Part shown: positions 1-32,225 of the stretch, in pieces
How positions within the stretch are numbered: position 1 is the first letter of the stretch
Layout: each line of letters begins with the position of its first letter
Assembly: GCA_017467845.1 (NCBI GenBank)
Contig: JAFUKH010000048.1
Coordinates: forward strand, 1-32,225
Length of the DNA: 32,225 nt
Origin: Lachnospiraceae bacterium
GTDB lineage: Bacteria > Bacillota > Clostridia > Lachnospirales > Lachnospiraceae
Reading direction: 5' to 3'
Notes under the pieces: model-generated
The model's database searches: none
What the model saw: only the letters and a program-made list of their open reading frames with translations
Told to the model about the DNA's origin: nothing
Program-made: the position numbers and the translations under genes

Positions 1-104
1 AAACGTTCTTGAAAATAAAATTTATTCAAAGAATTTTCAAGGTTGCATTGTTGTTTATTTGTCAAAGTTCATTTTCTTGTTGTTCGCTGTGTTTCAGCGG
101 CAAC
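1..104 (-). other. Probable 5' leader of an rRNA operon (partial, continues off the left edge)
   Basis: Downstream of a strong minus-strand promoter there is a non-coding leader with no open reading frame. On the minus strand it contains AACCTTGAAAATTC and a nearby CTTTGAATAA, which resemble the boxA-like antitermination and spacer motifs found ahead of 16S genes in Firmicutes. A perfect 9-bp inverted repeat (8-16 CTTGAAAAT with 33-41 ATTTTCAAG) could be part of a precursor processing stem. The 16S gene itself is not in the window, so this is inference from promoter type, leader motifs and the adjacent tRNA. Confidence 0.45.
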
Positions 105-110
105 TCTGAT

Positions 111-139
111 AGAATACCATGTTCAAAACCTTTTGTCAA
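111..139 (-). promoter_or_regulatory. Strong sigma-A-type promoter, likely rRNA operon promoter
   Basis: Read on the minus strand, the -35 is TTGACA (134-139) and the -10 is TATTCT (111-116), with exactly 17 bp between them. The DNA immediately upstream (140-175) is almost pure A/T, like an UP element. It fires toward the left edge, away from every complete gene in the window, so its product lies outside. Confidence 0.7.
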
Positions 140-140
140 C

Positions 141-169
141 AACTTTTTTAAATTATTTTTAAAAAAGTT
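141..169. repeat. A/T-rich perfect inverted repeat upstream of the rRNA-type promoter
   Basis: Twelve bases at 141-152 (AACTTTTTTAAA) pair perfectly with 158-169 around a 5-base loop. It lies between the tRNA-Ser gene and the -35 box at 134-139. It could end the tRNA transcript, although a stem of A-T pairs is weak. It could instead work as an UP element. The tRNA is already followed by six T residues on the minus strand. Confidence 0.45.
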
Positions 170-183
170 TTATTGGTAAAAAA

Positions 184-271
184 CGGAGAAAGAGGGATTT
201 GAACCCTCGCGCCGCGTGAACGACCTACACCCTTAGCAGGGGCGCCTCTTCAGCCACTTGAGTATTTCTCC
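184..271 (-). tRNA. tRNA-Ser(GCU)
   Basis: The minus strand folds as an 88-nt class II tRNA. The acceptor stem is GGAGAAA paired with TTTCTCC, followed by discriminator G as expected for serine. The anticodon loop is CTGCTAA, giving anticodon GCU for AGC/AGU codons. A long variable arm is present, and the T-loop is GGGTTCAAATCCC. The CCA end is not encoded; six T residues follow directly. It has its own consensus promoter at 332-360. Confidence 0.95.
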
Positions 272-331
272 ATGTTCTGAACTACGTCTCTACCAATATT
301 TATTTGTACGTCAAATCGTGACGCATTTGTT

Positions 332-360
332 ATTATACATAAGCAGGTATTGTTTGTCAA
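332..360 (-). promoter_or_regulatory. Consensus promoter of tRNA-Ser
   Basis: On the minus strand the -35 is TTGACA (355-360) and the -10 is TATAAT (332-337), a perfect match at both boxes with a 17-bp spacer. The predicted start is about 50 nt before the tRNA. The -35 box begins only 9 nt after the stop codon of the acyltransferase gene. Confidence 0.88.
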
Positions 361-369
361 TCAGTTTTT

Positions 370-1083
370 TTATTTATTTTCAAATTCTGCAATAGCCGCT
401 TCAATACGCTGTTTTACCATGTCTGCTATCTCAGAAGTTTTCATTCCCGAGTACTCTTCGTAATATATTGGCTGCAAATAAACCAGCTTTACTGTTACAG
501 GCTTAATCGAGTTCTCATCAAATGGTTTAAAAGAATCAATCAATGCACATGGCACAACAGGACATTTCGCTTTAACTGCACTTTTAAAGGTACCTCCTTT
601 AAATGGTAAAAGCTTATTTCCCATTTTGCTTCGAGTTCCTTCTGCGAAAATAAGAAAGTTTCTACCCTTTTTAACTTCATCCGCCATCTGCTGAATCACC
701 TGCATTGATTGCCTGATATCTTCTCTATCTATAGAAATTGACTTCAATGCAGCAATTACTTGCTTTAACAAAATAATATTGCTCGCTTCTTTCTTGATTA
801 CAAAAGAAAAAGGTACCGGACAAGATTCCAAAAACACTAATACATCAAATAATCCTTGATGATTAGGAAAGAAAATAAAGCCATTCTCTTTTGGAATATT
901 TTCGATACCATATGACTCGATTGTTACTCTGCCAGCACGATTTGCCGCTTTTGTAACCTTCTTAACAGTTGCATAAGCTTCCTCGAGTGTAATATCTTTC
1001 TTTTTCCCGCATCTCCATATGCTGTAGAAATAATAAGGTACCTTCAGAATTAATCTGATTACCATTAATGCTATTCTTTTCAT
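370..1083 (-). CDS. plsC: 1-acyl-sn-glycerol-3-phosphate acyltransferase (PlsC-type)
   Basis: About 237 aa. The protein shows the PlsC/LPLAT motifs: the catalytic NHQGLFD block (HX4D) and the glycerol-phosphate binding FAEGTRS block. A hydrophobic, basic N-terminus (KRIALMVIRLILKVPYYF) probably sits in the membrane. By family it moves an acyl chain to lysophosphatidate to make phosphatidic acid. The reading frame opens at a TTG (1089), but ATG at 1083 is preferred because it lies 9 nt after a GAGAGAG Shine-Dalgarno, while the TTG is only 3 nt from it. It is the last gene of the rhomboid-fumarase operon, 17 nt after the fumarase beta stop. Family assignment is firm; the exact acyl acceptor is not shown. 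Confidence 0.88.
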   Translation of the reverse strand: MKRIALMVIRLILKVPYYFYSIWRCGKKKDITLEEAYATVKKVTKAANRAGRVTIESYGIENIPKENGFIFFPNHQGLFDVLVFLESCPVPFSFVIKKEASNIILLKQVIAALKSISIDREDIRQSMQVIQQMADEVKKGRNFLIFAEGTRSKMGNKLLPFKGGTFKSAVKAKCPVVPCALIDSFKPFDENSIKPVTVKLVYLQPIYYEEYSGMKTSEIADMVKQRIEAAIAEFENK

Positions 1084-1100
1084 TCTCAAAAACTCTCTCG

Positions 1101-1649
1101 CTATCTACAATAATCCTTAATAGCCGTCTCATATAAATTATTCCCCAGACTGTCAATTACTACAATTACCGGGAAATTTTCCACCTCCAGCTTACGAATA
1201 GCTTCGGTTCCCAAATCATCATAAGCAATTACTTCTGAAGATTTAATAGAACGCGAAAGAAGGGCACCTGCCCCACCTACTGCAGCAAAATACACAGCAC
1301 CATTCCGTACAATAGCCTCTTTTACACTTTCCGTTCTTTTTCCTTTACCAATCATTCCTTTTAATCCCAAATCCAAAAGAGAGGGCGCATATTTATCCAT
1401 TCTGCTGGATGTAGTAGGACCTGCAGAACCGATAGGCCTTCCTTCTCGGGCAGGAGATGGTCCCATGTAATATATGATATTGTTCTCCATATCCATAGGA
1501 AGAGACCCTCCCCTTTCCAAGGTCTCATACATCCTTTTGTGCGCTGCATCCCTGGCTGTATATATCGTACCGGTAATATACACATAATCTCCGGCCCGCA
1601 GACTTATCGCTTCTTCTTTATTCAAAGGTGCTTTAATATATCTGTCCAT
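1101..1649 (-). CDS. fumB: Class I fumarate hydratase, beta (C-terminal) subunit
   Basis: 182 aa, the usual length for the separate C-terminal subunit of Fe-S hydro-lyases (FumA C-terminal half / L-tartrate dehydratase beta type). Typical stretches are AGDYVYITGTIYTARDAAHKR near the N-terminus and GPTTSSRMD mid-protein. With the alpha subunit encoded just upstream it should reversibly hydrate fumarate to malate. The start ATG has GGAGG six bases upstream and lies 10 nt after the alpha stop. Tartrate dehydratase is the main alternative, since the two families share this fold. The symbol here means the beta subunit, not E. coli FumB. Confidence 0.88.
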   Translation of the reverse strand: MDRYIKAPLNKEEAISLRAGDYVYITGTIYTARDAAHKRMYETLERGGSLPMDMENNIIYYMGPSPAREGRPIGSAGPTTSSRMDKYAPSLLDLGLKGMIGKGKRTESVKEAIVRNGAVYFAAVGGAGALLSRSIKSSEVIAYDDLGTEAIRKLEVENFPVIVVIDSLGNNLYETAIKDYCR

Positions 1650-1659
1650 TCCACACCTC

Positions 1660-2505
1660 CTAAATAGTTCTTACTGCATGTCGATTCACATGGCAGCAAA
1701 TGTTTATTGCTACAGGTAATCCTGCAATGTGAGTCGGATAAGTGTTGATATTAACTGCCAATGCGGTTGTAGTTCCACCCAAGCCCCCCGGTCCGATACC
1801 CAAGCAGTTAACCTTCTCCAGAAGCTCTTGCTCCATTTCTTTTATGTAAGGAATCGCAGAGTTTTCGTTCACCGGTCTTGTCAACGCCTTCTTCGCCATC
1901 AGCGCACACTTTTCAAAGGTTCCACCAATACCTACTCCTACAACCATAGGCGGACATGCATTGGGACCTGCATCACGCACAGCGGTCAACACCGCATTTT
2001 TCACACCTTCTATTCCGTCGGAGGGCTTAAGCATAAATACGCGGCTCATATTCTCACTTCCAAAGCCCTTAGGAGCCACAGTAATCTTCACATTTTCCCC
2101 CGGTACCATTTCATAATGAATAATGGCCGGTGTGTTGTCCTTGGTATTTTCACGAATAAGCGGGTCAGAAACAACTGACTTGCGAAGATATCCCTCCACA
2201 TAGCCTCTGCGTACACCTTCGTTAATAGCATCCTCTAAAAGTCCACCTTCAAAATGCACATCCTGCCCAATCTCCATGAAAATAACGGCCATACCCGTAT
2301 CCTGACAAATAGGAATCATATCACTACCGGCAATCTCCAGATTCTCCTGAAGCTGTCCTAAAATCTGCTTACCTAAAGGAGACTCTTCTGCGCAGGCAGC
2401 CTTATCCAAAGCACATTTCATATCCGTAGAGAGAAAATGGTTGGCCTCTACACACATTTCTTTGATATTTTCAGTAATCACATCTACATGAACGGTTCTC
2501 ATCAT
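1660..2505 (-). CDS. fumA: Class I fumarate hydratase, alpha (N-terminal, Fe-S) subunit
   Basis: 281 aa, normal for the alpha subunit of the oxygen-sensitive two-subunit fumarase. Expected cysteines are in CQDTGMA, in GPNACPPMVVGVGIGG, and near the C-terminus (ICCHVNRHA). Together these would hold the [4Fe-4S] cluster on which the substrate is dehydrated. It lies 2 nt downstream of the HIT gene, whose stop codon falls between the GGAG Shine-Dalgarno and the ATG, so translation is probably coupled. The beta subunit follows directly. A class I fumarase fits an anaerobic lifestyle. Tartrate dehydratase is the alternative. Confidence 0.9.
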   Translation of the reverse strand: MMRTVHVDVITENIKEMCVEANHFLSTDMKCALDKAACAEESPLGKQILGQLQENLEIAGSDMIPICQDTGMAVIFMEIGQDVHFEGGLLEDAINEGVRRGYVEGYLRKSVVSDPLIRENTKDNTPAIIHYEMVPGENVKITVAPKGFGSENMSRVFMLKPSDGIEGVKNAVLTAVRDAGPNACPPMVVGVGIGGTFEKCALMAKKALTRPVNENSAIPYIKEMEQELLEKVNCLGIGPGGLGGTTTALAVNINTYPTHIAGLPVAINICCHVNRHAVRTI

Positions 2506-2507
2506 CT

Positions 2508-2918
2508 TTACTCCGCCAAGGTATCCTTAATCTTTGATAATTCCTCAGAGGGAATCTCCATAGGCTTCCAGCTGATTCTCTGCCCATCATCCTCATAACG
2601 CGGAATCAGATGCATATGAAAATGGAACACTGTCTGACCTGCAACAGAACCATTATTCTGCACCACATTAAAACCATCACAGGAAAGTTTCTCTGTCATG
2701 GCTGTTGCCAACTTCTTAGCTAATACAAATGCCTTCGCTGCAGTTTCATCCGGAAGCTGATACAAATTATCTGCATGAGCCTTGGGTAAGATCAAGGCAT
2801 GTCCCTTTGTTGCAGGTGCAAGATCCAGAATCACATTGAAATCCTCATCCTCATAGATACTGTTGGTCGGAATCACTCCATTCGCAAGCTTACAAAAAAT
2901 ACAATCGTCCTTCATCAT
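2508..2918 (-). CDS. HIT family nucleotide hydrolase/transferase (Hint-like)
   Basis: 136 aa, standard HIT length. It has the histidine triad HFHMHLIPR, in which the middle His is the nucleophile, and the usual N-terminal block FCKLANGVIPTNSIYED with a CxxC pair that often binds zinc in this branch. It probably hydrolyses nucleoside phosphoramidates or adenylated substrates in the cytoplasm. The first of two ATG codons is chosen because GGGAG lies six bases before it. It sits between the flavodoxin/SCP2 gene and fumarase alpha in one operon; the link is probably only co-expression. Confidence 0.9.
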   Translation of the reverse strand: MMKDDCIFCKLANGVIPTNSIYEDEDFNVILDLAPATKGHALILPKAHADNLYQLPDETAAKAFVLAKKLATAMTEKLSCDGFNVVQNNGSVAGQTVFHFHMHLIPRYEDDGQRISWKPMEIPSEELSKIKDTLAE

Positions 2919-2944
2919 AGTTAACTCCCTTTCTCACACACTTA

Positions 2945-3934
2945 TTATGCAAACACAAATAATTGGTCTAACGTTCTGAATATGTTAAATTCACCCTTAA
3001 TCTTCATTGCACCGGACATGAATGCTCTCTGGAAGGTCATTCTGCCTGCAATCAAATCTTCCAGCACTTGACGATCAATCATAATCACCACATCAGCATT
3101 ATCTCCATCACCATACTCACATACTAATCTGGAACCATTCACTTTAATGAGAAGAGCAGGTGACTTTCCGTCAATCTTAAAGCTATATGTTGCGCTAACT
3201 CCAGGCTGTGCCTTAAATGCTTTACGGAATTCCCCAAGGTAGGCCTCGCCGTCAGAAGCCTTGTCGCTCATCATATCTCTAAAAAGGTTAGCAAGCTCTT
3301 GAATATCCTCTTTCTGCCTCTGAACATACATTGCATCAGATGCATACATAGACAACTGCTCTGTCTCCTGCGGAGTAAAATCAATATTATGAGTAATAGA
3401 AACCATCTGCTTCACTGCTTGATTACTTCCCGGGAAGCTGGCAACCTTCTGGTTGATGGTTCGATACATATTTTCAGCCTTTTTCTCAATAATTGTCACA
3501 TACTGAGGATTCATCTCCAGACTCACGTTATCTGCTACATATCCACAGATACCGCTGCAAGGCTGTCCCCCCAAAATCTCCCACGCATTGGTCAGATGAA
3601 GCTTACCTTCGCGTTCTCCGTAAGTGGTAGACATCACGATAGGGCACATATAAATCTGGGAAATTCTTTCTTTATCCCCATAAAGCCAGCATGCGTCCAA
3701 AAACTGCTGCATATATCCACCGATGCCGTACCATTCGATTGTGGTAGCCAGAATGATACCATCCGCCTCCTTCAAGGTCTGGGGCAATGTGGTAATGGTA
3801 CTCTTGCTTTCATGTAAATTGTAACGGGTCACTTTTACATTAAGCTCCTCCAATACTTCCTGCATCTTATTGATTACAAAAAGTGTAGGGTCATCAATAA
3901 TTCCTCGTCCGCCATAATAAATATTAATATTCAC
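2945..3934 (-). CDS. Flavodoxin-like/NAD(P)H oxidoreductase domain fused to an SCP2 sterol-carrier domain
   Basis: About 329 aa. The N-terminal half (roughly residues 1-180) looks like an NADPH-dependent FMN reductase/flavodoxin-fold protein: a glycine-rich start (IYYGGRG) and ADGIILATTIEWYGIGG followed by QQFLDACW, matching the FMN isoalloxazine loop. The C-terminal part (roughly 215-329) resembles the SCP2 lipid-binding domain, ending FMSGAMKIKGEFNIFRTLDQL. The frame is open to an ATG at 3976, but the GTG at 3934 is chosen because AGGAG lies 8 nt before it. That start overlaps the rhomboid stop by 11 nt, implying coupling. A redox enzyme that holds a hydrophobic substrate is a reasonable guess, but no substrate is known. 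Confidence 0.8.
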   Translation of the reverse strand: MNINIYYGGRGIIDDPTLFVINKMQEVLEELNVKVTRYNLHESKSTITTLPQTLKEADGIILATTIEWYGIGGYMQQFLDACWLYGDKERISQIYMCPIVMSTTYGEREGKLHLTNAWEILGGQPCSGICGYVADNVSLEMNPQYVTIIEKKAENMYRTINQKVASFPGSNQAVKQMVSITHNIDFTPQETEQLSMYASDAMYVQRQKEDIQELANLFRDMMSDKASDGEAYLGEFRKAFKAQPGVSATYSFKIDGKSPALLIKVNGSRLVCEYGDGDNADVVIMIDRQVLEDLIAGRMTFQRAFMSGAMKIKGEFNIFRTLDQLFVFA

Positions 3935-4529
3935 TCGTGGTTCTCCTATCTTTTCTATATAATATGAAGCAAACAATCATTCCTAACAAGAAGCCGCCAA
4001 TCAGTCCACCTGCATGAGCTGCATTGTCAATACCACCGCTTCTCATCCCGCTATACAGGGAAAGAAGAAGCATTCCCAATACTCTCTGTGGTGTGATGTC
4101 CGGAAATCTTTTCCCAGCAAACACTACAATGGCAAGAAGCAAACCATCCAATCCGAAAACTGCTCCACTGGCTCCAAGAGAATAATAATAGTCATTGGTA
4201 ACAATCTGCATCCCCATGGAAACCATACTTCCCACAAAACCCGAAAGCATATACACTACCCAAAGCAACAAGTGCCCAATCTCTTTTTCCAGCATTGCTC
4301 CCAGAAACAACAGTATCAGCATATTGTTAAACAAATGTTCCAGATCTGCATGCAAAAACATGGAAGTAATCAATCTGCCGTATTCACCCTTTTGAAGCAC
4401 CTCGTAAACGCCCAAAAAGCCTTCTCCCGAGAGTATATATTCTGACCGAAGAGTTATGAAAAACACTACTACATTAATTCCCACCAGCAGAATACTCACA
4501 AAAGGAATATCTTTTCTGATTCTTGTCAT
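3924..4529 (-). CDS. Rhomboid family intramembrane serine protease
   Basis: 201 aa with six hydrophobic segments. Rhomboid hallmarks are present: HADLEHLFNN in the second helix region, the catalytic serine in GASGAVFG, and the catalytic histidine in AHAGGLIGG. It should cleave transmembrane substrates within the membrane; none can be named from context. ATG 4529 has AGGA nine bases upstream. It is the first gene of the operon that ends with plsC, with a plausible promoter at 4576-4605. Confidence 0.9.
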   Translation of the reverse strand: MTRIRKDIPFVSILLVGINVVVFFITLRSEYILSGEGFLGVYEVLQKGEYGRLITSMFLHADLEHLFNNMLILLFLGAMLEKEIGHLLLWVVYMLSGFVGSMVSMGMQIVTNDYYYSLGASGAVFGLDGLLLAIVVFAGKRFPDITPQRVLGMLLLSLYSGMRSGGIDNAAHAGGLIGGFLLGMIVCFILYRKDRRTTSEY

Positions 4530-4575
4530 TAAAATTTGTCCTTTTATATTTGAATTAATGAAACCTATATAGAAA

Positions 4576-4605
4576 AATGTACCACTCTTTCCCCCATTTC
4601 GTCAA
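4576..4605 (-). promoter_or_regulatory. Likely promoter of the rhomboid-fumarase-plsC operon
   Basis: On the minus strand TTGACG (4600-4605) and TACATT (4576-4581) are 18 bp apart, 47 nt before the rhomboid start. The -35 is near consensus and the -10 matches 4 of 6. It lies in the only gap (96 nt) between the Tad operon and this one. No clear terminator hairpin was seen in that gap, so read-through from the Tad operon is possible. Confidence 0.5.
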
Positions 4606-4625
4606 CTACCGCGCCAAAGTGCTTT

Positions 4626-5768
4626 CTAGCGATATATATACTCCAGCTTACCAAATCGAATCTCATCATGTTCTTCCAGCTTCCTTTTCTCGTAGGGCTG
4701 TAAACGAAGACCGTTTTTGTAGGTTCCGTTGGTGGAATTCAAATCCTCCAGATAGTGTTCTCCTCCGATTTCCACAATTCTGGCATGAACCCGACTTACA
4801 GAATAATCATTCAGCACTAAATTAACATTATCCCTTTTCTTTCCCACTACAAAAGGAAAATGACTCAACCTTATGAGCAACTCACCATTTTCCTGATAAA
4901 GCCCCCTTTCCTTTTCCAGAGGCTTTTCTTCTATATATATTGTTTTTCCAAATTCTTCCTCAAAGCTTTCCTGCTTTTCCGGTTCGCTTTTTCCGTATGA
5001 GGTCTCCTCACATACTGCATATCCACGCATCTGTCCCAATAAATCCTGACGAAACATATCCTGGTCCTCTCGTCGTTTTCTTCGGTTTTCCCAAAAAAAG
5101 AAGCGTTTTTTCTTCCCTTCTCTCAATACAGCTTTTTCCTCCGGTTTCATTACCTGCCTGACAGTTTCCAACCTCTCCTGCTCCACCAACCGCTCCGGAA
5201 CCACCGACTGCCGGTTCACTTTCTCCGTAAGCTTCAAAAAGTCCTGATACATAGCACTTCCCAGATATTCCACGCCCTGACTCTGCAGTCGATCATAGGC
5301 CTGATAGGTAAAGGCAACCAGTTCATCGTCACCATAATCAATGTTGGCAAGAAAAAACTCCATAAGCACATCGGCATCTTCATTCCCTTCCGCATAGGGC
5401 ACATACATAAAGAAAAAATCGTCCCTCTCTAAATCCTGGTAAATGTGCCTTGGATTCCATGTAATGCAGCGATCCTCTAACAGATACCTTTCCAGCTCAG
5501 CCTTCACTGCCACCACCTCACCTAAGAAGTGCCGCATCCAATCTCTGGTAATTCTCCTATCACCAAAACTCTGGCTCACATTCTGCTTGGAAGAAATATC
5601 ATAATATAAATAATACTTTTCATCCATAATTCGCAGACTACAAGGTAGAAGATATTTAATTCCACCTCTTCCCAGAATGCAATACTGATATCTCCGTTCT
5701 TCCACCACCTTTTCCAAGGCCAGCCTTTCATAATTGCAATTCAAAATCCTAATATATTCCGTGTTCAT
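4626..5768 (-). CDS. FHA-domain protein with DUF6382-like N-terminus, end of the Tad operon
   Basis: 380 aa. The C-terminal ~90 residues are a forkhead-associated domain (FVVGK, then SRVHARI, then LNSTNGTYKNG), which binds phosphothreonine peptides. The N-terminal ~180 residues (starting MNTEYIRILNCNYERLALE) resemble the DUF6382 region often joined to FHA in Clostridia. A charged linker rich in K/R/E lies between them. There is no signal peptide or membrane helix, so it is probably cytoplasmic. It overlaps the TadE stop by 20 nt and so belongs to the Tad operon. It may tie pilus assembly to Ser/Thr kinase signalling, which is inference; no kinase gene is in the window. Confidence 0.82.
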   Translation of the reverse strand: MNTEYIRILNCNYERLALEKVVEERRYQYCILGRGGIKYLLPCSLRIMDEKYYLYYDISSKQNVSQSFGDRRITRDWMRHFLGEVVAVKAELERYLLEDRCITWNPRHIYQDLERDDFFFMYVPYAEGNEDADVLMEFFLANIDYGDDELVAFTYQAYDRLQSQGVEYLGSAMYQDFLKLTEKVNRQSVVPERLVEQERLETVRQVMKPEEKAVLREGKKKRFFFWENRRKRREDQDMFRQDLLGQMRGYAVCEETSYGKSEPEKQESFEEEFGKTIYIEEKPLEKERGLYQENGELLIRLSHFPFVVGKKRDNVNLVLNDYSVSRVHARIVEIGGEHYLEDLNSTNGTYKNGLRLQPYEKRKLEEHDEIRFGKLEYIYR

Positions 5769-6183
5769 TCTCTTCTTTCCCCTTCTCTTCCATTTTTTCC
5801 AGCTTTACCTTCTGTCTGAGTAAAAATGTGGGCGACAAACTCATTGTCCCCCGTTCCACTACAGCCTTATCAAAAAACGGGCCACAAAAAGTTCCTTCTG
5901 CCTTTACCTGTACCTGATTCGTCTTCACCAGAAGCTCTGGCACCCGAACATCCATCCACACATATTTCTCCAGATACCAGTCCTCCACCGTTTCCTTCAT
6001 ATTCCTTGCTTTTTCTTCCAGACTTTCCCCTTCCAAATACTCACTGCGTACAATCAGACTGGTCACCTCCTGCTCCAGTAAACACCTATCATAGAAAAAA
6101 AACAGAAGAGACAACACAAACATAATCACGCCAAATACTGCGGGCAGCACCAGACTTGCTTCCACCGTCATATACCCTTTCAT
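5749..6183 (-). CDS. tadE: TadE-like pseudopilin
   Basis: 144 aa. The extreme N-terminus is MKGYMTVEASLVLPAV, a class III prepilin-type signal: cleavage after Gly3 would leave Tyr at +1 and Glu at +5, followed by a hydrophobic helix (VFGVIMFVLSLLFFFY). The rest would lie outside the membrane. The prepilin peptidase gene ends on its start codon (ATGA overlap), with GGAGG nine bases before the ATG. Its 3' end overlaps the FHA gene by 20 nt. It is probably a minor pilin of the Flp pilus. Family level is firm, exact role is inferred. Confidence 0.82.
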   Translation of the reverse strand: MKGYMTVEASLVLPAVFGVIMFVLSLLFFFYDRCLLEQEVTSLIVRSEYLEGESLEEKARNMKETVEDWYLEKYVWMDVRVPELLVKTNQVQVKAEGTFCGPFFDKAVVERGTMSLSPTFLLRQKVKLEKMEEKGKEENEHGIY

Positions 6184-6596
6184 AATATCATTCCTCCCAT
6201 TTGATAAACCACCAATGCAACTGTTAAAAAGGGAGCAAACGGAATTTGCACATCCCTCGACACATGTTTTATTACTAGTAATAAAATCGCATAGAAGAGC
6301 ACCCCGAACTGTGCCAGAATATATACCACGAGACTTCCCGGCCAGCCCATGATTAATCCCACAATGATTAATAGAACTCCATCACCATAGCCAACCTTCT
6401 CCCGCGTAAGAAATCCCATCAGAATTAAAAGCATTCCCGGGATTATCCCCAAGAGAACGGGCACCCACTCCCCCTTTATAGCGCCCCGGACTAGTCCGAC
6501 TCCGAGACCGCCCAGTATCGCTCCCACGGAAAATTCCTTTCTTCGAATATCCCGAATGCTAAGTATTACCAAATAAACAATTAACAAATAAACCAC
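6180..6596 (-). CDS. tadV: Prepilin peptidase, A24 family (TadV/CpaA-like)
   Basis: About 138 aa, short like other Tad-type prepilin peptidases that lack the methylase domain. The two catalytic aspartates of the aspartyl protease are Asp16 (SIRDIRRKEF) and Asp72 in GYGDG. Several membrane helices surround them. The frame can be read from a GTG at 6614, but the GTG at 6596 is preferred because GGGAGG lies eight bases upstream. That ribosome site overlaps the last codons of the previous gene, leaving a 4-nt gap. It should process the Flp pilin and the TadE-type proteins encoded around it. Confidence 0.87.
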   Translation of the reverse strand: MVYLLIVYLVILSIRDIRRKEFSVGAILGGLGVGLVRGAIKGEWVPVLLGIIPGMLLILMGFLTREKVGYGDGVLLIIVGLIMGWPGSLVVYILAQFGVLFYAILLLVIKHVSRDVQIPFAPFLTVALVVYQMGGMIL

Positions 6597-6600
6597 TGCT

Positions 6601-7539
6601 TTATCCTCCCACACACCTGCTGCAAGGACGATATTTATCCCGCGCCTCCCAGCTGACCGTCTTCACGTGTCGGGTCAATCCCAGACACTCTTCCTCATAA
6701 TGATAGCAGTCTCCTTCTTGCGTAACATACAACCGCTCCGGCATCACACCCTTAGCACAAAAGGAGCACTTTGCATAACTCTGTCCCCAACAGTTCCGTG
6801 TATTTCCGAGTGTTGTAGAAGATATCATCTGAACTGTCAATTTCAGATGACTGCATTCTCTGGTAGAGTGCCAAACCTCACCATATTCGGTCACATAAGC
6901 AACCTGCATTTCTACACTCTGGGATGCCACATCATACCCGGTCCATGCCCGTCCATAAAATCGATTAGATAATCTTGCATAGGAAAAGGGTAAAAGCTGC
7001 CCCTTCGGACTGACCTGATATGTCAAAGTCAACTTCACCTCATCCTCGTCCGTAATAATATCCGACTCCAAAAAGTTCAGTCCCACACTCCCCAAGGTAA
7101 GCGGTGAACTATTTAAATACTCCTGTCCAAGGGTACTGTGTAATACGCCGTTTACATATAAATAAGAAACCGCCAATTCCGGTACCGCCTCCGCCAGCTG
7201 CTCTCCAGTACCATAAAGCATCAGTGTCTTTCCAGCCTTCCATAGACCATATTCCAGATTGGAATGGAGTCTCAGCATCTCAATAAATCCTGATATCTGC
7301 AGAAAAAAGACCAGAAAGAGCGGTAATACCATGGCGGCTTCCACCGTCATACTGCCCTGCAATTGATGAAAAGAAGAAAACCGAGATATCCTCCCTACAT
7401 GGGATTTAAAGGACTTTATACCATAGGAGATTCGGTTTAGACAAAAACCTTTTTTAAATGTCGGAGAAGGCTTGTCAGTTTGGTTGCTGTGTTTAGAACG
7501 AAATTCAAATGAAATTATTAACCCATGTAGGAAAGACAT
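6601..7539 (-). CDS. TadE/TadG-like protein with tandem Ada-like cysteine modules
   Basis: 312 aa. Residues 62-67 (G-SMTVE) form a prepilin-type site with Glu at +5, followed by a hydrophobic helix (VLPLFLVFFLQI). It has an unusually long ~60-residue leader before that site. The start is supported by AGGAG nine bases before ATG 7539. The C-terminal ~100 residues hold two similar modules, each beginning YVTxxGxxxH and followed by a Cys. Module 1 has C229, C250, C258, C261; module 2 has C278, C285, C306, C309 ending YRPCSRC. This resembles the Ada-type zinc domain (YHxxxC ... PCxxC) seen in many Firmicute secreted proteins. It is likely anchored with these modules outside. Metal binding is inferred. 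Confidence 0.78.
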   Translation of the reverse strand: MSFLHGLIISFEFRSKHSNQTDKPSPTFKKGFCLNRISYGIKSFKSHVGRISRFSSFHQLQGSMTVEAAMVLPLFLVFFLQISGFIEMLRLHSNLEYGLWKAGKTLMLYGTGEQLAEAVPELAVSYLYVNGVLHSTLGQEYLNSSPLTLGSVGLNFLESDIITDEDEVKLTLTYQVSPKGQLLPFSYARLSNRFYGRAWTGYDVASQSVEMQVAYVTEYGEVWHSTRECSHLKLTVQMISSTTLGNTRNCWGQSYAKCSFCAKGVMPERLYVTQEGDCYHYEEECLGLTRHVKTVSWEARDKYRPCSRCVGG

Positions 7540-7554
7540 CTCGATTTTCTCCTT

Positions 7555-9000
7555 TCAATAGCCCCGCTCTCTGCTGATTTCAAAATCATAACCATATGCC
7601 GAATGAATCATACTGCTCATTCCAAGATAATCCAGACAACCGTCCAAGCGAAAGCTTTCATTTCCCTCCGTCAGACGGATATCCATCTCCACCACATCCA
7701 TAAAGCGATGAATCAAGGTTTCCTGCTTTTGGAAAAACATGAAAATCCTCAAATAGTCCTCATACGTTTGTCCACTTTCTTCTCCTTGAGCCGCTTCAAG
7801 TTCCGGCTCTGACCAAATACTGTCCAGACCGTAATGCCAGCTTTCATCCGTTTTTATTAAGGGTATCTTTTTTCCGGAAAATAGCGCCTTGGTATCATAT
7901 ACACTTTCCATATATCCCCAAACAAGTAAGATTGCCGTTTCAAACAAGGGCTCTGCCTCCGGTATCAATAACCCGGTAGATAGTAGCATGGCTGCCCCCT
8001 TTGCCAGCTCCACTTTTTCGGCATTTGACAATAAATAAGCCATATTTGCCACCTGCCTGACTGCACAGATTTTTCCTGCCACACCGGCAAGATTTTCGGA
8101 GTCCGAGTTCTCCCCCTCAATCAGATACTCCGTCTGATATGCCAGTAGTCCCTGCTCCTTTTCCGCTCCGTATCTTCCGGTGTAATCCAGCAAATATTCC
8201 TGAAATAGCAATCGCTCCAATGTCTCCAGATTCTCCTGACGTTCTCCGTTTCCTTGATTCAGACTCCCCCTCTGCGCTCTTTCACTCACGTACTGTGTCA
8301 AATCCACCTGTTGTCCGGATATCCCCACATCTCCCGGAATTACCCACCACAGAATTCCTTTTCCCTGCATGTTATCCACAATCTTCGTGGGGCTAACCAC
8401 ATCCACAATGGTCCATTCCTTTTCCGAGAGCTGAATCTTCTTGCCATCATATGATTGTATCTGAGAATCCACCTCATCCTTTTTCTCCTCCCAACCATTA
8501 TCAAGGAGCTCCCGCTCCTCCACCTTCTGAACGAGCTTCAAAACTTCCTCCAGATATGCGATTCCCACATCATCCTTTACCGCCTCAATTGCCCGCCTTG
8601 CAAACCCATACCCATTGTCATCCGTTGCAAGACGCACCTTCTCCACCTGAACATCCTGAAATTCCATTCCAAGAAAATCTTTATACAAAAATCCCAGTTC
8701 AAGTTCCTCGCCATAAACTGTATTTTTCCTTAGATAAAATTCCAGACGATTTCCCACCTTATGATAAGAGGGCTCCGCCGTTCCATAAGAGGAATCCATA
8801 TAAAACAAGTTATATTGATAAAAGAGCTCCCGATGATATTCCGCCAATACACTCTCCATGGCAATATCCGTTATCAGCTCCCCTTCCACGCGGATGGTAC
8901 TGCGTCTGGCTCCCTCAATCAGAACCAGACACAGTGAAATCATCACACACATGCACAACGATACATAAACCGTCAGATAACCTTTAAGCGGCCTCATCAT
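7555..9000 (-). CDS. Large pilin-leader protein of the Tad locus (DUF5702-like)
   Basis: 481 aa. It begins MMRPLKGYLTVYVSL and continues into a hydrophobic helix (CMCVMISLCLVLIEGARR), so it looks like a class III prepilin leader with Gly7 at -1. Position +5 is Tyr12, not the usual Glu. The remaining ~450 residues are mostly charged and helical and would be extracellular; they recall the DUF5702 proteins found in clostridial tad loci (assigned from memory, not searched). A second hydrophobic stretch is at AAMLLSTGLLIPEAEPLFETAI in two parts. Its ATG overlaps the Flp pilin stop (4 nt). Function unknown; a minor pilin or tip/adhesion component is a guess. Confidence 0.7.
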   Translation of the reverse strand: MMRPLKGYLTVYVSLCMCVMISLCLVLIEGARRSTIRVEGELITDIAMESVLAEYHRELFYQYNLFYMDSSYGTAEPSYHKVGNRLEFYLRKNTVYGEELELGFLYKDFLGMEFQDVQVEKVRLATDDNGYGFARRAIEAVKDDVGIAYLEEVLKLVQKVEERELLDNGWEEKKDEVDSQIQSYDGKKIQLSEKEWTIVDVVSPTKIVDNMQGKGILWWVIPGDVGISGQQVDLTQYVSERAQRGSLNQGNGERQENLETLERLLFQEYLLDYTGRYGAEKEQGLLAYQTEYLIEGENSDSENLAGVAGKICAVRQVANMAYLLSNAEKVELAKGAAMLLSTGLLIPEAEPLFETAILLVWGYMESVYDTKALFSGKKIPLIKTDESWHYGLDSIWSEPELEAAQGEESGQTYEDYLRIFMFFQKQETLIHRFMDVVEMDIRLTEGNESFRLDGCLDYLGMSSMIHSAYGYDFEISRERGY

Positions 9001-9212
9001 ACTTTATTGGCCTGAGAAGTAATCTTATCAAAGATATCATTCACCAGCTCCGTAATCTGTCCTTTAAAGATAATCACAAGGCCAATCAAAACCACGATAA
9101 TCAGGATAATCTCCACCGTTCCCATACCTGCATTGGATTCCACCAGAAAATACCTTGCATTACAAAGCTTTCTCTCCACCATTTTTCTTACTTCACTCAT
9201 TCGTTTCTTCAT
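8997..9212 (-). CDS. flp: Flp-type IVb major pilin
   Basis: 71 aa. The prepilin site is Gly28 followed by MGTVE, putting Glu at +5, then a strongly hydrophobic helix (IILIIVVLIGLVIIF). The mature pilin would be about 43 aa, typical of the tiny Flp subunits of Tad pili. The 28-residue leader is basic (KKRMSEVRKMVERK). It follows tadC by 14 nt, with AAGGA seven bases upstream of the ATG, and its stop overlaps the next start. It is likely the main structural subunit of an adhesive pilus. Confidence 0.87.
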   Translation of the reverse strand: MKKRMSEVRKMVERKLCNARYFLVESNAGMGTVEIILIIVVLIGLVIIFKGQITELVNDIFDKITSQANKV

Positions 9213-9226
9213 AATCTCTTCCTTTC

Positions 9227-9928
9227 TTAAATCTCCATTCCGGAAAATGCCGGAATCATAATCAACAACATTACAATCGCCATCATAATCATCATTGGGA
9301 AAAGCAGCTTTGTCTCTGCCTCTTCCCCTCTTTTTTTCTGTAAGCGAAGTCCATCCTCCATGGCGCGATCACCCTCCTGCCGCAGACGTGCGCAAATTTC
9401 CACACTCCCCTTCCTCAGGCTTTGGCTCAAAATACTGCAAAACCGTGTATACTCTTGGGTTCCTGTTCTTCTGCCAAAGGACTCGTACACCACCGCCTCA
9501 GATACTCCGGACTGTAGATTATTACAGGCTATTGCCAATTCCATGGCCAGAGGATTTTCCGCCCTTTTCCCTACCGCAAATTCACTCCCGATACGCAGAA
9601 ATGCTCCTCGGATAGTCATTCCCGCTTCCATATATAGGGACATTCGATTCACTAGTCCCGGATACTCCTTTCGCATCTCCATCTTCCGTTCCTCATTCTT
9701 CTGTTCCAAATCCTTATCCAGCAGAAAAAACACCGCTACACCGGTTCCCGCTACTAACAGAAAAAGAAGTAATCCATCCTCCCCGCCGGCAACCCCTAAG
9801 ATAATCCCCACAAGAAATATCAACAGGCACGTTCTGAGTTTCCCCTTGTAATAACTACGCGTTAGTTGCCCTGCATCCTCACCGGGATGTAGCTGCATCA
9901 GATTTCTATACACTCTCTGGTTCCTCAT
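9227..9928 (-). CDS. tadC: TadC-like inner membrane platform protein (T2SS F domain)
   Basis: 233 aa with two hydrophobic helices near the N-terminus (LLIFLVGIILGVAGG and LLLFLLVAGTGVAVFFLL) and one pair at the C-terminus (LLFPMMIMMAIVMLLIMI). The central helical block containing MSLYMEAGMTIRGAFLRI matches the type II secretion F domain. With TadB it forms the membrane base on which the CpaF ATPase acts. It starts 10 nt after the tadB stop. Confidence 0.83.
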   Translation of the reverse strand: MRNQRVYRNLMQLHPGEDAGQLTRSYYKGKLRTCLLIFLVGIILGVAGGEDGLLLFLLVAGTGVAVFFLLDKDLEQKNEERKMEMRKEYPGLVNRMSLYMEAGMTIRGAFLRIGSEFAVGKRAENPLAMELAIACNNLQSGVSEAVVYESFGRRTGTQEYTRFCSILSQSLRKGSVEICARLRQEGDRAMEDGLRLQKKRGEEAETKLLFPMMIMMAIVMLLIMIPAFSGMEI

Positions 9929-9938
9929 AACCCTCTCC

Positions 9939-10691
9939 CTAATCGTAAATTTTCTGCAAAATCTTCCGTGAGAGCCAATAAGAAAGCATATATGCCACCA
10001 AGCATCCTGTCATAATAAGTCGTCCCACATATCCCTCATAAAGCATGTCAAAATATCCGGGATTACTCCATTCCAGATAGAACACCACTACAAAAGGCAT
10101 TACATTCATCACTCTTTGCTCCAATCTCTTATTGGCAAGAAGTGTTTCCAGCTCCTCTTCCAGCACAAGACGTTGAGAAATCACCCGACTTGTAGCATCG
10201 ATAATATCCGGAATACTGCCTCCTCCCCTTTTCCCGATGGCAAGTACATCCGCAAACTCCTTGATTTCCCCAATCTCACTCCTCCCACCCCACTCCTGCA
10301 AAAGCACCTCCAACGGCTCTCTGTTTTTTAATCCCTGCTCCAGAAGACGCAGTTCCTTTACCACATAACTGCTTTCTCCATAGAGCATTATCATATCCTG
10401 CCTACTCTCTGAAAATGCCCCTTCCACGGCGTAGCCCGCTCTGAGCGACGCACTAACCGATAGAATACATTCCTTAAACTGCTCCCGTTCCCTTTGCAGA
10501 CGCTTCTGCCGATGCTCTATCATCGCCAGATATAAATACCCCGCTCCTATGAACACCATAAACGGCACAGCCCAAAAGCTTCGGTAGAAAAAATAAGAAA
10601 GAAGCAGAATAATCCCCACAGCACTTACCAAATCTATGGTTCGTAAATCTCTACGCCAGAGAGATTCCAGCTCTTTCCAGCTTCTCCACAT
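9939..10691 (-). CDS. tadB: TadB-like inner membrane platform protein (T2SS F domain)
   Basis: 250 aa with membrane helices at residues ~20-60 and at the C-terminus. The central region (SVSASLRAGYAVEGAFSESR, then a stretch with LLEQGLKNREPLEVLLQEWG) is typical of the F-domain pilus platform. Its start lies inside the cpaF gene (41-nt overlap). ATG 10691 is supported by GGGGGAG seven bases upstream, so the overlap looks real and implies translational coupling. It pairs with TadC. Confidence 0.83.
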   Translation of the reverse strand: MWRSWKELESLWRRDLRTIDLVSAVGIILLLSYFFYRSFWAVPFMVFIGAGYLYLAMIEHRQKRLQREREQFKECILSVSASLRAGYAVEGAFSESRQDMIMLYGESSYVVKELRLLEQGLKNREPLEVLLQEWGGRSEIGEIKEFADVLAIGKRGGGSIPDIIDATSRVISQRLVLEEELETLLANKRLEQRVMNVMPFVVVFYLEWSNPGYFDMLYEGYVGRLIMTGCLVAYMLSYWLSRKILQKIYD

Positions 10692-11874
10692 TTACAAGCT
10701 CCCCCTCTTTCACAAACTCTCCCTGTATACATCCTTTCCTCTCACCCCTTTCCTGAAATCGATATAAAGAATGTAGTAAGACCCGGTCGTCTTCGCTCCC
10801 CAGTACCTCTAGCACTTCCAGCACCTTTCTTGACTTATCCCTTAGTCTCCCCAAATGAATCAGAACATCCAGCCCCGATGACATCTGCCTGCGGATAGAG
10901 CTTAGCGGTACCTCCTTAGCCATAAGAATCATATTCTCTAAACGATCCAACATATCTGCCGCGCTATTGGCATGCCCCGTACACATAGAACCTTCCAATC
11001 CACAGTTCATACAGGTAATCATATCTGCAGCCTCCTCACCCCTTACCTCTCCCACGATAATCCGGTCCGGGCGCATTCGAAGACTTGTTTTAATTAGGTC
11101 CCTGATACGGATTTCTTTACATCCGTCCACATTACCATTGCGGGTCTCCAGGCGCACTAGGTTCCCAAGCCCCTGAAGCTGCAATTCAGCACTATCCTCA
11201 ATGGTAATAATCCGCTCATCCTCCGGGATAAAGCCGGATAGCACATTGAGAAAAGTGGTTTTCCCCGCCCCGGTTCCTCCACTGATGAAGATATTGTATT
11301 TTGCCTTGACTAATTTCTCTAAGAGCTCCGCCATCTGTGCAGAGATTGATTGTCTGTCGATTAAATCCTGTATGGTAATTGGTTTGTCGGGAAACCGACG
11401 AATAGTGACTACCGGGCCATTCAAGGCCACGGGATTCATAACGATATTGACGCGGGCGCCCCCGCTAAGACGTGCATCCACTATAGGATTTGCTTCATTT
11501 ACTGTTCTGTTGCAACCTGCAACAATCTGTTGAATGATATCAATCAACTTTTCCCGGGATTCAAAAGCCATATCCAGCTTGTAGAGTCTCCCTTCCCGCT
11601 CTATAAAGATTGCGTCGGGACCATTAATCATAATCTCTGTAATCGTATTGTCATCCACCAGTGCCTGCAAAACATCCAACCCCCGAATGGAGTAAAATAC
11701 CTCTTCCCTAAGCCGCTTCCTCGTCATTAAGGATTGTAATAACAGCTCCTCACTGCCACAGATTGCTTCATCAATCAACTCCCTCACCACCTGATCTGAT
11801 TGATTCTGCATCATGGTCAGTTGTTCCAGTACCTGCTGTCTAAGCATCCTTTTCAGTTCCTTATAATCTTCCAC
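10651..11874 (-). CDS. cpaF: CpaF/TadA secretion ATPase of the Tad pilus
   Basis: 407 aa, typical for the family. Walker A is GGTGAGKT at ~199-206; the Asp box is ITIEDSAELQL; the Walker B region is RIIVGEVRGEEA at ~271; the His box follows at CTGHANSA. These define the VirB11/CpaF secretion ATPases that drive pilin assembly from the cytoplasmic face. The N-terminal ~90 residues are the helical domain of the family. It starts with GTG directly after the TAG of the TadZ-like gene, with GGAGG 11 nt upstream. All nucleotide-binding motifs look intact. Confidence 0.93.
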   Translation of the reverse strand: MEDYKELKRMLRQQVLEQLTMMQNQSDQVVRELIDEAICGSEELLLQSLMTRKRLREEVFYSIRGLDVLQALVDDNTITEIMINGPDAIFIEREGRLYKLDMAFESREKLIDIIQQIVAGCNRTVNEANPIVDARLSGGARVNIVMNPVALNGPVVTIRRFPDKPITIQDLIDRQSISAQMAELLEKLVKAKYNIFISGGTGAGKTTFLNVLSGFIPEDERIITIEDSAELQLQGLGNLVRLETRNGNVDGCKEIRIRDLIKTSLRMRPDRIIVGEVRGEEAADMITCMNCGLEGSMCTGHANSAADMLDRLENMILMAKEVPLSSIRRQMSSGLDVLIHLGRLRDKSRKVLEVLEVLGSEDDRVLLHSLYRFQERGERKGCIQGEFVKEGELVNVEKLERAGISLA

Positions 11875-12855
11875 CTAATACCATTCCTCCTTTTCTATCA
11901 TCTTCCTTACATAATCAGCCAGCTCACCCTTCGCTGCAGTTTCAATGGATGTAGGAATATTGCGAAATAGCGGTAATTTGCAAATATTCAGCTTTTTCCT
12001 CACATCCTCATATTCCATAGCAGATAACAGTTGTTCATACTGATCCAGCTTTCTCTTGGCAATAGGATCATCCTTTGCCATGGAATAGACTCTGACGCAC
12101 ATGCGCAGAATATCAAAAAGGCCCTGCACACTCTCACTGAGATCCAGCACAATATATTCATATCCCATAACATGCTGAAGCTTGTAAAGCAGCTGCTTCC
12201 ACTCCTCACAGCTAACCATCAAAAGATTCTGTCCGTTAATCATTGCCGGAACATAATCAAAATTCTCACTTCTTCGAATCACCCGCCCGGTGTTTACCGT
12301 AAAGTGCTCCTCATCCTCCAGATAATAGAGCAAGGAGGATAAATCCGCACCGCCTTTTCCTTGCAATTCCTCAATCCCGGGATAAGATTCGAAGCTTAAG
12401 TACAAGGTCTTCCCTTTTCCGGCCAGAAGTCTTCCAAGGCACATCCCAAAAGAGGTCTGAAGGCTTCGGCGCACCGGAGAATATAACCCTATCAGCTTTG
12501 CTCCTTCCACATTTTCTGCCTGCTTCCACGTTATACCGCCCAGCTCCATTAAACGTTGTACCACTTTGCCTGCCGGTTGATACTTGTCCACACTATTCAC
12601 TTTTTGATTTTTTATAGTACCGGCTTCTTTCAGAATCACAGTCTTACCGGCACAGAGTCCCAGTAGCTTCTCCTCATACGCACTCTCCGAAACTACCAGC
12701 ATGTCTACCGGTTGCCCTTCTCTCTCATACAGCCCTGCCGTCTGGGTATACACCTTGATCGTCCAAGGAAAAAACTTGTCTCTGCGCATATAATCGGACA
12801 TGCGAAAGGCATAATCTTCCTCAGGATCACATAAAACAAGCACTTTTTGCTCCAT
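11875..12855 (-). CDS. TadZ/CpaE-like protein with degenerate P-loop
   Basis: About 326 aa. It has an N-terminal receiver-like region (VLVLCDPEEDYAFRMSDYM) and a C-terminal MinD/ParA-type region, the arrangement of TadZ/CpaE pilus-localisation proteins. Where Clostridia usually have a SPVxRCGKTT-type P-loop, this protein reads YSPVRRSLQTS, so the P-loop lysine is gone. The Walker B-like strand YEYIVLDLSESVQG is retained. The ATG at 12855 is chosen over one at 12885 because GAGGGGG lies just before it. As first gene of the Tad operon it probably positions the apparatus. Assignment rests on position and fold pattern. Confidence 0.75.
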   Translation of the reverse strand: MEQKVLVLCDPEEDYAFRMSDYMRRDKFFPWTIKVYTQTAGLYEREGQPVDMLVVSESAYEEKLLGLCAGKTVILKEAGTIKNQKVNSVDKYQPAGKVVQRLMELGGITWKQAENVEGAKLIGLYSPVRRSLQTSFGMCLGRLLAGKGKTLYLSFESYPGIEELQGKGGADLSSLLYYLEDEEHFTVNTGRVIRRSENFDYVPAMINGQNLLMVSCEEWKQLLYKLQHVMGYEYIVLDLSESVQGLFDILRMCVRVYSMAKDDPIAKRKLDQYEQLLSAMEYEDVRKKLNICKLPLFRNIPTSIETAAKGELADYVRKMIEKEEWY

Positions 12856-12956
12856 GCTTTCCCCCTCTTCCTTATGAAATTTCATTCTTGAAAATAATGT
12901 GATTTACATAGACTTGTAAATTAGAATATATTCGGCGATTGCCACTTGTGAGATTT

Positions 12957-12985
12957 ATTATAAGACTACTTTTATAATTTTGCAA
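12957..12985 (-). promoter_or_regulatory. Promoter of the Tad operon
   Basis: On the minus strand TTGCAA (12980-12985) and TATAAT (12957-12962) are separated by exactly 17 bp, about 100 nt before the TadZ-like start. It sits in the 204-nt divergent gap with the DUF2508 gene. The rest of the gap is A/T-rich. No equally good promoter was found for the plus-strand gene; TATACT at 13019 lacks a matching -35. Confidence 0.7.
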
Positions 12986-13059
12986 GAGGTAATTGGAATA
13001 AAATGTTATTTTGTTGGTTATACTTGTATCAAACAACATAATTTGTGAGGTAAAATGAC

Positions 13060-13311
13060 ATGCTGACACTATATAGAAAAGGTTATCATACACCGGAAGA
13101 AATCGAAACAGAGCTGGTCAAACCCTCTCTTTTAGATGACATAGAAAAAACCCGCAAGGCTTTGGATATCGCCTATGCGGGCTTTGATTACGCTACGGAT
13201 CCGGATATTATTGATGCTTATATTTACCAGATTAATTCTTTACTTTCCAGATATAAGCACCTACACGAACATTCCTCTTCCGGACTCTCCATCGGTCAGA
13301 CTGTCCTGTAA
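13060..13311 (+). CDS. DUF2508 (YaaL-like) family small protein
   Basis: 83 aa. The core KALDIAYAGFDYATDPDIIDAYIYQINSL matches the DUF2508/YaaL signature (paired aromatic/Asp motif, then a YIYxxN helix). It is acidic, soluble and has no signal peptide. ATG 13060 has GAGG nine bases before it. It reads toward the flagellar genes: its last 51 nt overlap the 3' end of fliS on the other strand, and a minus-strand terminator is buried in its coding sequence. The family has no assigned function. In many Firmicutes it sits near recR, but that is not so here. Confidence 0.82.
   Translation: MLTLYRKGYHTPEEIETELVKPSLLDDIEKTRKALDIAYAGFDYATDPDIIDAYIYQINSLLSRYKHLHEHSSSGLSIGQTVL
13145..13181 (-). terminator. 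Intrinsic terminator of the flagellin-FliS transcript, inside the DUF2508 gene
   Basis: Read on the minus strand: CCCGCA, one bulged T, AGGC, a 10-nt loop, GCCT, TGCGGG, then six T residues (13145-13150). The stem is 10 bp with one bulge and the U-tract follows directly. It lies 80 nt past the fliS stop, so the hairpin is made from sequence that also encodes the conserved KALDIAYAGF core of the convergent gene. Confidence 0.75.
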
Positions 13312-13731
13312 AGAAGCGGTCTTCCCATAGGTAAGCCCGGTATATACGGTCTGGGTATTCTTCATGACAGGCTCCGAGGTATTCTGACTTGCAATTTCAG
13401 CGTAGGCATCTCTCAGCTGTTGCAGAATATGCTGCACTTCTTTAAGAGGTGCCTTATCCTTTTTACGGGCAGCAGTAGCAAGTCTGCGGATACAAAACAG
13501 ATATAGTTTCTGCATCTGCTGTGCCACCTCATACTCTACATGGAGGGAAGACAAAAGCTCATTGATGCAGCCCCTTGTCCTGCGAATCGCACCGGAAAGC
13601 TCTTCTTCACTCTCCGCCTGCAATCCCTCTTCCAGATATATTAATGCCATATCATACAAAATCACAACCAGCTCCGTGGAATTTGCCTCTGTAATACGTA
13701 AGGTAAACTGACTTTTCTGCTCTTTGGTCAT
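13261..13731 (-). CDS. fliS: Flagellar export chaperone FliS
   Basis: 156 aa, slightly longer than typical FliS (~125-140). The N-terminal half carries the family pattern: residues before ELVVILYDMALIYLEEGL, then GCINELLSSLHVE and YLFCIRRLATAA. It binds the C-terminus of flagellin and holds it unfolded for export; flagellin is encoded 15 nt upstream. A GGGGGT ribosome site lies before ATG 13731. The extra C-terminal tail (after ~120, SQNTSEPVMKNTQTVYTG) is not part of the helical bundle, and its last 17 codons are the part antisense to the DUF2508 gene. Confidence 0.87.
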   Translation of the reverse strand: MTKEQKSQFTLRITEANSTELVVILYDMALIYLEEGLQAESEEELSGAIRRTRGCINELLSSLHVEYEVAQQMQKLYLFCIRRLATAARKKDKAPLKEVQHILQQLRDAYAEIASQNTSEPVMKNTQTVYTGLTYGKTASLQDSLTDGESGRGMFV

Positions 13732-13746
13732 CCCGTCTACCCCCTA

Positions 13747-14859
13747 TTACTGAAGCAGCTGCAATACCTGAGAAGGTCTTTCGTTGGCCTGTGCGAGCAT
13801 GGATGTACCTGCCTGAGTCAGTACCTGATAAGTCGTATAATTGGTCATCTCTTCGGCCATGTCCACGTCCATAATACGAGAATATGCCGCGGTCATATTT
13901 TCACTGGTAACATCTAAGCTATTGATGGTGGCCTCCATACGGTTCTGATATGCACCAAGCTTACCTCTTACGCTGGATACATAGGAAATAGCACCCTTAA
14001 CCTTAGCAATAGCAGCCTGTGCATTATCCTGAGTAGACATATCCAAATCTTCAATTCCCAAATTGCGAAGAGAAACAGTAGGAATCTGTACCTCCAGAAC
14101 CTGTCCCTCATTAGCACCAATCTGCAATCTCATAGGACCAACATCCGTCAGATTGATTTCCAAATTATTTATAGTGTCACCACTTTCCACATCCTGTAAA
14201 TCCAACTTTAACTCAAACTGATCGCTTCCGGTAATGGTAAGAAAATCATCCTCAAACACGTATTTTGCGTCTGCAGGGAAGCCTACACCATAATCCTGAT
14301 CTAGTTGTATATTCGTCACAACGCGTTCTCCATTCAATTCCTCAATTGTCAACGAATTAATCATATACTCACCGGTCGGTATTTTCTCACTAAAAGTATT
14401 TACCTGCACATCAACGTTACTGGTATAACCCTTCACGTCGAATTCACCATCTAACAGCGGCTGGCCATTAAACTCGGTAGTCTCGGAAATACGTGTAATT
14501 TCCTCCATCAACTGGGAAACTTCTTCCTGAATCATAGCTTGGTCTTCTTCAGAATAGGTACCGTTGGATGCCTGCACTGCCAGCTCATTCATACGCTGAA
14601 GCATGTCAGCAACCTCTGATAAAGCACCATCTGCAATCTCTGCAACCGACACACCATCACTTGAATTCTGATTTGCTACAGCCAGACCTACAAGCTGTGC
14701 ATTCATTCTCTTGGACATTGCAAGACCTGCCGGATTATCCTTTGCATGATTGATCTTTAAACCTGATGATAAACGCTCCAATGATGCAGCAAGTAAGCTA
14801 TCATTATTTGCCAAGGCATTATTGGAAAGCATAGCGGATACGTTGTAATTAATTCTCAT
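13747..14859 (-). CDS. fliC: Flagellin
   Basis: 370 aa. The conserved N-terminal D0/D1 (MRINYNVSAMLSNNAL, then ERLSSGLKINHAKDNPAGLA) and C-terminal D1/D0 (YSRIMDVDMAEEMTNY, TQAGTSMLAQANERPSQVL) are both intact. The central variable region is short (~130 aa) and rich in acidic residues. The D1 stretch LQRMNELAVQASNGT corresponds to the TLR5 contact region of other flagellins. The start is ATG 14859, with GGAGG eight bases before it. An upstream in-frame codon at 14874 is rejected because it would precede the ribosome site. The gene overlaps the preceding FliK-like gene by 11 nt. Confidence 0.95.
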   Translation of the reverse strand: MRINYNVSAMLSNNALANNDSLLAASLERLSSGLKINHAKDNPAGLAMSKRMNAQLVGLAVANQNSSDGVSVAEIADGALSEVADMLQRMNELAVQASNGTYSEEDQAMIQEEVSQLMEEITRISETTEFNGQPLLDGEFDVKGYTSNVDVQVNTFSEKIPTGEYMINSLTIEELNGERVVTNIQLDQDYGVGFPADAKYVFEDDFLTITGSDQFELKLDLQDVESGDTINNLEINLTDVGPMRLQIGANEGQVLEVQIPTVSLRNLGIEDLDMSTQDNAQAAIAKVKGAISYVSSVRGKLGAYQNRMEATINSLDVTSENMTAAYSRIMDVDMAEEMTNYTTYQVLTQAGTSMLAQANERPSQVLQLLQ

Positions 14860-17632
14860 CTGTAATTCCTCCATTTTCTCCTGCGGCTTTTAGTCCCTGC
14901 AGAAAATCTTTTGCCAGTCCGTACAGTGCCTGTGTAGAGTACTGTACCTCCGTCGCCTTCCTTGGCATCCTACCAGCTGTATGATATGTTTCACTATATA
15001 CAAATTCCAGTCGCTCCAGATTCCATTCTTTTGCTACCTGATTATTGATAATATCGGCATTAGAACGTAGATTCATTACCACATCCTTACGATTTCCCAC
15101 AAAAAATCCTTCCACACCGGTATCGGTTACCTGAAGAGAGCCATTAATGGTACCAAAATTTTCTCCTGTAAACTGAATTTCGATAAGACCTTGCGTCTCA
15201 GCAGACTGCTCCATGCGAAGATGTACATTCACCTGTTCGCCCTGAATCTCCATGCCAAAGAAAAACTCGTCATTCTCTGCCAAATTCTTCATAATATGCA
15301 TCTGCTTGGATAAAAGCTGCATTGCCTTAACATCCACGGCTGTGGTCTGCTCAAAGCACTCCTGGGTGATTTCCTGACTATATTCCTCCAGCTCAGATAC
15401 ATATTCCTGCTTAAAGCTATCGCTCTCTGCTAATTTCTCCAACTTATTATTTCTCTTTTCCTTTTTCTCCGCACGCTTTTCTACTTCCGAAAGAACTTTT
15501 CCCGGCTCCTTCTTAAGCCGTCCTGCCGCCAAAAGATTTTCCGTGGTAAGCTTCATGCCACTAAGCTCTAACATCTGAGATACCTCAGCAGCCCCTGCGG
15601 TGGCCTGGGCATAATCCTGCCGCATCTGCTTAGCAAAGGCCTTTTCAATCTGCTCAGAAATCGAAGACTCCTTCATAATACGCTGACACACTTCACCTAC
15701 AGTGTCAGTTACTTTTGCATCCATACCCTTATATTTGCCGCTTCGTACTGCAGATAGCAGATTAGCAAATGTCAGCTCTACTCCCGTACGAATAATGGAG
15801 CCGGTTGCCGCACCATCCGCCTTTTCAATCTGGCGCATCAAACGATAACATCCGATAAAAGCTTCTCTCTCTTCCGCAGTTATTTCACCTGCATGATCCA
15901 GCCGCTGCAAGAATCGACTGTATTTCTCCTCCTGCATCTCTACACTAGCCTGCCGGCTGTCCAGATAAGCATTCAGTTCCTCAAAGGTAGAGTCCAAAGG
16001 ATTATATCCGTCACGAATCATTTCCAGCGTTTTGGCAGGCGTCATCTTGGCAACCACCTCAAGCACCTGTCTGTTGGCCTCTTTCACCTTTTCCATGTTC
16101 TCCACGGTAAGCTCCATACTATTGTAGCCAAGGCCACGCATGGCCTTACGATTCTCTTCATTTAATTCATATCCAAGCTCTGTCAAAAGGGCATCCACAT
16201 TACCGAAAGCCTTCTTGATACTGTCTCCTAAATCTGTACGTGGCGTTGTTCCAATCAGTTCATAAGCTTCTCCCGCCTGCTTATATGCAGCTTCCGTTGC
16301 TGTACCGCTCTCATGGAACTGACTTACGGTGACCTGAGATATACGTGTCGCAAAATCAACCACCGTCTTAAATGGCAACTCGGGAATACTCTTGATAATA
16401 TGAGTAGCCTTTTCTAAGCTGCGGTAATTCTCCACAGGAGTCTCACTATTCGGAAAATACTGCTTCGCAATACTTTCTTCCGCCATTTTCAATGCTTCTA
16501 TGGTTTCCTCAATGGACGCTGTATCAATGGAGAAGCCACTGTCTAACAGCTTCAAATTCGTTTCCACCGTCATGTGTAAACGAATTTCTTCTAAAGTTCT
16601 TCTATCATGAATCAAATCCTTTGCAGCTTCTCCATGATAAAGATTATAAATCTCTATCGCTTTCTCTATACGGGTCTGCTTCTGGGCCAGATTACCCTCT
16701 TTTGCAGGGAGTCCGTCTGCCAATGCACGTACCGCACTCTCTACAATATCCCCATCCTCCGGGGGGAAGGTCATATCAGCCACATTCCCTAAAAAGTTCA
16801 TAGTCTCTTCGGTAATAGGAAGCCCCTTATCAATTAACCACTTTGCCTGCTCCATGGTCTCTTCCGTCACCTGAATCTCCAATTTACCAAAAAGATTCTC
16901 AATCTGAGCTGTCATATTATCTGCAGACGCTTCTCCGGAAGTTACGTTTTTTGTTACATAACCCTTCACAGCCTCTCCAAAATACTGCCCCTGAGCCGCC
17001 ATAGGAAGCTGTCCTGCTGTTGCCTGCGCCATATAAAAATCCTGAATGGTTGTGTCCATTCCACTGACTACCATATGGTACATCTCACTCTCTGTAGGTG
17101 TATGTAACGCCTGTCCCAACTCCAGCGCCTGCATAACCTTATCCACATTCTCCGGTGTCATAGGCACATCAGTGCTTTCAAATGCAGTCTGTAAACTCTG
17201 AGCAAGTCCCTGACTACCAACTGCTGCCACCAGAGTGTCCATATCGATATCATCGGTATAACCCGCTACATGCTTGCCGGACTTTAAAAGCTCTGCTTTA
17301 ATCTTGTCCAATATGGTCACAGTCTCTTCCGGCGTCATATCGGATGGTTCATAGCCTTCCTTAAGCATCTTGGCGTAGTCTTCATCGGACATGGTATTGG
17401 ATGCCACAATCAATCCATCCTGTCTGTTTTCCAAATCCATATGACCCGCCTGGTTCTGTATATCCTCAAAAGTCTGACTCTTATCCTGCCCGGGAAGTCC
17501 TACTCTATCCTTTCCATCCATGTAAAAAACAGCATTTCCCCTTGCAGCCTTACTAGCCGCCTTGGTCTGCTCCTGATTCCACTTCTGTTCTGTTTTTATC
17601 TGATTTCCGTTCTGTTCAAAAGTTATTCGCAT
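14849..17632 (-). CDS. Large FliK-like protein with internal repeats, coupled to flagellin
   Basis: About 927 aa, mostly helical, with no signal peptide or membrane helix. Residues ~787-880 resemble the FliK C-terminal domain that switches flagellar export specificity: a strand-rich stretch (VNVHLRMEQSAETQGLIEI), then GSLQVTDTGVEGFFVGNRKDV, then a helix and LERLEFVY. The first ~750 residues contain at least seven degenerate copies of a short unit of the form hydrophobic-T-x-E-(N/T)-hydrophobic (near 98, 156, 253, 271, 506, 618, 693). ATG 17632 is chosen because GGAG sits six bases upstream. Its end overlaps flagellin by 11 nt. A hook-length ruler or a flagellin-associated factor is possible. 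I do not place it in a named family. Confidence 0.6.
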   Translation of the reverse strand: MRITFEQNGNQIKTEQKWNQEQTKAASKAARGNAVFYMDGKDRVGLPGQDKSQTFEDIQNQAGHMDLENRQDGLIVASNTMSDEDYAKMLKEGYEPSDMTPEETVTILDKIKAELLKSGKHVAGYTDDIDMDTLVAAVGSQGLAQSLQTAFESTDVPMTPENVDKVMQALELGQALHTPTESEMYHMVVSGMDTTIQDFYMAQATAGQLPMAAQGQYFGEAVKGYVTKNVTSGEASADNMTAQIENLFGKLEIQVTEETMEQAKWLIDKGLPITEETMNFLGNVADMTFPPEDGDIVESAVRALADGLPAKEGNLAQKQTRIEKAIEIYNLYHGEAAKDLIHDRRTLEEIRLHMTVETNLKLLDSGFSIDTASIEETIEALKMAEESIAKQYFPNSETPVENYRSLEKATHIIKSIPELPFKTVVDFATRISQVTVSQFHESGTATEAAYKQAGEAYELIGTTPRTDLGDSIKKAFGNVDALLTELGYELNEENRKAMRGLGYNSMELTVENMEKVKEANRQVLEVVAKMTPAKTLEMIRDGYNPLDSTFEELNAYLDSRQASVEMQEEKYSRFLQRLDHAGEITAEEREAFIGCYRLMRQIEKADGAATGSIIRTGVELTFANLLSAVRSGKYKGMDAKVTDTVGEVCQRIMKESSISEQIEKAFAKQMRQDYAQATAGAAEVSQMLELSGMKLTTENLLAAGRLKKEPGKVLSEVEKRAEKKEKRNNKLEKLAESDSFKQEYVSELEEYSQEITQECFEQTTAVDVKAMQLLSKQMHIMKNLAENDEFFFGMEIQGEQVNVHLRMEQSAETQGLIEIQFTGENFGTINGSLQVTDTGVEGFFVGNRKDVVMNLRSNADIINNQVAKEWNLERLEFVYSETYHTAGRMPRKATEVQYSTQALYGLAKDFLQGLKAAGENGGITDEN

Positions 17633-17652
17633 AAAAAACTCCATTACATAAA

Positions 17653-17679
17653 AGTAGGTAAGCGCAACGCTTACCTACT
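17653..17679 (-). terminator. Perfect 12-bp hairpin between glgB and the flagellar block (probable glgB terminator)
   Basis: AGTAGGTAAGCG (17653-17664) pairs perfectly with 17668-17679 around a 3-nt loop. On the minus strand it starts 36 nt after the glgB stop and is followed by TTTATG, a short T-run. It ends only 20 nt before the FliK-like start. It may be a terminator with a weak U-tract, or an operator/attenuator for the flagellar genes. No clear sigma-A or sigma-28 promoter was seen in the 83-nt gap. Confidence 0.55.
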
Positions 17680-17715
17680 ATTTCGACTTTTTATGCAATT
17701 TTCTGAAGTCCTAAT

Positions 17716-19623
17716 TTAAAACAGAAACACTGCTGCACAATAGGGTGGCAAATCAAAAGTAACGGAATATTTCTGTGCACAATGGGGCTCTGCCTTTGCA
17801 GTAAGCTCTGCAGGAAGGGGATTACCGTTTCCACCGTACTCAAACTCATCACTATTTAACAGTAGCTTATATTTTTTCTTCTTAGGCACAGCCACCTTAT
17901 AATCCTCCCACATCATAGGAGTCATATTCATTACAAAGAGGAGACTGTTTCTTCCGGTGGAGCCGCGACGCACAAAGGAATATACACTCTTGTCCGCATC
18001 ATCTGCATTCATCCACTCAAAGCCCTTCCAGCTATTATCAAACTCATACATAGCCGGATATTTACGATAAATCTTGAGTAAATCCCGCACATAATGCTGC
18101 ATTCCCAGATTGCTCTTCTCTCCCAGCAGGAACCAATCCAGCTCACGCTCTTCACTCCATTCACGTTCCTGACCAAATTCCTGACCCATGAACAAAAGCT
18201 TCTTGCCACAGTGTCCAAACATGTAGGTGTAGCCTACACGAAGGTTGGCATATTTATCCACCTGATACCCCGGCATCTTGTTCACCATGGAACACTTAAG
18301 ATGCACCACCTCGTCATGAGACAGCGGCAGAATATAATTCTCGCTCTCATTGTAGCTCATGGCAAAAGTCATACCATAATGATTATATTTACGATAAATA
18401 GGATCTAGCTTCATATATTCACAGAAGTCATGCATCCAACCCATATTCCACTTAAAGGTAAAACCAAGACTGTCCGTACCAATCTCACCGGTTACATCAG
18501 GCCAAGCCGTAGATTCCTCTGCAATGGTCAAAAATCCCGGATAGGAACCGCGTACAACGGAGTTCATGTGCTTGAAGAACTCAATCGCCTCTAAATTCTG
18601 GTTGCCTCCATAAATATTCGGAAGCCACTGTCCATCGCTTTTGCCATAGTCCAGATAGAGCATGGACGCAACGGCATCCACACGGATACCATCGATATGG
18701 AACTCCTTCAGCCAATAAAGTACATTGGCAATCAGATAGTTCTTTACTTCCGTCTTACCATAGTTAAAAATCTTGGTTCCCCAGTCCGGATGCTCTCCTC
18801 TTCTCGAATCCGGATGTTCAAAAATACACTGTCCGTCAAATCTTCCAAGACCGTGGGCATCGGTGGCAAAGTGAGCCGGAACCCAATCTAAAATTACGCC
18901 GATTTTATTTTTATGTAATTTATTTACTAAATACATGAAATCCTTGGGCGTACCGTAGCGGGAGGTCGGTGCATAGTAACCTGTCACCTGATATCCCCAG
19001 GAGCCGTCAAATGGATGCTCTGCAATACCCATCAGCTCTACATGGGTATACTGCATCTCCTTCAGATAGTCTACGATTCTGTCCGCAAATTCCCGGTAAT
19101 TGTAAAAACCTTCTACCGTCCCATTGCATGGGTGCTTCATAAAAGAGCCGATATGGCACTCGTAAATTGCCAAAGGCTGGGATTGTACATCCTTTTCATC
19201 ACGCTCATCCATCCACTTTGCATCTTCCCATACAAAGCCCTCTAAGTCCGCTACGATGGATGCCGTACCCGGGCGATACTCCCCCTGATTGGCAAAAGGG
19301 TCTGCCTTGTAAAGCTTTTCTCCCTCAGGTGTGGTAATCAGATACTTGTACATGGCACCTTCACCTGCTCCCGGAACAAAGAGCTTATGGATTCCACCGG
19401 GACCACACTTCTCCATTTTATGAGAAGTCTCATTCCAATCGTTAAAATCACCAATCACATGCACACTAGCTGCATTGGGTGCCCATACCGCAAAGAATAC
19501 ACCTTCTTTGCCACCCTCTACAGATAAATGTGCTCCAAGCTTTTTATATATTTCATAATGAGTACCCTCTGCAAACAGATATTCATCTGTCTGCGAAATA
19601 GATATCTGCTGACGTTTTGCCAT
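17716..19623 (-). CDS. glgB: 1,4-alpha-glucan branching enzyme
   Basis: About 635 aa. The N-terminal CBM48 module (VFFAVWAPNAASVHVIGDFNDWN) is followed by a GH13 catalytic barrel: WGYQVTGYYAPTSRYG, the nucleophile Asp in GIRVDAVASM (~316), the acid/base Glu in TIAEES (~369), and LPLSHDEVVH. It makes alpha-1,6 branches in glycogen. ATG 19623 is chosen because GGAGG lies eight bases upstream; the frame is open 9 codons further. It starts 19 nt after the large TPR/AAA-like gene and is probably co-transcribed with it. No other glycogen gene is in the window. Confidence 0.95.
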   Translation of the reverse strand: MAKRQQISISQTDEYLFAEGTHYEIYKKLGAHLSVEGGKEGVFFAVWAPNAASVHVIGDFNDWNETSHKMEKCGPGGIHKLFVPGAGEGAMYKYLITTPEGEKLYKADPFANQGEYRPGTASIVADLEGFVWEDAKWMDERDEKDVQSQPLAIYECHIGSFMKHPCNGTVEGFYNYREFADRIVDYLKEMQYTHVELMGIAEHPFDGSWGYQVTGYYAPTSRYGTPKDFMYLVNKLHKNKIGVILDWVPAHFATDAHGLGRFDGQCIFEHPDSRRGEHPDWGTKIFNYGKTEVKNYLIANVLYWLKEFHIDGIRVDAVASMLYLDYGKSDGQWLPNIYGGNQNLEAIEFFKHMNSVVRGSYPGFLTIAEESTAWPDVTGEIGTDSLGFTFKWNMGWMHDFCEYMKLDPIYRKYNHYGMTFAMSYNESENYILPLSHDEVVHLKCSMVNKMPGYQVDKYANLRVGYTYMFGHCGKKLLFMGQEFGQEREWSEERELDWFLLGEKSNLGMQHYVRDLLKIYRKYPAMYEFDNSWKGFEWMNADDADKSVYSFVRRGSTGRNSLLFVMNMTPMMWEDYKVAVPKKKKYKLLLNSDEFEYGGNGNPLPAELTAKAEPHCAQKYSVTFDLPPYCAAVFLF

Positions 19624-19642
19624 AATGGCTACCTCCAAAGAT

Positions 19643-22366
19643 TTATACAAAATCCTTCTCTCTTAAAATAATCATATCCTCGTCGTCATAACGCTTTCCG
19701 AGAAGAATATCAAAGAAATGACCGAGATTCTTACGATTTGCATGGCGGATTGCCCCGTCCATCAGCTCCTTAACCTCTAATACCGTCACCACATGGTCAC
19801 TGGTCTGCATCTCATCAATTCTCTGGTGAAGTGCCAGAACTCCGAACTCATCTATAGAATACTCCATTTCCCAAGCATATTTTTTGGCAAATGCTACCAA
19901 GGCATCGTCACTTAACGCATCTACATCCATACGTGCAGTAAAAACATTGGTAAACTCTTTATGCTTAGCCAAGAATTTGTTCATAGCCTTCTTAGTATCT
20001 TCCAAAATTACCAGAATTCCCAGATGCTCCTGCTGCAACGCCTTGTATAAACTGTCTGCGGATGCATCCGACATCTCTGCCGCTTTCTGAACAATCAACG
20101 CGCCGTTAGCAAGGTCCCGCGTCAACTTCGGAATATCCTGCTTATCCAGAGATCCTCCGGAAATCTTGGCAGTCTTTCCCGCAAAGTTATTGTCAGAAGC
20201 TTGTACATCACGAACAATATTCTTTGCAAGGCCAAGGGTGTTGACTCCTTCCGGACCGGTCACAATCACGTTTCCGGTGTACGCCGCCATACTGATACCA
20301 TCCAGCACCTTTATCAACTGATTTTTGGAAGCTTTCCCCTGAATATACGGGGCAAACAACTCTTTCTCCTCACGAGTAAGAGTACGTACTACCGGTTCAG
20401 CAGGTGCCTCTTCAACGACAACTTCCTCTTCCGCAATCGCTTCATTCTCGTTTTCAGGCACGTCTTCTACGATTGCTTCTTCCTCACTCTCTGGGATTTC
20501 CTCGATAACAGGCTCATCCTCAGTTTCGAATACTTCTTCAACGACAACTTCTTCCTCAAACTCAGGAATCTCTTCTACAGGGGACTCTTCTTCAATATAT
20601 GAAGTACTTTCCTCCAGAATCTCTTCCAGTTCTTCTACCTCAGCATCGCTTCCATCAGATTCCTCTAAATGAAGCTCTTCTACCTCAATTTCTTCAACCG
20701 GAATCTCTTCTTCGAGAACATCTTCTTCAAGAATCTCTTCTAATGAAACCTCTTCCTCCGCCTGCGATTCTTCGATTGCAGCCTCTACACTCTTCACTGC
20801 AATTTCTCCCGTGAAGTCCTCTTCGGAAATTGCTTCCATGGCAACCTCACCGGATTCCTCCTCGGACTCCATATCACCAAGCTTCATTACCGCCGGTGAT
20901 TTCACTTTATCTGCCTCAATCTGCTCAAGCAGACTGTCTCGCATTTGTGCCTCGAACTCAGTAAACATGGGGCCTGTTCTCTGCAGAACTCTCTGACGAA
21001 CCTCCGCCTCACGCTTCTCCTTATTCTCGTTCTTCATTCGCTCCCACTCAGCCAGGATATCATCAATGCTCATCTGACCGGTAATCTGCTTCTCTACAGC
21101 CTCTTCCTTCGGCATAACCAAACGAATCTGTCCGTCAGACTCCATAGAAAGAACATTTGCCAGCTCCTTGGGAGGTTCTTCACTGGCCTTTCTCGCCTTA
21201 CGCATATCCTCCATAACTGCCTTGGCGGTAGCATCTACTGTTGGTTCTTCCTCCGCAAGTGCCTCCTCAACAGGCTCTTCGCCATCCTGCTCTGATTCTA
21301 CAATTTCTTCTGTAGTCGTCTCTTCTTCTGTAGCTTCTCCTGTATCGTCCACGGCTTCCTCTAGCGGCGTGGGTGCTTCTCCTGCCTGCCAGGGAACAGC
21401 TTCCACACTACCCAGTTCCATTTCACTGGTCTCTCCAAAGAACACTTCGGATTCCACTTCAGGTTCAGCAAGCTGCTCCTGAACCTCCTTTGCCGGTATC
21501 TGGGTTGTCCCCCGAAGCATAGGGGCGATAATGGACTTAGTAATTGCATCCCCCGCATCCTGCGGCGCATTCAGTACTTCCTTTAAGCCCTCCGCAATTT
21601 CCTTCTGCAGATTGATGGTATTATATTCTCCCACATCCATGGTCTTTACATGGATTTCATCCTCAATAGCAGTCTCGGGTTGCGTAACCTGCGTGGCTTC
21701 CGGCTCCTGTGCCACCTTTTCTACTACAGGTTCAGGTTCCGGCTCCTCCACCGGTGCCATGAACATATCATATTTGGCCTGCTGGTCGGGAGTAAGTGCC
21801 TGATGAAGCATCTTCAACTCCATCGCCTTCACCACATACTTACCTTCTCCAAACCATAAAATCAGCTCATCACATTCTTCTACGCATCTGGTTGCCATCC
21901 CCGCCTTATGATAGAGGTTAGCTAACTCAAAGGCCCACTTTTCACGGTAGTCCTCCTTTTTCATCTGCTCCAAAACAGCAATACGCTCTTCCAGGCTCAC
22001 CTCCTGAGCCTCATACAGCTTGTACTGCAATATATAGCGTCCCGTATCATTAGGCGCAATCTGCACAAACTCTTTATAATACTCTACTGCCAGCAGAATA
22101 TCTCCCATCTTAATAGAAAGCTCACACAGCGAAAAAACGATGGTTCTTCCCCCGGGGTGTCTGCCATAGGCCAAAAGAAGTAAATCCCTACTATCCTCCA
22201 AACGACGATTAATCTTATATAAATCGCTGATGGTGCAGAGCATCATCACACTCTTAACCCGCCGCCAGTCGATTTCATCTGCAATCTCCATTGCGGACTT
22301 GTAATCGCCCTCTGCGATTAACGATTTAATTGCATCTGCCTTTATTCTGTATTCGTACTTATCCAA
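19643..22366 (-). CDS. TPR-acidic linker-degenerate AAA+-like protein, upstream of glgB
   Basis: 907 aa in three parts. Residues 1-~195 look like TPR-type helical repeats (AEGDYKSAMEIADEI; GDILLAVEYYKEFVQIAPND; LANLYHKAGM). Residues ~200-655 are a low-complexity linker very rich in Glu, with one helical island near 425-490. Residues ~665-907 have the outline of a CbbX/SpoVK-type AAA+ domain, but Walker A reads GPEGVNTLG (no GKT) and the Walker B place reads ALIVQKAAEM instead of xxxxIDEA. ATP hydrolysis is therefore unlikely. Translation starts at TTG 22366, with GGGAG eight bases upstream; a nearby ATG runs straight into a stop. It probably acts as a scaffold. Its link to glycogen is suggested only by the coupled glgB. 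Confidence 0.65.
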   Translation of the reverse strand: MDKYEYRIKADAIKSLIAEGDYKSAMEIADEIDWRRVKSVMMLCTISDLYKINRRLEDSRDLLLLAYGRHPGGRTIVFSLCELSIKMGDILLAVEYYKEFVQIAPNDTGRYILQYKLYEAQEVSLEERIAVLEQMKKEDYREKWAFELANLYHKAGMATRCVEECDELILWFGEGKYVVKAMELKMLHQALTPDQQAKYDMFMAPVEEPEPEPVVEKVAQEPEATQVTQPETAIEDEIHVKTMDVGEYNTINLQKEIAEGLKEVLNAPQDAGDAITKSIIAPMLRGTTQIPAKEVQEQLAEPEVESEVFFGETSEMELGSVEAVPWQAGEAPTPLEEAVDDTGEATEEETTTEEIVESEQDGEEPVEEALAEEEPTVDATAKAVMEDMRKARKASEEPPKELANVLSMESDGQIRLVMPKEEAVEKQITGQMSIDDILAEWERMKNENKEKREAEVRQRVLQRTGPMFTEFEAQMRDSLLEQIEADKVKSPAVMKLGDMESEEESGEVAMEAISEEDFTGEIAVKSVEAAIEESQAEEEVSLEEILEEDVLEEEIPVEEIEVEELHLEESDGSDAEVEELEEILEESTSYIEEESPVEEIPEFEEEVVVEEVFETEDEPVIEEIPESEEEAIVEDVPENENEAIAEEEVVVEEAPAEPVVRTLTREEKELFAPYIQGKASKNQLIKVLDGISMAAYTGNVIVTGPEGVNTLGLAKNIVRDVQASDNNFAGKTAKISGGSLDKQDIPKLTRDLANGALIVQKAAEMSDASADSLYKALQQEHLGILVILEDTKKAMNKFLAKHKEFTNVFTARMDVDALSDDALVAFAKKYAWEMEYSIDEFGVLALHQRIDEMQTSDHVVTVLEVKELMDGAIRHANRKNLGHFFDILLGKRYDDEDMIILREKDFV

Positions 22367-22447
22367 GGTTACATCTCCCTTATATATCTAAACTGTTCAC
22401 CACGTATTTACAAATCTGAGCATAAAAACCCACTTTTTATCTTTTTA

Positions 22448-22476
22448 AGTTTATCATAGTAGATATGCTATGTCAA
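22448..22476 (-). promoter_or_regulatory. Promoter of the TPR/AAA-like-glgB operon
   Basis: On the minus strand TTGACA (22471-22476) is followed after 17 bp by TAAACT (22448-22453), about 80 nt before the TTG start. The -35 is consensus and the -10 matches 4 of 6. It is in the divergent gap with the GNAT gene. Confidence 0.6.
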
Positions 22477-22578
22477 AACGTAATCGCACAAAAACTACAA
22501 GATATAGTATTTTTCGTTAATTCAGCATACAAAAAAAGGTAGATTTCTTAAGATCGCGTGGTTTTGCGAATGCAACAG

Positions 22579-22587
22579 TGCTATAAT
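22579..22587 (+). promoter_or_regulatory. Extended -10 promoter of the GNAT/MATE genes
   Basis: TGCTATAAT is an exact extended -10 element, 41 nt before the GNAT start. No good -35 lies 16-18 bp upstream (TGGTTT at 22559), as is common with extended -10 promoters. An imperfect inverted repeat (AGATTTCT at 22541-22548 and AGAAATCT at 22600-22607) flanks it and could be an operator. Confidence 0.5.
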
Positions 22588-22628
22588 CAATTACATCGAG
22601 AAATCTCAAATTCGAAAGGAGATTTGAT

Positions 22629-23075
22629 ATGAATACAACAATAAGACCAATGAATGAATCAGACAGAGAAAGTGTCCTTGAAATGATGCGCATCTTCTAC
22701 GCCTCTCCCGCAGTGCTCAGCAACGGCTCCGAGGAAATCTTTCAGAGCGATGTAGAAAATTGCGTAAATAACTGCCCCTTCTTAGAGGGATATGTTTTTG
22801 AAGCAGATGATAAAATTCTGGGATATGCTATGCTTGCTAAAAGCTTCTCCACCGAATTCGGCAAGCCCTGTATCTGGATTGAAGATTTGTATATTAAAGA
22901 GGATTATCGCGGTCTGGGAATCGGAAGTCAGTTTTTCGCCTGTATCGAAGAAAAGTACAAGAATGTAATCTTCCGTTTGGAGGCAGAAGAAGAAAATGGG
23001 CGGGCAGTTCGTGTATATAAAAAATGTGGCTATGAAGTACTTCCCTATTTGGAGATGAAGAAAATAAATGAGTAA
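22629..23075 (+). CDS. GNAT family N-acetyltransferase
   Basis: 148 aa. It begins NTTIRPMNESDRESVLEMM, the usual opening of a GNAT domain. It carries acetyl-CoA binding motif A as LYIKEDYRGLGIGSQFF and a C-terminal RVYKKCGYEVLPYLEMKK block. The acceptor cannot be told; small amines or protein N-termini are both possible. AGGAG seven bases before the ATG supports the start. Its last 8 nt overlap the MATE gene start (ATGAGTAA), so the two are co-expressed. Confidence 0.88.
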   Translation: MNTTIRPMNESDRESVLEMMRIFYASPAVLSNGSEEIFQSDVENCVNNCPFLEGYVFEADDKILGYAMLAKSFSTEFGKPCIWIEDLYIKEDYRGLGIGSQFFACIEEKYKNVIFRLEAEEENGRAVRVYKKCGYEVLPYLEMKKINE

Positions 23076-24403
23076 AACACAGAATGATTTTTCGAAAGGA
23101 CCTGTGTGGAAATGTATTCTTGCACAGGCACTCCCCCTAACAGTTGCCCAATTGGTGCAGCTCCTTTATAACGTAGTTGATCGTATTTACATCGGACATA
23201 TGGGAGACGGTAGCAGCATTGCTCTAACCGGTGTCGGACTAACATTCCCCATCGTCACTCTAATCATGGCATTTACTGCACTGTTCGGAATGGGCGGGGT
23301 TCCCCTCTTTTCCATGGCACGTGGCGGTGGCGACGAAGAAGAAGCAGCGAAAATTTTAGGAAACGCCTTTGCACTGCTTGTCATCAGTTCCATTATATTG
23401 ACCATTATAAGCTATGTATTTTGCAAACCTATCCTATTCCTATTCGGAGCCAGCGAAGCTTCGTACATATACGCTGAGGAGTACCTGAAAATCTATCTTT
23501 TAGGCACTATATTCTCCATGCTGACCACCGGACTAAATGGGTATATCAATGCACAGGGCTTCCCCAAATCGGTATGCTGACCACCATTTTGGGCGCTGTA
23601 ATCAATATCGTTTTGGACCCTATCTTTATCTTTGGATTGGATATGGGTGTAGCAGGCGCAGCCCTTGCCACAGTTATCAGGTATCCGCCATATGGGTAAT
23701 ATGTTTTTTGACCGGAAAGAATGCACTTATCCGTATAAAAATGAACTGTGTACGACTAAGCAGGTCGATCACCAAAGAAATTTGTAAGCTTGGTGCCTCC
23801 AACTTCATCATGCAGGGAACTAACTGTCTGGTGCAGGTTGTCTGCAATGCCACCCTGCAAAGCTACGGCGGTGATATATACGTGGGAATCATGACTGTAC
23901 TGAATTCTATCCGAGAAATATTCGTACTGCCCATCAATGGTATCGTCAACGGAGCCCAACCGGTTATCAGCTTTAATTACGGTGCCAAACAAAACCTCCG
24001 GGTAAAAGCGGGAATCCGCTTCAATACTCTCATTGGCTCTACGTACACCATGCTGGCATGGATCTGCATCGTCCTTTTCCCTAGGTTCTGGTTTGGCATC
24101 TTCTCCGACGACCTGCAGATGATGGATATCGGAATCAGTGCCTTGAAAATTTATTTCTTTGGCTTTGTATTTATGTCCCTCCAGTTTGCCGGGCAGTCCA
24201 CTTTTCAGGCACTGGGCGACGCGAAGCACGCCATTTTCTTTTCCCTGCTCCGTAAGGCTATCATCGTCACGCCCCTCACCTTCTTACTGCCCATGCTGGG
24301 CTTCGGCGTACACGGTGTCATTCTTGCAGAGCCGATTTCCAACGCCATCGGAGGTCTGGCATGCTATGTTACTATGCGGAGAACGATTTATCGAAAATTG
24401 TAA
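23068..24403 (+). pseudogene. MATE family efflux transporter, broken by two frameshifts
   Basis: Three frames together give a full-length (~445 aa) MATE exporter. The first segment (from 23068) contains LPLTVAQLVQLLYNVVDRIYIG and runs to a stop at 23578. A second segment in another frame (from ~23568) reads GMLTTILGAVINIVLDPIFIFGLD up to ATVI at ~23678. A third frame continues from ~23678 with VSAIWVICFLTGKNAL to the stop at 24403. The first break fits loss of one A in a run (CCCCAAATCGG). The second loses 1 or, more likely, 7 nt between ATVI and VSAIWV, where family members usually have a few more residues. The downstream frame still looks protein-like, so the damage is recent or a sequencing error. 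Confidence 0.85.
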
Positions 24404-24410
24404 AAAGCTA

Positions 24411-24441
24411 TTGACCTTAATCTAAGGCGAAGGTTTATTGT
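24411..24441 (+). promoter_or_regulatory. MerR-type promoter/operator with 19-bp spacer
   Basis: TTGACC (24411-24416) and TATTGT (24436-24441) are 19 bp apart, the long spacing that MerR-family activators correct by distorting DNA. Short dyads lie in the spacer (CCTTA-ATC-TAAGG, and ACCTT ... AAGGT). It begins 7 nt after the MATE stop and lies 31 nt before the MerR-methyltransferase gene, so self-regulation is likely. Confidence 0.6.
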
Positions 24442-24471
24442 GAAATCAGCAATACGTTATAGGAGGCCAAA

Positions 24472-25491
24472 ATGCTTACCATCAAAGAAATATCCGAACA
24501 ATTGGGGATAACCCCTAATGCACTTCGATTCTATGAAAAGAAGGGGCTCTTAGCCCCGAAACGAACCGACAACAACTACAGAATATATTCAACAGAGGAT
24601 TTAACACGTTTAGAGATGCTTCTCCTATATCGAAAAATGGGATTCTCTATCGATGAAATTCGCACACTCTTGGCACAAAATCAAAACCGACTTGAACAGT
24701 TTGTCACTCAATATACAGCACTGAATTACCATATACATAGTATGATACGCATTCGCGAAACCCTGGGGGACTGTATTGAAAAAATGCTAAATAATGAAAT
24801 GCCGGAGGATGAAATGCTGGAACAACTATCAAGGACAGCAAACATAGTTGCCCTTGCAGGAAATTGGACGGACCAATGGAATTTTGACACTCTGGCATCA
24901 AACTACGATACTTTCATCCGAGAATCTGCGGACGGATTAGACTTTTATAAAAACTATGATTCGGTCTTACAAAAAACGGCTTCTCAAGTCCACGGTGGAA
25001 TCGTAGTTGAAATTGGCATAGGCACCGGGAATCTTGCAAAGAAAATCTTAGACAGTAATAATCAGGTGGTACAATATATTGGCATCGACCAATCTATTAA
25101 TATGTTGAAGGAAGCTAAAAAGAAATGTCCTACCGTTCTGCTCCGTAAAGGCGATTTTCTCAATCTTCCTTTGGAAGCAAACAGCTGTGATGTAATCGTA
25201 TCATCCTACGCATTTCATCATTGTAACAGCAGGGAGAAAGAGCTTGCCATCGCAGAAATGGATCGTGTATTAAAGCAGCACGCAACAATTGTCATAACTG
25301 ATCTGATGTTTGAAAATCAAGCTGCAAGAGATTGCTTCCAAGCAACATGTAACGAAAAAGAACGACTGGATTTAGAAGATGAATACTTCGGGAATGTGAA
25401 TGATGTCATGAGAATTTTAACTGCATTAGGTTACCAGTGCCGAGCAGAACAGATTGATGAGTTGATATGGATGCTTACTGCAAACAAGTAA
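24472..25491 (+). CDS. MerR-family regulator fused to a YrrT-like SAM methyltransferase
   Basis: 339 aa. Residues 1-~70 are a MerR winged helix (LTIKEISEQLGITPNALRFYEKKGLL, then NNYRIYSTEDL), followed by the usual coiled-coil dimer helix to ~110. Residues ~133-339 form a class I methyltransferase: WNFDTLASNYDTFIRES, motif I VVEIGIGTGN (178-187), YIGIDQSINML, and a core FHHC. This part strongly resembles YrrT-type enzymes. AGGAGG five bases before the ATG supports the start. The methyltransferase occupies the ligand-sensing position of a MerR protein, so it may sense SAM or a methylated drug, or detoxify what it senses. That is inference. Confidence 0.85.
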   Translation: MLTIKEISEQLGITPNALRFYEKKGLLAPKRTDNNYRIYSTEDLTRLEMLLLYRKMGFSIDEIRTLLAQNQNRLEQFVTQYTALNYHIHSMIRIRETLGDCIEKMLNNEMPEDEMLEQLSRTANIVALAGNWTDQWNFDTLASNYDTFIRESADGLDFYKNYDSVLQKTASQVHGGIVVEIGIGTGNLAKKILDSNNQVVQYIGIDQSINMLKEAKKKCPTVLLRKGDFLNLPLEANSCDVIVSSYAFHHCNSREKELAIAEMDRVLKQHATIVITDLMFENQAARDCFQATCNEKERLDLEDEYFGNVNDVMRILTALGYQCRAEQIDELIWMLTANK

Positions 25492-25646
25492 ATATCTTCA
25501 CTCTAAACCATAATGTAACACAATCAGGGTCTCTACAAGAAAAGTTCTCACAAGCCCCCCAATTTCTCTCAAAGCCTTTGATTACACGGGTTATTTTACC
25601 ACAAAAAGGATACCAGAAGCAATTTTTTCTCCCAGTACCCCTTTTT

Positions 25647-25784
25647 CAGAGCCGCATTCGCAAAATCGCCGCTCCGCGGCTTTCCTTTTGCTCATGTAGG
25701 GCTTCTCGCCCTATAGATTTGCAAAAAGATAGCCCTTCATAAGCAAGCTTACAAGGGCTACTTTTGCAAATCTGCACGGCTCTG
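25647..25784. repeat. Multi-branch palindromic element between convergent genes
   Basis: An outer stem CAGAGCCG (25647-25654) / CGGCTCTG (25777-25784) encloses three hairpins: GCCGC/GCGGC (25668-25680), TAGGGC/GCCCTA (25697-25713), and a long one from 25715 to 25773 whose arms AGATTTGCAAAAAG and CTTTTGCAAATCT pair apart from one bulged A. The fold would be a four-way junction on either strand. It fills most of the non-coding gap and stops 3 nt from the ksgA stop codon. It may be a mobile palindromic repeat or a structured terminator region. The left part of the gap (25492-25646) shows nothing recognisable. Confidence 0.6.
25731..25759. terminator. Bidirectional intrinsic terminator for ksgA and the MerR-methyltransferase gene
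   Basis: AGCCCTT (25731-25737) pairs with AAGGGCT (25753-25759). On the minus strand it is followed by ATCTTTTTGC, on the plus strand by ACTTTTGC, so each convergent transcript meets a stem plus T-run. It is the tip of the larger palindrome at 25715-25773. Confidence 0.6.
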
Positions 25785-25786
25785 AA

Positions 25787-26644
25787 TTATTTCAACACAT
25801 TACTCAGCTGCGCAAACTGCTCCAGCGTCAGTGCCTCTCCGCGGATGGTAGCTGACCAGCCAAGCTTCTCCAGCGTTTCGGTTACCTTTTCCTTACTAAG
25901 TCCCAGCTCCGGTGCATTGGTTAAGCCATTCACCAAAGTCTTTCTTCGCTGGTTAAAGGATGCACGGATAAGCGAAAACATATACTTCTCATCATTTACC
26001 TGCACCGGGGGCGCATCATATCTGGTCAGACGGATCACTGCACTTCCTACATTGGGGCGAGGCATGAAGCAGTTTGGGGGTACATTGGCTACGATTTCCG
26101 GCTTGGCATAATACTGCACCGCCAGAGAAAGCGCACCATAGTCCTTGGTTCCGGGACCTACCTGCATACGGTCTGCCACTTCCTTCTGCACCATAATGGT
26201 AATGCTCTGCAGAGGTACATGACTTTCGAAAAGTCCCATAATAATAGGCGTGGTAATATAGTAAGGCAGGTTTGCTACCACCTTAATGGGCTTTCCTGCA
26301 TTTTTCTCTTCTACGATTTTATTAATGTCCACCTTCAGAATATCATCGTTAATCACGGTCACATTGTCATACTCCGATAGGGTATCTTCCAAAATGGGAA
26401 TCAAATTCTTATCGATTTCCACAGCCACCACCTCTCTGGCATTCTCCGCCAGATACTGGGTCATGGTACCGATACCGGGACCGATTTCCAGAATACAATC
26501 CTCCCCCGTAATCTCCGCAGACTCAATAATGCGGTCCAATACCCTTGTATCAATCAGAAAATTCTGACCAAACTTTTTTTGAAAATTAAAGTTATATTTC
26601 TGCAAAACTGCAATGGTGTTCTGTGGAATTCCTAAATTCGCCAT
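25787..26644 (-). CDS. ksgA: 16S rRNA (adenine(1518)-N(6)/adenine(1519)-N(6))-dimethyltransferase
   Basis: About 285 aa. Diagnostic motifs are QNFLIDTRVLDRII at the N-terminus, SAM motif I ILEIGPGIGTMTQYL, and the catalytic NLPYYITTPIIM. It dimethylates two adjacent adenines in helix 45 of 16S rRNA during small-subunit maturation. The frame opens at a GTG (26650), but ATG 26644 is preferred because AAAGGA lies nine bases before it and only three before the GTG. It is the last gene of the operon behind the MBOAT and DHHW-like genes, 15 nt after the latter. Confidence 0.96.
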   Translation of the reverse strand: MANLGIPQNTIAVLQKYNFNFQKKFGQNFLIDTRVLDRIIESAEITGEDCILEIGPGIGTMTQYLAENAREVVAVEIDKNLIPILEDTLSEYDNVTVINDDILKVDINKIVEEKNAGKPIKVVANLPYYITTPIIMGLFESHVPLQSITIMVQKEVADRMQVGPGTKDYGALSLAVQYYAKPEIVANVPPNCFMPRPNVGSAVIRLTRYDAPPVQVNDEKYMFSLIRASFNQRRKTLVNGLTNAPELGLSKEKVTETLEKLGWSATIRGEALTLEQFAQLSNVLK

Positions 26645-26659
26645 ACACACAGTTCCTTT

Positions 26660-27670
26660 CTAATACATAAATTCTTCTAAAAAGCTGTCACATCCGTACA
26701 TCACCAGCACATCAAACTGATCGTAGATATCACAGTCCTTCATATATTCCTTTAAATCTCCGGTAAAATGCTGCAAATCCACTGCATAAATCTTCTCATA
26801 ATGAGGTGCCAGAAGGGGAATCACCACATTGGCATTGTCATCCTTCAGCACAAAAAGGGCTTTGCCGTTCTTAAACTCCGTATCAATGATCGTTACTCCA
26901 TAATCTCCGTCTAAGAAGTAATCATAAGCATCCTCCGAAGTAAGCCGATTCTCGGACACATAGGAATCCGCTGTCATTTCATTATCATAGTTAATAGATA
27001 CCTGCTGGGTCAAAACGTGAGGAAATACCTTTATCTGATCCTTCACATCACTCTTGACCCCTATGGTAGCAACCATATCTCCCACAAAGTTACTCTTTAC
27101 CGTCTCCAGCTTGTCCAGCTGATACCAGAAAGGGAAAGAAGCACAGGTCTTGGCCCATTCCCGATAAATATAGTACGCGCCTACAGAAGTGATGCGGCTA
27201 TCCGTCTTAAAATATACTCCCTCCTGCACATGCTCTACAAAAGCAGGAAATACATCAATTACATGGTCATCCCCAATGGCATCCTCCACTGCGGTAAGCA
27301 GGTTACGCTCATTTAGATAGGGAGCCTGCCACGGAAGATAATCCGTCAAAATATTATCTGCTGTAGGAATCAGTATCACCTGGGTCTGGGGATAATCCTG
27401 CACCAGCTCAGTAATCTGAAGCAGCTTCTCCTCATGTAGCGATGCTGGGTAAGTCTGGGGCAAATGCTGCTCAATATAATAATCATCCTCCGCCAGATAG
27501 ACACCGTTTACCACCTTTACATTCAGGAAAAAGTCCATATACGTGGTAATCTGAAGCAGCTTGTCTCTGCCGATATCCTGTTTTACAAAATCAAATACCG
27601 CAAACACCAAAAGAATTCCCGCCAGGAAAACTACGGTTCCAGCTGTATTTTTCTTTTTGTCCAAAATCAT
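26660..27670 (-). CDS. DHHW-like (AlgX/SGNH-type) secreted protein lacking the catalytic residues
   Basis: 336 aa. An N-terminal membrane anchor (VVFLAGILLVFAVFDFV) is followed by an extracellular domain. The order of motifs follows the DHHW proteins that partner MBOAT acyltransferases: a YYIEQ-type stretch, the KTDHHWTxxGAY site, and the LxVIKDSYAN site. Here these read KTDSRITSVGAY (157-161) and FVLKDDNAN (276-281), so the His/Trp of DHHW and the SGNH serine are gone. AGGA six bases before the ATG supports the start. It lies 12 nt after the MBOAT stop and 15 nt before ksgA. It probably binds rather than modifies a cell-surface polymer. The comparison is from memory of the family. Confidence 0.75.
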   Translation of the reverse strand: MILDKKKNTAGTVVFLAGILLVFAVFDFVKQDIGRDKLLQITTYMDFFLNVKVVNGVYLAEDDYYIEQHLPQTYPASLHEEKLLQITELVQDYPQTQVILIPTADNILTDYLPWQAPYLNERNLLTAVEDAIGDDHVIDVFPAFVEHVQEGVYFKTDSRITSVGAYYIYREWAKTCASFPFWYQLDKLETVKSNFVGDMVATIGVKSDVKDQIKVFPHVLTQQVSINYDNEMTADSYVSENRLTSEDAYDYFLDGDYGVTIIDTEFKNGKALFVLKDDNANVVIPLLAPHYEKIYAVDLQHFTGDLKEYMKDCDIYDQFDVLVMYGCDSFLEEFMY

Positions 27671-27682
27671 ATACGTTCCTCG

Positions 27683-29017
27683 TTAATATCCCTTTACCAT
27701 ATAAGCCAAAGTCAAAATCAAAAGAAGTGCCGGGAAAAGCTTCTCCGAAACCCGGGTAATTGCCATACCAAGTCCACCCTCTGAATTTCTGAGCCTCTGC
27801 GCCGCATTGTGTACCCACGGCATCGCAGAGACAATCGCCACTGCAATAAGAATAATCTGGCTCTTCAAAGAAAACAGTGCCATTCTGTCTACCAATCCAA
27901 CACCCTTCATGCCAAAAAGCACCATGATATAATCCATAGACTGACTGATACTGTCTGCCGCAAAAAAGGATAGGCTCACAATGATGACCAGCCATGTATA
28001 AATACGGGTGACATGCTCAGGAAGCTTCTCAAGCAGCTTTCCTAAAAAACTGCTCTCCAGCACCATCCAGAAGAAGAACCACAGTCCCCACGCATAAAAG
28101 TGATATGCGATACCATACCAGGCACCAACTAGGAGCCAGGTAAGCAGCATATTAAACCACTTACGGAGAATACCATATCGGCTGCCCCCCAAAGGAATAT
28201 ATACATAGTCCTTAAACCACACGCTGAGAGAGATCTGCCATCTGCTCCAAAAATCCTTTACGCTGGTAGCGGTGAAAGGATAATTGAAATTCTCTTTCAG
28301 GGAAAATCCCATAATCTGCGCCAGGCCTGTTGCCATATCAGAATAGCCTGAAAAATCAAAATATATCTTAAAACCAAAGGATGCAAATCCTATCCACGCA
28401 GTAAGAGTACTTAAATCCTCCGGATTGGCAGCGGATACCGTATTCCAAAATACACATATACTGTTTGCCAATATCACCTTTTTAGCAAGACCTACAATAA
28501 ACCGAATCAGTCCACTCTTTACCTTCTCCACATCAACCTTGCGATGGGACAGCTGCTCTTCCATATCTCTGTAGCCAACTACCGGCCCAAGATTCATCTG
28601 GGGGAACATGGATATATATACACCCAGCTTAATAAAATCCTTCTGAGGCTGCACCGTTCCCCGATAACACTCAGAAAGATAGCTGATAGACTGCATACAG
28701 TAAATCAGGGTACCGGCCGGAACCACCCAGCTGGACTGATGAGAAAGGGCAATAAACGAAAGATTTAAAGTAACTCCCGCCATAAAAAATATAAATCTCA
28801 CCCACCGCTTCTTGCATATACCCATAAAAAGCGCCAATACATAATCGAAAATAATCGCCGCAAATAGCATCGTCAGGCGAGTTTTATCTCCCCAAGCATA
28901 GAAAACAAGGCTCCCCAAAAAGAGGACAAGGTTCTTCACCTTCTCCGGAGCCACAAAATACAAAATCATGAAAATAGGTAAAAATCGAAATATAAATCCA
29001 AAGGATGCAAAATCCAT
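27683..29017 (-). CDS. MBOAT-family membrane O-acyltransferase homologue, both conserved histidines replaced
   Basis: About 444 aa with ten or more hydrophobic segments. The AlgI/DltB/PatA layout is clear: QMNLGPVVGYRDM, KIYFDFSGYSDMATGLA, NFNYPF, then DFWSRW..ISLSVWFKDYVYIPLGG. In family members the invariant WHIS histidine sits here; this protein has Gln261 (codon CAG). The second motif WHG reads WYG (Tyr301, codon TAT). It would normally pass acyl groups across the membrane to a secreted partner, which here is the adjacent DHHW-like protein. ATG 29017 is chosen because GGGGG lies five bases upstream; an upstream TTG falls inside the leader hairpin. It is first in the operon. Transfer activity is doubtful. 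Confidence 0.85.
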   Translation of the reverse strand: MDFASFGFIFRFLPIFMILYFVAPEKVKNLVLFLGSLVFYAWGDKTRLTMLFAAIIFDYVLALFMGICKKRWVRFIFFMAGVTLNLSFIALSHQSSWVVPAGTLIYCMQSISYLSECYRGTVQPQKDFIKLGVYISMFPQMNLGPVVGYRDMEEQLSHRKVDVEKVKSGLIRFIVGLAKKVILANSICVFWNTVSAANPEDLSTLTAWIGFASFGFKIYFDFSGYSDMATGLAQIMGFSLKENFNYPFTATSVKDFWSRWQISLSVWFKDYVYIPLGGSRYGILRKWFNMLLTWLLVGAWYGIAYHFYAWGLWFFFWMVLESSFLGKLLEKLPEHVTRIYTWLVIIVSLSFFAADSISQSMDYIMVLFGMKGVGLVDRMALFSLKSQIILIAVAIVSAMPWVHNAAQRLRNSEGGLGMAITRVSEKLFPALLLILTLAYMVKGY

Positions 29018-29029
29018 GTCAGCCCCCCG

Positions 29030-29110
29030 GGAAGTAGGCAATTCTATCCTCTGTAAGAACTCCGAAGCAGTGGCTAGTCGCCCTTACAGAGGATAGAATT
29101 GCCTACTTCC
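29030..29110. repeat. Perfect 28-bp inverted repeat in the MBOAT leader
   Basis: Bases 29030-29057 (beginning GGAAGTAGGCAATTC) are the exact reverse complement of 29083-29110, with a 25-nt loop between them. As RNA on the minus strand it would form a very stable hairpin ending 1-2 nt before the G-rich ribosome site (29023-29028) of the MBOAT gene. There is no flanking T-run, so it is not an ordinary terminator. It could control translation, be an RNase III site, or be a small mobile palindrome. Confidence 0.9.
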
Positions 29111-29135
29111 GTTGTCTTCGCATTAACTCACAGTA

Positions 29136-29144
29136 AGTATAACA
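29136..29144 (-). promoter_or_regulatory. Extended -10 promoter of the MBOAT-DHHW-ksgA operon
   Basis: On the minus strand the sequence is TGTTATACT, an extended -10 element. The predicted start (~29129) would place the whole 28-bp hairpin (29110-29030) inside a leader of about 110 nt. There is no good -35. Confidence 0.45.
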
Positions 29145-29165
29145 TAAAATGTATGCAAGAAAAAG

Positions 29166-29194
29166 ATGACATTCTCGCTATTTTCATGTATATT
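29166..29194 (+). promoter_or_regulatory. Likely promoter of the ABC-F gene
   Basis: ATGACA (29166-29171) and TATATT (29189-29194) are 17 bp apart, 32 nt before the ABC-F start. The -35 matches 5 of 6 and the -10 matches 5 of 6. It is divergent from, and just upstream of, the MBOAT promoter. Confidence 0.5.
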
Positions 29195-29226
29195 ATAACC
29201 AGCTAAAACGAAAAATGAGGTTTACT

Positions 29227-30783
29227 ATGAGTATTTTAAATGTGGAACACTTAACCCATGGCTTTGGGGACAGAGCCATTTTTAATGATGTATCCTTCCG
29301 CCTTTTAAAGGGGGAACACATCGGCTTAATCGGTGCTAACGGCGAGGGTAAATCTACCTTTATGAATATTATTACCGGAAAGTTAATGCCTGATGAGGGA
29401 AAGATTGAATGGGCCAAGAATGTGCGCGTGGGCTATCTGGATCAGCATACCGTACTGCAGCAGGGTATAACCATCCGCGACGTACTGGCATCTGCCTTTG
29501 ACTTCCTTTTCGAAATGGAAGCACAGATGAATGAGCTTTGTGAGAAAATGGGCGAAGCAGACCCGGATGAGCTGGAAGTCATGATGGAGGAATTCGGCAC
29601 TATACAGGAGCTTTTGACTCAGCATGATTTCTACATGATTGACTCCAAGGTAGAAGAAGTAGGACGAGCTCTGGGTCTTTCCGATATCGGCCTGGACAGA
29701 GACGTTACCGAGCTTTCGGGAGGTCAGCGTACCAAGGTTCTTCTGGGCAAGCTCCTTTTAGAGAAGCCGGACATCTTACTTCTGGACGAGCCTACAAACT
29801 ACCTTGACGCGGAGCATATTGAATGGTTAAAGAGATATCTGAACGATTATGAAAATGCCTTTATCCTAATCAGCCACGATATTCCTTTCTTAAACAGTGT
29901 CATCAACCTGATTTATCATATGGATAATCAGCTGCTGACCAGATATGTGGGCGACTATGATAAGTTCCAGGAAGTTTACGCCATGAAGAAAGCACAGCTG
30001 GAGGCAGCTTACAACAAGCAGCAGAAAGAAATCGCAGACCTAAAGGACTTCGTAGCACGAAACAAGGCTCGAGTTGCTACCAGAAATATGGCAATGTCCC
30101 GCCAGAAGAAGCTGGACAAGATGGAGATGATTGAGCTGGCAAATGAAAGACCGAAGCCGGAATTCAACTTCCGTGAAGGCCGTACCGCCGGAAAATACAT
30201 TTTCCAAACCAAGGATTTGGTCATCGGTTACAATGAGCCATTATCCAAGCCCTTAAACCTGGAAATGGAGCGCGGTCAGAAAATCGTCTTAGTGGGTGCC
30301 AACGGTATCGGTAAGACCACATTACTTAAAAGTATTCTGGGATTAATCAAGCCTTTGGAAGGCAAGGTAGAACAGGGAGATTATCTCCATATCGGATATT
30401 TTGAGCAGGAAATGAGTCAGGATGTGAATACCACTTGTATCGAAGAAATCTGGAATGAGTTCCCAAGCTTCACCCAATATGAAGTGCGCTCCGCTCTTGC
30501 AAAGTGCGGTCTGACCACCAAGCATATTGAGAGTAAAGTAAAGGTACTGTCCGGTGGTGAGCAGGCGAAGGTCCGTCTGTGTAAGTTAATCAACAGAGAG
30601 ACCAACATCCTTCTTCTGGATGAGCCTACCAACCACTTAGACGTAGATGCCAAGGAAGAATTAAAACGCGCTCTTCAGGCTTACAAGGGAAGCATCCTTA
30701 TGGTATGCCATGAGCCGGAATTCTACGAAGGCCTTGCCACCGACGTCTGGGACTGCACCAAGTGGACCACTAAGGTGTTCTAA
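29227..30783 (+). CDS. ABC-F family ATP-binding cassette protein
   Basis: 518 aa with two ABC ATPase domains in one chain and no membrane segment. Domain 1 has GANGEGKS (36-43), LSGGQRTK and LLLDEPTNYLD; domain 2 has GANGIGKTT, LSGGEQAK and LLLDEPTNHLD. The linker between them is charged (KKAQLEAAYNKQQKEIADL), as in ABC-F proteins that enter the ribosomal E site. It looks closest to the YkpA/YbiT-type housekeeping group, rather than an obvious antibiotic-protection subtype. The ATG at 29227 is chosen because GAGG lies six bases upstream; the frame is open from 29215. Its stop codon overlaps the stop of the convergent gene by 4 nt. Confidence 0.93.
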   Translation: MSILNVEHLTHGFGDRAIFNDVSFRLLKGEHIGLIGANGEGKSTFMNIITGKLMPDEGKIEWAKNVRVGYLDQHTVLQQGITIRDVLASAFDFLFEMEAQMNELCEKMGEADPDELEVMMEEFGTIQELLTQHDFYMIDSKVEEVGRALGLSDIGLDRDVTELSGGQRTKVLLGKLLLEKPDILLLDEPTNYLDAEHIEWLKRYLNDYENAFILISHDIPFLNSVINLIYHMDNQLLTRYVGDYDKFQEVYAMKKAQLEAAYNKQQKEIADLKDFVARNKARVATRNMAMSRQKKLDKMEMIELANERPKPEFNFREGRTAGKYIFQTKDLVIGYNEPLSKPLNLEMERGQKIVLVGANGIGKTTLLKSILGLIKPLEGKVEQGDYLHIGYFEQEMSQDVNTTCIEEIWNEFPSFTQYEVRSALAKCGLTTKHIESKVKVLSGGEQAKVRLCKLINRETNILLLDEPTNHLDVDAKEELKRALQAYKGSILMVCHEPEFYEGLATDVWDCTKWTTKVF

Positions 30784-32225
30784 AAGCCTTTCGTTGTCTC
30801 ACTCAGGATAAGGAAATCCGCATAAAAACGGGAAATATTAAAACTACGGAACGTTGTCTTCTGGCAACGTTCTTTTATATTGTTCATATAAAAATATCCG
30901 AAGCCTTCACGATCGTAATAGTCCCTGAAATCATACTCGTCATAGTACATATTCAAATTATAACCATTCTCTGCAAGAAAAGGGATAATCGCCGGGGCTG
31001 CATCTGCACTAAGCTGTGACAGATAAAAATAGTCATCAAATTCTTCCGACTGAAAGAATCCCTTTGTTCCGTCAGCTGCAGCAATATTCACTTTTGCAAT
31101 GATATACTCCGGTCTTGCAAAGGCGAGAGCAATGTAGAGCACCGTCACCACCACCATACTGTAACGGAACAGCGGGAATCTCTTTTTAAAAATAAAAACA
31201 ATTACTCCCACAAATAACAGTGTCAATACCAACAATCCCCACAACACCAGTACACGCAGGTATGTCAGATAGTAATACATTATGTAGATTATCATTCGAT
31301 AAGCACTGGAAGCAATCATCACAAAACTACAAAGTGACATTACTGTCAATACCACCTTTAAAAGCTTACTTTCCTTAAAATAAGCTAATCCCACAAGAAC
31401 CAATACAAAATTTATAAGTGCTACCGCCAAAAGCTGGAAAAATCCTTCTCGGGCATATTCCGCATAGGTATACCCCAACGGTATCTTCATGTCTCCGGTA
31501 AACAAAAAGCTGTTATTTCCAAAATTCCCCAAAAACAAGTGGCGTATCTGAATATAACAAAACACGATATACATCATTGTGAGCATCAGTGCCAACGGTA
31601 TGGCCAGAAGTGCTTCTGCCTTTTTGCGCTCCTTCCCCGCTACAATAAGGCTCCTTTTCTCCAAATAAACCAATAGTCCATAGGATGCCATGAAAAAGAG
31701 TATCACGCGCCAGACAATTCCGAAGATGTCTTCTAACTTCAATGCCTCCAACAGGTTATTACCCATATCACGGAAAATCAGATCCGCACTAAACAGAAGG
31801 GATGCTATAATAGCAAAGATCGGAATGGCAATCAGCACCCCCAGAACGACATACAATACTTTGCTATTCTTGGTGCTCAGCTTATTTTTACAGAACCATT
31901 TTCCATGGGAAAACGGGGTAAATATCTCACAAAAGGCAGAGCAGACCGTACTTGTAATTGCCTTCACGGTTTTCCCGAAGCTCCAACTACTTACATCATA
32001 CAGATTTCCAAGGAGCATGGTAATCATCAGCAAAAAGATTCCGGTTTTGTTAAAGAAATGCAGCACCCCATCATCGGTACACACCGTTGCCACTGCCAAA
32101 AGTGCGATACTAATCAGGTAAAATAGATTCCCTTTTTTCCAGGTAAGCCCTAACCTTCCAAACGAATAATAGAAATAGTAAAGACTTCCTGCCACGAAAA
32201 AAGGGTAGGTAATTCCTGACTTATT
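30780..32225 (-). CDS. DUF4173/DUF4153-type multi-spanning membrane protein (5' end cut by window edge)
   Basis: At least 481 aa are visible. The frame stays open to the last base; the visible start reads NKSGITYPFFVAGSL, so the true start lies outside. There are about ten hydrophobic segments, with the family block YAEYAREGFFQLLAVALINFVLVL in the middle and a soluble C-terminal tail of ~110 residues. An in-frame GTG at 32193-32195 has no ribosome site and is not taken as the start. Function of the family is unknown. The 3' end converges on the ABC-F gene, and that gene's terminator lies inside this coding sequence. Confidence 0.82.
   Translation of the reverse strand, partial: NKSGITYPFFVAGSLYYFYYSFGRLGLTWKKGNLFYLISIALLAVATVCTDDGVLHFFNKTGIFLLMITMLLGNLYDVSSWSFGKTVKAITSTVCSAFCEIFTPFSHGKWFCKNKLSTKNSKVLYVVLGVLIAIPIFAIIASLLFSADLIFRDMGNNLLEALKLEDIFGIVWRVILFFMASYGLLVYLEKRSLIVAGKERKKAEALLAIPLALMLTMMYIVFCYIQIRHLFLGNFGNNSFLFTGDMKIPLGYTYAEYAREGFFQLLAVALINFVLVLVGLAYFKESKLLKVVLTVMSLCSFVMIASSAYRMIIYIMYYYLTYLRVLVLWGLLVLTLLFVGVIVFIFKKRFPLFRYSMVVVTVLYIALAFARPEYIIAKVNIAAADGTKGFFQSEEFDDYFYLSQLSADAAPAIIPFLAENGYNLNMYYDEYDFRDYYDREGFGYFYMNNIKERCQKTTFRSFNISRFYADFLILSETTKGF
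30849..30876 (+). terminator. Intrinsic terminator of the ABC-F gene, inside the convergent membrane-protein gene
   Basis: GAACGTTG (30849-30856), an 8-nt loop, CAACGTTC (30865-30872), then TTTT (30873-30876) on the plus strand. The 8-bp stem is perfect and lies 66 nt after the ABC-F stop. The same bases encode part of the C-terminal tail of the DUF4173/4153-type protein. Confidence 0.75.

Follow-up and report, generated by a model that had tools for sequence, protein, structure and literature searches.

An MBOAT-SGNH gene pair of Lachnospiraceae that lacks the residues of the acyl relay and is probably retained for a non-acylating job

In live MBOAT-SGNH pairs, an acyl group is taken from a cytoplasmic donor and transferred by the MBOAT His to the Tyr of a C-terminal MBOAT peptide; this peptide delivers it to the Ser of the SGNH protein, which places it on a wall or surface polymer (PMC12148441). 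For PatAB, the same text describes that the MBOAT auto-acetylates the Tyr in a C-terminal hexapeptide which is very like the acyl-shuttle motif FXYXXF of DltX (PMC12148441). On the SGNH side, AlgJ relies on a Ser together with a D-x-H pair (PMC4148444), and the Arg in the block II motif DXRY of the DHHW-family protein PatB1 serves the oxyanion hole, R359A abolishing the activity (PMC9487903). Asn is found at the first His position in other MBOATs, and HHATL, a mammalian MBOAT with a His to Leu change, has been proposed to be a negative regulator of HHAT (both PMC5831804). In the literature searched, with most subscription journals outside its reach, no bacterial MBOAT-SGNH pseudoenzyme pair was found. 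To my knowledge, MBOAT-SGNH pairs have been studied as enzymes. HHATL is eukaryotic and is not known to have an SGNH partner.

Like PatA1/PatB1, PatAB, AlgI/AlgJ/AlgX, and DltB/DltD/DltX, the locus described here has adjacent MBOAT and SGNH genes belonging to the same profile families. In contrast to these systems, both MBOAT His residues and the FXYXXF shuttle are missing from it, as are three residues of the partner (His, Ser, and the oxyanion Arg). The MBOAT resembles HHATL in lacking the invariant His (Tyr301 here) and in having a live relative in the genome. It differs in that the alterations affect both members of a pair and, on the MBOAT tree, occur in three or more lineages. It is probable that this pair is an acyl-transfer machine whose chemistry was lost in place and which has been retained for another, non-acylating job.

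Relay residues of the pair beside ksgA

The window, i.e., the whole stretch of 32,225 nucleotides that was analysed (contig JAFUKH010000048.1 of a Lachnospiraceae bacterium), has the pair between an ABC-F gene and ksgA, at the same locus as the canonical pairs of the genus. The MBOAT and SGNH genes have the same direction and are 12 nt apart, and the gene order MBOAT-DHHW-ksgA recurs in relatives. The features are given below, with G111 denoting the genome of the sister species and altered rows referring to the 17 altered pairs described in the next section.

25787..26650, minus strand: ksgA; GTG start at 26650, 9 nt past the stop of the partner gene; conserved neighbour marking the locus
26660..27670, minus strand: gene of the DHHW-family SGNH partner, 336 aa; PF14286 at 53.3 bits against a cut-off of 25; DHHW motif lost
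26768..26779, minus strand: DLQH replacing DLRY in block II, oxyanion-hole Arg to Gln; G111 keeps DLRY
26837..26845, minus strand: KDD replacing KDS, nucleophile Ser to Asp (residue 278 at 26839-26837); G111 keeps KDS
27191..27202, minus strand: DSRI replacing DHHW; catalytic His to Arg, Asp unchanged
27683..29017, minus strand: MBOAT gene, 444 aa, ATG at 29017; PF03062 at 72.3 bits against a cut-off of 27
27683..27706, minus strand: C-terminus of the MBOAT, ...AYMVKGY instead of the ...NPFLYFRF (FXYXXF acyl-shuttle motif) of canonical relatives
28115..28117, minus strand: Y301 (codon TAT) at the position of DltB H336; Tyr in 14 of the 17 altered rows
28235..28237, minus strand: Q261 (codon CAG) at the position of DltB H289; changed in all 17 altered rows
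29030..29110, minus strand: 81-nt palindrome, perfect 28-bp arms around a 25-nt core; separates the conserved upstream stretch from the start of the MBOAT gene
29112..29195, minus strand: upstream stretch conserved with G111 (alignment score 97 against 64 for the best of 300 shuffles)
29215..30783, plus strand: ABC-F ATPase gene, divergent, upstream of the pair; adjoins the pair in many relatives

By profile alignment, Q261 and Y301 correspond to H289 and H336 of DltB (6bug), the residue numbers being counted along the alignment; the profile of 13 family members matches DltB at E 3e-28. DSRI, KDD, and DLQH were likewise aligned with the DHHW, KDS, and DLR blocks of Bacillus cereus PatB1 (5v8d). 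A preliminary description of this DNA had pointed out Gln and Tyr in place of the MBOAT His residues and DSRI and KDD in the partner. All of these are present in the sequence and do occupy the DltB and PatB1 sites, and the same alignments rule out that the true catalytic residues lie elsewhere in the two proteins. That description had also taken both genes to be otherwise full length, with everything else intact, which does not hold. The partner is short of about 39 residues after the membrane anchor, where relatives read FSETENR...GxYxxxYExYxxDQF, and the alignment with relatives revealed that the MBOAT lacks an 18-residue loop as well as the C-terminal NPFLYFRF tail. The loss of the acyl-shuttle Tyr peptide, the loss of the oxyanion Arg, and the altered lineages at the same locus are additions to it. 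Of the 167 MBOAT columns conserved in at least 95% of the canonical rows (MBOATs with His at both positions 261 and 301), 60 are changed in the window and 0 to 6 in the seven canonical rows printed. For the partner, the corresponding numbers are 18 of 65 conserved columns and 0 to 4.

The residues for each step of the relay are missing in the window: neither MBOAT His is present, the shuttle peptide is gone, and the partner has lost its His, Ser, and oxyanion Arg. Judged by its residues, the pair should be unable to run the acyl relay. Both proteins retain MBOAT and SGNH-type profile matches, that of the partner covering the last 167 positions of PF14286, and evolve under ordinary purifying selection. 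The profile matches suggest that the fold is retained.

Some other features of the neighbourhood were recorded. In many of the 32 loci examined (e.g., L094, L101, and L175), a further gene, encoding about 210-230 aa, lies between the DHHW gene and ksgA. It starts with FDMDGVLFDTE, looks by eye like a HAD-type phosphatase gene, and is absent from the window, G111, G114, G115, and G006. At 19643-22366 on the minus strand, the window encodes a 907-aa protein without a Pfam match, relatives of which occur near ksgA in many loci of the genus. At 23068-24403 on the plus strand, a MatE-type transporter is split over the overlapping frames 23068-23580 and 23537-24403, each of which matches the MatE profile, and it looks frameshifted. 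An RNA family scan of the window returned tRNA only.

Altered pairs in the genus and their origins

Among 138 genomes of the genus, G111 has the only close relative of the window pair (73% and 80% protein identity). G111 represents another species. In addition to the synteny and the deletions, it shares Q, Y, and DSRI with the window; it retains KDS and DLRY. Since G111 shares Q, Y, and DSRI and has neither the two MBOAT His residues nor DHHW, a recent private mutation of the window is ruled out. The expectation that the replacements occur together and are conserved was thus borne out for Q, Y, and DSRI, which are fixed in the two species over dS >1, but not for KDD, which is private to the window. 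The G111 DNA is identical over 8819 bases to JAFTXD010000038.1, from a Lachnospiraceae genome of roe deer colon, and this G111 record was the sole match when genome contigs were scanned by short peptide patterns. No relative was found in the viral contigs scanned. Among the matches listed for 397 genomes of the family, no partner of >42% identity was found outside the genus of the window; 28 loci from this search were read, and all 27 with an MBOAT in the stretch are canonical.

Might the altered pair be a mis-assembled, recombined, or contaminating piece? The window comes from a draft genome of 85.8% completeness in 105 contigs, and the window MBOAT groups with those of G114 and G115 while the window ksgA is placed elsewhere. 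However, the same altered pair with the same synteny exists in the genome record of another species, and such an artefact is extremely improbable.

Inspection of the motifs at this locus in further genomes revealed altered pairs beyond G111. In total, 17 altered pairs including that of the window were compared with 79 canonical relatives in the genus; the number 17 is a lower bound, weak or fragmentary matches among the 138 genomes having been only partly examined. The altered pairs comprise group A (the window, G111, and G114), group B (G163, G029, G045, G105, G018, G148, G132, G011, G116, G155, G109, and G137), and group C (G043 and G130). ksgA is found beside the pair in all 17 altered rows and in 54 of the 79 canonical rows; the 25 remaining stretches hold no ksgA, likely because of contig ends and short flanks.

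In every altered row, both partners have lost one or more catalytic elements. In the MBOAT, the first His is lost in 17 rows, the second in 14, and the shuttle in 16, and the frame is open from the first Met in all 17. In the partner, the first His of DHHW is changed in 17 of 17, the block II oxyanion Arg is lost in 16, and D-x-H or Ser is lost in 9. Of 86 canonical rows, 85 have a full shuttle, the exception stopping at FLYFR at a contig end. Canonical rows with a partner have D-x-H and Ser in 82 of 82 each and the block II Arg in 80 of 82; of the two without a scored Arg, G013 has Gln and the other row is not covered there. The 87 canonical MBOAT rows include L179 (a paralogue of the C66 type, see below) and L109 with six others (other genera), all outside the 79 of the genus, and 3 of those 79 have no partner in the stretch.

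G114 (L108) has Asn at the first MBOAT position and keeps the second His and the shuttle; the second His is also kept in G043 and G130. The G114 MBOAT may be live, given that other MBOATs also have Asn at this site (PMC5831804). G013 (L124) combines a canonical MBOAT with a partner that has DRHW and the block II Arg to Gln change. Thus, the losses in the MBOAT and in the partner are not strictly tied, and G013 perhaps stands at an early stage or has undergone a separate change limited to the partner.

The partner triad (D-x-H and Ser) is intact in 8 of the 17 altered rows. It could be argued that the SGNH protein works there as a lone esterase or accepts acyl groups from another MBOAT. Each of the 17 altered genomes has 2 to 9 matches to the window MBOAT listed, some of them perhaps pieces, so other MBOATs are likely present. 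Nevertheless, the window partner has no His, Ser, or Arg at these sites, and 16 of the 17 partners have lost the block II Arg, the loss of which abolishes the activity of B. cereus PatB1 (PMC9487903). A partner-only enzyme is highly improbable.

The MBOAT trees were built without the catalytic columns, and both the MBOAT and ksgA trees are quick trees. On the MBOAT tree, the altered rows need three changes, and the starred branches force three. A single origin of all altered pairs was rejected on this tree (p-AU 0.0037, with 40 of the 87 canonical rows used), the group having been named after the residues were seen. For the AU test on ksgA, the long-branch rows L109, L103, and L152 and rows of <160 residues unless altered were excluded. 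On the ksgA tree, the altered rows need five to six changes, the starred branches force two, and one clade is not rejected (p-AU 0.132); the ksgA data also accommodate group B as a single clade (p 0.62). The two trees differ on the nearest canonical relatives of the window, and exchange at the locus is therefore possible.

It was also assessed which positions are changed in all three groups, defined as at least 2/3 of A, at least 3/4 of B, and all of C. In the MBOAT these are H261, V293, T297, and F444 (1.38 expected of 165 columns, p 0.039), a p value that is partly circular because H261 helped define the altered set. In the partner they are H158, T198, N256, and R300 (0.33 expected of 63, p 0.000065). 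The test presumes equal changeability of columns, which does not hold. Three phylogenetically independent contrasts are available, with the same direction in nearly all pairings (sign test p 0.25). Of the recurrently lost positions, T198, N256, and H158 of the partner and V293 and T297 of the MBOAT lie outside the known catalytic residues and are candidate substrate-handling positions of live enzymes.

Selection and live paralogues

In the comparison of the window with G111 by the Nei-Gojobori method, the MBOAT has dS 1.36 and dN/dS 0.133 and the partner dS 1.13 and dN/dS 0.112; the neighbours have dN/dS 0.026 (ksgA) and 0.014 (ABC-F). Nonsynonymous change is low in the 40-codon segments containing DSRI (0.021) and WQIS (0.051). 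Other altered species pairs have dN/dS 0.073-0.202 for the MBOAT and, where defined, 0.097-0.153 for the partner, compared with 0.039-0.188 (17 pairs) and 0.054-0.159 (15 with a partner) in canonical species pairs. Several of these dS values are near saturation, and no dN/dS was obtained for the saturated L107/L108 comparison and two partner pairs of group B. The dN/dS check proposed in the preliminary description thus places the altered pairs within the canonical range after the change.

How fast was the change itself? For rows with a ksgA identity of 0.88-0.92, MBOAT identity averages 0.69 when both rows are canonical and 0.44 when an altered row is compared with a canonical one. In the 0.92-0.99 range of ksgA identity, the averages are 0.72 within the altered set (22 pairs) and 0.74 within the canonical set (6 pairs). 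Thus, the MBOAT changed fast at the transition and at an ordinary rate afterwards, and the constraint after the transition looks normal. A broader scenario would be that, in one genus and at one locus, the machine was converted at least three times into a two-protein pseudoenzyme with the same core positions lost, in a burst followed by normal constraint, and that the complex has a second, non-acylating envelope function selectable on its own. I put this scenario forward tentatively.

Regional rates were compared in 6 altered and 12 canonical pairs. The WQIS segment is among the most conserved parts in the window and G111, which would suit a protein that is still an enzyme, using Tyr301 or other lumen or groove residues to transfer a different group or to hydrolyse. 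The occurrence of Tyr at 301 in separate lineages (the group of the window and group B, 14 of 17 rows) points the same way. However, in group B, the segment at the first His has fallen from among the most conserved to about average. In addition, the losses extend beyond the His residues and Ser to the shuttle peptide and the oxyanion Arg. Changed chemistry is thus quite unlikely.

The window genome has a second, complete MBOAT-SGNH pair on contig C66. As in the window, this pair consists of an MBOAT and an AlgJ-like partner, but its relay is complete (WHIS, WHG, NPFLYFRF, DTHW, RDS, and DIRY), and its MBOAT is 36% identical to that of the window. Contig C3 of the same genome has an MBOAT with the canonical His residues near a gene judged by eye to be a dlt-type ligase gene. 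A partner of the C66 type (E <1e-70) is present in 24 of the 138 genomes, including 5 of the 17 altered and 2 of the 79 canonical ones (Fisher p 0.0017, not corrected for kinship). It was considered whether replacement by the C66 type explains all cases, and this was ruled out by its absence from 12 of the 17 altered genomes. The distribution is suggestive of replacement by a C66-type pair in group A, G163, and G029 only.

These paralogues bear on the alternative that the pair is in slow decay, i.e., a dying pair that was freed by a replacement acyltransferase of the C66 type and is merely not yet lost. The enrichment of the C66 type in altered genomes fits with this, as do the fast change on the stem branch and the losses of segments. 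G115, which is the sister of G114 on the ksgA tree, carries the C66 type in addition to a live pair linked to ksgA. On the other hand, dN/dS stays near 0.1 over dS >1 in the sister pair and at 0.07-0.20 in the other altered pairs, the MBOAT frame is open from its first Met in all 17 rows, and there is a group of 11-12 altered species. The upstream stretch is also conserved, and the majority of altered genomes have no C66 type that could have freed the pair. Slow decay is therefore unlikely, and retention for a non-acylating job is preferred.

Candidate roles and the start region of the MBOAT gene

If the pair has been retained for such a job, the complex would still reside in the membrane, facing the wall, and would act without acylation. 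It may serve as a scaffold or bind polymers, or it may compete with the live acyltransferases of the genome and thereby tune them, in the way proposed for HHATL and HHAT. Scaffolding or polymer binding would be the likeliest role, with HHATL-like regulation second, because the single type of live paralogue that was mapped is absent from 12 of the 17 altered genomes. The preliminary description had proposed that the two proteins evolved together into a non-acyltransferase system. That both partners changed together agrees with this proposal, although its specific roles stay at the level of suggestion. If the preferred reading is true, continued selection on two partners that have both lost the relay would show that the complex as such has another task.

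The start of the MBOAT gene is unusual. The 81-nt hairpin directly precedes the ATG, where G111 has AAAGGAG. The conserved upstream stretch contains a TATACT box at 29141-29136, which is promoter-like by eye.

The palindrome at 29030-29110 belongs to a repeat family with the core GGYGACTWGCCACTGCWTCGGAR and long arms, of which L113-L119 and L180-L209 are also members. With up to three mismatches, the core was found in 20 of the 138 genomes of the genus, at a maximum of 27 copies per genome. The arms are alike among the copies read from several other genomes, and the window genome has six copies with differing, largely complementary arms of 22-29 bp.
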